DNA from: Gonapodya prolifera JEL478
Taxonomy: Eukaryota; Monoblepharomycota; Monoblepharidomycetes; Monoblepharidales; Gonapodyaceae
Direction: 5' to 3'
Length of the DNA: 64,000 nt
NCBI GenBank assembly: GCA_001574975.1
Contig: KQ965818.1
Location: 68,258-132,257, forward strand
The translations under genes were made by a program, and so were the position numbers. The notes below the pieces were generated by a model, which saw nothing but the letters and a program-made list of their open reading frames with translations, was not told the DNA's origin and searched no databases. Shown here one piece after another: positions 1 through 64,000 of the stretch. Positions within the stretch are counted from its first letter, which is position 1, and each line of letters opens with the position of its first letter.

Positions 1-147
1 CGCATTGCAAAACAACCTTTGATCTGCCGGTAAATTCACGAATGTTCATATTGGACCAAGTACGACCACTGGCATCTTTCTTGACGTGAATGATTCTGAA
101 GATGTCTGCATCCGCTTTTTTATCTCCCAGGATATGTTGGCACAAAC

Positions 148-1828
148 CTATGGACATTCATGCAGAAGCTGCTTGACTGCAACTATTGCCGGGTTGTAGG
201 GATGCACGGTCGCGTCATACTTGTCAAATATTGCGTCCAGATCGGCATCTTGCGCATAATATCGAGGCCAGGAATACCGCACTTCAATGGTGCGCAACTT
301 GGGTAAAGCCCCGACTCGAATAAGAGCGGCCAAGTGGTTGACTTCTTCAACATATCTTTCGTAGATGTAGCCCAAATTGATTGTTTCCACATTTTGGTGA
401 CAGTTTGCAGTGTTTGTGTGGGTGTCAAGATTGTGATTAATTGTGAGAGCGCCTGCTCCTCCACGTCTCGACCCTCTGTAACGGCGCACATTTGGAAACC
501 AACCAGGTATTTTGTGTGAAATCTCGAACAGCTTTTCATGCTTTCTCTTAACTTGCATGGATCCCATTGTGTATCGGAAAGTTCAACGTAATCAAATCGC
601 TCATCGCCCCCAAAATCGCAATCAGGAACGGTCCAATCTCATTACTATTTCGCGCAAAAATGTCTCCAGGGACTTTGATATTCCCGTGTCATGATATAAC
701 GCATTACTGGATTCGACCTCAACAAAGTCCAAAGTTGTTCGCCAGCTCTACCATCCACGACGCTTGCAGTTTGTCGGGCATAAAGAAGAGTGCATCGAAC
801 CGCAAGTTCCCGAATGGAAGGACTTGCTTCAGCGTCAATCGGATGGTTCGGCAGCGAACGATGGTGCCACATTCCCGAGTCCATGTCGAATCTGTGAAAT
901 GGGACAAACCCCAAATTCGTAAACTCTCAGTCATCATTGGCAATGCTCTCAATCCTCCCGGTGAAAAGGACTCTTCTCCTCAAGTCCATGAGCTTCGATT
1001 GAGCGTCCGTTTCGAGGTTGTTTCCATCCCAGCCGGCCGCCGATATCAAATCCTCAATCGAAATGGACTGACGGGCTTCCAAAGCGATATTTACTGAGAC
1101 GTTTGCGGTAGTGGCTTCCAGCGTGAATGTTGTTTAACAGGTGCCAAATGGCCATTTGCCCAATCGATCACTCACCACGTCGAATGGAGGACTGTATCCT
1201 CTCGAATCGTTTGCACCCCGAGGAATCAACGAGAAGAAGGCCTTCCTGTTTGCAAGGAGGACGAGGATGCGGAGGAGGATTTCGTCTGGGCGATGTCCAT
1301 TGGTGTTGCTGGGGCGGAGGAGCGGGACCGAGGTTAAGGGAGGAAGGTACGTGGGAGGCTCGGGAAGGGATAAGGAAGTTGGCCGGGTGGTTTTGCAGCG
1401 GGGTGGAATTTCGGTGTATTTTGGCCGGATTTGCAAATCAAGACATCCTTTCCACACTCGTTTTGGAGCCCCAAGGAAATCAGCGACTAAAGATAGAACA
1501 TTGCATGAATTTTTTGTATGCAATCCCGCCAAGGGGCTATTTGAAACAAATGTATCCAAAGTTGTCGCAGTCATCTCTGCAGTCCACCTCGGGTCCAACC
1601 CGCGAAGACCCTTCCGGACATCTCCAGGGATTCTCGTCGCATCAGCAAGGATGGAGTTGAGGGGCGGCTTGACGGTAAGCTGACCCTGGACGAGTGCGTG
1701 CTTGGAGATGTTGAGGGTGCGATTCGAATCGGAAGTGTGACGTCGACGGAGTGACGCTGCTCCTCCCGAAAAACGGTCTCGTGACCTCGTGAGGGAGAGG
1801 AGTTGCACAGGGCTTTTGTTATGTGCAT
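148..1828 (-). pseudogene. Degenerate F-box-like / LRR-like locus
   Basis: Several minus-strand open stretches follow one another but do not join cleanly. The 5' part (about 1134-1808) contains an F-box-like start, RPDEILLRILVLL. About 645-1120 encodes a helical stretch (SIEDLISAAGWDGNN, then LMDLRRRVLFTGRIESIANDD) that reaches a TGA and continues in the same frame as MDSGMWHHRSLPNHPIDAEAS. About 570-660 shifts frame (FLIAILGAMSDLITLNFPI), and 148-567 resumes with YIYERYVEEVNHLAALIRVGALPKLRTIEV-like text. The layout resembles fungal F-box proteins with a C-terminal leucine-rich part. Introns could explain some breaks, but the in-frame TGA and frame changes suggest decay. Family assignment is weak. 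Confidence 0.33.
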
Positions 1829-2120
1829 AACCAGTACATTATTTTATGTTGGTGTTTAATTGAGATGACAGTCATGAGACTGTTTTGCAAACGGGAAGCC
1901 CTCGTTGTCACCCAAAGGTTCGTCTCCATAACCGTGTCTCCGGTTTGGACATGATGTTCTGGCTCGCATCATTGGTTTATCCATCCGTGGGTCCAGGCCT
2001 GTGTGCATCAAACCACAGTGTCCAGAAGTGTCCAGACAAACACTCGGATCGCGAATAAACTAGACATGCAACGGAGGACTTGTCGTGGCCGGACCGACGG
2101 AAAAACGCGCTGGGGAGTGC

Positions 2121-2139
2121 AACATAAAAAATATATCGG
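2121..2139 (+). promoter_or_regulatory. AT-rich TATA-like element upstream of the monooxygenase
   Basis: The run ATAAAAAATATAT lies about 140 bp upstream of the ATG at 2278 in otherwise GC-balanced sequence. It is placed plausibly for a TATA-like element, but nothing else supports it. Confidence 0.22.
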
Positions 2140-2277
2140 GTCGGCAGTGATCCTGGTCCACCGGCAAAACGGAAAATCCCCCCTCCACAAGGCAGAACAG
2201 ATCCTATTCAAAGACCGGCCCTCTGACACAAATAGCCTGCCCCCACCTGACGCTCTCGCCCAGCTCGCTTCCGCGTC

Positions 2278-5132
<2,855 letters not shown>

Positions 5133-5276
5133 AGCAATGTCTCTATAGATTATGGACTGTTTGCTTTGTTGTTGTGCACGATATGTGACAGCGACATTCA
5201 TGGCAATTGAACCTCCAATACAAAACTACAATTTTTCACTTGCTAAGTACATCTATAAGCCTCGCCAAACTCCGCG

Positions 5277-7424
5277 TCACAACTCCCATGTCTGGTATAG
5301 GCTTGGTCCGCCGTCTCTACATCCGTCGAATCCGAAGGGAACTCGGTGCGGCAGAGTGATTCTTGCAGGTCGACAAAGGCGGCAGTATGTAGCATCGTCA
5401 GCCTTACATTCACGACACAAGGCTTTGGCACTCACCGAGCAATAGGCTTCGCGTCCATACTCTTGGCGTCATACACGTGTAACTCACTCGTCTCCGCCTC
5501 CTCGTTCCTCACAAACACTACTAAAAACCCATCATCTTTCACCACCTCCGTCCCCGATAAGGAAGTCTTTCGAGGAACGAACACTGCCTCTCCGCCATAT
5601 ACGCCCGAAGGGTACTTGATCACCTCGCGGTCTGCCAATTTCTCGCCCGAGAGCAGCTGCGGTGTGAGATTCGACGTCCCGGTGCCGAGATCGAACTTCA
5701 CGATACCTTCCCCGAAACAACAATTCCTTCACTGCGTAGTATGACCTCAAAAACGAAACCTCATCTCCAATCTTTATCGACCCCTCTCCCGCAGCAAGAC
5801 CCTCGTACACGTATCTTGCTCTTCGGCAGGCGTAGTTGTTGTTAGTCACCGGAAAGTCCGCCGAGAGCGTGTATCAAGCGACCTGATGGACGATAAAACC
5901 GAGCCCAAGCGTCACGTCGGTCCGCCCCTCGTCCACGATTAGAACCAAACACTCACCGCTCATCAACCTTCCCCGTCTTCAAACACAGTCTCCACATATG
6001 CAAGTGCCCAATTTCTCCAATAGAAGCCCCCTCGACACCCGCCATGGCCCTGAGATCAAACGTCGTCGCGCGGGGGGCCATCAGCACAACCTCGCCCCCT
6101 TCCTTTTCTTCCCACCCCGTTGCAGTATGGATCACAGCACAGGTATCCACATTAAACCACCGCACCTGTTCGGAAAGTACGAAGCCGTGCTGAGAGCGTG
6201 GGAAGATCCTCATCCGCGTGCCGAGCTCTGGGCGCCACGAGAGGACTTCCGCAGGTCTTGACCCCGTAGTTGTTCCTCAAGGGACGCTGGTAAGGATCGA
6301 TGAAGGAGGAAGGTGGAGTTTTGTTTTAAGATCCCGCGTGAGTTAACAGGACCAGAAGACCTGACCTGAACACCAACGGATGGTCCTACACGACTGCATG
6401 CTTTTCCGTGACCGCAAAGTCATGCATCATGATCGAGAACCTCAAGGGGATGTCGATACCGCGCGAGGTCGTTAGTGTGCCCATGGAGGAGACGGTATAG
6501 TATTTGATGAGGGGCTGGGGAGAGTGTTTGGAGGGGTAGGAACAGGGAGCGAAAAGATGGCAGACGATTTACCTTGAACACCCACGTACAGCATATGCGT
6601 CGCGGGACCCTGCTCCATCAAAGCGAGCAGCCGTCCGTCATGGTACACCAGCGCGGTGTTGGCGGTGTTAGTCCGCGCCATGACGTCGCCGGGCGATCCG
6701 ATCGCAGCGGACCGGGTCAGCTGGCGTGTGTCGTGTGGTGGGGCACGGAGGTGATGAGAGTATTGAGGGTTCCTGGCAGCTGGCAGGGAGAGATTGTGAG
6801 GATAATACCGTTGCGACCATTTTGGTAGATAGGGGCCCCAGCAGGTCCGCGATAGATGTGACACTGGGCATGCCGAGGTGCTACCGAATACAAATCCAAC
6901 CAAACGTTATATCTCGTCCCGCCGAACTTGCAGCTTCATGAGGCCACTCACCTTCTCGAGCTTATACTTGACAGTCTGGACAAACTTGTTCGTATACTAA
7001 AATTTCCAATTTCCCTTCATTTAGCTTCGCGGTCACGAAAGCACGTGGGGACCACTCACAACAACTTTCTCGCCGTCGATCCGAACAGCATGCAGCTGGC
7101 CGTCCCCGTCGAACAAGTGGTAGCTCATGCCCTCCACGACGTGGAGGGGGTTACTCCTGTTCAACCACTCCGAGTCAGGTCTTACATTTTCGTTGATTTC
7201 AAAATGAAGGGTGATCACTCACCCGTTGCGAATGTACATGCCCCCTTTGAGACATTCCGGAACGGTGCCTTCGATCACAGTACAAGGAGCGTCGCTGAGC
7301 TCTTCATGCTGGGGGTAGAAGTTACTGCCCACGGGGAATCTCGGTCAGGAATGTGCTGAAGCTCGAACCATTCGACGATCGCGGACTCGACGAGCACGTA
7401 CCCTTCGAGATACGGGTGTTTCAT
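5277..7424 (-). pseudogene. Carotenoid oxygenase pseudogene (tandem copy)
   Basis: This is a diverged paralogue of the intact gene next to it. The start ATG AAA CAC CCG TAT at 7424 gives MKHPYLEGNFYPQHEE, then YIRNG, EGMSYHLFDGDGQLH, LGMPSVTSIADLLG, NTANTALVYHDGRLLALME, IMMHDFAV, VIHTATGWEE and YGGE-type blocks, all in family order. It is broken in at least three ways. The exons carrying the first iron-ligand histidine (AHPKVD block) are missing between about 6475 and 6590, and the remaining exons are out of phase. A TAG at 6386-6388 replaces the Tyr of VVYDHPLVF. The last iron-ligand His of GFHGLW is Asp (GFDGCR, codon 5325-5327), after which the frame soon ends. Two histidine ligands (MHD, IHT) remain. 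A functional product is not expected. Confidence 0.85.
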
Positions 7425-7745
7425 CGCGCAGACGCTGTCGTCGAGTTCTCACGCCCAACACGGTCTGTTTCATGCACGCGGATTCGATTCGCGCGGACTG
7501 GTCTGGTGTCTCACCGCATCGGCTCCTCACTGTGTCCCGCCGAGGCAAAAGGTTCGAGCGGAGAGGTTGGAGGCCACATTCAGAGATGTAAACGGCCTCG
7601 ATAGGATGGAGTTTGGGCATCTGCTGTATGAATGAACGTTTGTCCAAATTTCGCTCCACTCGATCAACTGTCACAGCCCTTTCACAACACAAATACAAAA
7701 GAATTCTTCGCAGCATAAGCAGGAACAGCAGTAACATAAACGTCT

Positions 7746-10380
7746 TCACAGCATGCTGGCAACCGTGCCTACGAGTTTGGCAGCAGTGCCTTCCAAGAAC
7801 CCGATCTCCGGGATGGGGTCTGTTCCCGCCTCCTTCGCTTTCGAAGGGTCCGTGACCTTCTGTTTTGCTATCTGGTCGGGCGTCACCCATAGTCCGTGGA
7901 AGCCATACGGCACGCGGTGCGGAATAGAGAGCCTGAAAATCGTATCGTCAAAGGTGGCTTCAATTGACTTCTCATACGAGTCCGCCTTGTCACTCACCTT
8001 GCAACGGGCCTCTCATCCATAGTTCTAGCGTCGTACACGTGGAGCTCACTGGCCTCCCTCGCCTCATCACGAACAATGACGACCAAGAACCCATCGTCCT
8101 CGTCCTCGTCGCTGCGAACCGTGCTGTTTGCTTCTCGAGGAACAAACACTGCCTCTCCACCGTATGTATTTTTGGGGAAGGCGATGACCTTCCGACCAGG
8201 GGGTGTGCCGGATAAGAGATCCGACACGGCGTTGGATGATGCGGCGCCGAGGTCGTATTTGACGAGACCTTTGCGCCAGAAATGCAAGTAGCAGGTCAAG
8301 GAATCGGACGTTGAAAAGAAGACAAAAGCTCACCACCAAACTTCTTCGAGTCGTCTTCCGCAAAGAATCCCTCGTAGATGTATCGCGTCCTTCTGCAGGT
8401 GTACTTGGTGTTTACGACAGGGAAGTCTGCACGTAAAGTGGAGTCCAGTACTCTTGATTCACACCAAAGCACAGCGGTTAAAGATGCCTTGAAGTAACAA
8501 AGATTTTCGAGATGGTATCATTCACCTTTCTTCAACTTCGCCGGTCCGCAAGTTGAGTCTCCAGATATGGAGGTGTCCAATCTCGGACATGTCAGCCGTC
8601 TCGACACCCGACAGTCCCCGCAGGTCCACATTTTTAGAACGAGGGGCCACCTGCACTTGGTCGGTCAGATTCAACGTTCTCCGCCCGTTGCCCCTGAAAC
8701 GACGGATCTCGTCACGCTCACCAGAACAACACAGTCCCCTTCCTCCCACGCTGCTGCGGTGTGAATTACTCCCGAGGTTTCGACATCAAACCACTTCACG
8801 TCTTTTTCCGTTTGGTCGGCACCGAGGTTTCGTGGGAATACCCCGATTCGGGTGCCGAGCTCAGGTCGCCAGGAGAGAATGTGCGTTGGTCGAGGACCTG
8901 GCTTGGCGCCGGGAATGCTGGGAACACATTTGATGGTCACGGTTATACCTCAATGGCTACGCAGGGGTAATTGTAATTCCTCTCACCTGAACACCAGCGG
9001 ATGATCATAAACCACGGCATAGTTCTCAGTGACGAAAAAGTCGTGCATCATGATTGGCTCTCTGAGCGACACGGGGATTCCTCGTGGCGTCGTGAGATCG
9101 CCAGTCGAGTTGACGGAGTAGTACATGATGTGGGGCTTGATGGGATTGGGGATTCGGGTGAGAGTATACAAAGAGTAGACGGTTTCGGTCGTACCTTTGC
9201 AGTCTCGTCTGATTGTAAGATTATCAGAGTCGACAATTTGAAGTGAAGAGACAATTCGGCAACAAAGAAGTATTACTTACAACCAACTATCAACCGAGAC
9301 AAATGAGAGCTTGTGAAGCAACAAAATGCAAAATGAACAACGACTCACAAAAGAACATCTCTCCGGTCACGGGGTCCACCTTCGGGTGAGCGGTAAATCT
9401 TGGCACCGCTCCGGCATAGTTGTACACCCCGGCCGTCTCGAGGTTGGGAAGTCTGGCCCACACATTGGGACAAATGGTACGTCACCACCAATGTACACTC
9501 ATCACAGATTTGAACGACGACGTACACGACGTGGGTCGGGGGCCCGCCCTCCATCAATGCCAGAAACCTCCCGTCGTGGTAGACCATCGCCGTGTTTGCC
9601 GTGTTGCGCTTTCCAGTTTCACCTCCGGGCGCATTCCGAACAAGTTGGTAGAGTGCGGCTGAGCGCGCCATCTGGAAAATGTAGAACGTTCAACTGGAGC
9701 ATTTGCAAAGACGAGAAAGGTCAGGCCGATGAGTACCTTTGATACCATGGACATGGAGATCGGCTCCAAGAACTCAGCGATCGAGGTGCTGCTGGGGAAT
9801 CCCAAGAGCTACATGATTTCATACAACATTGAGTGTCTTGACGAGAATTTCCTGCAATCACCATACCTTTTCTAGCTTCAACTTGGTAGTCTGGACGTAC
9901 TTGTTTGTGTACTATTAAATTGCCTGTCATGAGTCACTGTCCCGAATCTCTGCCATTGATACTTTCACTCACCACAGGCCCCTCCTTCTCATCGAAATGC
10001 ACCGCATGAAGCTGCCCATCACCATCAAACCAATGGTAGCTCATCCCCTCGTACACATGGGCCGGATTTGTCCTGGCAATACGCCACGCAAGGTGTGTTG
10101 GAGGGTTAAAAGAGTATTTCCTGGGACCCGAACGACGAACCCGTTGCGAATGTATTCTCCGCCAATGAGCGATTCGGGAACTTGGCCCTCGACGACAACA
10201 ACCGGGGCACGCTCGTGCTCTTCGTGTTGCGGGGCGAAATTCCTGGCCAAAGAGTGCACGAAAAGTTTATTCGTGAGTTGCTGGAGGTCAAAGCCGAACC
10301 TACCCTGACAGGTACGGATGCTTGGACACACTAGCAGGGCTCGATTGCACGGGTGCGGCAGAGGGAGAAGGGGAAGCCAT
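7746..10380 (-). CDS. Carotenoid cleavage oxygenase (RPE65/CCD family)
   Basis: This non-haem Fe(II) dioxygenase-type protein would cleave a carotenoid or apocarotenoid double bond. From ATG at 10380 the exons give MASPSPSAA, HPYLSG, NFAPQHEEHERAP, YIRNGTNPAHVYEGMSYHW, LALMEGGPPTH, FTAHPKVD, FFFGYETAKPHIMYY, MMHDFFVTENYAVVYDHPLVF, GVIHTAAAWEE, GHLHIWRLN, NTYGGEAVFVPR and VPYGFHGLWV, ending near SMLTGA's stop at 7746. All four His ligands expected for the family are present (AHPK, MHD, IHTA, FHG). Splicing uses GT-AG introns throughout, plus one AAG acceptor, and includes a 6-nt exon (9281-9286) and a 14-nt exon (9195-9208). The tandem copy downstream is a pseudogene. The 213-bp gap upstream separates it from the HAD gene on the same strand. 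Specific substrate cannot be told. Confidence 0.88.
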
Positions 10381-10592
10381 CGTCAGTGTTGTGATAGATT
10401 TCACGGCGCGGGAGGATGTGCGGACAAATTTTATCCGAGCGTCCAAAATCCGCGGAGGGTGATGAGCGGGACGAGTAAAAGTGCGATTTCAGATCGGTCA
10501 GTGAATTATTCATTACGAGATGCCAACCGCTTATTCATTATATCTTTGAGGCACGTCCGACCTCTAGAACCACCACAGTGGCGTGCGTCACG

Positions 10593-12291
10593 TCAGAACT
10601 TGCGGTCGCCTTCCTCCTTCTCCCGCGCGATCATGGCCTCGACGCATTGAAGTAGGTCCGCCCCGCTAGCTTCGGGAGCAGGCGAGAACGCGGAGTTGAA
10701 GATTTTCTCCTCTTCCTCTGAAGTGGGGCCAACAGTCAACATTTGTCGTGGATCCGGAATTGCCATAACACGACGAGGGAAGAACCGGCGCGGTGTAGGC
10801 AAAAGGGGTGATGTGTAGGGAAGACGGTCGGTGGATATTCAGGCAACGCTGTAGGATCACAACAAACCAATGCTCACCGACAAACGCCACCTTCCACTTT
10901 CCCGGCCCCGCTGCCCTTGCGCCCATCAAATCCCATGCGTGGGCCGCCACAAACCATCTCGATGCTAGCATAGTCGTGGAAGCGGAAGCGTCGCCGCGAA
11001 GTGTGGAGAGTTTGTCAAGGTAAGCCCAGGCGGATTCGTCTTACAGGTGGACGGCAGGTTCAAGGAGCCACCACGGAGGTAAACACAGTGAGAGGCATAT
11101 GGTGCAGTAACTAAGAACGTGGGAGTATCACTCACAGACTTTAGGGTGGACTTTAGCAACCCCAATCTCGTCGCACGAGATCTTGCAGTCGGGTGTAAGG
11201 GAGGAAGCAGCTCATTGAGGGGTACCGCGAGAGCCCATAAGGGTACTGTAAAGCACTCACAATGCTGTGTTCCAGTCCTGCGCCGGCGGGAGCCTTGAAG
11301 AGATCCAAAGCACCGCCACGGTGGAGGGCATCGATGATGATCTTTTAGGGTCATCGAGACACGCGATGGAGCGTATCAGTTCCAAATTGACGTAATTCTG
11401 GGAGAGGTGTGGGTTTACCTTGTTTCCACCGTTTGTCACGATCTTGGGTAGCATGGCATGAAGGTTTGACGTTCCACCGAAGACGATAAGCTCACCATGA
11501 CATCCCAGCCCTACAGTGAGACATAAGCACAATTGTTAGCTCGGTGTTCAGGAGGGGGAAACCTCGCACCCATCTCAGTAGGTGCTCTGTCGGCCGAGCC
11601 GCTTTCGTTTGACGGGACTTTCACCCCCTCCGGCAACGACTCCCTCCAACCGTCCGAGATTAAACAATTAGTCACTCACCTCTTCCTTCAGTCTCTCAAA
11701 CGCCCTTTTCGCTCCTCCCACCGGCTCCATACTGTCATGCAGCGCCCTCACAACCGCCGCAGTGTCGTCCTCGCTGGGCTGGGGGACACCAAACTGCCTC
11801 AGGACGAGCGGGAGCGCCCCGGCAAAGAGAGACCCGATAGGACGGTACGTGGATGCGAGCGTGGATAGGGCGAAGTCACGCTGGGCTGTAGTTTGTGTTG
11901 TTGACGTAGATTCGACAACTTGGGGGCGAGAGCGGACACGGCACCAGAGTAGAACCATAACAGTGTCGCTTGCTTGGCTGGTATCGTCGGAAAACTCGTT
12001 TGGATGGCTCGCTCGAGCGCTTTGGATTGAAATGAAGCGTGGAGGTGACTGCGATTACGGGGAGCGAATCCAGGACGACACACTCACCACCAAGACTCAG
12101 AACTGAGACGATTTGGTTCAGATTGCGGGATAAAAGTCCGGTTTGTTGAGCCGAATCCTCGAACTCGGTGATTGGAGAAACAGCGACCACGCACCCGTTC
12201 CCAGCGCATCGAACGCACTGGACACAACGAATCGTGAGTAAACGACAACGCAGTCAGCCCGGCACTGCGACCGTACGCACGCTGCAGGCAT
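10593..12291 (-). CDS. HAD-superfamily hydrolase, haloacid dehalogenase type II-like
   Basis: The layout matches type II 2-haloacid-dehalogenase-like HAD proteins. The FDALGT block near the N terminus carries the nucleophile Asp. A helical cap follows (PLVLRQFGVPQPSEDD, ALHDSMEPVGGAKRAFERLKEEGWDVM), then VTNGG (motif II Ser/Thr region), ISCDEIGVAKVHPKV (motif III Lys) and a motif IV-like HAWDLMGARAAGPGKWKVAFVG. The C-terminal tail runs EEEEKIFNSAFSPAPEASGADLLQCVEAMIAREKE to a TGA at 10593-10595. Several short introns separate these blocks. The junctions around 12170 and 10740-10860 could not be settled by eye, so the exact protein is uncertain. True dehalogenase activity is not implied; many family members hydrolyse phosphates or other small substrates. 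Confidence 0.72.
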
Positions 12292-13446
12292 TGTGTGCTG
12301 TCCGTGGAGGAAGTCGGTTCGGCAATACCACTTTTGCAACCTACCCTTATAAAACCATTACGTGATAATCAAGTCCGCCGATAGAAAGAACGCAGTCGAG
12401 AATGTAAGCTCAGCAGTCGCAATAGACGCAAGTAATTCAGCAGAAACACACAGCAGCAGTCACCCAGCCCGTCCCCAAACCAGCCGGTGTATTCCCCCTC
12501 GTTCTGTCTCCCGCCACACAGCTAAATATACCTCAAAAATAAGCCAAATAAAGCTACTCGTCACTCGAAGAACCAAACCATCGTCAGCACGTAATCAAAC
12601 ACTACGAAACTCAGACACAAAACTATTTAATCCGTATCGCCTCCGCTCCATTCACACATGTGGTCCGTACCGATTTGCATTTGGGCCGCTGGTCGTGCAG
12701 CCAAATCCAAGCAGGTCGCAATTACCTGCGACAATTCTCAATTCAAAAACGTCAGGACTGTTTGCCAGGGATCCGCAATCCATGCGAATATTGGAATGTT
12801 GCCGTCAATATTGATGCCAAGACTGCAAATTTTCACTTTGCCAAACGGAAGCGAACGCTTCAGAACTTTCGCGATGGCCTCTGAAAATTTACTGGGTGAC
12901 AGGCTTTCGAGTCCTTTTAGTTTGAGAGTAAGAAATGGTACGAGACGAGAACGAGCCCAAGATCCACTGCATCTGCCCGAAGATGGATTCAAGATTACTT
13001 TTGTGCCAGAGAAGGAGTCGAGAGGGAGGGATCCAAATTCATATCACGAATCCATCCATCGCAGTTTGAAAGCAACTTAGGCACCAAAAAGCCGTATCGG
13101 TCCGAATCAACGGATACCCGGACGCTGATAGTGGAAGCTTTGGAGTTGCATCGTCAAAGAGAGCCACGTGTACGACTGGACGCAAGAACTCAACAAACCT
13201 CGATTCGCACACTCTATCTCGTGGAATCGTCAACAAACCAGGGGAACATGGGTGAAGAAACTTTTGGTGCTCGCGGAGAGCATGAGGATGCAAAGAAGAA
13301 CTTCGTCGGGAATTGCGTCCATCGGTTTTGCTGTGATGCAAATCTTTTCATCCAATTTTGTTTTCTTGAACTCCACCGCTTATATGTCTAGAAGTTCTGT
13401 AAACCTTCACGCTGCGCTTCGGGTGATATTAATCGCAGTACCGATA
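12292..13446. other. Gap without a recognisable gene
   Basis: This stretch lies between the HAD start and the ALDH pseudogene end. A plus-strand open frame (12658-13080, about 140 codons) contains ordinary-looking text such as LPEDGFKITFVPEKES, but no start context, family motif or splicing partner was found. Overlapping frames on both strands at 13039-13467 are equally unpersuasive. It may be a relic or non-coding. Confidence 0.4.
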
Positions 13447-16110
13447 TTACATCTTAATCTTAATTGATTTGATTTGAGTCCTTGTATCGAAGTTCAATGT
13501 TGCGCAATGATTAGGGATGATGAATCAGGCAAAGCACGATGGGGACATTCACTCACAATTCGTTCAACCCGTCTTCACCCATTTCGCAACCTTGACCTGA
13601 TTGTTTTTATCCACCAAACGAAGAAGTTGGTGCTAACTTCAGGTATGGATTGAACTTTGCGAAAGTTTCCATCACCGGGAGAACATCCAATCATGTAAGA
13701 AGTGGGCTTGCTTACCCAAACGGTTCCGGCTTCCAAAGCAGATGACACTCGAACAGTGCGGCTCAAATCTTGTGTAAAAACGGCGGCTGCGAGACCCTGG
13801 TTAGGAAGTTGAAGGTGAGGATGGGCTGTGCAACACCTCTACCACTTACACAAATTCAAAAACCAAAATTTACATAAGATGTGTTGTTCGCTCGCTCAAG
13901 TACTTCCTCCTCCGTTTTGAAAGTGTTGATGCAGGCCACCTGACCACGTCGGAGAACCGGAGAACAAATTGACGTGAGACCAAATGCAATTCGATACACA
14001 GGATGGTTCAAACATGGCGAGCAAAGATACGGGACCAAATCTCTTCTTGCTGAAGGGGCAACATGGTTGAAATTTTGAGGTCGACGAATTCCAGGTTCTT
14101 TGATGACGCACCATGATCTTGGCTCTCTCTGGCACCGACGAGAAAACAGTCGGCTCGATAAAATATCCCTATGTCCCAACACGACGTCCACCTGTCACAA
14201 GTTGCCCGCCTTCTTCCTTGGCAGCGTTAATGTACTGCGCCAAGGGCCATTGGTTATTAGAAGCTCACGTGAGTGAACGCAGAGAATGATGTTACCTTGA
14301 GAATAATGTTGAACCTAACAAAATCGGAGGGGATTCTTGAGAGACCAAATCGTAAATCGTGCGGCGAGAGTTTCGACACCATACCCACTGGATTTCATCG
14401 ACGATAGGACTTTGGTTGGTTCCTTCCGTGAAAGGTTCGCCAATTTTGATGCGTGCTGCAGCGGCGGCGAAGTTCTTGGTGAAAGACTCAGCAACTCCTT
14501 CTTGAACGTAAATGCGCGAAGACGGCATGCAAGTCTGAGCATTGTAAACGAAGAAGGTACCTGTGACTATCAGCATGTTGAATGAATGAGAGAAATTTTG
14601 CGTCAGCGCAATCCCGTTGCCATAACATGTGCATGGCCTGGTACTTACGAATGGCAACAGCCTTGTCTACGTCTTCATCGTCAAACACCAATGCCGGGGA
14701 CTTCCCTCGGAGCGTCACTTTCTTCAAGTTGGTCTTGGCGGAGGCCGCGAGGATGTGACGACCGGTGCGGCCAGAGCCCGTGAACGAGTCTTGAAAGCAG
14801 TCGACAAGTGATGTCAGCAAGATTCCCGACACTACTCTAAGGAAAGGGATGTCGCAACACCTTTTAAGATTTCTGTATGCTCCACAACTGCAAAAATTGC
14901 ATGCAAGAACTTAAATTTGTTTTCGCAAATTGTGCCTGTACATTACACTCACTTGCTTGCCGCACTGTAGGACCGAAAATGCATGAAACAAATCACGCAA
15001 GATGAGCCTGACATGAGGGTGAATGTTCCAGTCACGGCATATCCAAACGAACCCGCTGACAGCTTGAATAAGTCCCTAAAATGCAAGAGTTGATACGTGT
15101 GTCAACGGAGAGTGAGGATTCGATTGTGATCGCAACCAATATTACCCGGTGGGAATCCAGCCTCTTTTGCATATTGAGCGAGGAGTAATGCCGTAAGAGG
15201 AGTCTTTTCACTAGCTTTGATGATGATAACGTTCCACCGTGGGATGCAAGTAACATTCTGTTTCGTGATCGTGATCGTTTCGTTCATTGACGTGAGGCTC
15301 CGTTGCGACCGCGGGGGACGACTTACGCTTGCAATAGGGAATTATCCTATGTAGATGTGGACAGCGAAAGAAGTATGGGAGTTCAACCTCATACTGGATC
15401 TTTTGATCTGGCCAGGCCGCCCAACTCACATGGAATTATCGCTGCAGTCTGAAGGCAAATTCAGAAAAACGTTACTTACAACAGAGGTCTCAGTGGAAAA
15501 GAACACGCGATTTTGGAGTGAAGGTTGCCTCAGCTCACCCGGCGTTATAGCGCAGCGTTGCAGCAGCAAATGCTACCCCACTTGCACGCCGAGAACGTTG
15601 CACCCTGGTCGATAGTCTCCGCTAGCGCGAGGGGAGTGGTGTTTGCTTCCACGATGTCCGCGAATTTGAGAAGCGTCTGCCCTCGCGCTGCGCCGTCAAC
15701 GTGCTGCCATTCCTTGAAGGACTGTTTTCCGAATGCGAAGATTGGTTGTACATGGTTGAAGATACTGGACTCTGAGTCACTACACCCCAATATTGACAAC
15801 ATACCTTTTTAGCATTCTCGACTGCGTGAAGCAAAAAGGGTCAGTTACAATCCCGCAAACGTGACCGTAAAACAAAATACGGACCAGCGATGTCCACAGA
15901 GGCTTTATTTCCCTCTGTGAGACGAGATAACGCTACGGAAGGGTGCTGTTGACGGACTGCGGGTTTGCGGTGGCAGCAGGGCTGTTGGCGTGTTTTGCGT
16001 GGGTGAGGTCGGCACGAACGGGAGCGGCGGGAGCTGGACGGAAAGACGAGGATGTTGTGCTTGGGGAAAGTGATGACGTGGGCGTCGTTGAAGGAAAGTG
16101 AAGGTGGACA
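13447..16110 (-). pseudogene. Aldehyde dehydrogenase pseudogene
   Basis: Blocks in ALDH order can be read on the minus strand: LSRLTEGNKASVDIA, AVENAKKSFKEWQHVDGAARG, LLKFADIVEAN, VAFAAATLRYNAG, KASEKTPLTALLLAQYAKEAG, FTGSGRTGRHILAASAK, QTCMPSSRIYVQEG (catalytic Cys present), FGPVSLLAMF, RTVRVSSALEAGTVWV and a final TQIKSIKIKM stop at 13447. The defects are a 1-bp-type frame break after the FSACK motif (about 15572-15582), decay of the N-terminal binding region, and loss of the catalytic Glu where ELGGKSP is reduced to LRGKSP (14701-14712). A frame change lies around RAKIM/FGPV, and a TAA sits in place of the Tyr of FGGYK (13607-13609). The family is clear, and the gene cannot make a normal enzyme. 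The parent may have acted with the neighbouring oxygenases. Confidence 0.8.
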
Positions 16111-16400
16111 TTTACAGCTTAGACGTAGAAGTAGAGTCCTAGATTCACGTTGAAAACAGTGTTTTGAATTGCAGTTGCATTTGTAATCAGAATTTGTAAA
16201 GTACACGGATCCGAATGATCAACCAAGACCGGTTCGGCGTCAGTTGTTTGCCAGGCAAACCGAAGAGTGTGGCGACGATGAATCCTGTTATCGCAATTGG
16301 GAGAAAGTGCAACGCAGCATTGAGAGGGGTTTCGAGGTAAACTAGTTGGAAACTATTCATAAATTTCTACTTTTCATCAACAACTCCTCCGTTATCAGAA

Positions 16401-18290
16401 CTAGCTTTCCCCAAATCCAACATCGACTTCGTCGTCTTTCTGAGAAGTCTCCACCGCTCTGGTCTGGGATGGTCTCACCCACGCATAACAAGCCAAAAGA
16501 CCAGCCAAAACTGCCAACCCGCAGTTCAGGAACATCACCCTGGTGTACCCTACATCAAGCGCTTCAGGAGAAGTCGGATTCTCGTATCCGTCGGTTGCCG
16601 TGGATACCACAACGACGGCGAAGGAGAGTGACAGGGCCTGACCCAGCTGAGCACTTGTGCCGAAAACGGCGCCGGCGATGGCACGTTGAAATAGAGGGAC
16701 GCCGGTGATAATCTTGATAGTGAGGGAGTTGAAAATCAACTCGAACCCGATGACGCTAAGCCGAGAGCCACATGTAGGGATTCTTCAGTTAAGATTTCGC
16801 AAAAGAACCAATGTTTTCAAATCAGCTCACCTCAAAATCAAGGCTGGAAACGGATGCGTCCAATACGACGTGTCGACTCCAGTTGTGCCAAAAATAGCAC
16901 AGGCTGCCACCAAGAGGCATGATCCGAATACAATGAGGGCATACAGATTTCGCACGTGGGTGACTGATGACGTAGCCGAAGTCATGCGTGACATTCAACC
17001 AGGTCGAGGTTACTGAGTGCACTTACAAATATATCCGGAGAGAGTAGCAACAATGAATCCTGTTATCGCAATCGGGAGGTAGTGCAACGCAGCAAGGAGA
17101 GGTGATTCGAGGTAAACCCGTTGAAAACTGGTCGAATTGAGGACAATTAACAAAACAAGGCCAAATAACACGACGAGGAAAGCAATCGCGTTGAACTTAC
17201 AAGAATGTGGAATACGTTACAAACGAGAAGAAGCTCATTGGAACCACCATTGCCATCGTCACCAGCAAAGGCATTCCTGGCGCCTTCCAGAAAGCGTGCG
17301 GAATAAGCGGGTTCTTTGCGAATTTAAACTCCAGTGACACGTAGGCGATGAGGAATAGTGCCGCAAGGATGAATGCAGCGATGATGTACGATGTCCTGTA
17401 GCCGTTGCTAGCGACGGGGCCCCCACTTTCCGTTTAAAGTCACGTGAGCGTTTGAGAGAAGCTGAGAACCGAGATAGAAAGTACTCACGCGAGGGCAAAT
17501 GTAAGAAGGGTAAACCCTGCCGTGATGAAAATGGCTCCAAGACCGTTGATATGTCCCTTGCTCACACTCGGACCACTTTCCACATCTCCCGCAACCCCTT
17601 CAGGATCCGACCCTTCCGCCTTCGTCGGCTTCTGGAAATTATAATGATGGTCCACCGAAGCTGGCACCGTCAAAGAAACAGTGACCATCGCGAGAGCCTC
17701 CAAAGCGAGTGGCACAAAGAACATGTATCTCCATCCGACTCTTTCCGTGAAGACAGCTCCCAGAAATATTCCTATCACCCCGCCGAGAGGATTCATCGCT
17801 CCGAAGAATGAAATCGCGGCATTCCTGCTTTGTTCAGTCGGGTGATCAATGGCAGAGATAATCCCCAACGCTGCAGGAATGCTGATTGCCGCACCAAGGC
17901 CCTGCATAGCCATGGCGATGTCGAGCATGATTTCAGTACGTGAAAAGACAGTGATGAGGGACCATATGAGGGACCAGCCAAGTCCCAATAACGTCATCCG
18001 TTTCTTGCCAAACACATCGGCTATTCGACCAAACAGCACAAGAAAGCCACCATATGCGATCGAGAAGGCGATAAGTGGCCACTGGATGTTTGCGTCGCTG
18101 ATGCCCAGTTCAATGGCGACTGTTTTCGACATGTGTTTTATCATTCTCCAAAGAACTGGCGGATCGTTGACATTTCAAAACAGTACTCACTCGTTGGAAG
18201 AGCCGCCGTGATGCAGTTATTAGCGTACGTGGCCACAAACTGTGTCACGCACAGAGATACGGTGATGAGTGCGATACCAGACGGAGCCAT
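16401..18290 (-). CDS. MFS drug/solute:H+ antiporter, DHA2 type, 6 exons
   Basis: This is a polytopic plasma-membrane-type exporter. Exons on the minus strand are 18290-18191, 18119-17489, 17407-17201, 17127-17027, 16963-16831 and 16755-16401, which give 508 codons with every phase consistent. The N terminus MAPSGIALITVSLCVTQFVA enters TM1. The block ALPTIAIELGISDANIQW is typical of 14-TM DHA2 proteins, and GRIADVFGKKRM is the loop 2-3 MFS signature (GxxaDrxGrkr). Helices continue to CGLAVLAGLLACYAWV and a charged tail (SQKDDEVDVGFGES). The start at 18290 is the first Met giving a membrane segment directly; an upstream in-frame Met would add a soluble tail. It sits beside the ALDH and carotenoid oxygenase loci, so export of a metabolite made there is a reasonable guess. 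It shares a 662-bp divergent intergenic region with the F-box gene. Confidence 0.92.
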
Positions 18291-18952
18291 CGTACTGATC
18301 CAGTGAAACTGTGAGGCGGCAAGTGGATGGGAACTCCTTTGGGAAGAGGAAATATATGGCGAGCATCGTTTTGATGCCCCGTCAGAATATCGGTCTCTCG
18401 GAACCTGCAATCCCGGTTGTTGGTCCGCGGGATTGGACCCGTACTTAGGGGCCCGTTTGAAGCGGGATTAGCCGCAGAAAAGTAGGTCGACACCCTGAAC
18501 CTTAACAGAAGAGCAAACGCCTCTGGCGCCATTTTCGACTGCAAAGATGAAAAAGTAGCAATCTATCATCTAAAGCTTTCCTTCGTCACAGGGAAACAAA
18601 CCATGCCATTGGCAATGACGGCGCAGCTACAAGTTCTTTTGAAAAATTATGTTACTCACACCGCAGTTCTTGTTTGCACACAGATTACAAAATGTGGAGG
18701 TAAACTCGAAACAACGAATTCACTGAGGAAGTGTTAAACATTATAACCTCACTGGCATCTGCGTGAAGCCCGATGCAAATCCTTCCTCTCCACCGGTCTA
18801 ATTATTTTATACTTCGAAGCGAAATGTAGTAATTAGAAAACTCCAGATTTGCCTTCCACACTGAATGAATTCGTCTACGCTCCTCTACCTCCACCGAAGG
18901 CCCACACAACTTCGTCAGCTTTGATTCTCATCACCACAGTGGCATCTGTGCG
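18291..18952. other. Divergent intergenic region, MFS / F-box genes
   Basis: 662 bp between two diverging genes, so it must hold both promoters. The phrases TGGCATCTGCGTGAAGCCCGATGCAAAT (18751-18778) and TGGCATCTGTGCGATGCCCGACGCAAAT (18940-18967) are near repeats, the second spanning the F-box start codon. No further gene was seen. Confidence 0.5.
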
Positions 18953-21595
18953 ATGCCCGACGCAAATTCGTCTTCTTCATCGACCGTCGACAAACAATCC
19001 CTTCCCGACGAGCTTTTACTGACTGTTTTCCGCCATATACCATTCCAGGAGCTTTGCCGAGTATCTCAGGTGAGTTTAACGCACCATTTCGTGGTACATG
19101 GATTCCTTTGATCGTTTAATAATTCGACTGCATGAAAGGCGTCCAAATCGTTCGCCACACTCGCATCGGACCCGTCTCTGTGGCATGCGCTGTCCGTAAA
19201 ACGATGGAAGCTCGGGGCGTTCTCTCTGCCAGAGTTCGTTCGTTACAGAAAGCCCGCCAACGATTCGAATCGTTCTTCCAAAGTGGAACTCGACAAGACG
19301 TCCAATCAGAACCGCTCCACATCGACTCCAAATGGAACGAGAGGACAACAGGCGTCCGTTGAAAGAATGTTGGCCAGTCTGTTCGAAGGGACGCCGCTGG
19401 AAACGGACAGTTATGTTGAGAGGGAAGAGCAGAGGCACTTCATGTCCCAAGAAAGGAAAGAGGATTCTCCTGTTGTCACAAAAGAAAACTTTAGTGCACA
19501 TATTGATTTGGAGAAGCGGTGGAATGCGAGGACCGGCGGGTGGCATGCGACGTTCCAAGTGAGTACATTGGCGAGGTCGAGAGGCAGGATAGAGGTGAGC
19601 TCCACGGAAGGGCATTGCTGCGTTCGCAAGGAAGCTCAACTGCCGAACCGGCGGAGAGTTTCTCGATTTACTGATTGGTCCCTTTTTTAATTTGTGTCCT
19701 CCACCAGCCAATCCCCAAGGATGGCTTTATATCCTCCCTGCATCTGTCCTCGTCACCCCTGTACTTCAACCCGTCTTCCATTCCCCAGAGTGTTACACCC
19801 TCGACCCCAACGTCCGGCCCTCTACTCGCGCTCTCGGCGTACGTGCGGCACTTCCTTTGTTTTCGGATCTCCCTGCTGTCTCTGTCGCCGCTCCTTTCAC
19901 TGAACCGCGTCATGAATGGCTCAACAAAACCCCACGTCTTGTGGGAGTTCTCATACCCTGAGAACACCCCGCTTGTGCACCGGACTGGCACCTGGGTTGG
20001 GGAAGTGTCTGGACGAACATGTGTTGTTGGAGCGAGACTCACCGGTGATGTTGTGGACCTGTGGGACTTGTCGGATGCAACAGTATTGGACGAACATGAG
20101 TCTGGCATCCACGACGTCAGCCCTACTTCCTGGGGAACCCACCACCTTCTCAAAGTTCCTCAAGTCACTACCCCGCCTGGGACACCGAGTTTCTTCCCTT
20201 CGTCTCCAATGTTTCCTCAAAGCCCCGGTCCCGCTGTCTTTCCCCACGTCAACGCGTCACCAAACGAACCCCTCCACGCCACAGCTTGTTCGGTATCTCC
20301 GACTTGCTCCCTACTAGCCCTCGGTACTCGATCCCCCGCCCTCCATCTGTTCTCGCTTTCGTCTTTTCTTCCAACTCTAACCATCATGCCACCGGACCCG
20401 CCCTCGTGCACCTCCATCCACCCGACGGGATCTATTTTGGTGACCGGTGGGCGAAAAGGTGTCGAAGTATGGGACCCCCGGACGGCTGGCGGTGGTGGAA
20501 AGGAGAAGGGATTACATTCGCTGAAGCACAGAGAGGCAGTGGTCGCACTGGAGGTTGATCAGTGGACGGGAATGCGAGTTGTCGCGGGAAGCTTGGATAG
20601 GGTCGTCAAGGTGAGTGCAAATCTTTGCCGCCACACTGCACACTGCAGTTCTTTTATCACTGTGGCTTTCGCGTCAGGTTTGGGATCTCCGCTCTCTTCG
20701 GTCCCATCCACCGATTCCTCTTCATTCCGATCCAACCTCGGTTCATCTTTCTCCCCACCGCCTCCTTGTATCCCATCGCGGGCCTCTTCTCGCGTTCAAC
20801 CCTGCATCTTTTGAACCTCTTCGATCAATTCCAATCGCTGGTGGGGCGCCGAAGTTTCGGCGGCATCAAATGGCTGGGTCGTGGTCAGTCCCGGATTCAG
20901 CCCGCGATGCGAATGGGTCGATGTGACCTCGGACGGCCCTAGTGGCGTGGTGGCACAAGACGCGGAAGGGCAGGCTCAGGGGCAGTCGACAGCGCATGTT
21001 GGCGTTGGAGGAAGAAGCGACGGTGATGATGGTGACGATGAATCGTGAGTTCAACCGTGATAACTTTTTCTGTACTCTCCTCCTGACGTCTAGTTCTAGG
21101 GACCTTTCCGACGTGGACGATGCATCTTTTGCTCGACCGTCTTCAGCCTCCCCATCCCCGTCTCGATCACCGTCCAGCTCGGCGGCACTCTTTGCAGTTG
21201 CTGGTGGCACGTCATTTGGCTCTCTTCCCAGATCCTTTGGTTCCAGAGAACATTCAAGGATGAGAAGCGGAGCTAGCAGTGAAAGTGGGGAGGGAAGGAG
21301 GTGTGTGCAAGTGCTCGTACTTTTGGTCGAATGTGTACAACTCACATCTTGTTCTAGTGACGCTGCACCATTGTCTTCCGCATCTGCGTCGCCTCGAGTT
21401 ACTCCAGCGGCTTCGAACTCTACGCTCGGACTTGTTGCGTCTACGGGTATGGGTCCGTCACACGTCGAGCTCAGCCACGGCCGTAACAGCGACGCGACGG
21501 ATGCAATCTTATCTCTTGGGGGCACACTGCATGTTGATATCTCGAGTGGAACAAGTGGAGGTGCCCCCAACCTGAGGGCGTCCGTTTTGCGGTGA
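18953..21595 (+). CDS. F-box protein with WD40-like repeats
   Basis: This is a likely substrate-recognition subunit of an SCF ubiquitin ligase. Exon 1 (18953-19069) encodes MPDANSSSSS then an F-box, SLPDELLLTVFRHIPFQELC, and ends at a GTGAGT donor. Exon 2 (from about 19141) continues SKSFATLASDPSLWHALSVKRW, the usual post-F-box turn, and a polar linker. WD-like blocks follow: VVDLWDLSDATVLDEHESGIHDV, TACSVSPTCSLLALGTRSPALHLF, SCTSIHPTGSILVTGG...GVEVWDP, and SLDRVVKVWDLRSLRSH. The Ser-rich tail (SFARPSSASPSPSRSP, then GTLHVDISSGTSGG) stops at 21593-21595. Repeats are irregular and introns between about 19560-19720 and 20610-21080 were not fixed exactly. The target is unknown. Confidence 0.7.
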
Positions 21596-21816
21596 CGTTG
21601 ATATTTATTGATGGAATAGCAGTCCACTTAGTTTGGTTAGTGATGATTAAAATATACAGTATCTCTTTTCCATTATCATTTGTCCTTTGGGCGCCTCCGT
21701 GGAGTCTGACATGATGGCAGCAGTTGAAATCAGACGAGGGAAGATTCGTCCGTGTTCGGCACTTGTGCCCGCCTCGACTTCTAGTTCCTGGCCGACGGGG
21801 TAGTCCAGCCACCTTG

Positions 21817-23092
21817 CTAATTTTGCGACACTATAATTGGCATTGTTGGAGATTGTGGAGAAGTATTGGAGGTGTCCTCCAGGCACTGATCAGCGTTTGC
21901 ATTGATCCACGCCGCGAGCTGAATCATAAAATGCGCAGTAAGCGGGAAGCACTTTAGCAGGTAGTGGCTTAAAGAGGGAGCAACTCACACGAAAACCAGC
22001 CTTCGCAATCTGCTCCTCGAGTGGGAGTTTGACCACTTCGTAGTAGGCTTTTCCAAAGTCTTGAGTAGGATCTTCGTCATAAAGAGTCCATAATCAAGTT
22101 GAAGAGCAATCCCAGATGTTCGAATCCACCTCCATGTTCTGCCGATTGTCGATCAGAATCCGTGTAACTTCAATTCACACCAGATATCAAGACAAGTACA
22201 CGTGACTCACGATAGCAGCTTTCAAGTTCCCACATGTATCCATGGTTACCAAGTCAACATACTTCTTTGACGCGTAGATCTGCGCCTTTGAGCCATTAAG
22301 ATTCGCCAAGTATCCGGCGTACGCTCTTGCATACTTCCCCGCACCAACTTCTTCTGCCCTTTTATCCGGGATATGGGCGTCATGAATTGCATGGAAGTTT
22401 GTTGTTCGACCGTCGAATTTGACGTGGTCAAAGTTTCCTCCAATGTCTCGGCCGACTGTGTGGAGCTGCTGGGTGACATCGCCGATGAAGTGCGCAATAT
22501 ATTGGAGGGCGTGAGTTTTGTTGATTGACTTTTCGCACTTCCTATTGAGAAATTGGTACGTTTGTGCCGTGAGAGCCCTATAATGCTGTATTTGGAGGTA
22601 TCAAATAGATTGTGGGTTTAAAAACTCAGGAAACCAAGACGACATTTCTTACCAGTTCCCATCAGCGCAATCTTCCCGCGAGTAACCAAATTTTGAAGGA
22701 GGAGTGGCATTCATATCAACAAAGTGCCATGGCCCGGTGTTACGATGGCTGAATCGCCAATCCGCCCAGTTGCACGCTAAAGTCACGAAATTTCAACGAT
22801 TTCAACTATGCACTTTTCTGAAATGTTTACATAGTGCGACGAAACTCACTTTGCCCTCCTAGAGACCCTTCGTATTTTGGATCCACCAACGATTCCACGA
22901 GCTGGCGACCTCTCACGGAAAGGAGCTTCCCGTAACACAGTGAGCAAGCACAACAACCTGCCGTTTCCTGAGAGCCAGTCTCACCGTCTGGGCAAGCTCT
23001 CCGATCACCGGATGCGCCAAGCCATCGACACAAGCAAAAACTGTCGAAGCTGCCGCACTGACCAGGATGACGATAAGGGCAACTCGCCACAT
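21817..23092 (-). CDS. S1/P1-type zinc nuclease, secreted, N-terminal ligand altered
   Basis: S1/P1 nucleases are secreted three-zinc enzymes that cut single-stranded DNA and RNA and remove 3' phosphates. The gene starts MWRVALIVILVSAAASTVFA, a clear signal peptide. Family blocks follow: AHPVIGELAQTLL, NWADWRFSHRNTGPWHFVD, ALQYIAHFIGDVTQQLHTVG, RDIGGNFDHVKFDGRTTNFH, HDAHI, and a C-terminal AYYEVVKLPLEEQIAKAGFR then LAAWINANA. Most zinc ligands (WAD, H of WHFVD, HFIGD, QLH, H and D after NFH) are visible. The family's mature N terminus is WGxLGH, with Trp1 binding zinc; here it reads VDGLAH, so Trp1 is missing. About six introns. It converges with the F-box gene (222 bp) and begins 104 bp from the RING gene's stop. 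Confidence 0.8.
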
Positions 23093-23196
23093 GGAAGGCA
23101 CGCGAATGTTTGCTAGGGCTTTCAGATGTAATCGAGGGGAATACATAACATATCCAAATTGATCGGTATAATTTATCCGGGTATCGCCGTCACCTT

Positions 23197-25623
23197 TCAT
23201 AACGTGTTTCTGCTTCCTTCGCTCACAGAATTACCCACGGGGTCGCTTTGTTGACCTGGAGGGGTTGCAGTTGCTTCTGGTTGGCTCGACAAGCCGCCTT
23301 CTTGGTCGGCGTTCGACTTGCTTCTTCGAGCATCCCACCGACAAGTGGGACATCCACACGATTGTGACACGAGCCAATGGTCGACGCAGGAGCCGTGGTA
23401 TGTGCTTAAGGTTTTACGGAAATGGGCAAAATGATGCAGAGACATATTAGAATATACAGCATCCTTCTATGGCGCCCGTCAATTGCACTTACTGTCCACA
23501 AGGCAGGTCCCTAACCACACAACCTTCCTCGTACTGATTGCCGAAATGGCCTTGAGTGAAGTTTGGCACAGTGAAATCAACAACCACCACTCACAGTATC
23601 CAAACATATTGCACACACGATGGGGTCTTCTCCTTCCCCCTCCGATCGCCTATTCGCGGGCTCCAAATCTGAGGCCCCTTCAACATCCGTGGCGGTCCTC
23701 CTCAGACCCGTGAAGATTGAAAGAGTACCCAAAGTACCGGTGGGCATAGAGCGTACTGACCGCAAAGAAGGTGCCCGACATGGCAAGCTCACTGCCGCTG
23801 ACGGGGAGACCACGGCAGAATGGGCTTCACTAGGTATTTCTGAGATTGGAACCGAATCTCCCTTCTCGTCGCTACCCTTCTTGAGTTCAGAATCTTTGGC
23901 AGCGACATCAACAGTTGAGTTTGAGTCCGAGGAAGTCGAAGGAACTTTCGATATTGTGGGGGTGGCAGCGCTGGAATCCGAAGTTGATTGCCGTGGAGCC
24001 GTCGCAGCTCCGCCTGCTTCGACACCGACTGCGCTGGCAGAGACGGGTTTGTTGGTCCAAATCCGCGTAGGAATCTGCTGAAGTTCCTCGACAGTCATTG
24101 TGTCATTCAAAGTCGGATTAAGGTTGGAGAGGAAATTGCGGAGGTTTGGATCCAGTAGTTCGAGTTGAGTGAGCAGAGCGCGGTGGCGCCGTCGGGCCCG
24201 GATCTGTGGAGCATCGTGCGGACCGAAACGCATTAGCTTTAGTACGCACGCAGACTTATGAGACGCGCCATGTGCTCTCACCCATTGTCGTCGTCGCCTA
24301 ATTGCGATGATTGACAGTCCCCCGCACGCAACAAGACTGATTGCGGCAAACAGCAGGTACGCAAAATTGAAAACTGAAAGCCACCCAGGCATTCCGCCGG
24401 AAGAGTTCGGGGTGAGCGGGTTGCTTGCTGAAAAGGTGGGTCCGTTGTAGGGTGCTGAAGGGATCAGTGCCGGTGTGATGTTGACTCCGATTCCTGGGAA
24501 GGCCTGGAACACTGATTAAACCCAAAAAATCGAGAGAAACAGGGCACTCAAACGCAACGCACGACTGTCAGCACTGCGAGGTTTCGACCGGCGGAAGCGT
24601 CCATTCCCAGTATAGGGACCGGAAACTCTCGCACGCTTTCCAAGCAGCTGTCCCATGAGTAAATGGGATCTAGCGAGATGCACGGAGACGGAATATCTTG
24701 GGAGAGCAAGGTCGCCAGTGAGGATCCAGATGAAAAGTTTTGGCCATAGAAGAGAATGGAGGTGAGGAGCGACGGGGACCGCATGGGGCCGTTGGATGAG
24801 GTAGTGCCTGATGCACTCGTGCTATTAGTTGTGCCATTCGATGAGGTGGTACCTGCCGGAATCGTGCCATTGGACGTGCCGTTCGTTGTTGCGTCGGTGA
24901 TTAATGGCGATGAAGTGCTCAGCGGTGAAGTTGTGGATGTGGAAGTTAGAGCCGCGGCGCTTGAATTGGTTACGCTTCTTGTGAAAAGGTTAAAAACCGC
25001 CGCTGAAGTTATAAACAACACCGTTTCAGTAACAATTCACGTGAAGGAAGTCGTCCGTGACCTTCCGACGTCTCGAGCTCGAGTTCCAATTGGATTGATA
25101 ACGATTACACACCTGAAACGTATTCGAGCGAGCAACCAGAAACTCTGTCCCAGTTAATAACCACGAGAACACTTTTATTTGCACGATCCCAGTCTTGCGG
25201 AACCGTTGCCAGTGTCCACGGAATCGTCTGAGCTCCAGCGGTGGCACTAACCAATGTTGAGGCGGGGTTGCAGTAGGCAATCGCCGAGGTGTTGAATAAC
25301 ACTGCTTGGGCAGTCCATACAGTCGTGAAGGAATAGCGAGCGACACCACTGGAGATGAGATAGAACTGTGACGGTGAAATTGTGACTGCGGCAGCTGCTG
25401 AATTATTGGACATAGGATCTGAGCGCGTCGCAACGAGCCGTAGCGGAGACAAGAGTTGTATACTCGTCGAGATATGACACGACAGCAAGAAAAGCTCACC
25501 GAGGGTAAAACCAGGTGTCCCCGCAGCAAGACCGGTACTTGAGGAGTACAACAGGAGAGCTCCGACCGCGATCCATGCAGTCCTCCGCCTCGGCAAGATA
25601 TTCTCGCATCGCCGGGACACCAT
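23197..25623 (-). CDS. Transmembrane RING-H2 protein of the secretory pathway (PA-TM-RING-like layout)
   Basis: This is a probable membrane-anchored E3 ubiquitin ligase. From ATG at 25623 comes a signal segment (RTAWIAVGALLLYSSSTGLAAG). A luminal region rich in Ser/Thr and N-glycosylation-type NxT/S follows, with short blocks such as VPQDWDRANKSVLVVINWD that resemble a protease-associated domain. A Ser/Thr/Gly linker comes next, then a TM helix, WLSVFNFAYLLFAAISLVACGG, followed by basic RRRRQW. A cytoplasmic region ends in RING-H2: IVCAICLDT, CVVRDLPCGHTYHGSCVDHW, CGCPTCRWD, built from three exons joined at 23450-23600. The end is at 23197. The PA domain is inferred from layout and is not certain; the RING and TM are clear. 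Confidence 0.8.
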
Positions 25624-26112
25624 CAGCAGCAAGAGACCGACGGGAGATATATCATAAACTTCACCGAGGGCGGTGGAGCCACCGACCCCAGCACTTTGAA
25701 GAGTGCGAAGCGGCCTCCGGGAGACCAGCTTGGTGACACCCGGTTCACTGTGGGTGGTAGGACTGGGTATCTTCCAGGGGAGTTCGTTGGGTCGGCTTCC
25801 GGTCACCAAAAGTGCGCGGAGGTCGAGATGGGCCGAAAGACCCGCCGACCCCCACGAGGTCGCACATCCACACCCCTCAGAGACCAAATCGCAGGTTTTA
25901 TATTTCAAAGGTTTTTGTGACTTAAGATTTTACAATAAACCAGATGGAGTTCAGTGCACACTAGCACACCTTGCTCAAGTGAGAGAGCCTTCGCCCAGGA
26001 ACATTGAAGAAAATTTTATCATATTAAGTGAAAGGCCAAAGTGAAAAGGGAGTGGACTAGACCATAAGTGGGAAATAATGCCAACCAACCACGTTATCAG
26101 GTCCTTCTATCA

Positions 26113-28634
26113 TCACATTGCAGCAACTGCACCAGAAGATCCTTCGACGGGGGGAAAGTCGGCCTCGTTGATTTGCGAGAGGGACTTGCGCTTGCGTGCC
26201 ATCTCGCCGCGCCTCTCAACTGTGTATCGTCGATGCCGGTTACAACCATAACGCGACCATTGAAATGGGTATGGCACTCACGGTCCTTCAACTTTTCCAA
26301 TCTCTCTGCCTCCATGGCTTTACGGCGTGCCTCGGCCTGCGACAGTTTTGCGGCGATATCTTCCGCGCCTGGCTTCAGGCTGTTACCATGTGCGATTGAA
26401 TAGGTGACATATTTCTCTGTAACTTGCCCTCAAATCAAATGTACTCACGCATCCTGTACGGCTGCATCTTTCCTTGCTTCGACACTTTGATTGTGAAGAC
26501 GGGCAGCCTCAATCTTTTCCTTTTCCAGGTTTGCCCTCCTCTCCGCTGCTGCTTCCAGCTTCTCTTCAACAGAGCGATCCCTAACATCGCATTCATCACA
26601 TCAACTACAACAATATCCATCACAATCAAAAGAACTCACGGCGTCGACGTCCCAGCATTAAGACTTCGTTCGAGCACAGCCTGGTGATGCTGTCGGAGTG
26701 CTTCAAGTTTCTCACGTTCCATGGCTGCACGACGCTCTGCTGCCGCTTGTAGCTTTTCAATCACTGGCGCATCACTACCACGAATAAAAACAGTAGTTAG
26801 AATTCGCACCACAACGGTCCACCTTCACATGAAGCTTCTCGATACATACGAGTTTCCGTTCGAGGCGTTGGTGCTCTTCTCCAGCACGGCTTGGTTGTGC
26901 TGACGGGCGGCCTCCACGCGCTCCTTCTCGAGCTGAGCACGGCGCTCTGACGCTGCTTTAAGTTTCTCCTCGACTGACCGGTCGCTGCAAAACATGAGGC
27001 AGGTTGGACGCCTGCACGATAAAGATTGAAACAAGGCCTGAAGATACCAACGATGAGACAGATGTAGCGGCCAGCGCCTTCTCGAGGACGTTTTTGTTGT
27101 GGAGACGGGCTGCTTCGACACGTTCCTTCTCCACGGCGGCTCGCCGCTCGGCCGCCGCTTCCAGCTTCTCGTCGACGGAGCGCTCACTGGAGTTGAAGTG
27201 AGATTGAAAAGGCGGAAACGTGAGTAAGGTTCTTTCGATTCTCTAGCACAATTAAAGGTTTTACCCACGAGACGAGAGAAGCGACACTCTGGCTCTTCTC
27301 GAGGACACTTTTGTTGTGCTGTCTTGCCGCTTCGACCTTCTCGCGCTCCAATGCTGCTCGTCGCTCAGCCGCAGCCTCGAGCTTTTCTTCAACAGAGCGA
27401 TCACTGTTTGCAGGGAGGAGCGCGATGTAAACTGCCGAGGAAGTGAAGGAGGTGTGTTCGCAAGGTCACAACCACCTTTGAGGGTTGCCTGCATTGAGGC
27501 TTCGCTCGAGCACACTTTGGTGGTACTGGCGGCGTGACTCCACTTTCTCCTTCTCGAGGTTAGCGCGGCGCTCCGCAGCAGCTTCGAGTTTCTCTTCGAC
27601 AGAGCGGTCGCTGGGTTCACAAACAACACCAAGTTAACTCTTGGTTCCAACCCAGATTGGGAGTCGAACTTACATAACTGGCGTGCTTGCGATGATTCCT
27701 TTCTCAACTACTTGCTGGTTGTACTGACGGAGAGCCTCGACGCGTTCCCGTTCGAGAGCAGCCCGTCGCTCCGCTGCTGCAGCAAGCCTTTCCTCTGACT
27801 TCCGACTGAGAAAGCTTCTGGAGCTTGTTACCAATGAAGAAGCCACAAATCAACTTACTCTATCTGGGGCGAGTTCGCTTTCTCCCTGTGTTCGAGAACT
27901 TCCTTGTTGTGATGGCGAACGAACTCGACTCGTGCGCGTTCCTGCCAAAAACAGTCAACTTTACTCTCCAACCCCCCGATTACAGCAGCCAGCACGCACC
28001 ATTTCTTCCTTCTTGGCGCCAGCAAGCTCCAACTTCTGAAGTATTCCGGCCAAGAGGTCCTGCTGTTGAGCCGAAAGTACCTCCTTGACCCTGGTTGCCG
28101 ATTCGCGCGCACGCGCGACAATCTCGCGGGCTTTTGAGGCACGGGCTTCATCGTAGTTCTGTTAACATCGAGCATTCGCAGGAGCAGGAGCGTCGGGTGA
28201 GGAAAAACCGGACACCGAGAGCGCCGGGAAGCGGTGACAGCACCTTCTTTCTTTCCGCGGCCGATTCCACCTTCTCTTGTATTTCCTCCACGCTGACACT
28301 ATGAAAGATGTTGTGTTACCGTTTTTAGTCGATTCGTGGCAGCAATCACGTGCCGGCGTTTGTTGGATGTCAAAGTCGCTAACGAAAACGACAGCACGAA
28401 AGACGCCAGAAGCCGCTGCGCCAAATCTTCCATCGCACTTTAAGCGAGTATTTCACGTCCCGTTTTCCGTGTCCCCTCCCGAAAAGTGCGCAATCCGGCG
28501 TCCGCCCAGGCTCACCTTCGTCGTTCCGCCCACTGCTCCCACTTCTTGGTGATTTGCGGCGGGGTTTTGGGCGCTTCCGAGGTGCTTTCGGACAGGTCCA
28601 CCGTGAAAACTGTGGGTTTCGGGGGGTTATCCAT
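26113..28634 (-). CDS. Tandem stathmin-like coiled-coil repeat protein
   Basis: Starts MDNPPKPTVFTVDL at 28634. After a partial repeat (VSVEEIQEKVESAAERKK) and a helical block (NYDEARASKAREIVARARES, LAGILQKLELAGAKKEE), seven tandem units of about 45 residues follow. Each is one exon of the form SDRSVEEKLEAAAERRA-LEKERVEAARQHNQ-VLEKS. The C terminus reads IAAKLSQAEARRKAMEAERLEKL, then LERRGEMARKRKSLSQINEADFPP, stopping at 26113. The (E/K)LEAAxERRxxxExEKxExxxxHN pattern strongly resembles the tubulin-binding helix of stathmin (Op18), a microtubule-destabilising family. No signal or TM segment. A microtubule role is inference; a generic coiled coil is the alternative. Repeat exons lie near 27670-27808, 27487-27612, 27272-27407, 27057-27190, 26852-26988, 26660-26775 and 26450-26575. 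Confidence 0.75.
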
Positions 28635-28787
28635 GACGGTCTGTAGCGGCGTTTCTGCCCTGGATGCTGAGTCAATGCACCAATTACAGTGCCATGAAAT
28701 TTGTATACCCGCGGAAATCAAATTCACGCAAAAGGCAATGCAATGCACTCTCAATGGAATAAAGCTGATTAAATACCAAAACAAAAA

Positions 28788-31092
28788 TTATGACCAGAGG
28801 GTCACATCGGTGTATGTCTGAAGACACGGAACTTCAATCAACTTGACAGGATCCAACAGTACCGTCACCACTCACTTGCTGGATTAGCTGTGTGTATACT
28901 GGCTTCGACTTGGCCAAAACCTGCGGTTCTCGCGCTTGAGGTCGAGAGAAATTTTTCATGATCAGTTGACCCGCACCGGACAACATAACGAAGCGAGAGC
29001 GACCACTTACCCATGCACACAAAGGTAGCAGTCACAGAGGCCGAAATCAGCGACGACATGATCCCGAATATGGTGAGTCCCACCACAAGACCGATCACGA
29101 TCGAAAGCCCGATGACCTCAGACGCGCCATTGGGATTACCGGTCCATGCAACCCTTGATTAAGTTCGATATGAGTGCGATGTGAAACGCGCCAACTGCTT
29201 GGTGCGTGAACACTCACCAATTATACTGTATTCGAGCTGACAGGCCGGCATAGGAGCCCCCGATTGTCGCTGTGATTCCGCCGACGAAGAGAGCCCCGAT
29301 AGTAAGAACCTGTGTGAAGGGAAAGCCTGCGTGAATTCGCCGAGAAGGGCGGCACTTGCGAGTGCCTCGATGTGCGTCAAGTCAATACACAACGTACCGT
29401 ATTCACAACCAAATCATTCAACACCGTATGCAACCCCTTTGCATCCATAAGCTCGCTCGTATCCCTCGCGGCCCCGCAAAACGATTTGCCAAAGATGGCG
29501 ACCTCGACAAGAGCGTACCCGTTGAGCCATTCCACAAAGTCCCCGATGATGGACGTGAGGCAGAGGAAGCAGGTCGCTGCGAAGCAGGGGAAGACGGTGC
29601 GGCCTTTGAGTGCGCTCTGTGTGGGGCGGGCGGAAAATAGTATGGTTCGGAATTTCGTGTAAGGATCAACACTACAATGTGATCTGATACACCAGCTCCT
29701 TACATCTCTGGCTTTTTTCCCAGACGCTCGCAAGAAATTTATCCACGAGACAATCAAGGACGCGAAGCAAATAGTACCGAAGCTGGTCGTGAGGGATCGC
29801 TTCAGGGACTGCAAGACGGGGTTGGGAACCTCGAGTTGGATCTTGCCCGTTCGAGGGTTGTGGATACCCTGGAAGTAGAATGTTCCGTATAGACCTGCGT
29901 GGTTCAGATATGGGGGCCGGCAACGGGCGTGAGTCGTGCCGTTGTCTCGGTCAGTTGATGTGCTTGAAAAGGCGTGAGTTGAAATTACCTGCGACTGTCA
30001 CATAGCCAACCGACCCTATGACTTGAGCAACCCAGTACGCCGAAAGAGTAAAAAATGAGTAGAGTAGCCCTTTCGGGAAGGTGCTCGACGTAAGTCCGAC
30101 TCGCAGTGGTGAGAAGAGTTTGACTTGAATTCCCGTAAGTGATGTGGCCCAGACACCGATCCAGGTGAGCGCGATGAGCAGTTGGACGAGTGCAAGCCAG
30201 AACACTGAAGGATCTGTTGATCGTTGAGAGGGAAGAGGAACCGTCAGAAAATGAGGTCATTGCCATCAACTTGAAGAAACCGGTGGGGTCGAGACGAACA
30301 TTTCTTCGAAACATCGACACTTTGTCTCACAATCGATGCTGATAGGACAATCCTTTCACGGACTCCCCAGTATACTGCTCCGAGTACGACCATAGCAAAG
30401 AGCGAAAGGAAGAACCAGAGCAGTGAAGATCCTCGAATTACCATTACGATTGATAATGCCATCAAGAATAGAATTGGTGAGATTAAAACGAAGTGCATTG
30501 CAAATGTTGGCCATCTGGAAGCAGTAATTTTATTCTCATCGCGCTCTCGACGCTTATGGACTCAGCGACGTCCTTCAAGCACTCACCGAAAGATGAGGAC
30601 ACCGAGCCACACTGTAAGAATAGTGCCAACAAGCACTTCGTACAGCAGTGGATAAACCGTATCAAATAGGGGAAAGAGGAAGGTTGTCTGATCGCTTGAC
30701 GTTGTCGAGGTTTGGAGCGATGGAGCTCCGAATGCAGCCAGAACTGACGGACGAGAACGTAGTACTCTCGGTAATCGAGCAAAGCATGCAGCGGAAGACA
30801 AATTCCACAAACCGCAGACAGTTGAGACGGTGACCAGAAATAGGACCGATGCCCACACGTCGCGATACTTTGCTGAGTGCTGGGGCAGCTGGGCCGCTGC
30901 CGGAAGACAGCTTTCCTCATCAAAGCACGCCCGAGGCGTGGGCAGTGCGCCTGTCGTCTGTGAATGTTGTCTTATCGAGGGAGCAGCGACGATCGGCAGT
31001 TGACGGGGTGGAGTCAGGGACAGTTCGACGCGGGACTCGTAGGGCGTGTAAGGCGGGGGACTCTCGCGACTGTCAGCATCGAAGTCAGGCAT
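28788..31092 (-). CDS. Choline transporter-like protein (CTL/Pns1, SLC44 family)
   Basis: This is a polytopic plasma-membrane protein of the CTL family. The cytosolic N terminus MPDFDADSRESPPPYTPYES carries a PPPY motif of the type bound by WW-domain ubiquitin-ligase adaptors. KYRDVWASVLFLVTVSTVCGLW is TM1, matching the family's 'kyrDvwaailFl' start. Several helices follow, then the family block NGYALVEVAIFGKSFCGAARDTSELM (compare aYi..AiyGknFc.sak.af.ll), GALFVGGITATIGGSYAG, and VIGLVVGLTIFGIMSSLISASVTATFVCMA. The tail reads EPQVLAKSKPVYTQLIQQ and a short last exon ends at 28788. The PPxY may govern endocytosis. The start at 31092 is the first Met giving this tail. About 8 introns. Confidence 0.82.
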
Positions 31093-31317
31093 CGGTGATT
31101 GGAGGGTTAAGCGGGGGAGCGATGGTAATTGACAGTGTGCCCCAATCGTGCCGCACAGACTAGGGTATCGAAGGTTCATTTTTTGATCAATATCACCCAT
31201 TTAGGAAGTTGGCGACAGACAGCCAGAAAACGGACAAGGGCCCAATACGAATGAAAATATGATATGGGAGCGTGAAACAGACATTCGTATTATCCCGAAA
31301 AGGAGTCTCCCTATCTC

Positions 31318-34025
31318 TTAACCTCTACCAAACCAACCTCCAAACCACCCAGCCTGCTGCTGCGGCTTCTTCTCTTCCCTCTTTTTCGGCAATTCGCCCT
31401 TTCCTTCCAGTCGGCTGCGGTCGTACTTGATTCCGCCCACCGATAAGTCGAAAAATACTGGCTTGGGGGGGACAGGAGATGGGACTGGGGGGAACGCGAC
31501 GATGTTGGGCGCAGAGGCGTCGAATGTGAATCGAGGTGCGTCGAGATCGGCGATCAACGGGTTCTTGATGTATGCGTGGACGGTTATCAATTAGTATTGC
31601 GAAAATTCGCCCGGGCAAGAGGCAAATCAACTCACAACGACTGAGCCCTTTGGAACCTGATTCTCCACAACCTTGCTCTCCGAGACCCAACGGGCCCTCA
31701 CCGCCACCTTCTCGCTCCCCACATGAGACTCGAGGACCTTGCTCTCCTCCACGATCCGCTTGAGCTCAGCTCCATCTTCAGCCACCGTGGGAAGTCGCCC
31801 GACGCGGCGCAGCGACTGCTCGGCTTCCGTTCGAGCCGTCGAAATGTGCGCGAGACTTCGGGACATGAGGGCGAACGCAGGTGCGGGCGCGTTCTGTGCG
31901 AGAGCAAGGTGGAGGCACCTGGAAATGGAAAGGGGGACACACGTCAGACAATCGTTCGCCGGTGATATGAAAGAAAGGGCACCAACTTTTGCGCACGAGC
32001 GAGCGATGCTTGTGAGGACACAATCGCAAGGAGAGCCGGATCTGCTTGAACTGCAAACAGCTCCTGAATCTCCGACAAACTCTGTCACGTGGAATAAAAG
32101 CCCGTTAATTCACACCGAATTCCAAGCCTTTCCACCAACTTCCCCCGCCACACGCAACGCACTTGCACTACCCCATCCCACAACCTGGCCACATCCTCCC
32201 TCTTCGGTCCGTCCTTCTTCAGTTTCGTCCGTTTCCCCTTCTTGCCCTCCTTCGACCCCGTCGGAGCGTCAGGGTTCGTCGAGCTCGCGAGCTTCTCCTC
32301 AATATCAGCAGCCAAGACAACATTGCGGTCGATCGTGTGCATCAATCGCCTGTAAGCCGTGTACGAGGCGACGACGCGAAGGCTTGCAGCGCGTGGTGCC
32401 AGCTCGGCGCCTGGCTGCGGCTTGGACGCGGACTGCTCGAAATGCACGTCAGAGAGTTCCTTCGCGTTCGAAAAAGCAACCAAGGCAAACCTCATCCTCT
32501 CTCACGTCCCGGTCCGCCTCCCTCTGCGCCTCCCACCAAGTTTCCAACACGCGGTCATACTCTTGAAAAAGTCTGGCCCGCCCGCCTTCCTGGTCATCCG
32601 AAATCGCTTTCACACCATCTAGCGCCTCATCCGCCTGCCGCGCCCTCACGACGATAGCGGCCACTTTGGGATTGGCAATCTCCGTCTTCTTGGCCCTCCA
32701 CACGATCTTCTCCGCCTTGGCCGTCTCCCCCTTGTCCAGCATGGCCTTCTCGAGCTCTTTCTCAGCGGCGCCCTGAAGTCCCTCCAGACCCGCAGCACCG
32801 GCCGAGTCTCGAAGTACGGCCAGGAGTTCGGAAAGGTCTTCCCCGCTTGAGCCAGACGTGAGCCGCAGGTTGTACGCGCAGAAGCGCAGTTGCGGGCTCA
32901 GTGTGTCGATGGCGGCGTGCGCGAGGGAGCGGCGTTGGGAGGTGCATTGTGGGCTTTGTGTGATGGAGGCGTACGCGGAGCTTAAGGGGCGTATGGGGGG
33001 TGGGGTGGGGTTGGACTTTTGAGATCCCGTACCTCGAGCCCGCGCGTCGTTGGGTCACCCACCTCGCCTTCTCCAAACTCTCCGCTCCCATCCTCCAATC
33101 CCTCCTCTCGACGGCCAAGATCCCCTTCATGGTGGCCGCGTACGCCTTGGCGTCGCTCACGGAAAGTTCGTCGACACGAACGGGAACGCGGCGCGATTTT
33201 TGCTGGGCGCGAAGTTTGAGCAGGGAGGGCGGAAGCGGTTTTGAGGAGTCGAGTGCGGGTTCGGGAGTGGGTTCGGGATCGGGTGGGGGAGGAGGGTTGG
33301 CGAGGACGTGTCTGAGGAATCGGTGGAATATCAGAGGAAAGAGATTTCCTCAATTACCTTCGGCTGCCGCAACTTACTCGCACATCTCATGAAGCAACTC
33401 CGCATGCTCCACCGCCCTCTTCAGCCTTCCCATCAAATGGTGCCGCTTGCGTGGATTCTCCTTGGTGCCCTCCTTGAGCTCCGTGGCGTACGCCCAGGCA
33501 CGTTCGGCGTCGAAGAGCGCAACGTGAAGGTGCCGGCTGTCCAGGACTAGGTCGGGCGTGACGGCCTTCCGCACGAAACGCCGGTTCTGCCGGTTGGTGC
33601 CGGTGACTTGCGTGATGTTGAGCAGCTTTCGGAGGTGTGCGACCCGGCGGGTGCAGTAGTGGCTGGTAGGGGGTATTCGGTGGGTGCGAATGAACATTCC
33701 ATGAAGGCCTCGAACCGTGGTTGGCTTCCCAAAACGATGAGTGATGGTCTCACCGGTATCTCTCATAATCTTGGTGTCTCAATCCGTACATATTCCGCGC
33801 ATCGTGTGTCAGCGTGAGGGCTGTTTGAAGACCCGTAATCGAATACCAGCGTAATTCCACGTCACCCTGTGAGGATCCACGCCATCATGATAGGAAACTG
33901 CGAGTGCACGTACGGTCGAACGGCGTTCCCGTGTCCTTGACATCCTTCGCCGCGTCGTGAGTGTCCTGTGGGTTGGAAATTGAAACGTCCGCGGTTTCCA
34001 GCTCTGAATCCGAGGCAGGCGCCAT
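31318..34025 (-). CDS. SRP68: Signal recognition particle subunit SRP68
   Basis: SRP68 binds SRP RNA with SRP72 and is part of the co-translational targeting particle. Exon 1 (from ATG 34025) encodes an acidic MAPASDSELETAD leader. The next exons give the diagnostic RNA-binding helices LTLTHDARNMYGLRHQDYERYR, SHYCTRRVAHLRKLLNITQ, HLHVALFDAERAWAYATELKEG and NPRKRHHLMGRLKRAVEHAELLHEMC. Further helical exons follow (LAVERRDWRMGAESLEKA, TLSPQLRFCAYNLR-like, LFQEYDRVLETWWEAQREADRDV), then the C-terminal FDLSVGGIKYDRSRLEGK and AGWFGGWFGRG ending at 31318. The Gly/Trp tail is common at SRP68 C termini. It is divergent from the small lipid-anchored gene, with 198 bp between start codons. Confidence 0.85.
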
Positions 34026-34223
34026 CTCGCGATGTGGAGAAAGATGGTCTACTGAATGGTGTTGCCTCCTTGCCCAAATATGTGTCCGACCGAATGGAAA
34101 TTCGGGAAAGTGGTGGCAAACTTGAAAGTTTGCTCGACCGCACCAACACTAGTGCCACGATATTTGTATTACCCCGAGCCTCAGCTCCACCACCTTCCAC
34201 AACCCCATCCGGCCTTTCGCTCA
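34026..34223. promoter_or_regulatory. Probable bidirectional promoter, SRP68 / myristoylated protein
   Basis: Only 198 bp separate two start codons pointing away from each other, so both promoters must overlap here or extend into the genes. No TATA-like box is obvious. Confidence 0.3.
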
Positions 34224-34862
34224 ATGGGCAACATCTGCGGCTCCCCAGAACCCAAATCCGGTCACCGGCTCGGCGGTGACACTCCTCCCCAGACCCGCGC
34301 CTACGGATCAACCACGGCCTCCTCCCCCGCATCGCCGACTCAACTCGCCGCCCCTCCCCAGGCCCACGTGCCAGACTCGAGGCAGCGAACGAAAAGCGCG
34401 GCGTCGGATGAGGACAGGGTTGCCAGATTGGCCGGTGGGTGTGCAGTGGTGCGATCCCGAGGTGTGCGCAAAATGGTATGACCCTTTCATTATTCCGCCT
34501 TCGTGAAGCCGCCGAGCAACGAGCCAAGGCGGTAAGTTTTAAAACCGCGTCGGATGTGGTTTTTGATGCCGTCCATCTGAGATTCGACGGACACTAAATG
34601 CTGCAGAACCAGGATCGTGGCGCCAAGTCAGGAGCTCTTTCGAAACAGCTGCAACAGCAGCGGACGGGCAAGGCAGATGTTTTGACATCCGCTGAAGATA
34701 GAAAAACCAATGAGCTCGTTGAAGGGGTGAGAATCCGGCCTTCTTGTACCCCTCAAAACGTTTTGTGACCCATTTGAATTCTTGCTGTTTTGCCATTCTC
34801 AATGCCGTCGAATGATCCCCTATTATATCAACGATTACAATCTTCAGTGGCGTGGCTCATGA
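34224..34862 (+). CDS. Small protein with N-myristoylation/palmitoylation start
   Basis: From ATG 34224 the protein begins MGNICGSPEPKSG. Gly2 in an N-myristoyltransferase-like context and Cys6 as a likely palmitoylation site predict anchoring to the inner face of a membrane. A low-complexity Pro/Ala/Ser stretch follows (TQLAAPPQAHVPDSRQR), then AAAEQRAKA, NQDRGAKSGALSKQLQQQR, TSAEDRKTNELVEG and a short last exon WRGS-stop (34848-34862). The exon ends use GTGGGT/AAG, GTAAGT/CAG and GTGAGA/CAG. About 115 residues. A helical, polar body after a lipid signal is reminiscent of LAMTOR1-like scaffold proteins, but no family is claimed. Confidence 0.6.
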
Positions 34863-35783
34863 AATGAATTCGTTTGGGATTTAGTGGCCTTTATACAATT
34901 GTTTTTGGATTCCCGATGGCGGACGTGTTCCCCGCTTGCCCCTCGGGGTGTCAGTGCCAGGTGACGAACACGACGAAATTAGTGTTGGTGGATCGATATG
35001 TAAACGCCGAATGTTTGTGTTTTGTAAAAGTATACATTCAGAATCAGAATCTAATTTCTTGGGAGAACCGCGAACACCAAAAGCTATGGAGACTGCCACT
35101 ATACCAAACCGGTCGATGTTGGTAAGGCTCTCCCACGACCTGTCCGGAAAACTTACAAAAAGATTGCCATTGAAGCATGGCAGTGGTGGAAGCAAGGTTA
35201 CATCAAATCCAGCCGCAAGCAGAGTGCATTCCGGAGGAAGTGCGACAAAATGCAAAACTACAGCACCCAGTAGTCCCAGCTGATCTCTCACGCTGGGCTT
35301 CGCTGCGCTGATCGGACGGGAAGCGGCACTTTTCCGCGCACATGGCAGGTGAGCAAAATTAGTTTCAGGTTAATATTATATTGTTAATCAAATTCTGATT
35401 TAATGTCGGTATCTATTCGCGCGGGATGCATGAGGAGAACGGTAAACGGGATTGCGCATCGTAATCATGTATCATTGAATTAGCAAGATGTATATGCGAG
35501 CCTAAGGAATCTGACAAACGTCTGTCGTTGCGACAGAATTTCCTTCTGATCGAACGACGGTGACAGGAGGCGATTTCATGTCAAGCACCGATACCTGATG
35601 GAAATGACAATACTATTAATTTCCAATCAAAAGAGCGCACACTATATGAAATAATTTTAGGTGGGAAAGCCCACGAAAGTGACCTATGACGCCGCCCTCT
35701 GCAATACGCAAATCTGGACCTTATTGGTTGGCTTCGATGTACCAAGCTGCATCGTGGCAAGAGATGTTGTGGTATTGACTGCT
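34863..35783. other. Gap without a recognisable gene
   Basis: 920 bp between the lipid-anchored gene and the P450 3' end. It is AT-rich in places (35340-35660), and open frames on both strands have no motif, splice partner or family resemblance. Confidence 0.5.
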
Positions 35784-37560
35784 TATGTTGCCAAACCTGA
35801 ATACTGCATCGGACTCACTGAGAACCTTGGGAGCACCGGCCACGTCCCTTTGACAAGCTCCAGAGTATACCTGCGCACGATGGTACTGACCGCCATCTTG
35901 ATGATGGCGGTGGCATATTTTGTTCCAATACACTTGTCGTGGTCGTAGATCAGAATCAATTTATCGGTGAATTACTGCTCGAGGGAGAGCATGAAAACCA
36001 AACCGAAATGCAGCACTACTCACCGGATGCGACCCCACTCCCCAAACAGCAAAGTTGTAATTAGAATGCGCGCCTCCCTCAAGAAGGCCGACCTTCTTGG
36101 GACCCGCGGTGTCAGAATCCATTCCTCCCGTGAATGGCACCGTCCGATCAGGATCAAAGCGCCAAATGTCTTCATGGAGACGCTCATTAAGGTTGAGCGT
36201 CGTATGTGGGAACATGCAAAAAGAACCGGCGGGGATGGTGTATTGGTCAATCTTGAAGTCGTCGTCTGACATTCTGGTGACGTGGGAGGTGATATTCTCA
36301 TTTCGAATAACGTTGGTGACAGTCAACACTATGGACGCGCACCTGAACGACACAAAATCTTTTCCGGACAGTCTGAGATTCTCGGCAATAACTCTATCCA
36401 GCAGCTCCATTTTACTGAGATCGCCCATTGTCGGGGTAACGGTGACCAAATGCCCTTCACGCCCGCCGAGCACAGTCTTTTGCTCGTCAAGGACACGTTG
36501 TGCCAGGACTGGATCAGCTGCCAGTCGTAGAATAACCCACGCCATGTTTGCTTGTGTGTTGACCTGCAACGATATTAGGTGTTGGTACAGTGGGAGAAGA
36601 ACTACCGTGACTTGATAAAGGAAGACGTAACTCACCTGAGCTGCCAATAGCAGTCCCCAAAAGTTAACCATAACGTCGTAATAGTTGATTTGGCCGTTGT
36701 CGTCCTTTGCTGACTCAGCAGCGCTGAGCAAAAGGTCAGTTGCCGGAGTGTTACTTCCCACGCCCGAAAGCTTGCCGATACGTTCATCCACAATCAACTT
36801 GAAAATGTCCGCCCAGTTGCAATAACGCTCTTGCATCTCTTTTACGAGGCGATTTTTATCATACCACATTCTGGGACTTTGCATGGCTTGTTCAATATCC
36901 ACAAGGTGGAACGTGTCCTTGAGTGCACGGAAATATGGGGACGACTCGTCAAGTCCAACAAATTGTTCCAAGCCGAGGTTCATAGTGAGATCCCACGTCT
37001 CTGCGAACAGGTCAGGCACAACTACCGCCGTGTGCATGTTGATATAAAGTTGGGTATGCTTGTCAATATAACAAGCGGGTGAGCTCACATCCATTCTCCC
37101 ATTGCGGCGTGGAAAGCATCTTTAAGATCGCCCGCTCCACCTCGCGCGTGAACGTGGGTGACGAGAGCGGCTTCCGGCCAGCCTCTGCAGAGAATTTGCC
37201 AAACGTCTTGCCGTCAGACGCTCCCTCACTAATCCTCGACGGATAAAATCCCCCAAGAACAACAGCTTGGCCCTTGTTTTTATCGAGGGCTCTCGAAGAG
37301 TGGTAGGCGCGGGTTGTCTCTGGACCCATCACGAGGTACGCCTTGCCGATGAAAGGAACCTCCAGGACACCGCAGATCCCATATGCGCTGAGGAGTCGAT
37401 TCCAAACGGCGTTGGGCTCGAATATGACGAGAAAAATCCAGTAGAGAAAGGAGATTCGAGGAGGTTCAGCAGCGCTCGTGTTTGCTGAAACGTATCGATG
37501 TGAAAGGAGAGGTAGGGAGACCGCCAGAATGAGAGCCAAGACAGCTATGGCGTACATCAT
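35784..37560 (-). CDS. Cytochrome P450 monooxygenase
   Basis: This is a haem-thiolate monooxygenase anchored to the ER. Exon 1 from ATG 37560 begins MMYAIAVLALILAVSLPLLSH, a membrane anchor. A Pro-containing hinge and the SAAEPPRISFLYWIFLVIFEP block follow, then FIGKAYLVMGPE. Later exons carry the I-helix-like FWGLLLAAQVNTQANMAW, ExxR as ENLR in the K helix, FDPDR in the PERF region, and the haem loop FAVWGVGSHPCIGTKYA with the Cys ligand, split by an intron (donor after HP, acceptor before TGT). The C terminus is RRYTLELVKGTWPVLPRFSV, with stop at 35784. The I-helix and haem loop resemble CYP7/CYP8/CYP51-like sequences more than typical fungal CYP52/53, but class is uncertain. About 5 exons. 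A relic copy lies 370 bp upstream. Confidence 0.85.
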
Positions 37561-37621
37561 TGCGATTGGGGTTGGAAATCTGAGGTTTTGACAAGGTCTC
37601 CAGGGTGTTGGATGCGCAAAC

Positions 37622-37640
37622 CTGCAATATATATATCCTG
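37622..37640 (-). promoter_or_regulatory. TATA-like box upstream of the P450
   Basis: TATATATAT (37626-37636) lies about 70 bp before the P450 start codon on the minus strand, a plausible TATA-box position. No experimental support. Confidence 0.35.
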
Positions 37641-37929
37641 GCGCGATGCTAATATAGCTTGGCAGGGTGGATGGAAGGGGTCAACTTTTAAAGTTTGAGC
37701 TCAATTCTAATGTTTCACAGCATGCAAGGTTTTGATGCACGAGAACAAGAGGCAGGCGCGACCTCGGCGAACACAAGAAAAACGAAATAAAGCAACACCA
37801 TATGGCAGAAATCTTCTATTCAGATTTGCACATTACTGATCCACTTTTGTTTGTGCACTATGCAGCTTGGCAAATAAAATTCAGAATAGCGTACTGAGCG
37901 CCTAGCGGTGATGACATAAAAAAGTGCTC

Positions 37930-38270
37930 GGAACCATGGGCTCACTGCGAATCTTGGAAGCACCGGACTCGCCACATCCCCTGGACAAGCTCCGGAGTAA
38001 AGAATTTTGCGATCTTGTCGGTTTCACCCTTGGCCTTGTTCAGCTTCCTGGATATGTGGTAGGTCCTACTTGTTCCATGCATCCTTCGGTTCGAATGCCA
38101 CGAAGTAGATCCAGTGGAGGAGAGGGATTCGCATTGGCTCCGCTTCGCTCGCTCCTGGATGTGCAAAAGAGCGAGAGAGGCCGCCAGACGAAGAAGCAAG
38201 GTGGCGACGACCTACCGTCGGCAGACGAAACTGGGAAATCTGCGCTGCAACAAACTTGGGGTTGGGCATT
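37930..38270 (-). pseudogene. Internally deleted P450 relic
   Basis: Two pieces of the neighbouring P450 lie side by side here. The N-terminal piece, GASEAEPMRIPLLHWIYFVAFEPKDAWN, matches the intact gene's SAAEPPRISFLYWIFLVIFEPNAVWN. Only about 60-100 bp later comes the C-terminal piece: CTCCGGAGCTTGTCCAGGGG at DNA level matches CTCTGGAGCTTGTCAAAGGG of the intact gene, followed by matching CCGGTGCTTCCAAGATTCGCAGTGAG. Everything between, including the haem loop and ExxR, is gone. It is a dead copy. Confidence 0.8.
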
Positions 38271-38571
38271 GGATGCTTATACTATACCGAATATTCAACA
38301 TACTAGCCTCGCCAACTGGAGACTCCGTTCGATTGGACGACGCATCGCACATAGTTTGCACTGTTCCCGAGGAGTTGCGTCGCGATTTCGAAAATGACAC
38401 CCAGTTGATTTTGCTCATATGCAACACACTTCATCTAACTTCAATCTCACCACGTACTCAATCGTCTTCCACAGTATCTTGTCAGTCGGGTAAGCCAGGG
38501 ATATCCTCGCACTCAATGGACACACTGCTAGACCGCTCGCCAAATGCTTATTTTTCAAATATTTTCGGCGG

Positions 38572-39444
38572 TTGGCGAGCGGAGCTAAAATGGCCCAAAG
38601 ATGCTTTCACCCAAAGAATTCGTGCGGTGATGGGATACATTTTCTCCGGTTGTGCTCGTTTCCCCTCAAGACCGCCAGTCAGCATGTGTCTCAGCTCACA
38701 ATATTGGAAAGTATACTCAAACTTTTGGTGGTGTGCCGCAAGCAATTACCCGAGGCGGATGTTGCGGTGCAGAAAAGCAAACTTGAAACCACTCCAGGTT
38801 ACCTGCAATCCTCTCAAGCAACTGCTCCATTTTTCGAATCACTCTGGAGATGGTACCGATCGCTCTTCCTCTTGCAGCAGACTCAGCCCCAGATGAACTG
38901 ACTTGTACTCCTACTCATCGTCGTTCCCTTCTTGCTTGCTTTTGCCGTGACTGGTTCGACCGCTAGTGTGACGCTGGTCCATTATTCAACCTGCGTGCCA
39001 TGGAATGGTCCCCAGTGTTATGAAATCGAGATATACGCTGCCGGAACGGTATGTGGTATATTCCTCCTGAACACCAGCTGACTCTGTCGCGACCTCGTCT
39101 TCTATGCACTCCCTCCATTGCGCAGGATTTTTGTGACCACATGCAACCAATTGACGATGGCAGCGTTACCTATCCTCCATGCGCCTCATACACTCCCCCA
39201 GCTGATTGTTCTGTCGATCCAGCTAAAACTGACTACTACCTCCGCCTTTCTTCGTCAGAACACTGGCAGGATAAAAGTATTTGGATACAACACTGCATCG
39301 CCATGGATCACGTATAATGGTGGTGATCTGTGGAAATGCTATAAGGAGTCAAGCCGCCGGGAGCTATACAAACCAACGTGGACTTCTGCTGTCCAGTGCT
39401 ATTCAGATTATCGGTGCTGCCCCCCCTCAGGGTGCACCTACTGA
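38572..39444 (+). pseudogene. Broken gene for a Cys-rich single-pass membrane or secreted protein
   Basis: One reading frame runs through SQLTILESILKLLVVCRKQLP, ATAPFFESLWRWYRSLFLLQQ to a TGA at 38899-38901. It continues in the same frame with a strong membrane segment, LVLLLIVVPFLLAFAVTG, then STCVPWNGPQCYEIEIYAAGT. After a short intron-like gap come DFCDHMQPIDDGSVTYPPC, DYYLRLSSSEHWQDK and, one frame over (extra base in the AAAA run near 39275), FGYNTASPWITYNGGDLWKCY, ending PPSGCTY-stop at 39444. The Cys spacing suggests a disulfide-rich ectodomain. The internal stop plus frameshift argue for a pseudogene. A real start inside the membrane segment, or sequencing errors, are alternatives. 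No family recognised. Confidence 0.4.
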
Positions 39445-39689
39445 GGGGTCGGAGAGGTCATTTTGATGCGCTTTCATGTAGCAGTATGGAAATGATCATT
39501 GCTTCACAACAAACACAGTCCAAGCTTCTAAAAGGACACTTTGATCGAAGAGATTATCACCTCGAATTTGATAAGAATAGGACGCGGGAACGCAATTGAA
39601 TCTTGTAACGTAATAGCAAAGAGAACAACACTCAACTCCCCAGCATACGTTCTCTTGCACTCCCCGATCTGGTACATTCATGACAAAAA

Positions 39690-42600
39690 ATGGAGGCTGG
39701 GTTCACCCTGCTAAGCCATGGCGCATTCGCGCTGCGCAAGGTGCGAAGAAGTACACTCCAAGTGCGGACAGTGCCATGGGTATCACAGTACAAGTGATCA
39801 CAATAGAAAAACGCTCACAGAAACACACGATTTGAATACAAAGGCATGAGCAAAAGAAGATCTTTTTTGTTCTATTGAGTGGTTCGATGACTACGACATG
39901 GAGTTTTTCATCAGTTGACGTCACATCACTAATTCTTCAGAAAAAACATTTAAAAGCTCCGCAGGAACATATTCGTGTCGTAAAAATAGTAGCGACTTTG
40001 CTGTGAGTGGTGTAGACTTTCGCGATTTCAAAAAAGGGGAGAAGAGGGGTTGGTTTTTAATATCATGTCATATCGGCGGAAGGTTCCAGATTGTGCTTCA
40101 TTTGTTTTCTGCTCACAGAAACAGATAACCAAGAGTGAGCTAAAAACGAAACTCCGCGAAAGGGGATTACGAGTCGATATCAAGCTTCACTACTAAAAAC
40201 AAATGAATGACCCAATGCTGTTGTTCTCGCTTCCAATTAGTTGCCGAAGCAGGCAAATTTACTTGCTCGCTTCTTGCTCGATTCAGCGTTCTATTCCCAG
40301 TGAAGAAACGACGCCGGCGAGTGAAAGAAAGGGGAATGCAAAGAGCCATCTCTAGGCACCGAGTTGTAGATGGCGCTTAATGAATAGATGCACTCATATT
40401 GTCAGAAGAATTTCGCCATGCTGCTGGGCTCGTTTTCGGCTCACGGAAACTAGGAACCTCAGAACTCAGCGAGCTTCACTACTCTTGATAGGCGACTGTT
40501 CTGGGTCCAATCTGCGCTACGCGAACTTAAGGCAGTGCCTTTCGCTCTTTTCTTCTCGCATCTTCGGTGAAGGACTGGCGAGCAAATGTGGACAGCTCTC
40601 CGACGAGTGACTGTCAAGACTCATTCCACGAGGCCCCACTTCAACGATAGCCTTAGTGTCGCAAAAAGTTCCCACATCTGAGACTGATGGGAAAGTTGGG
40701 GAATGTGGTTGTAAGAAAAGGGGGGCGAGGGGCTCCGAGCATACCTATAGTCACGCGTTGCAGCCCCATCAATGGACTACACACTGCAGCACGGTGAGCA
40801 TCGATGTGGCAGAGCACACTCAACGCAGCAACGCGGAGTCGCAAGTTCTCTCTGACCCGCCCGCGTTGAATCCCGCGCCGACTTGTGTTGTTCAGGATGG
40901 GATAGTGCAGCTTTCGCTCATTATATTGCATCAAATTGGAGGACTGGGTGACCGTCACCGATCGAGCACTACGTCTCCTTGATCATCCCGCTCTAGCACA
41001 TTACGACATCTGTGCCTCAAAAGGTGCAAAATGATACACTCCAGGTCGGAATTTGCACTCCGGCGACATTACTCCCTTTCATGGGCATGGCGATGGGGTT
41101 CGCCCTGCTAAGCCAAGGCCGGCGCTTTTGCGGCTCGCGCTATGCAAGGTGCAAAAACGTGGCCATTCTCGGTGCAGATGGAGATGTCTTGGGTGTAACG
41201 CAAGCTCGTCAAACACCGCCCTACCCCACCTGCAGAGTTTGCGTTCACCCTGCGACAAAACATATCTCATTCGTTGCATAAAGTCTGTTCATCCTAATGC
41301 AAAGCAACGTTGTTGTCTTCCAAGAGGTGACAAAGATGTGTTTGGTAGCTAGCTACGAGATGAAGTTGTTGGGTTGACGTCTCGGCACTAATTCTTCAGA
41401 GAAAACACAAGAAAGGGGTCATGGGGACATATTCGACGTTCGTGGCAACGGAAAGTTTCAATTCAAGGTCGTGCTATGGTTGTTTTCAGCTCATTGAAAC
41501 AGATAACCAAAAGTGAGCTGAAAACGAAACTCTGCGAAAGGGACAGCTCGTTCACACCGTGCTTCACTGATCACTGCTGCTAACTGCATTACACAATGAA
41601 TGCTGTTGATCTCGCCTCCAATATGCCAAGGCACGCAAAAGGTTATCCCTCACTCGCTTCTCGCTCGCTTCAGCTCTCTACTCCCAGCAATGGAACAAAG
41701 CCGGTGAGTGAAATAAGAAGGGATGCAACGAGAGCGACTGCCGAGGCTCAAATCCAAGAAGATGGTGGATGCCGCAACTGCAACACCGCCGTGACACGAT
41801 AATCCTACCCCACGGGAGCTGTTCCGTATTCTTCACCCTGCTACGCAGCGCTACAAATTGCTCCGTGCTGTGCGAGGTGGCAAAAGACGTGTGGCGTGGC
41901 GAGCAGAAATGTGGTGTTCGCCAGTTGACGTCACGTAACCAGTTCTTCGGCATAAAGATAAAAGAGGTATTCAAGAGAAAAAGTTGTGCCATAAAAGCAG
42001 CAGGCGACTCTTTATAATCACCCCCAATGAGTACTGTAGCCTTTCGCCCGTAGGCGATCAGTCATCCTGGGGCTGCAAAAATTGAACACCATTCACCAGT
42101 GACATCATACCATCTTGAGGCACCGTCTTGTGGATGACACTCTGATGTGATTAAAATAGGCGAAATGTTTCAAGACCCTGCTGCGTTCCTTTTCGGCTCG
42201 CGCAAACACGGTAACTCAGAAACTCGGCGAAAAGAGATGTCTCGCCGACACCGAGCTTCACTTCTAATAGCTACTTGATGACTGCTTTTGCGTCAATCGA
42301 CTTGGAAATCTGTATATAATCTCTCGCTCTCTTGGCCTCACATCCCCGGTGAAGGACTGACACTGGCGAGTAAAAAAGGATGATGCTAACGAGCGACGAC
42401 CAACCATTCCAGGAATAGTCCAAGTCTCGCCAAAAGGTACCCATCTGAGAATGAGGGAAAAGTTGGTTGAAGTCAGGGGGTCAAAGAGGCACCGAGCACA
42501 AGATAACCGAGTATCGTGCAGTTATCGCTGCAACGATTCCCGTACACTCCTTTGACACGGGCGAGCGGTCCCGTTAACTGAACAGTGGCAGGGCCGTTTC

Positions 42601-42830
42601 CTCCATCATGTCCCAGCGATCATAATAGGCAAGGGGAAAAACGAGAGAAGGTGGGCGCCTCCAAAAACACCTTCCGCGGTCACAAGTCACCGACCCATCA
42701 ATGGATTACACACTGCAGCACGGTGAGCATCCATATGACGCAGCACACTCAAGCAGCAGCGTGGAATCGCAAGTTTCCGCCGCCCGCTCGCGTGGAATCC
42801 GGCGCTGACCCATGTCTTTGTGTTTGACAT
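39690..42830. repeat. Diverged interspersed repeat block of about 3 kb
   Basis: Several segments recur with 75-90% apparent identity. 40101-40165 resembles 41481-41543 (shared AACAGATAACCAA.AGTGAGCT.AAAACGAAACTC). 40764-40830 resembles 42693-42760 (shared ATCAATGGA.TACACACTGCAGCACGGTGAGCAT). 39914-39945 resembles 41373-41405 and 41920-41945 (GTTGACGTC, then AATTCTTCAG). 39700-39755 resembles 41098-41155 (TTC.CCCTGCTAAGCCA). 40425-40590 resembles 42180-42390. Units of about 0.25-0.7 kb seem arranged in two overlapping larger copies with offset near 1.4-1.9 kb. No coding potential, terminal inverted repeat or long LTR was recognised. It could be a decayed transposon array or a repeated non-coding gene. 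Confidence 0.6.
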
Positions 42831-42839
42831 GAAATATCG

Positions 42840-43141
42840 AAACACGTCCATCCCAATGATTCGCACCCGCAGCTCATCAATCAACGGCCCAACCGGTCGG
42901 AAATGTCCAGTCCATGTTCGAGGGACTCCATGTCGGGCAGCCGGCGCAGATTCACAAGCAGCAGGGTGAGTTTCGGTTCGTCGGCGATGACTAACCATAA
43001 TTGGAAGGCCAGGGATAGGCGGAGAATGCGTTTTCTAGAGGAACGGGATATCACTGTATCGATGCCGACTGGATCAAGTGGAGCGCCTTTGTTCGAGCCG
43101 CGAAATGCCGATGGCCACCAACGGAAAAACGTGGCATCCAT
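42840..43141 (-). other. Possible coding remnant
   Basis: A minus-strand frame reads SSRKRILRLSLAFQLWLVIADEP and NLRRLPDMESLEHGLDISDRLG, then (one frame over) LIDELRVRIIGMDVFRYFM. The text looks protein-like but needs a frame change at about 42895, has no identified start and no known family. It may be the end of a gene disrupted by the repeat block next to it. Confidence 0.25.
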
Positions 43142-43229
43142 CTATAATCATCATCCGTTTCCTCCTTCTTCTCGAACATTCTAACACTCGCTCCGTTCAT
43201 CGCTTCCAGCAACCCCTCAGCGCCGGGGG

Positions 43230-45462
43230 ATGTGGGTCGAACTCGACGACGATATCGGCGGTGTGCCCGTTCCATACACCCCAGTCGCAAGCTCTTCTTC
43301 AGCGCCGATTGCTTTGAACGTTACGCCCGCGAGAGCAGCGAGGGCTGCTGATGGACGTAAGTCGCCATATTCTCCTCTTTCTCCACTTCGTTCCTGTAAA
43401 TGTCCTTACACTTCGAACCCACACCACATGGCAGTACCACCCCGCCCGACACTCGACTCAGACGCGTCCATGGGCCAAGACGACGACGACGATAACGACG
43501 TTGTTCAAGGGGACGCTGGTCAGGAGTTCACGTTTCGACACCCGCGCCCGAGGGATGACGATGAGAATGTTTATTCTGGTATGTTGATGAGGAGTGGTGT
43601 TTATGTGAGACAGAGAATGGGGAAGTGGCCGTATTGGAGGTTATCGTATCCGGCATCGTGTTTTGGGTGGTGTTGGGTACCTGGAAGTGACACATGAGGC
43701 ATGCAGTCTGCATTAGGCACTTTTGAAACATCTTTTTTCTTTCATCTCGTCGCCCTGTGCTTCAACCCCGGCGGTGATGAGGAAAACGAGTCGGAGAACC
43801 TCACCGCCATATCGCACTTTGCACTGCTGCACTACCCTCTACATTCGATTCATCTCATCACCCCTTTCCTGTCCTCAAACCTCACCTCCCACAACCTCTA
43901 CCACGCACGTATACCCCACCAGACTCCGACTACCGCCCCTCGTCCCCCGACGATGACACCGCCGCGCGGCAACTCACTTCCTCCCCTTCGATCCGTGTCG
44001 ACCTTCCCATCGGCCCACCGGGGTCCGACCCGCTCGAGGCCGCCTGGGTCACCCGACACGAAGCCGTGCCCCCCGCGTGGCGGGATATGCTGCTGCGGAG
44101 CCAGTCGAGCAGGAGGAGGAATTATAGGGCGAGAGGGTTCGATACGTGTCTGCGCGTCAAGGCGGATGTGGAGTTGAGGGGCGGGAAAGTGGAGGATATC
44201 GCGTTCTTGTGAGTTTTAGAGGGAAGGGGGGATGGGTCCTGTCGCGGCGCCGAGGTGCTGAACTTCACGCGCGTCCACTAGCTTCGTCAGGGCATACCGG
44301 TTCAACCCAGAACGGCGCAAGTGGACGACGAAAGGCCCCGTCGCGCTTTTCCTGCTGCCGGACCGCAACGCTATCGTGGGGTATGAGCTGTACAGCACGA
44401 GGGCGGCGCTGTTTACGATTCCGAGTGAGTTCGACCATGGTCGACAGCTTACCGAAACGACTTCTCACAATGTCTTTTCTGCACACTACCCCAACCTCAC
44501 CTCGCACCGCACCAGTCTTCGACGACATCCTCGCCTCGATCAAATCCCAAACCCAAACTCCCGAATCCGGCGGACTCCCACGACACCTGTTATTCGTACA
44601 CACACTGGGCCGCTCCGCCGTGCGTCAGGCCACCTTCGAGCCCCGAGCCTTGGAGCCCGCACCCGAGTACATCAGCATCCTCCACACGATCCCGGAAGAA
44701 CAGCGCGCGTTCTTGCCCACGGTCCAGATGATGTACGGCGGAAAAGGTGTCACGGTCGCGAGGGAGGCCGACGGGGAGGAGACACAGGGGGGCAGGAGGT
44801 GGTGTTGGGAGTTTGTCAGTGAGGCTGGTGGGTCGCTTCCTCCTCCACTCCGCCAATTCGCCTGCACCGAAACTAACCCCCATCTTCCCCCCACTCACAC
44901 CGCCACCGCCCGGCACAGAGCGCACCCAATGCCTCGACCGCATCCGCGCCCTCGCGCGCAACATCGGCCCGCGCGAAGTCGCCCGCCGGGCCGCGACGTT
45001 CCAGCAGCCACGCGCGCCCGTCGCGGCGGAGCTCGACGGCAACCGGCTCGGGTCCGTTGGGGTCCGCGCACCGGAGCTGGCGCGGTACCATGCGGAGCGC
45101 ATGGCGGGAACGTTCCATGTGTGGAAAGATCAGGAGATGGCAGAGTTGTATGATGTTGGCAGGGTGGGTGTGAGGGCTGGGCTGTCGTGAGCCGGTTTCG
45201 GTCATGGTTGAATGTCTCAATTATCGCGCACGCCCTAACCGCTCCGCCCCCACCGCAGCTCGCCGAAGCCGGGTTCCAGTTCCTTCCGCTAGTCTTTTCC
45301 ACGGGCCTTGCACTCCCCGCCATGGTATGTGTCGGGTGCGGGTTCACGGTGCCCAACCCGCAATGGTTCCGAGGCAGCACGGACGCAATCGTACGCGCGC
45401 ACCAGGAGTCGACCGAGGCCAGGCAGGCGGGGTGCGTGTTTGCGGGGTGCGGTGGGAGGTAG
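43230..45462 (+). CDS. Unknown protein with C-terminal BIR-like zinc fold
   Basis: From ATG 43230: MWVELDDDIGGVPVPYTPV, an acidic stretch (QDDDDDNDVVQGDAGQEF), then RARGFDTCLRVKADVELRGG and VRAYRFNPERRKWTTKGPVALFLL, a beta-rich block that may be a PH/EVH1-like fold. The middle contains HLLFVHTLGRSAVRQATFEP and TIPEEQRAFLPTVQMMYGGKG. The C terminus reads AERMAGTFHVW, then LAEAGFQF, MVCVGCGF, W, RAHQES and GCVF. This reproduces the BIR order (R..TF..W, LAxAGF, CxxC, H, C), with longer CxxC-H and H-C spacings than usual. Classical fungal BIR1 proteins carry BIRs N-terminally, so this is not an obvious orthologue. Exons end with good GTAAGT/GTGAGT donors. The junction near 43575-43800 is not settled. 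Confidence 0.6.
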
Positions 45463-45856
45463 AGGTGGAGAGGTTGGGTGGTGTTGGGAAGGTGGGATCT
45501 GAGGAGGGCACGGGAAAGGAAAAGGGAAGGACTAGAGGGTTTGCATAGCGAGAGTGAAGTTGAGCGGCTTTTTAACCATGTGCGAGGGATATCTTGGCAA
45601 TATATTGCGTGCATACTATGTGAGGGCTGGGAGATCAATGATATTGTGAGCGGACACCATTCATGCAGATTTCACATCCCCGGGGAAAGTATATACAGGT
45701 TCACACATCCTTCTCAAAGCTGCAGAACGAATTATAGGGCGGTGGGTCGAAACGCCGCCATGGAGGCCCAGAGGGGGTATGTCAGATCTGGCAGGCGTTC
45801 GACCCAGGGTGGGAAGCAGCACCGGCCTCCGGAGGAGACTAAGAGTTGAACACGCA

Positions 45857-46612
45857 TCACGCGAGGTATAAATGCGTTGCTAGCATGTCCTCGATGAAGG
45901 CTTCCTCGTCCATGTCGACGTCCTCGGGTACTGAGTAACAAAAGAGTGGAATCGACGTTGACACCACACGTGCCACAAGTGGAGAGAAAGCCCAAGGTTT
46001 CAAGAACATTTAGTTCCGAAAAACACCAACGCACTTCTCCACCGTTCACCTTCTTCCTCTGCGTCGCCTCCCGCCGATATCTCGCTTCCCAAATCTGCTT
46101 CGACAAGGCCCGCGTAGAACACCTCATCCCGGAACTCCTCATCGAGATAGTCCTCGAAAGTCCCAGAAAATATGTTGCCTGCAGTCTCGTCCCGGTATTG
46201 CCTGCGGAAGGCGTCCCATTCTTCCTTGAGGATCCGGTCGATGTCAAGGTGCTGCACACACCGAACACCACCAGGAAAGGCGAATCACGACCAGCAATTC
46301 ACAAAGGCAGCATGTACCAGTACTCACTGTCTCGCTCCCTCGCTCATCGACTCTCAAATCACTCGGTCCGTCTGCGTCCATTCCTCCCACCTCGGGCGGG
46401 TCCTTCTCCAGCCCCTGATCGGCATCCTCCAAGCCATCACTGCTCGGCATATCGTCAAGCAGTCGTCGCCGCTTCCGCACGATCTGCTCGCGCTCATGCT
46501 TGACGCGGTCAAGACACTGCTGGCGGAACCGGGTCTTCCAGCCATCTCGGGCAGCGGAAGTCGCGAACACGTTGTGCGACGGAGGGTAGCGTTGTCTCAG
46601 TGGAGTGCGCAT
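45857..46612 (-). CDS. RPA-interacting-protein-like small acidic protein
   Basis: Three exons give about 200 residues. Exon 1 (from ATG 46612) is MRTPLRQRYPPSHNVF, then GWKTRFRQQCLDRVKHEREQIVRKRRR, a basic helix like the N-terminal region of RPA-interacting proteins, which import replication protein A. Exon 2 is HLDIDRILKEEWDAFRRQYRD, DYLDEEFRDEVFYAGLVEADLG. Exon 3, after a CAG acceptor near 45910, is VPEDVDMDEEAFIEDMLATHLYLA-stop. The phase at both junctions is consistent. The C-terminal zinc finger found in animal RPA-interacting proteins is not present, so the assignment is tentative. It converges with the BIR-like gene. Confidence 0.5.
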
Positions 46613-47941
46613 GTGGGGGGTGGGTGATTGATGCTGAGGGACGTGAGTGGGTGCGTGAAACACTGTGGAGGTTGGACTGGTGGGTGTGTACCGCGGTCAT
46701 TCAGCAACTAAGTCAAGTGAAACGCACTGTCCTATTTTAAAACCCCGTACTCAAAGAAACAGGTTGTGGTAATTGGTGCAATACCTTATTTATTTAATCT
46801 GCTTGAAGGAGTAATCTGTCCGCAAAGAATGCTGCACTCTAGTAGTGATGTCCCCGCGACAGCTTTTCGGACAAGATGGATGGGTCCCAGCACGCTTGGA
46901 CGTCCAAAACAAAGAGGCGTACAGGGGTCTAGGGTGTCAGTTGGAGATGACTCGGAAGCGTCTGCACTATCCAAAAGAGCAGTTCAAATGGGCCACTGTA
47001 GCGTGTGTTGTCCTCTCCCTGCAGACGAGGAACTGCCGTAAAAAGTCAATGGGACGTCACCGCGTGAAAGTTTGGCCACTCGGAAATGTCCCCAAAATCC
47101 TTTTGACGCCACGACAATTAACAGTCTAAGACGGTAGAGGCGTGCGGAGTCTCCACGGGTGCATTATCCGTGAGTTTGGCGGAGTGAGTTACAAGTTACA
47201 CGCCCGACCCTGAGATGCGAAGAAGTGTGTACTCACCAAGAAGTACTGGAGAGCAAGCTGGGGGATCACACCAATGGCCATGGAGGCAGCGTACATGAGG
47301 TTCATGGTGACGCTACCGTGAAAACAGGCCGCAAACTAGAGACGGACCGACTGGGGGCGTGGCGTCTCAAACGAAGAAGACACGTCTTGGCGGCTTTGGG
47401 GTTTTGTTTGCCTTGGAAGAAGATGGAGTGCGTTAGTTATACTCGACAAAATCAGAATAGCACCAAAGTAGAGCTGGGGTAGGGGAAATACACGCAAACG
47501 GTAGCACTCTAAGCGGCAGGTTGAAATTCCGTGAGTCGTTTTCGCCACGGCAGGTTCAGCCCATCCTTTGGTGATGGTAATGACGTCTCCGCGAACGCCG
47601 AATGCGGGAAGGGTACTTTCCAGGTGACGCCAAAAGAAAAGAGATTTACCGATGAGTGTGCCATGGTGAGGGTATCTTTGTAGTAGTGTTGAAGAGGGCA
47701 ACAGAGATTGAGTAAGCATTCGATGAAGATTACAACCGCTTATTATCTTGCATTGGAAGTTTATTGACGGGGAAGTTCGGAGTCGCTTCTGACGTGTACA
47801 TATTGCCAGGACTGTACCAGACTGTGTATATTTACATACCACCATATTTTCTTCCGTCGGGACCGACGACTACCTGAGAACCGTTCAACGCCCTATGAAA
47901 AGCATCATCATGCCAGGGTTGACCACACGGAGTTCTAAGAA
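46613..47941. other. Gap with gene debris
   Basis: No intact gene. On the minus strand, fragments such as MAHSSVNLFSFGVTWK (around 47610-47690), the membrane segment LYFGAILILSSITNALHLL (around 47435-47490) and VTMNLMYAASMAIGVIPQL (around 47245-47310) look like the tail of a polytopic protein, perhaps a family 2 glycosyltransferase. Nothing resembling its catalytic part is found before the flavin oxidase gene starts at 47942. A 5'-truncated relic is likely. 46760-47130 shows nothing recognisable. Confidence 0.35.
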
Positions 47942-49626
47942 ATGGCGCCCTCTCAACGAACCGCAATCCTCTTCCTCGGGGTTTCCCTTTTCCTCGCATC
48001 CACAGTCTCCACCTTGCCCACACCTGAGTCTGCGCCAGTGAACTCCAAGGACCCCATCTGCGTCGTTGGCGCCGGTCTTTCGGGGCTTTCCACCGTGCTT
48101 CGTCTGAATGAGAAAGGGTTCAGCAACATCGTGGTGTTTGAGAAGTCCGGTGTTCCGGGAGGAAAGGCAAAGGCGGTACGTTGGGCAATTGCGCCACTGC
48201 TCTTCGGTAATCATGCGAAAGGCATTTTCTCATCGTCGATGCGAACTTTCCCGTACCCCCTCCTTGTTGGAATCGACAGTGGACGGACCCCAACGGCAAA
48301 GTCTTCAACTTGGGCGCATTCGCCGGCGTCTTCGCCAGCTACAACGTCACGACTGGCCTCCTTGACAAATTTGGTGTGCCATACTCCAACGCCAAACTCC
48401 CCATCCTCTTCTACGAGTCACAGACTGGTTACACACTGAACGCATCCACCCTGCCACGGAACAATACCGCGATAGTCGACGCGTACACCCGATACACCTC
48501 GCTGTACAACCAATCTGCGGAGTTCTTCGTGCCTGGGTTCACCAACGGGGTGCCCGACGACCTTGCCGTCCCATTCTCAGAGTTTCTCGCCAAGAACAAA
48601 CTGGACGCGCTCGTTCCCGGTCTCTGGCTCAGCATCAGTGCATTTGGATACGGCTCCCTCGAAGAAGTTCCCGCCATATACGCTCTGATTTGGATGCCCC
48701 CTTCGCACGTTTACGCTACCATCGTGCGACCGGATCTTAGCTCCCTCACCTACGTGACGGACCCCAATAGGCTAGCCCGGGAAATGGCTAAATTCGTCAA
48801 GGCCAAATTTATCTACAACGCAACCATTGTCGACTCTCGGCGCAGCGCGAAGGAGACCGTCCTTACGTACCGCACAAACGGAACCTCCGACAAACAAACC
48901 CAGAAATGCGACCGCATCGTGGTCGCCTTCCCACAACTTCGAGCCAAAATGTCGGCGTTGAACCTGGACAAGCGGGAAGACAGCGTGTTCGCGCCGGTCA
49001 AGACCAACCAATACTTCAGCACGCCGCTCAAGCTGGACAACGTCACGACTGCCGCGCGGTACTACGAAGTCCTCCAGCTGAAGCCACAATGTGAGTGCCA
49101 CCACTGTGCCCTTGCTGACATCATGAACCTGGATTGACGGAGTGCTGTGCATGATGTGATTTAGCGGCTCCTCCCATCACCCTCGCCGAACCAATCGGCT
49201 CCGGTCAACCAGTCTTCATCAACCCACAATACCCCAAAAACGTATCCGACTATTACATCGCTTACAGCTGGAAGCAAGGATCCGAACCCATCACCACCGA
49301 CGCCGTCGCCGGACAGGTAGCCGCGGTCGGAGGACGCTTGAATGGCGCCTCGGCGGCACTTCCCGAGGAAAAGGTGTCAGACGTGGTCGTGTGGGGTGAG
49401 TGGTCTGCTTGTTGTTGGCCTCAACACACCAGCTGACTTTTTGTGTGTTGTAGAGTACTTTCCACACGTCGACTCCCAAGCTATCCAAGCGGGCTGGTTT
49501 GAGCGTTTCGAGGCCCTGCAAGGCCACCGGCGGACGTACTACACGTCGTCGGTGCGGTACTTTGAGAATATGGAATCCGTGATCGTGTCGGCGTTCGAGC
49601 TTGTCGATCGCTATTTCTGCTGGTGA
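47942..49626 (+). CDS. Secreted FAD-dependent oxidoreductase (amine-oxidase-like), 4 exons
   Basis: Exons 47942-48175, 48280-49090, 49165-49395 and 49454-49626 give 482 codons, with all phases consistent. The N terminus MAPSQRTAILFLGVSLFLAS is a signal peptide. Next comes the ADP-binding fold ICVVGAGLSGLSTVLRL, with the acidic end of strand 2 in NIVVFEKSGVPGGK, typical of flavin amine oxidase/phytoene-desaturase-like proteins. The body has many NxT/S sites (YNVTTG, LNASTL, NNTAIV, YNATIV, DNVTTA), which fits export. C terminus: EYFPHVDSQAIQAGWFERFEALQG, RTYYTSSVRYFENMES and DRYFCW-stop. The substrate is not known. The position next to gene debris and a T-run does not suggest a pathway. Confidence 0.9.
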
Positions 49627-50450
49627 AAAATTTAGACAGAATTAAAATTGTATTTGAGTCTTTGTCCCATAATCAACTCTGTTTGAACAATATTGCAGTG
49701 TCTGACGATCAAATGTTGAAGTGCGGTAAAAGGCAATGGAAGGATTGACCACAGAGAATGACGAGAAGGTAGAACGTTTTTTTTTTTTTTTTTTTTTTTT
49801 TTGCAAAGGTACAATCCACTCGTAGCACAGCCACGGCGGTGGAAAACTGCGGTGACATCACATTTTGGTTTGCATGGCACAAGGGCTTTAAGTGAAAAGA
49901 AAGATTGAAGTCGACCGTCGCTCCCCTTAAGGTTATTTGCGACACTATTACTGTTATTATGGCTTGGCTGTACGCCCCTCGTAACAGATTGCGGAGTGCC
50001 GAGGATAACTTTGTGCGAAAAATATAGGAAAGGCGCACATCCGGACGCAAGGGGTGACGACTCCGGGCAACCTCCTCAGCCGCCGCCCCAAGGAGTGCCA
50101 ACAATTATTTCAGGCCCCTGCACGGCGAGAAAAGTTAGTGTCGCTTTGTCTCAGGCAGAACGACATGTTGTCCCGGACGTATTAGGTCCGCGGTGCTATG
50201 TGACGTCAGTGCACTCCACGAGTTTCTCCCCTCTGGTCAACGTCGAGGCCGCCTCTGTTTGATATTCACCACTTAATTACCTGCGCTTTATGAAGGTGTC
50301 GAGGCATTTATGCTAAAGGAACAAGCTGACGTGGTGAAGCGCGTGTTTTCAATGCCAGGCAACGCAAGCGGGTACACATGGAATCTTTATTACTTTCAAC
50401 CCTAGTAAGCAGGCATCTCACGGAGGTACCGACATTGATATAATGGTATC
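49627..50450. other. Gap with a long T homopolymer
   Basis: Contains an uninterrupted run of 26 T (49777-49802). The rest shows only short overlapping frames without motifs. The T-run could be the poly(A) end of a minus-strand retroposed sequence; no flanking duplication was identified. Confidence 0.45.
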
Positions 50451-53400
50451 TCAGGTTTGTATGACGGTTGAAAGAGAGCGTAAGAGGACTTTGTGGGCTT
50501 CACCAATTGGATTCTCTGTGTAGAACCACACATAGAGAAAGGTACAACTAATGTGTACATGCAAGTAGCACCATTACTCACCTTCGAGATTGATTAGTGT
50601 TAAAGTGGCGTTACTGATCATGACATCAGCAAGCGCACTTGCGCCGACATCACAAATTTTGTTCTCTGACGTGTGGAATATTAAGATGTCAGCTAAAAGC
50701 CATATGCGTCCCAGCATGGCACTATAACAAACGTTTTAGGTCAAGGATAATCAGCGATGAATTTATTTTCAAGGCGTCAGAAAAGGCAGTTGCACCTTCA
50801 TCACCAATTTGGTTAGCTCATATTGGAAGCAATGATTGTGTCGATCACTCAAGATAAAGGCGCACAAAAATACAATAGGGTGCCACTCACAATAAAGCTC
50901 AAGTTTGGTTAGTGTGGAGTTCTTCTTCAAAGCATTAGCAATGGCAGATGCACCATCATTATCGATTAAGTTCACTAGAAGAGGGAACCAAAATGTTTAA
51001 CGATGCGCAAATTCGCAAGTAAAAATATGCGGTACGCGTCTGCCGCCACTCACATTGCAGGTTAAGTGACGTCAGCGCTCCATTCTTCTCGAGGGCAGCA
51101 GCAAAAACAGATGCACAGTCGCCACTGAATTTATTGTCTGGTGCCAGCCATGAACGGCATAAAAATATGCCCATCATGTGAGCAAGATTGTTTGAACCAA
51201 CCCAGAGGGCAGAGATTTAGTAGAGAGAACAACTCACTTCGTAGATTCAACGTCGTCAGCGTCGAATTGCTTTTAAGGGCATTTGCGAGGGCCCTTATAC
51301 CATCAGCACCAATTTTGTTGTCTGACGTCAGTCGTCAGGTTCCATCACACACATAAATTGATTGACAGAATGAGCAAGAAAAAGATTCACACCGTATCAT
51401 AACTCATGACACGCAACCCCACCTCTTAAGTCAAGCACAATCAATGCAGAGTTGTTGCCCAGGAGATCAGCAACTGACCGGGCGCCATCAGTGCCAATGC
51501 TATTTGCTACCGGTGACAGGTACAAGAAAGTGTTTAGCAAACATTCCCATCAAGACATCCCCACTCACATCGAAGGTTGAGCGAAGTCAGCGTAGAGTTA
51601 CTTTTCAGTGCATCCGCAAGGGCCTTTGCTTCATCAGCACCGATGTTATTGTCTTGCGCCAGGAAACAAGCATCAAAAGGTCACACCATGCATGTGCAGA
51701 AGAATTCAGCCAAATAATAAGTATGTGTAAAAAAATCTCCCTCTCACATCGAAGGTTCAGCGACCTGAGTGAAGAGTTGCGCCTTAGCGCAGAAGCAAGG
51801 ACCTTAGCACTGTCACCTCCGATTTTGTTATCTAGACATGCCAAGAACCAACACCAACATACATTTGGAGAGCAAGTGAGCCAAGTAGCCACATCAAAAC
51901 AAAACACTTGCACTTGCCTCTGAGATCAAGCGTCGTTAATGCAGAGTTCATCCTTAGGGCATACGCAACTGCACTTGCACCCTTGGTGCTGAGGTTAGTG
52001 GCTGAAGAAACAACCATGCTTTAAGCAAAATTTCTGATCCAAAAGATTAACTCCGACTTACATTCGAGACTGAGTGACGTTATCACCGAGTTAGTCTTTA
52101 AGGCATCAGCAAGGGCCCTCGCACCGTTGTCACCAATTTTGTTATCTGAAATGAGCCGATAGAAACCAGATTAACCCATTTATATTCGGACCAAGTTAGT
52201 CAAACATACTACACGTCTTGCGCCATATACTCCCACTCACGTGCTAGGTCAAGCAACTGTAGCGTGGAATTGTTCTTGATGGCATCAGAAACGGCAGATA
52301 CACCAACATCACCGATTTGATTCGCTGGTTTTAAAAAGGCAGACAAACCGCCACATGGAATCATTAGATCAGTGACGGACTCCTTGGCCAAGCTTCGGCT
52401 TACATCTGATATCAAGCGATAACACCCTAGAGTTCCCCTTTAGGGCCTTTGCTAGGGCCCTCGCACCGTCATCACCAAGAGCACACCCTTGTGACATTGT
52501 GGTAAAAGAGTGCCGTTATAATTAAACAGGATCAGTAAAGGTTATATGCAACTTTTGTTCAAAAAAATTAGGTTGCACTTACTGCGCAGCACAATTTTTT
52601 TCATACCAGTACCTGCTTGAATCACACCCCAAGCTGCGTCAGCCGGCAAAAATCTTCTCGACATCGTTACCTCTTTTGTATCACTTCCGTTCCACAAGTG
52701 CTGAAACTGCACACGGAGATCATCAGGCATTTGCCCCAGATTAAAAATTCCGAGTTGTTCAAGGGTTTTAAGCCTCTCGGGAACGTATGAGGGATTCTTC
52801 CCCGCACTGTTAGACAATCCTCGCCCATGATCCTCATTCTTGTCTACACCAATGCCATGGAAGTAGCAGTAGCCAAGATGCTCACGTCCGACTGGATGTC
52901 CTTGGTTGCTGGCTCTTGTGTACCATTCCACGGCAAATTTGCTAGCATCACCGCTGGGGAGATCTTTTCCGACAACACCATGGTAGTGAAGGTCCCCAAG
53001 ATTGACCATTGCCCCCGCATGCCCTTGCTTGATCGCATGTTCATACCACAGTTTAGCCCCGTGAAAATCCTTCTGCGACTCATGCACAATCCCCAAATTG
53101 AATTGTGCATCGGGATTGCCTCTTTGCGCTACATCAGTGAGGTAGAATACTGCCTGTTCAGTGCTCTTCTCCACACCAAGTCCCAGCAAGTAACATTCTG
53201 CTAGGAGAACCTTGGCGGCATAAAAGCTTCCATCTTCGGCAGCCTTCTTAAACCACAAAACGGCCTCTTCGTAATTCCACCTGACCCCATATCGATGCAT
53301 GAGCGTAAATCCAAGCCTCGCCTGAGCAGCCACATGACCCTTCTCTCCGGCTCGACGATAGTAGCCAATAGCGCGCTCAAAATCCTTGCTGCAGAGTCCA

Positions 53401-55284
53401 ACTCCGTGGGAGTAAAAGTCACCCAGAGCACATAGAGCTGCTGCATGGTCCCGTTCGCCAGCTTTTGCATACCATTTCGTTGCAAGATCCATGTCCCGAT
53501 GGTGGAGACCTAGTCCAATGCGACACCACTCTCCGACCTCATACTGAGCCTCAAGGTGGTTCAATTCCGCAGCGTGCTTGTACAATTGCAGTGCCTGAGT
53601 GTAGTGTCCGTCAATGCGAGCTGACTGCGCTTGTTGAAAAACAGCGTCCATATCGGTAGCAACATTGTTCACACAAAAGTCGAGGATGTCTACATTAGAG
53701 GGCATGGGTCGGAGTTTGGGTAGCTCTGGCCTAAAAGATAGAACGCGATTCAAACAGAATATGGGAACGCGATCTTCACCGGTTCATTTGACTCACTGCA
53801 TTTTCTCAAACTGTTCAACTATTTCTCGGAAGGTTGGTCGGGCACCGTCATCATGAGCCCAACACTGAACCATCATCTCCGAAAGCGCTTTTGGCATAGT
53901 TTCTGGTACTTTTGGTCGGTTTCCTGCTAGAATTCCCTTCATGGTAGCTACAAGAGTGTCTCCATCAACCTCGCCGAAGGGGGAGTCATCCTGCGACCAC
54001 AACTTCATGACCATGCCATCAAAGATGAATTCTGAGAGCGCAAAAGTGATTCGATTCTACATACCACCCATATCATGATTCCGAATGCATAGACATCTCC
54101 TGCCCTTGTGATCAAGCTAGGCGCGTCTTCCACACCAATTTTGCGACCAAGCCTCTCTGGGGGAAGGTAAAATAAAGTCCCCGGAAGAACAGCTGAATAG
54201 TTTCCGCCAGTGAGTGCTGCAAATCCGAAATCAGCCACAACACCACGACCGTTGAGGGTAACAAGGACGTTGTCTGGTTTCAGATCGGTATGGATGACGC
54301 AGGCGACTTCGTGCAGGTACATGACTCCACGGGCAATGTCGTAGAGCTGTAAAGAGTATACCAATATTACGTGAATTGAATCTCAGAATAACCTCGATCT
54401 GTTTTCGGGGTGCACTCACAAGACAAATGCACTCCGTGTAGTATTCGTCCATTCTATCAGCGAGTTCATTTGCTCTGTGCTTCAGATAGTCGACCATGCT
54501 TCCATTTGCCATCACAGGGCAAACAAAGAATGGTTGCCTGTTAACATCGAATCCAACGCCGTAGAGGGGGAGCACAAATGGGGAGGTCATTGTGGACCAC
54601 ACACGAGCCTCTCGGTCAAAGTCCTTTGGTTTTGATAGCGTGTAAGTAAAAGATCATACCTCAAAAAAGAGAAGAGGATTATACCATTTTTGAATACCCC
54701 TTCTCCGCTCCATCGTTTTCGTTTCCCGAGGTAAGAAATGTCCGAGTGTTGTATCCATGCCGATTTCCCATTTTAGCGTCTACAAAGACCGTTTGAGTGG
54801 AGTTCCGCCGCGTCCTTCGAAAACGCGATGGTGTTTTCGCGGACAGCGAAGTGCTTTGTTCCGAGACCAAGGTTTCAGACAAATCTGCCGGTGGAGGAAC
54901 GTGCAAGTGAGCCTCGGAAGCAGCTTGGGCATCACTGTCGCGGAGTTGCAAGTTCGCCTCGTCCAGTGCGACTTTTTTCAGGGCCACTTCGATTCCGCGC
55001 CATGAGCCTCGATGCACCGCACTGTATCCCCCGCCACCGAGTTTTTCATTCGTCCAGCGCACGTCGACGTTGTCCACTTCCCAAAACTCTGGAAGTCGCG
55101 CGCTTTGCAATCTTGCCATCGATCGCAATTGACAGTCAAACAGACTGCGGCCGATTGTGGGGTTATCTGATCCAGCCGAACAAATCTCCGCGGGACATCG
55201 CGAAGGAAAACAGAGATTAAAATACGGAATGCGTACGCATGTGTTGCTAATTCTGAGAGTAAATGTGGGTTGCAGACTCGACAT
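50451..55284 (-). CDS. Protein kinase - Sel1 repeat - RI-type LRR fusion protein
   Basis: One minus-strand gene of more than 20 exons, about 1,200 residues. The kinase (about 54,970-53,800) has the Gly loop LGGGGYSAVHRG, IEVALKKV (ATP Lys), a long polar insert of about 95 residues before DFDREARVW, the catalytic VIHTDLKPDNVLV (HTD instead of HRD), VADFGFAAL (DFG), YLPPERL and ARPTFREIVEQFEKM, a TKL-like ending. One large exon (about 53,740-52,585) encodes Sel1/TPR-like repeats (AQYEVGEWCRIGLGL, AALCALGDFYSHGVGL, AQFNLGIVHES, MVNLGDLHYHGV). IVLRR splices in phase to CALGDDGARALAKALKGNS, the first of 12 LRRs, each one exon. The tail ENPIGEAHKVLLRSLSTVIQT stops at 50451. No TM or signal is seen. 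ATG 55284 is used; 55119 (MARLQSARL) is an alternative start. Likely an intracellular sensing or scaffold kinase. Confidence 0.85.
50580..52500 (-). repeat. Twelve one-exon ribonuclease-inhibitor-type LRRs
   Basis: Each exon encodes one 28-29-residue repeat of the form DNKIGxDGAxALAxALKxNSxLTxLNLR and is flanked by introns of about 65-105 bp with the same phase. Approximate centres: 52440, 52285, 52105, 51955, 51790, 51610, 51465, 51280, 51095, 50935, 50780 and 50625. Same phase and size mean whole repeats can be gained or lost without frameshift. Confidence 0.85.
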
Positions 55285-56169
55285 TGCAGTCGATGGAGTC
55301 GGGCCAAGGGAAGAAAGGAGGTCCTATCCCGTGGACTAGAGCACAGACTACAGAACGACAGGACGGTAAAGGCAGAGGAGCCTTCTCGCGAGTGCAGCAT
55401 CATACATTATCTGGCTTTGTATAAGGACCACCCTTTTGTAAATTTATCGTGTTTATTCAATTGAATGTTGTCGTGAAACAATAAACGGTGACAGGACACC
55501 CAGTCCCCTACGCATCCGACCAACTTCCCGTAGACGTAGAGAACGTTGCACTTGCGAAGAAGTGTGCGAGTGGAGAAGAGCTGATGGGCTTTGAACCGCA
55601 CGGTGCGGATTTGTTGAGCCTAACGTCGGGACATCTCGTAGATTCATACTACAAATGATATGCACGTCACACGCGATCAATTTGCACATTATGAAGCATG
55701 CCGAAAAGTAGAGGTCACAATGCCCACCTCAAACACGAGACGGAAATGCCTTGGTGATCTGCAAAGACCCTCAGAACCGCGCAGACACGATGTCGCATGT
55801 CATCAGGGCCAGCATCTCGCAGCTTTTGAGCAGCGCCAGTTCTTAAACGCCCACATCACCAAGAAAACTTCGCTTGATGGCACATTGAAGTGAAACTCAC
55901 GTGACGTCGTTATTCCTGGGTAACACATACAAACTTCGTGAGTCGCCCGGCAAAGAACGACGCTCGAAACACCAAACAACCCACCAACCTTGGCCGCCTC
56001 TTGCATCCCCTCGTCCGCAAATATATCTTCTCCGTCAGCCACTTTTCCCTCTGCTTCGTGAACCCGGATGTGGGAGGCCTCATTTCATCCACGTCAGTCG
56101 CGTCCGACGAAACAGGCATGTGCACGCCCTGCATCTGACGCTTTTTGCCCGCCGTGGCCTCTGCCAGTG
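55285..56169. other. Gap without a recognisable gene
   Basis: Upstream of the kinase start; must contain its promoter. Overlapping open frames (55407-55689, 55803-56042) have no motif or splice partner. Confidence 0.45.
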
Positions 56170-56760
56170 TCAGTGTAACAGTCGGTTGGGAGATGAAATC
56201 TCTCCGGCGAGTTGGTGATGAGCGAGGGTCAGATACAGCAACTGCGCGAGAGGAGAGAGCGAAGGTATCCCTAGTTGCCCGCGAGGAACAGTTGGCGCAG
56301 TTGCGTGAGAGAGAAGAGCGAGGGAATCTGTCCATGACTTTGTTAAAATCCAAGTGCAGGACCTGCAGCTGCGTGAGAGAGGAGAGCAAGGGATCGAGTC
56401 CTGTCACTTAGTTGTACGGAGAAACATGTGTCAACCACCTGCGTCAGGGCCGACCGGTCTGGAATGAAGCCTGAAAGAGCCGACGACTTGAGGTTGACTG
56501 CACCGACGACTCATCCTCCACTGCGGCTGAAACTGAGATGGGTATCCGCAAATCCCTGCGACAATGCACAGCAGTTGCCCTGGTCCACGGCAATGCCAAG
56601 TTGGACTGGCTGTAGAGTTGCTCGATGGGCCACGGTCTGCGCGTGTGCTGGATTGGGCGGGCAGAGAACGGGGGACGGTGCAGCGATGGCGATCAGCTGG
56701 AGTCGCACAGGCGAGGTCTCCATTTGCGTCGCGTTCTCGCGGGATGCCGTCGCTGGGGTG
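56170..56760 (-). pseudogene. Plant-like LRR protein pseudogene
   Basis: Reading the minus strand gives a hydrophobic leader, then VQLGIAVDQGNCCALSQGF, an N-terminal LRR cap with GNCC. In the same frame come a TGA, VNLKSSALSGFIPDRSALTQV, and after an intron-like gap LTQLQVLHLDFNKVMDRFP. The consensus IPSLxxLTQLxxLxLxxN then recurs in three different frames (LTQLRQLFLAGN, IPSLSPLAQLLYLTLAHHQLAGEI). The order matches receptor-like LRR proteins with 24-residue repeats, but the stop and successive frame changes make it non-functional. Confidence 0.65.
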
Positions 56761-56828
56761 ATTCCAAGATGGAAGGCTTTGGCGTGGCGACCGCGGAAGC
56801 TCACCGTTCTTGCAAGCCACTCTCTTCC

Positions 56829-57543
56829 ATGTCTCGCCCGCCGCGACTCTCGCCCTTTCTGCCATCGACACTCCTTCTCCTCCTTGGCGCCATTTTCCTC
56901 CTCTGTCTCACCCCGGTGAGCCTTTTCTCCCCCTCCACCCTTCTCGACCTGCACCAACTCTCGTCCTCAACCCACCTCCACGCCAGCCATCCCACACAGC
57001 CGACACGACGCAGTACTGTAAATGCACATGCGCCCAAAACGTGACGATATTCGTCGTCGATAAGTGCGCGGACTGCACGAGGAATAAGTGTGTCGATTTG
57101 GGGGTGAGTTCTTCACCCGCTTCTTGTGGGAACGATTCCAGGGCAAGGGCGGGTTTCTGTGAAGAGGAAAGACACATCACACACCTGGATCCCATTTCGC
57201 CCGGCTCAGACATGTACGTTTCCCTCCACACCCGGCGAACCTGGGTCCACTCCAGTACCGATGCCGGGAGACTCGTCCTTGAGTGTTTCGTGCTTCCGTG
57301 GGTGCTCCCCTTGTTTCAACTCTTGTTGCTCGCTGATTTATTGTGACGATGCCATCGGAAACTTGTCCCTTGACACCCCCACACTGCCCTCCCATCACCC
57401 GCAACTCCTAAAACCCGACTCAAGAACGAGGAAGCGTCAAAGACGAACTCTTTGTGTGGATCTTCATCGTCGTCACCGCGAGTCTCTTGCTGTACGCGCT
57501 TGTCGAGCCTGTCTTTAGCTGGATTTGGAAGGTGCGCTATTAA
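56829..57543 (+). CDS. Small Cys-rich single-pass membrane protein
   Basis: Exon 1 (ATG 56829) encodes a signal-type leader, FLPSTLLLLLGAIFLLCLTP. Exon 2 encodes QYCKCTCAQNVTIFVV and DKCADCTRNKCVDLG, a CxC/CxxC-rich ectodomain with an NVT glycosylation site. The next exon ends SLSVSCF, which splices (donor GTGGGT, acceptor AAG near 57425) to QRGSVKDELFVWIFIVVTAS, running into the TM segment VVTASLLLYALVEPVFSW and IWKVRY-stop at 57543. The YCKCxC...CxDCxxxxC...CFQRxSxKDE...TM order matches, to my recollection, a conserved uncharacterised fungal membrane family. It probably acts in the secretory pathway. Confidence 0.7.
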
Positions 57544-57920
57544 TTGCCTTACCTGTCTCCGGCCCATACGGCGCCAGCATTTGATCGCTCACGTGACGCT
57601 CGTCCCTCAACCTCTAGCCCCGATACGTCACACTGGGCGCTTCGTGAACCACGGGTGGGTGAGTGGGGGGGGCGAACTGCACGGAAACCGCCAGAATTGG
57701 ACTGGCTACGGACGTCCAGAACGAATGAATCAATTTTATATTCCGCATTGCATGTCGAATGTCGTATTCCCTGCTGTCCAAATACACCGTACACCACAAA
57801 CTTACGGCCACACCCAAGACCCAGCTCGTTCCGCGAATATACCTGTACCCGCCTACAGCTGAGTCTTCGCTCCTTCCTCCTCCCGCCTCCCCTCAAGCCT
57901 TTTCTGTCCACCCCGGCTCA

Positions 57921-59095
57921 TCATCGCCCCGGTTTCAACTTTCCCTTCGCCTTGGTCTTCCCCGCACCTTCCTCCTCCTCTTCCTCCTCACTACCAAAAT
58001 CATTCTCCCCATCGTCATCATCCGCATCACTCCCATCCCACTCCCCCTCCCCACCCTCCTCCTCCTCCCCATCCTCATCCGAAAACTCATCCAAATCATC
58101 CAAATCAAAGTCCTCATCCCCACCCTTCCTCCTCAACTTCCCCGCCTTTTCCACCGCCTCCTCGTCCGTCCAGTCCCCGCGCTCCAGCTTGCGGAGCACG
58201 GTGCGGCGGTGCCGTTCGGGGAGGAAGGGGAGGAGCTCGGTGAGGGCGGGGGAGAGGGTGGGGCCCGAGTCGGACAGGCGGCGGGCGGCAGAGCGGGGGA
58301 TGCTGGATAGGGTGTGGGTTGTGGTTCCATCCTCGATGAGCTCCAGGTCATTTCGCCCTTCAACAACGGAACGCACCTTTCGACAATCTCGACGATGTCC
58401 GTCGACGTTTGGCATTTGGCACTAGTCATCATATTCCAGTTAATGTAGTCGTCGACGGAACAAGCACGCAGGGTTGTCAGCGTTGTCATGTCAGAACGTT
58501 TCGTGACAACTGCTACCGATGCTAACAACCACAACTCACCACACACGCTTCTCCGCGGCACACTTATTGCACACCACATGGTACGCATCCTTGATCGTCT
58601 TGTTCCCGCACCCGACGCTTCACGCCCGCAACAGCTGTCAGTCCCAAAGCTAGTCACTTGCACCAACTTTAACCCATACACACCACTTCTTGGGCACCGT
58701 CAGAGGCTTGTACTTGCCCATACGCTTGCGCCACTCGAGAATGTCCCGACATTTGCCGCACAGGCCTCTGTCATGTCACGCCCAAAGAACGCTTGGTGTC
58801 AGGTTGCGACAAGGAGCAGGAGCAGGAGCTCCTCCACCGATATTGGACGAAGGCCCATACCTGATTGGAAGCTCACGCATCGCAGCAACGTGTCCCGTCT
58901 TTGGGTTGTGTAGCCATGCAGTCTTGTTCTGGGGGAGAGGGAGGGGGAGGGGGTGTTTGAGTGGGCGAGAGAAGTGAGTCTCCACGCTGTCCGAGACGAC
59001 GGGGAACAGTCCCGAGTGATTGCCATGCACACCTGGTGGTGGTTCTTCGATGCGTGCTTCCCGCCCTTTGCGCTGGAGACTTTTTCGGGCGGCAT
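57921..59095 (-). CDS. C9orf85-like (DUF2039) Cys-rich protein with acidic tail
   Basis: ATG 59095 gives MPPEKVSSAKGGKHASKNHHQ. The next exons give NKTAWLHNPKTGHVAAM, GLCGKCRDILEWRKRMGKYK, PLTVPKKCGNKTIKDAYHVVCNK, CAAEKRVC and AKCQTSTDIVEIVE. The series GxCxxCxxxLEWRxxxxKYKPL..PKKC..C..KTxKDxYHxxCxxCA...xCAKC is that of the eukaryotic C9orf85/DUF2039 family, a zinc-ribbon-like protein of unknown role. Unlike animal members, it continues into LTELLPFLPERHRRTVLRK, WTDEEAVEKAGKLRRK and a very acidic D/E-rich run before KAKGKLKPGR-stop. The junction near 58370 needs a short intron (37-50 nt) to keep the frame. Otherwise phases fit. Confidence 0.75.
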
Positions 59096-59726
59096 CGCGA
59101 GTTTTCTCTTTTGATCGGGGGGAGGGGTGAATAGGAGTGTAGCTAATTTATCCGAGGTGTTTGCTGTTGCGACTTCACCGCAAGCGTTTGTTGTCCCTGG
59201 TATCTGAGATACGGTTAATGGTCGTGCCAATCGAGCCACTGAATTGAATGACCATCATTCTAATAACAAAAAAAAGTACCCACTGGTCCTGGTAGGGACT
59301 GTCGGAGGTCGTGGAAGGAGCAATTAGATCAACGGGACATCGTTCGCCAAATCATCGAACCCCCTCCAACTAACGCAATTGCGGAGGCTATTGCTCGAAG
59401 CTCGCGAACATGTCAAAGGAATCCCTTCTATCTGGGTTACCTGTTCAATGGTACATTTATTATACAGGTTGTGGCCAGCTCCCCACTTGTATAGTTCAGA
59501 GGAGAAGTATATACAAGACTGAAAAGTGAAAACAGACTCCGAACTCGAACAATTTCACTTGATAATTGAATCAATCATACGGGGTTTGACTCAGTCCCCC
59601 AGTTGATTATGTTGGCGGTGTTTGTGCCGGGTGGTTTGGTCAATCGCCCCTTCCCGCATTTCACAATTTCAGGGGCATTTGCCTATTCACCCGGTACCAT
59701 CGCTCTCGCAGCGAGCAATCTGGAGA
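59096..59726. other. Divergent intergenic region
   Basis: Promoter region between the DUF2039 gene and the first zinc-cluster regulator. It contains short A-runs near 59262 and no recognisable gene. Confidence 0.45.
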
Positions 59727-62700
59727 ATGTTCAGCCGCGAAGAACGTGACGATCCGTATCGTGGCGACGACCGCTCCGCTGGCAATCCACGTCCTGCTGC
59801 TGATGCGAAAGAAGGAAGCAGCACACGGCGTCGCAGACCAGGCAAATATGCTTCCAAAGCGTGCTTAGCCGGCCGAACCGCGAAAACAAAGTGAGAGCGA
59901 GGTCAAGTAGTTCCAGCTCCACCTTGATTAAACTTGAACTGCCATCCACCGTCTAAAACGCACACGTACAGGTGCGACTCTGGTGTTCCTCGCTTTGCGA
60001 AGTGCGTGACGTCGTGTGTGATTACAGCTGGCAGCAGAAACGACGAGGCCCACAAGTGGATCCGCTTTCTTCGCGAACTGAACGAAGGGTGAGAGTTCTC
60101 TTTTCTTCGGACGAACGACAGACGCGACTCTTGCCAGAGAAGGGCATCAATGGAAGGACCACAGATTTGGTGTTCAGATGACTGCTGAACGAGCGACGAT
60201 TACATTCTTCCATTCTCCAGCAACGGCCCGTTGAGCAAAGGACTAGTTACTCCTCTCAATCCACTTATCTTGGTCAATTTACGCCAACCTCACGAGGCTC
60301 TGACTCCCCTGCGAGTTCGGACTCGACCACCTCGCCACCTCGCAACACTCCTCTTCCCATGAATGCAACGACTGATATTCTGAGCAAACTTCTGTCTTTG
60401 GGAAGTATGCCACATCAACATCCAGTTCCATCGACCGAGGGGCTCTTCGTAGGCCCGCCTCAAGTTTACTCCGCGCCTGTGTTGAATCCAAGTCTTCCTG
60501 GAGGTTTGCAGTTGCAACCGGCCGGCATTCCTCGCCAAAATACAGTCACCATTAAGACAGAACATTAAGACTTGTTTAATTTTGACCGCGTGGTTTCCGA
60601 AAATCGCGGAAGCGATACCAAAGCGTGGGTCACGAGTGATTGATGTGAGTGCTCTGCTTCCTTTTTTCAGACCCCGTTTTAAACAAGGTGATCGTATGAA
60701 CAAAACCATTGTGTGGGTTGGTTTCAGTCGACTGCAACCACGAATTTCACGCATCATCCCACGTCAGCTCCATTCTCCTCGAACTTCAGTCGTCTGAATG
60801 GTTTTGCCTTTGGCGCCACGCTTCCCCAACATCTCGCACCAACTACGCCACACGTCAATCCTTCATTGTAATCGATCATGGGCCATCATCCCGCTAGATT
60901 ACCACGACAGCTCTCGTTGTTCGACGACTAGCCACCCCTTCCAAGCTCACAAGTTATGAGTGAGATGGGTTTTCAAGTGTTTCAGGACGCGCAAGCTGGA
61001 GATAACCTCTTTCGTACGTTGTGGAACTATCTTGTTTCCCCTTTATACAAACAGGAACTGAGAGAGGTCATTCTAGCATTCTTAGTTTTTCACAAGCCAA
61101 CCTTTTTTGCTCGAATGAGGTCGGGGAATCTGGAACCCATCCTGCTTCTCTCAGTGCTGTGTTTGGGCTGTCGTAAACACCCTGCACGTTACGTTCTCCG
61201 ACCGCTGTTCTCAAAGCGGGTAGCACGGTACGAAAAATAGAACACGGAAACGGTGCTTAAAGGGACGTTGAGCTTGGCCACGTTTCAATCACTCATGATG
61301 TGGACGCTTTTTGTAATCGTGGCTTTGGGACATCATGCGACCAGTGGGCAGACGGTGGGGCTTCATTCAAATGTCGTATACATCCTTTGTTTTGGTGGTG
61401 AATGATCTTGTCCGTCTTCGGTGGCTCAATTTTACTCTCTCAGTCGCTAAAGCGATGCGCATGGATTTTGAAGTTGACCCCTCCGTCAAAATGGATTGGA
61501 TTGAGCGAGAGGAGAGACGACGAGGGTGGTGGTACGAGGAGAATTATTACGCAACGAGTCTCTGATCCTCGCCCCAAGTGCCAGCCTGAATCGATGTTTG
61601 CTTCTGTATAGGTGGTGTTGGTACATGTCATCTATCAATGCAGTTGGTTTCAGATCACAGCCCAGGATCCCGGAAATGCAGCCTACAATTCTTTTGCCAT
61701 GTGCAGAAACTAATTTGGATCCCCCGCCTTCGGTCGCACCTGTAAATCTCCCCGGTTGGGTTGTGCAGGCAGATCCCCACTCTTCGTGGACGGTTCACAA
61801 GTGACATCTGACATGACGAAGGACCACATATGGCTTCTATTTTCAGGCGTCGCAAAGCAAAGTCGGACCATTTTGAGGCTTTATTCCAGTGTGGATCCAT
61901 TAGCGAGGAAGATGGAGTTTGAAACACACACGGCGGTGTCAGCGGCTCTGTTGAGTGTGAGTTGTGAGAGTTGGGTTGGCGATCCCTTCGGAAGAACCAT
62001 ATCCCGACCCAATTAATGTCTACCACGGTTGGTTTGACGAATGCCGAGACCTTTCATCCAGTCTACCATATCAAGTCGCAGTGATGGCAATCATGGTCTA
62101 TTCAAATTGGCTCATCTCTTTGGGCCCACAGACAAAGAATATGCTTGAGGATACTCCATGGTGAGCCTCATATTCTAGCTGACGATATACCAAACAGAGA
62201 TTTTTTTCAAAGGGTGGGCAGCGAGACCTTTGTACCATGCATGGAGCTTGCGAATGCCTGTACCAGAGTCATAAGTGCTCTCTTGAGCGCAGTGCCAACA
62301 TTTCCTCTCCCAGGAACAAGTACTATATTCCACATCTTGCAGGTTGGCGCCATCCATCTCCTTTGTCTCAAACATGCACTTTCCAAGGTACCAAAAGCAG
62401 AGACGGTGTCATTGAATCCCGGCGCATCTGGATCAGTTGGGATCGTAGGACAAGGAATGCAACTCTACGAAGTCTCAAACAGTATTGGAACCACATCGTG
62501 GACGTCTGAACTGGCTTTGAACACTGTTATCATGGATGCCCTTGGGAAGGCACAAGTGCATGGACGTGTTCTTAGGATTCATGCTTTGGAGACCAAAATG
62601 GAAGAAGGTGTTTGGAATATGTATGTTTCCCACCTTTTGCTTTCCTTCCTGCTGTAGAATATGGTGACGATCTATCTTGTGGCGAAACAAAAGGTGGGGG

Positions 62701-62862
62701 GCTAAGTTAAAAGGTGTGTAGCATCGAGACTCCTTTCGCGTACGCCTTAGATGACTTTCTTTGTACTTTCAAGATGTCTTCCCTGTCGTTAGCGCACTTG
62801 GAATGGCTTTGCAATTGACCGAACGCGTTGTTGAAGAGAATGACGAAGAATGTCAGGATTGA
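59727..62862 (+). pseudogene. Fungal Zn2Cys6 transcription factor copy with destroyed zinc cluster
   Basis: From ATG 59727 an N-terminal arm leads to KYASKACLAGRTAKTK, where the second zinc Cys is Gly (codon 59871-59873). The next exon (from 59972) starts CDSGVPR but then needs a frame change, corresponding to about 7 bp missing relative to the second copy, to read CEVRDVVCDYSWQQKRRGP. The rest looks well kept. There is a linker (MNATTDILSKLLSLGSMP), then fungal-specific middle-homology-type blocks: NYLVSPLYKQELREVILAF, HKPTFFARMRSGNLEPILLL, AKAMRMDFEVD, WIEREERRRGWW, QPRIPEMQPTILLPCAE. A C-terminal region includes NACTRVISALLSAVPTFPL and ends VVSALGMALQLTERVV...-stop at 62862. DNA binding through the zinc cluster should be lost. 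A role as a zinc-cluster-less regulator cannot be excluded. Confidence 0.65.
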
Positions 62863-63491
62863 TTCGCCGTCATTCGTATAAAGTCTGTTGTTTATTTCTG
62901 CTTCGTCGCGTTAATGTGTATTGCTCCAGCATCTGTTTCGTGGTTAATGATATTGTCGATCAATAAAGCATGAAATTGCCAGCAATACAATACCTTTTTA
63001 AATGAGCGAACTAACCCAAACATCATTGCAGTTGAGTGGTTTACTACATGGCGGCAGGGATAACGAAACTTGGCACGGAGTCAAGCACCAGTAGACGCTT
63101 GAACGCGGCATTTCAACACGTGCACGCAGCGAATCTGTGATATTCGACTGCAACCTAGCTCGATGGGAAAACAATATAGAAGCGGGATGCGAGGAGAAAG
63201 TGGTCTGGACCCGACCCTGGTTGCCTACAACTCGGTGCATGTTTATTCCGACAGAGAAGTGTAGGGTTCATTATGGACATCAAGAAAAGATATTTCGCTT
63301 CACAATGGAGTCCGTCGTGTCCGATTTGTCGTTGCCCTTTCGCGTCATGAGGTCACTTCCACATCCAATCTCACCCGATCATCCCAAAGTCAAGCTTTCA
63401 GGGACATTAATTAGTCATTCGCCGTTTCGCTCGCGAGCCAGCACACACGGACAAGACACCTCTAGTCCATAAAAGCTGCAGGCAAGGCGAT
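62863..63491. other. Gap between tandem regulators
   Basis: Upstream region of the second Zn2Cys6 gene. Open frames are short and unsupported. Confidence 0.45.
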
Positions 63492-64000
63492 ATGTCCGGT
63501 GGAACCGATTCTCCTGTCGGGAATCCGCCAGGGAATGTCGTTGAAGGAGCCACGGCGAGACGTCGAAGAGACAAGGGCCATGTCTCCAAAGCATGTTTCG
63601 CCTGCCGAACAGCGAAAACAAAGTGAGCGATGCTGCGCGACAACCGTTTCGTGTCCACGTCAACCTCTCATGCGCCATCCTAACCATCCGAAACGCCCCC
63701 GCACAGATGTGACTCGCTTCAACCTCGATGCTCGCACTGCGAGATTCGCGATTTGGTGTGTGATTACAGCTGGGAACAGAAGCCAAGAGGTCCTACAGCG
63801 GATCCACTTTCGGCACGATCGGCACGAAGGGTGAGTGTCATATGTGTCGAAAACACGAGCAAAACGCAGGAGCGGGGCTCTTTTACTGTCGGAGATGGGT
63901 TGTCATGAGGGCTCGGGGATTCGACGTGGAAGGAGCCTGCTGTCACGATCGAGGGTAACATCTTGCACCTCTCCAGCGACGACGGCTCGAGCGAAACATC
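63492..64000 (+). CDS. Fungal Zn2Cys6 transcription factor, 5' part only
   Basis: Exon 1 (63492-63622) encodes MSGGTDSPVGNPPGN, ARRRRDKGHVSKACFACRTAKTK, and exon 2 (63707-63830) encodes CDSLQPRCSHCEIRDLVCDY then SWEQKPRGPTADPLSARSARR. All six zinc-binding Cys are present (CFAC...KC...RCSHC...VC) and the intron falls between the third Lys and third Cys, as in the broken neighbouring copy. A third exon probably begins after the CAG near 63976 and runs off the window. The downstream middle-homology region is not visible. A sequence-specific regulator; targets unknown. Confidence 0.85.

Follow-up and report, generated by a model that had tools for sequence, protein, structure and literature searches.

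A single minus-strand gene of Gonapodya prolifera JEL478 joins a protein kinase, a Sel1 solenoid and an array of ribonuclease inhibitor (RI)-type leucine-rich repeats (LRRs), and it is a member of a gene family, not a lone fusion. The gene lies in a 64,000-nt stretch of contig KQ965818.1 (the window). We lean towards reading the family as an intracellular LRR receptor-kinase repertoire, the sensor end of which diversifies and the signalling end of which is conserved, and as a candidate for nonself or pathogen recognition.

From nucleotide 55284 to 50451, 18 exons splice into an unbroken frame of 1166 aa, in agreement with the one continuous gene of the initial annotation. The 17 introns are short (60–101 nt each), with GT-AG borders in 16 and GC-AG borders in one (51917–51832). 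As had also been proposed, the kinase exons are spliced in phase to the Sel1 exon and 12 RI-type LRRs follow: exons 6–17 are 12 successive 84-nt exons, all of phase 1-1 and each encoding one 28-aa repeat, and exon 18 is a half-repeat that closes the array. The 5′ end first given to the gene (55284) is probably wrong. Seven of the 13 paralog models (L001, L003–L008), and the L010 model as well, open with a methionine located 9–10 residues ahead of a PEFWEV motif; the window-gene methionine at the corresponding distance is ATG 55119, where the automatic gene model starts too. The L009 and L013 models start farther upstream, and the remaining models are without the PEFWEV part. As paralog models start at the position matching 55119, this ATG was preferred over 55284 as the probable translation start, which gives a protein of 1111 aa. 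The features are as follows:

55120–55284, minus strand: in-frame 55-codon stretch upstream, probably 5′ leader (paralog starts correspond to 55119)
54685–55119, minus strand: exon 1 (from ATG 55119), starting MARLQSARLPEFWEVD; glycine-rich loop GGGGYSAV, VALKK lysine and most of the beta3-alphaC insert of about 100 aa
54420–54623, minus strand: exon 2, kinase alphaC region (DFDREARVW) (splicing, Pfam, kinase motifs)
54065–54346, minus strand: exon 3, catalytic loop HTDLKPDN (non-RD), DFG and PPE (splicing, Pfam, kinase motifs)
53797–53990, minus strand: exon 4, end of the kinase C-lobe (splicing, Pfam)
52583–53730, minus strand: exon 5, Sel1 solenoid, linker and first LRR beta strand (MKKIVLR) (splicing, Pfam)
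52488–52582, minus strand: Sel1-LRR intron, 95 nt, split codon A/GG (phase 1) inside the first LRR (splicing, as for all features below)
52404–52487, minus strand: LRR exon 1 of 12, 84 nt, phase 1-1
52241–52324, minus strand: LRR exon 2, 84 nt
52062–52145, minus strand: LRR exon 3, 84 nt
51918–52001, minus strand: LRR exon 4, 84 nt, followed by the GC-AG intron
51748–51831, minus strand: LRR exon 5, 84 nt
51569–51652, minus strand: LRR exon 6, 84 nt
51423–51506, minus strand: LRR exon 7, 84 nt
51238–51321, minus strand: LRR exon 8, 84 nt
51054–51137, minus strand: LRR exon 9, 84 nt
50891–50974, minus strand: LRR exon 10, 84 nt
50733–50816, minus strand: LRR exon 11, 84 nt, donor GTTTGT
50582–50665, minus strand: LRR exon 12, 84 nt
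50451–50515, minus strand: exon 18, C-terminal half-repeat cap and stop

No stop precedes the donor of the Sel1 exon, and the exon runs into an LRR beta strand, which is finished by exon 6; as the Sel1 exon ends within the first LRR, we conclude that there is one gene. That a kinase-Sel1 gene and a separate LRR gene merely appear fused is very improbable. The gap between both parts is the 95-nt intron, the junction is in phase with the A+GG codon originally annotated, and five of the 13 paralog models (L001, L003, L004, L006 and L015) show the same phase-1 hand-over from Sel1 into LRR, a different phase-1 junction being given by the same comparison for the other eight. Frame, phase and the junctions in paralogs thus led us to reject the two-gene or annotation-artefact reading. 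A promoter and terminator scan of nucleotides 52400–53900 was set aside, as it was built for bacterial signals. A scan for splice-flanked LRR exons returned 12 in the window; when the window was shuffled three times in 6-mer blocks, it returned 0 each time.

The domain search called for in the initial annotation, run with Pfam, bears out the three-part fusion, with PK_Tyr_Ser-Thr at 4e-30, Sel1 at 6e-36 and, in the C-terminal part, LRR_6 at 3e-49. The Sel1 match (PF08238) scores 122 bits against a Pfam cut-off of 30.7. An AlphaFold2 single-sequence model of the Sel1 exon alone adds little: it shows paired helices with a mean pLDDT of 67.3 and falls below 50 at residues 340–382. The LRR part is made of 28-aa units and matches ribonuclease inhibitor 1dfj in the PDB at 6e-30. 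Its PDB relatives include 5irm at 7e-31, which is listed as 'Uncharacterized protein' and which we take to be a NOD2 structure; none of the best-scoring matches is an immune receptor, these being a 'Ribonuclease inhibitor-like protein', LRRC34, radial spoke and dynein regulatory proteins, and others.

The kinase retains the lysine, the catalytic aspartate and DFG, and its HTD catalytic loop makes it a non-RD kinase. PK_Tyr_Ser-Thr outscores Pkinase in the Pfam scan, and the nearest PDB chains are mixed (EGFR, ABL, MLT/ZAK, TAK1, MLK4, CTR1 and RIPK3). We take EGFR and ABL to be TK members and MLT, CTR1, RIPK3 and TAK1 to be TKL members, MLT/ZAK, TAK1 and MLK4 being of MAP3K type; the kinase may be TKL-like, with PDB neighbors that span TK and TKL. 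With respect to localization, no TM-like segment was found in the protein (no 19-residue Kyte-Doolittle mean exceeds 1.45), and the conserved N-terminus, judged by eye, is not signal-like. Both observations fit the intracellular layout previously suggested.

Thirty-one stretches around matches listed in searches of the same genome were fetched. The order kinase, Sel1, LRR on a single strand occurs in 12 of these 31 loci, so that the architecture noted at the outset is real but not that of a lone fusion; as only those stretches were fetched, family counts are lower bounds. In L002, Sel1 followed by LRR is seen, with gaps upstream. For the L001 and L016 models, Pfam detects the three domains. 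With intron 1 counted, VALK and DFDREA lie 236–397 nt apart in 18 loci; L020 and L027, of the HLD class, have 91 nt between them. None of the 29 catalytic loops found across the family loci is HRD: 26 have a residue other than arginine before the aspartate (16 HTD, 5 HAD, 3 HLD, one YTD and one QTD), and the catalytic aspartate is missing in three (L024, L030 and L031b). In a kinase tree with weak deep support, L016 and the kinase-LRR loci fall outside the HTD group. A scan for bacterial relatives of the Sel1 or kinase part gave just two distant Sel1 relatives (36 and 22%) and a viral scan gave none, and transfer of either part from bacteria or viruses was not retained. Both scans are weak tests, as they rely on short exact patterns. 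A model of a fungal lysine-pathway enzyme matches contig C8 piecewise, with no single piece above the cut-off.

The LRR arrays expand through tandem exon duplication within the gene. For 10 of the 12 window LRR exons the nearest neighbor lies inside their own array, and over all loci this holds for a fraction of 0.488 of 168 exons, versus a label-shuffle mean of 0.042. From this count L002 was left out, as it is a near-duplicate of L004 (96.7% nt identity), and exons scoring ≤25 were removed before both this and the array divergence analyses. LRR exons are not shared between sister genes with alignable kinases. Within the window array, nucleotide identity is 0.57 and mean amino acid identity 0.47; the latter is highest in L001 and L020 (0.75), and in L001 individual exon pairs are identical (nucleotide maximum 1.00).

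In three of five young arrays (L001, L016 and L020), divergence at the presumed ligand-face codons exceeds that of introns or silent sites. In minimum-spanning-tree counts, contact pN is 0.223 in L001 versus 0.091 for introns (p 7e-5) and 0.558 in L016 versus 0.112 (p 2e-10). L020 comprises three units and has neither an intron comparison nor a significance test; its contact pN is 0.517 versus 0.080 at silent sites. In L027, contact codons change more than introns (63 sites) but do not surpass silent sites (p 0.18), and in L028 there is no excess (0.366 versus 0.351 for introns). Pairwise divergence in L001 is 0.085 for introns (10), 0.376 for ligand-face codons and 0.540 for the split codon (12 exons). 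Codon 1 of its repeats (Asn) is invariant; it is flanked by the highly variable split codon on one side and by codon 2 on the other, and it adjoins the near-constant intron. As silent changes in L001 are also higher at contact codons (0.262 versus 0.090), part of the signal may come from older units having been shuffled. Pairwise contact divergence in two older arrays is below that of introns (L006, 0.313 versus 0.486; L008, 0.417 versus 0.582). Nine of 28 arrays were analyzed by codon-set ranking and five by tree-edge counts; the distant first unit of L016 was left out of both, the L001 cap exon was also left out, and exons poorly similar to their own array were excluded from the pairwise comparison of introns and contacts. 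Since the contact codons were chosen with the entropy profile already in view, the p values lean toward the diversification reading. That of the window array (0.0034) ranks the contact set among the array's own codons only, the array being too old for a comparison with neutrality. Positional entropy alone was not taken as evidence, as such positions vary in any LRR; only the comparison with introns and silent sites was used. Tree-edge counts replaced a pairwise NG86 table, which is near saturation and has non-independent pairs; in it, contact dN/dS exceeds 1 in many arrays and is 0.58 in L001, 0.44 in L028 and 0.92 in the window array.

The other end of the protein behaves differently. Against the window gene, dN/dS is 0.17 (L001) and 0.10 (L007) for the kinase and 0.19 (L001), 0.15 (L004) and 0.15 (L003) for Sel1; these ratios, given where computable, come with a high pS (0.56–0.71). 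At 0.10–0.19, they show purifying selection on both domains. The truncated copy L011 gives 0.82 for the kinase and 0.43 for Sel1.

Taking into account that Sel1 and RI-type LRRs often act as scaffolds, it might be that both assemble a fixed signalling complex, for instance a MAPK-type module, and that LRR differences mark sub-functionalized duplicates, not nonself recognition. The MAP3K types among the nearest solved kinases, besides EGFR, ABL, CTR1 and RIPK3, would suit such a scaffold kinase, as would an old window array with repeats that differ throughout and the lack of a contact excess over introns in L006, L008 and L028. We nevertheless regard it as rather unlikely, as contact codons in L001, L016 and L020 outpace introns or silent sites and no LRR exons are common to sister genes with alignable kinases, the window exons mostly having their neighbors in their own array.

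Less probable still is that tandem exon duplication, gene conversion and decay simply turn the family over with little selection, many copies dying. Stops within tblastn segments at several paralogs, the LRR-only or kinase-only fragments L017, L018 and L026 and the truncated copy L011 with its kinase dN/dS of 0.82 are what such turnover would leave, and the three arrays without excess over introns agree with it. However, the window gene is intact across 18 exons, the low dN/dS of kinase and Sel1 speaks against it, and neutral conversion does not readily give the invariant asparagine codon of L001 between variable codons and beside a near-constant intron.

Animal NLRs of the NOD/NLRC type have C-terminal LRRs and a cytoplasmic layout. 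They share the LRR gene anatomy of the window gene: according to the published description, most NOD and NLRC genes encode their 28-aa RI-type LRRs singly on frame-preserving exons, the border of which has a fixed position in the beta sheet (PMC6642158). Although the window gene has C-terminal superstructure-forming repeats as NLRs do, NACHT or NB-ARC are absent from its Pfam scan (kinase, Sel1/TPR, LRR and weak others only), a kinase and Sel1 standing in their place, and membership of the NLRs (STAND) is ruled out by the lack of a NOD domain in that scan. The exon patterns are likened here without implying a common origin. In fungal HNWD/NLR receptors, repeats of one gene evolve in concert, with diversification of the binding face (PMC4986451); the present family resembles them in the former respect and, in some young arrays, perhaps in the latter. 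Those receptors combine WD, ANK or TPR repeats with a NOD domain, that survey finding no LRR in fungal NLRs, whereas LRRs are combined here with a kinase; HNWD repeats exceed 85% amino acid identity in the survey, compared with a mean of at most 0.75 in our arrays. Binding-face excess is found in L001, L016 and L020, partially in L027, and neither in L028 nor in L006 and L008, where values lie level with or below introns. Two NB-ARC genes of the same genome (L034 and L035) have repeats that look TPR-like by eye, and an LRR unit is absent from both.

Plant and oomycete LRR receptor kinases and non-RD immune kinases also couple an LRR sensor to a kinase. In the receptor kinases, the LRRs are extracellular and followed by a single TM helix and an intracellular kinase, whereas in the window protein no TM-like segment was found and the LRRs are C-terminal to the kinase, presumably intracellular, with Sel1 in between. 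Within the fungi, Soanes and Talbot (2010) described LRR-kinase proteins without a transmembrane helix in chytrids and ascomycetes, with four genes in B. dendrobatidis (PMC2939053). As here, LRR and kinase are in one fungal chain; the parts of the description considered here do not mention Sel1, and the ascomycete group is intronless. Glomeromycotina, including irregularis, have kinase-like homologs with Sel1 repeats, filed as MLKL-like (PMC8778642, PMC8647823), which share kinase and Sel1 with the window gene; no LRR is mentioned in the relevant passages. MLKL is a pseudokinase, but the window kinase keeps its lysine, catalytic aspartate and DFG. Open-access literature searches listed no description of a kinase-Sel1-LRR family. 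The best reading is that the family works in a manner resembling an NLR or HNWD-type receptor and belongs to neither, having no NOD domain and no TM segment found.

On the receptor reading that we favor, the window protein would be a cytoplasmic receptor kinase. Its C-terminal horseshoe of about 12–13 RI-type LRRs would be the sensor, binding a protein ligand or a perturbed partner on the concave beta face, in line with the recognition of a partner first proposed for the LRRs. The Sel1 superhelix may serve as a rigid connector or assembly platform and the N-terminal TKL-like non-RD kinase as the output, switched through ligand-driven clustering or release, not by activation-loop phosphorylation. 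In the family, tandem duplication of frame-neutral 84-nt exon-plus-intron units would rebuild the LRR end while the kinase end is conserved, and some young arrays would additionally be diversified at ligand-face codons. Varying ligands, as in nonself or pathogen recognition, would be expected to leave this pattern.

LRR pattern-recognition receptors were reported to be lacking, or almost so, in fungi (PMC2939053), and fungal NLRs to be devoid of LRRs (PMC4986451). Against this background, the exon-modular, diversifying sensor of the kinase-Sel1-LRR family would make nonself recognition outside the well-studied fungi directly testable, and one genome suffices to read repeat-by-repeat exon duplication and ligand-face selection in it. 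Only tentatively do we entertain that nonself recognition inside the cells of this fungus is LRR-based and diversified in the germline, its non-RD kinases bearing arrays with one LRR per exon that expand, contract and are perhaps alternatively spliced. If true, this system would be to a kingdom reported to lack LRR receptors what NLRs are elsewhere, and its LRR genes would be built like those of animal NOD/NLRC genes. In the window gene, skipping or adding any internal LRR exon leaves the frame intact.

Splicing of 18 exons on the minus strand, from 55284 to 50451, gives one open frame, which upholds the single continuous gene proposed in the initial annotation. The 17 introns are short (60–101 nt each), 16 being of the GT-AG type and one GC-AG; introns 1–3 are in phase 0, intron 4 in phase 2 and introns 5–17 in phase 1. 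The spliced frame comprises:

Exons 1–4, minus strand: kinase
Exon 5, minus strand: Sel1 repeats
Exons 6–17, minus strand: LRRs, one per exon
Exon 18, minus strand: half-repeat

The domain search that had been called for matched PK_Tyr_Ser-Thr (4e-30), Sel1 (6e-36) and LRR_6 (3e-49) in the spliced protein, and the 12 LRRs originally counted are those of exons 6–17, the half-repeat coming in addition. The last residues of the Sel1 exon, MKKIVLR, supply the first LRR with its beta strand, and the rest of this repeat is in exon 6; the Sel1–LRR join therefore lies inside a repeat and, intron 5 being in phase 1, is in phase as claimed. The kinase-Sel1-LRR structure of the gene is confirmed. The same phase-1 hand-over into the LRR is seen in 5 of 13 paralog models (those of the numbered loci L001, L003, L004, L006 and L015 of the same genome), the script output for the remaining eight being another phase-1 junction.

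The gene start had been placed at 55284, and this has to be revised. A Met located 9–10 residues ahead of the PEFWEV motif is the start in 7 of the 13 paralog models (L001, L003–L008) and in the L010 model; ATG 55119 corresponds to it, and the model predicted automatically for the window gene also begins there. The L009 and L013 models start farther upstream than its equivalent. We take ATG 55119 as the putative start, which would give a protein of 1111 aa, 55120–55284 being probably a leader. The protein is most likely cytoplasmic, because no stretch of 19 residues has a hydropathy mean above 1.45 and no signal-like start is apparent by eye.

The window kinase retains the VALKK Lys, the catalytic Asp and DFG. 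HRD is absent from all 29 catalytic loops found: 16 read HTD, five HAD, three HLD and one each YTD and QTD, while the other three lack the Asp. The beta3-alphaC stretch of the window gene is about 100 aa long; with intron 1 included, 18 loci have 236–397 nt here, and both L020 and L027 have 91 nt. The best PDB chains for the kinase were EGFR, MLT, a SRC-ABL ancestor, CTR1, ABL and RIPK3. For the LRR part they were 'Ribonuclease inhibitor-like protein', MOP84A and LRRC34, followed at lower rank by ribonuclease inhibitor, radial spoke and dynein regulatory proteins, and NLRP proteins. On this ranking, sequence alone assigns the LRRs to the RI class in its broad sense, in keeping with the ribonuclease-inhibitor type first assigned, and not specifically to the immune receptors.

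A search of the genome (47.6 Mb, 207 contigs) revealed many relatives of the window gene. We fetched 31 stretches around them; as these represent only part of the places listed, the family counts are lower bounds. Kinase, Sel1 and LRR matches follow one another in that order on one strand in 12 of the 31 stretches (L001, L003–L009, L012, L014–L016), and all three are found by Pfam in the L001 and L016 models. The genome holds a family of kinase-Sel1-LRR relatives. L002 shows Sel1 and LRR matches with gaps, and L030 a single LRR exon among Sel1 matches. Kinase followed by LRR, without a Sel1 match, occurs in five loci (L021, L024, L028 and the 5′ parts of L022 and L027); this two-part layout is simpler than the three-part one, and in the L021 model Pfam confirms both parts. 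Kinase-Sel1 without LRR within the fetched stretch is found, for example, in L010, L013 and L031. Several loci, including L012, L014, L015, L029 and L030, contain stops within tblastn segments, some of them due to introns. Literature searches in an open-access library, which covers a minority of subscription journals, listed no publication whose title or abstract deals with a kinase-Sel1-LRR protein.

L016 (5152–8043) carries a second type of kinase-Sel1-LRR gene: its kinase has HAD and falls outside the HTD group, and its Sel1–LRR linker differs. This type raises the possibility of more than one origin of the fusion. In L023 (1432–4222), about 200 aa of N-terminal sequence precede an LRR exon array, and LRR_6 is the one family that Pfam lists for the model. 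In L001, a second, convergent LRR exon array (71–1127, minus-strand numbering) is located 3′ of the kinase-Sel1-LRR gene, close to where the 14-kb contig ends.

Reading LRR exons in phase 1-1, we found 177 splice-flanked 84-nt exons above the score cut-off, in 28 arrays of the fetched loci and the window. A scan without fixed length, with 182 exon starts recognised via their first 18 residues, placed the best donor at exactly 84 nt for 167 of them. Addition or skipping of such exons leaves the frame unshifted. Hoss et al. (PMC6642158) report that in most human NOD and NLRC genes each exon likewise encodes a single LRR of 28 aa and the exon border falls at a fixed place in the beta sheet, NLRP genes having two LRRs per 171-bp exon; the likeness to the NOD/NLRC genes is one of anatomy.

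The nearest neighbour lies within the same array for 48.8% of 168 exons (L002 excluded), versus a mean of 4.2% and a maximum of 11.9% with shuffled labels; for the window gene this holds for 10 of 12 LRR exons, although its sister L001 is 82% identical to it over 67 residues of the catalytic segment and 94% identical in the segment of the glycine loop. In L001, units repeat at about 170 nt spacing with almost constant introns. Arrays such as L003, L007, L009, L014, L024 and L025 have no within-array nearest neighbours, in some cases because a near-copy array exists elsewhere (L015 for L003, L026 for L007). Compared with the window gene, and with pS high, dN/dS was 0.17 (L001) and 0.10 (L007) for the kinase and 0.19 (L001), 0.15 (L004) and 0.15 (L003) for Sel1; saturation affected three further comparisons of kinase or Sel1. 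For L011, a truncated copy, the values were 0.82 and 0.43. The exons are modular, and conservation of kinase and Sel1 contrasts with that of the LRR arrays.

Unit positions 28, 27, 23 and 2 are the most variable, followed by 17, 5 and 25. In RI-type LRRs, positions 23, 25, 27, 28 and 2 are those residues of LxxLxLxxNx that are exposed on the concave side, the presumed ligand face. In the older arrays the gap between contact codons and introns is smaller (L003) or contact codons fall below introns (L006, L008).

Mean nucleotide divergence in contact codons (2, 23, 25, 27), split codon 28 and introns
L001: 0.376, 0.540, 0.085
L016: 0.467, 0.733, 0.188
L027: 0.489, 0.644, 0.238
L028: 0.474, 0.607, 0.325
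L003 (older): 0.563, 0.524, 0.435
L006 (older): 0.313, 0.476, 0.486
L008 (older): 0.417, 0.778, 0.582

Ranked against all 98,280 five-codon sets in nine arrays, the contact set gave p values that, like those of the tree counts below, are optimistic, because it was picked with the entropy profile in view: 0.0014 (L001), 0.0002 (L016), 0.00005 (L020, three units), 0.0012 (L027), 0.0010 (L028), 0.0006 (L003), 0.0013 (L021), 0.011 (L006) and, for the highly diverged window array ranked among its own codons, 0.0034. When changes were counted along minimum spanning trees of the five young arrays (L001, L016, L020, L027, L028), contact pN was above introns in three arrays (L001, L016, L027) and above silent sites in L001, L016 and L020 (the last without a test or an intron comparison); it did not exceed silent sites in L027 (p 0.18), nor either class in L028. 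In L001, codon 1, the structural Asn, is invariant and stands between codon 2 and the split codon, the latter highly variable; this speaks for selection acting on residues rather than for a recombination edge effect.

The genome gave five NB-ARC matches and one NACHT match. The NB-ARC genes in L034 (contig C165) and L035 (contig C152), three of the five matches, have repeats that look TPR-like by eye, and they lack an LRR unit; in the stretches read, LRRs are therefore on kinases and not on NLRs. Contig C152 has three NB-ARC matches within about 11 kb. L034 also contains an ORF with a zinc-ribbon end, presumably resembling TnpB/Fanzor proteins. The TPR-like repeats and the lack of LRRs agree with what PMC4986451 reports for fungal NLRs. 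Soanes and Talbot (PMC2939053) report that LRR receptors are nearly absent across 49 fungal genomes; they describe four genes combining LRR and kinase in B. dendrobatidis and five related, intronless ones in ascomycetes. Kinase-like homologs bearing Sel1 are known in Glomeromycotina (PMC8778642), and R. irregularis has expanded kinase and Sel1-like families (PMC8647823).

By analogy, a sensor function of the window gene is likely, and nonself recognition by the family plausible.

L011 (contig C29), the truncated copy, comprises the kinase and part of Sel1, with 91.7% nucleotide identity to the window gene. The stretch directly upstream of the gene (55224–56269 and 56281–56499) is also present at L011, at 90–92% and in opposite orientation, which suggests a dispersed repeat or a rearrangement upstream of the gene; copy and upstream stretch together span 1147–5872 of L011 and 53231–56499 of the window. 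Plant-type-LRR-like fragments (LTQLQVLHLDFN, LLYLTLAHHQLAGEI), interrupted by stops and shifts of frame, are visible by eye upstream of the gene on the minus strand at 55910–56407 and are possibly a decayed LRR gene. A minus-strand ORF at 35964–37121 matches cytochrome P450 (4e-14).
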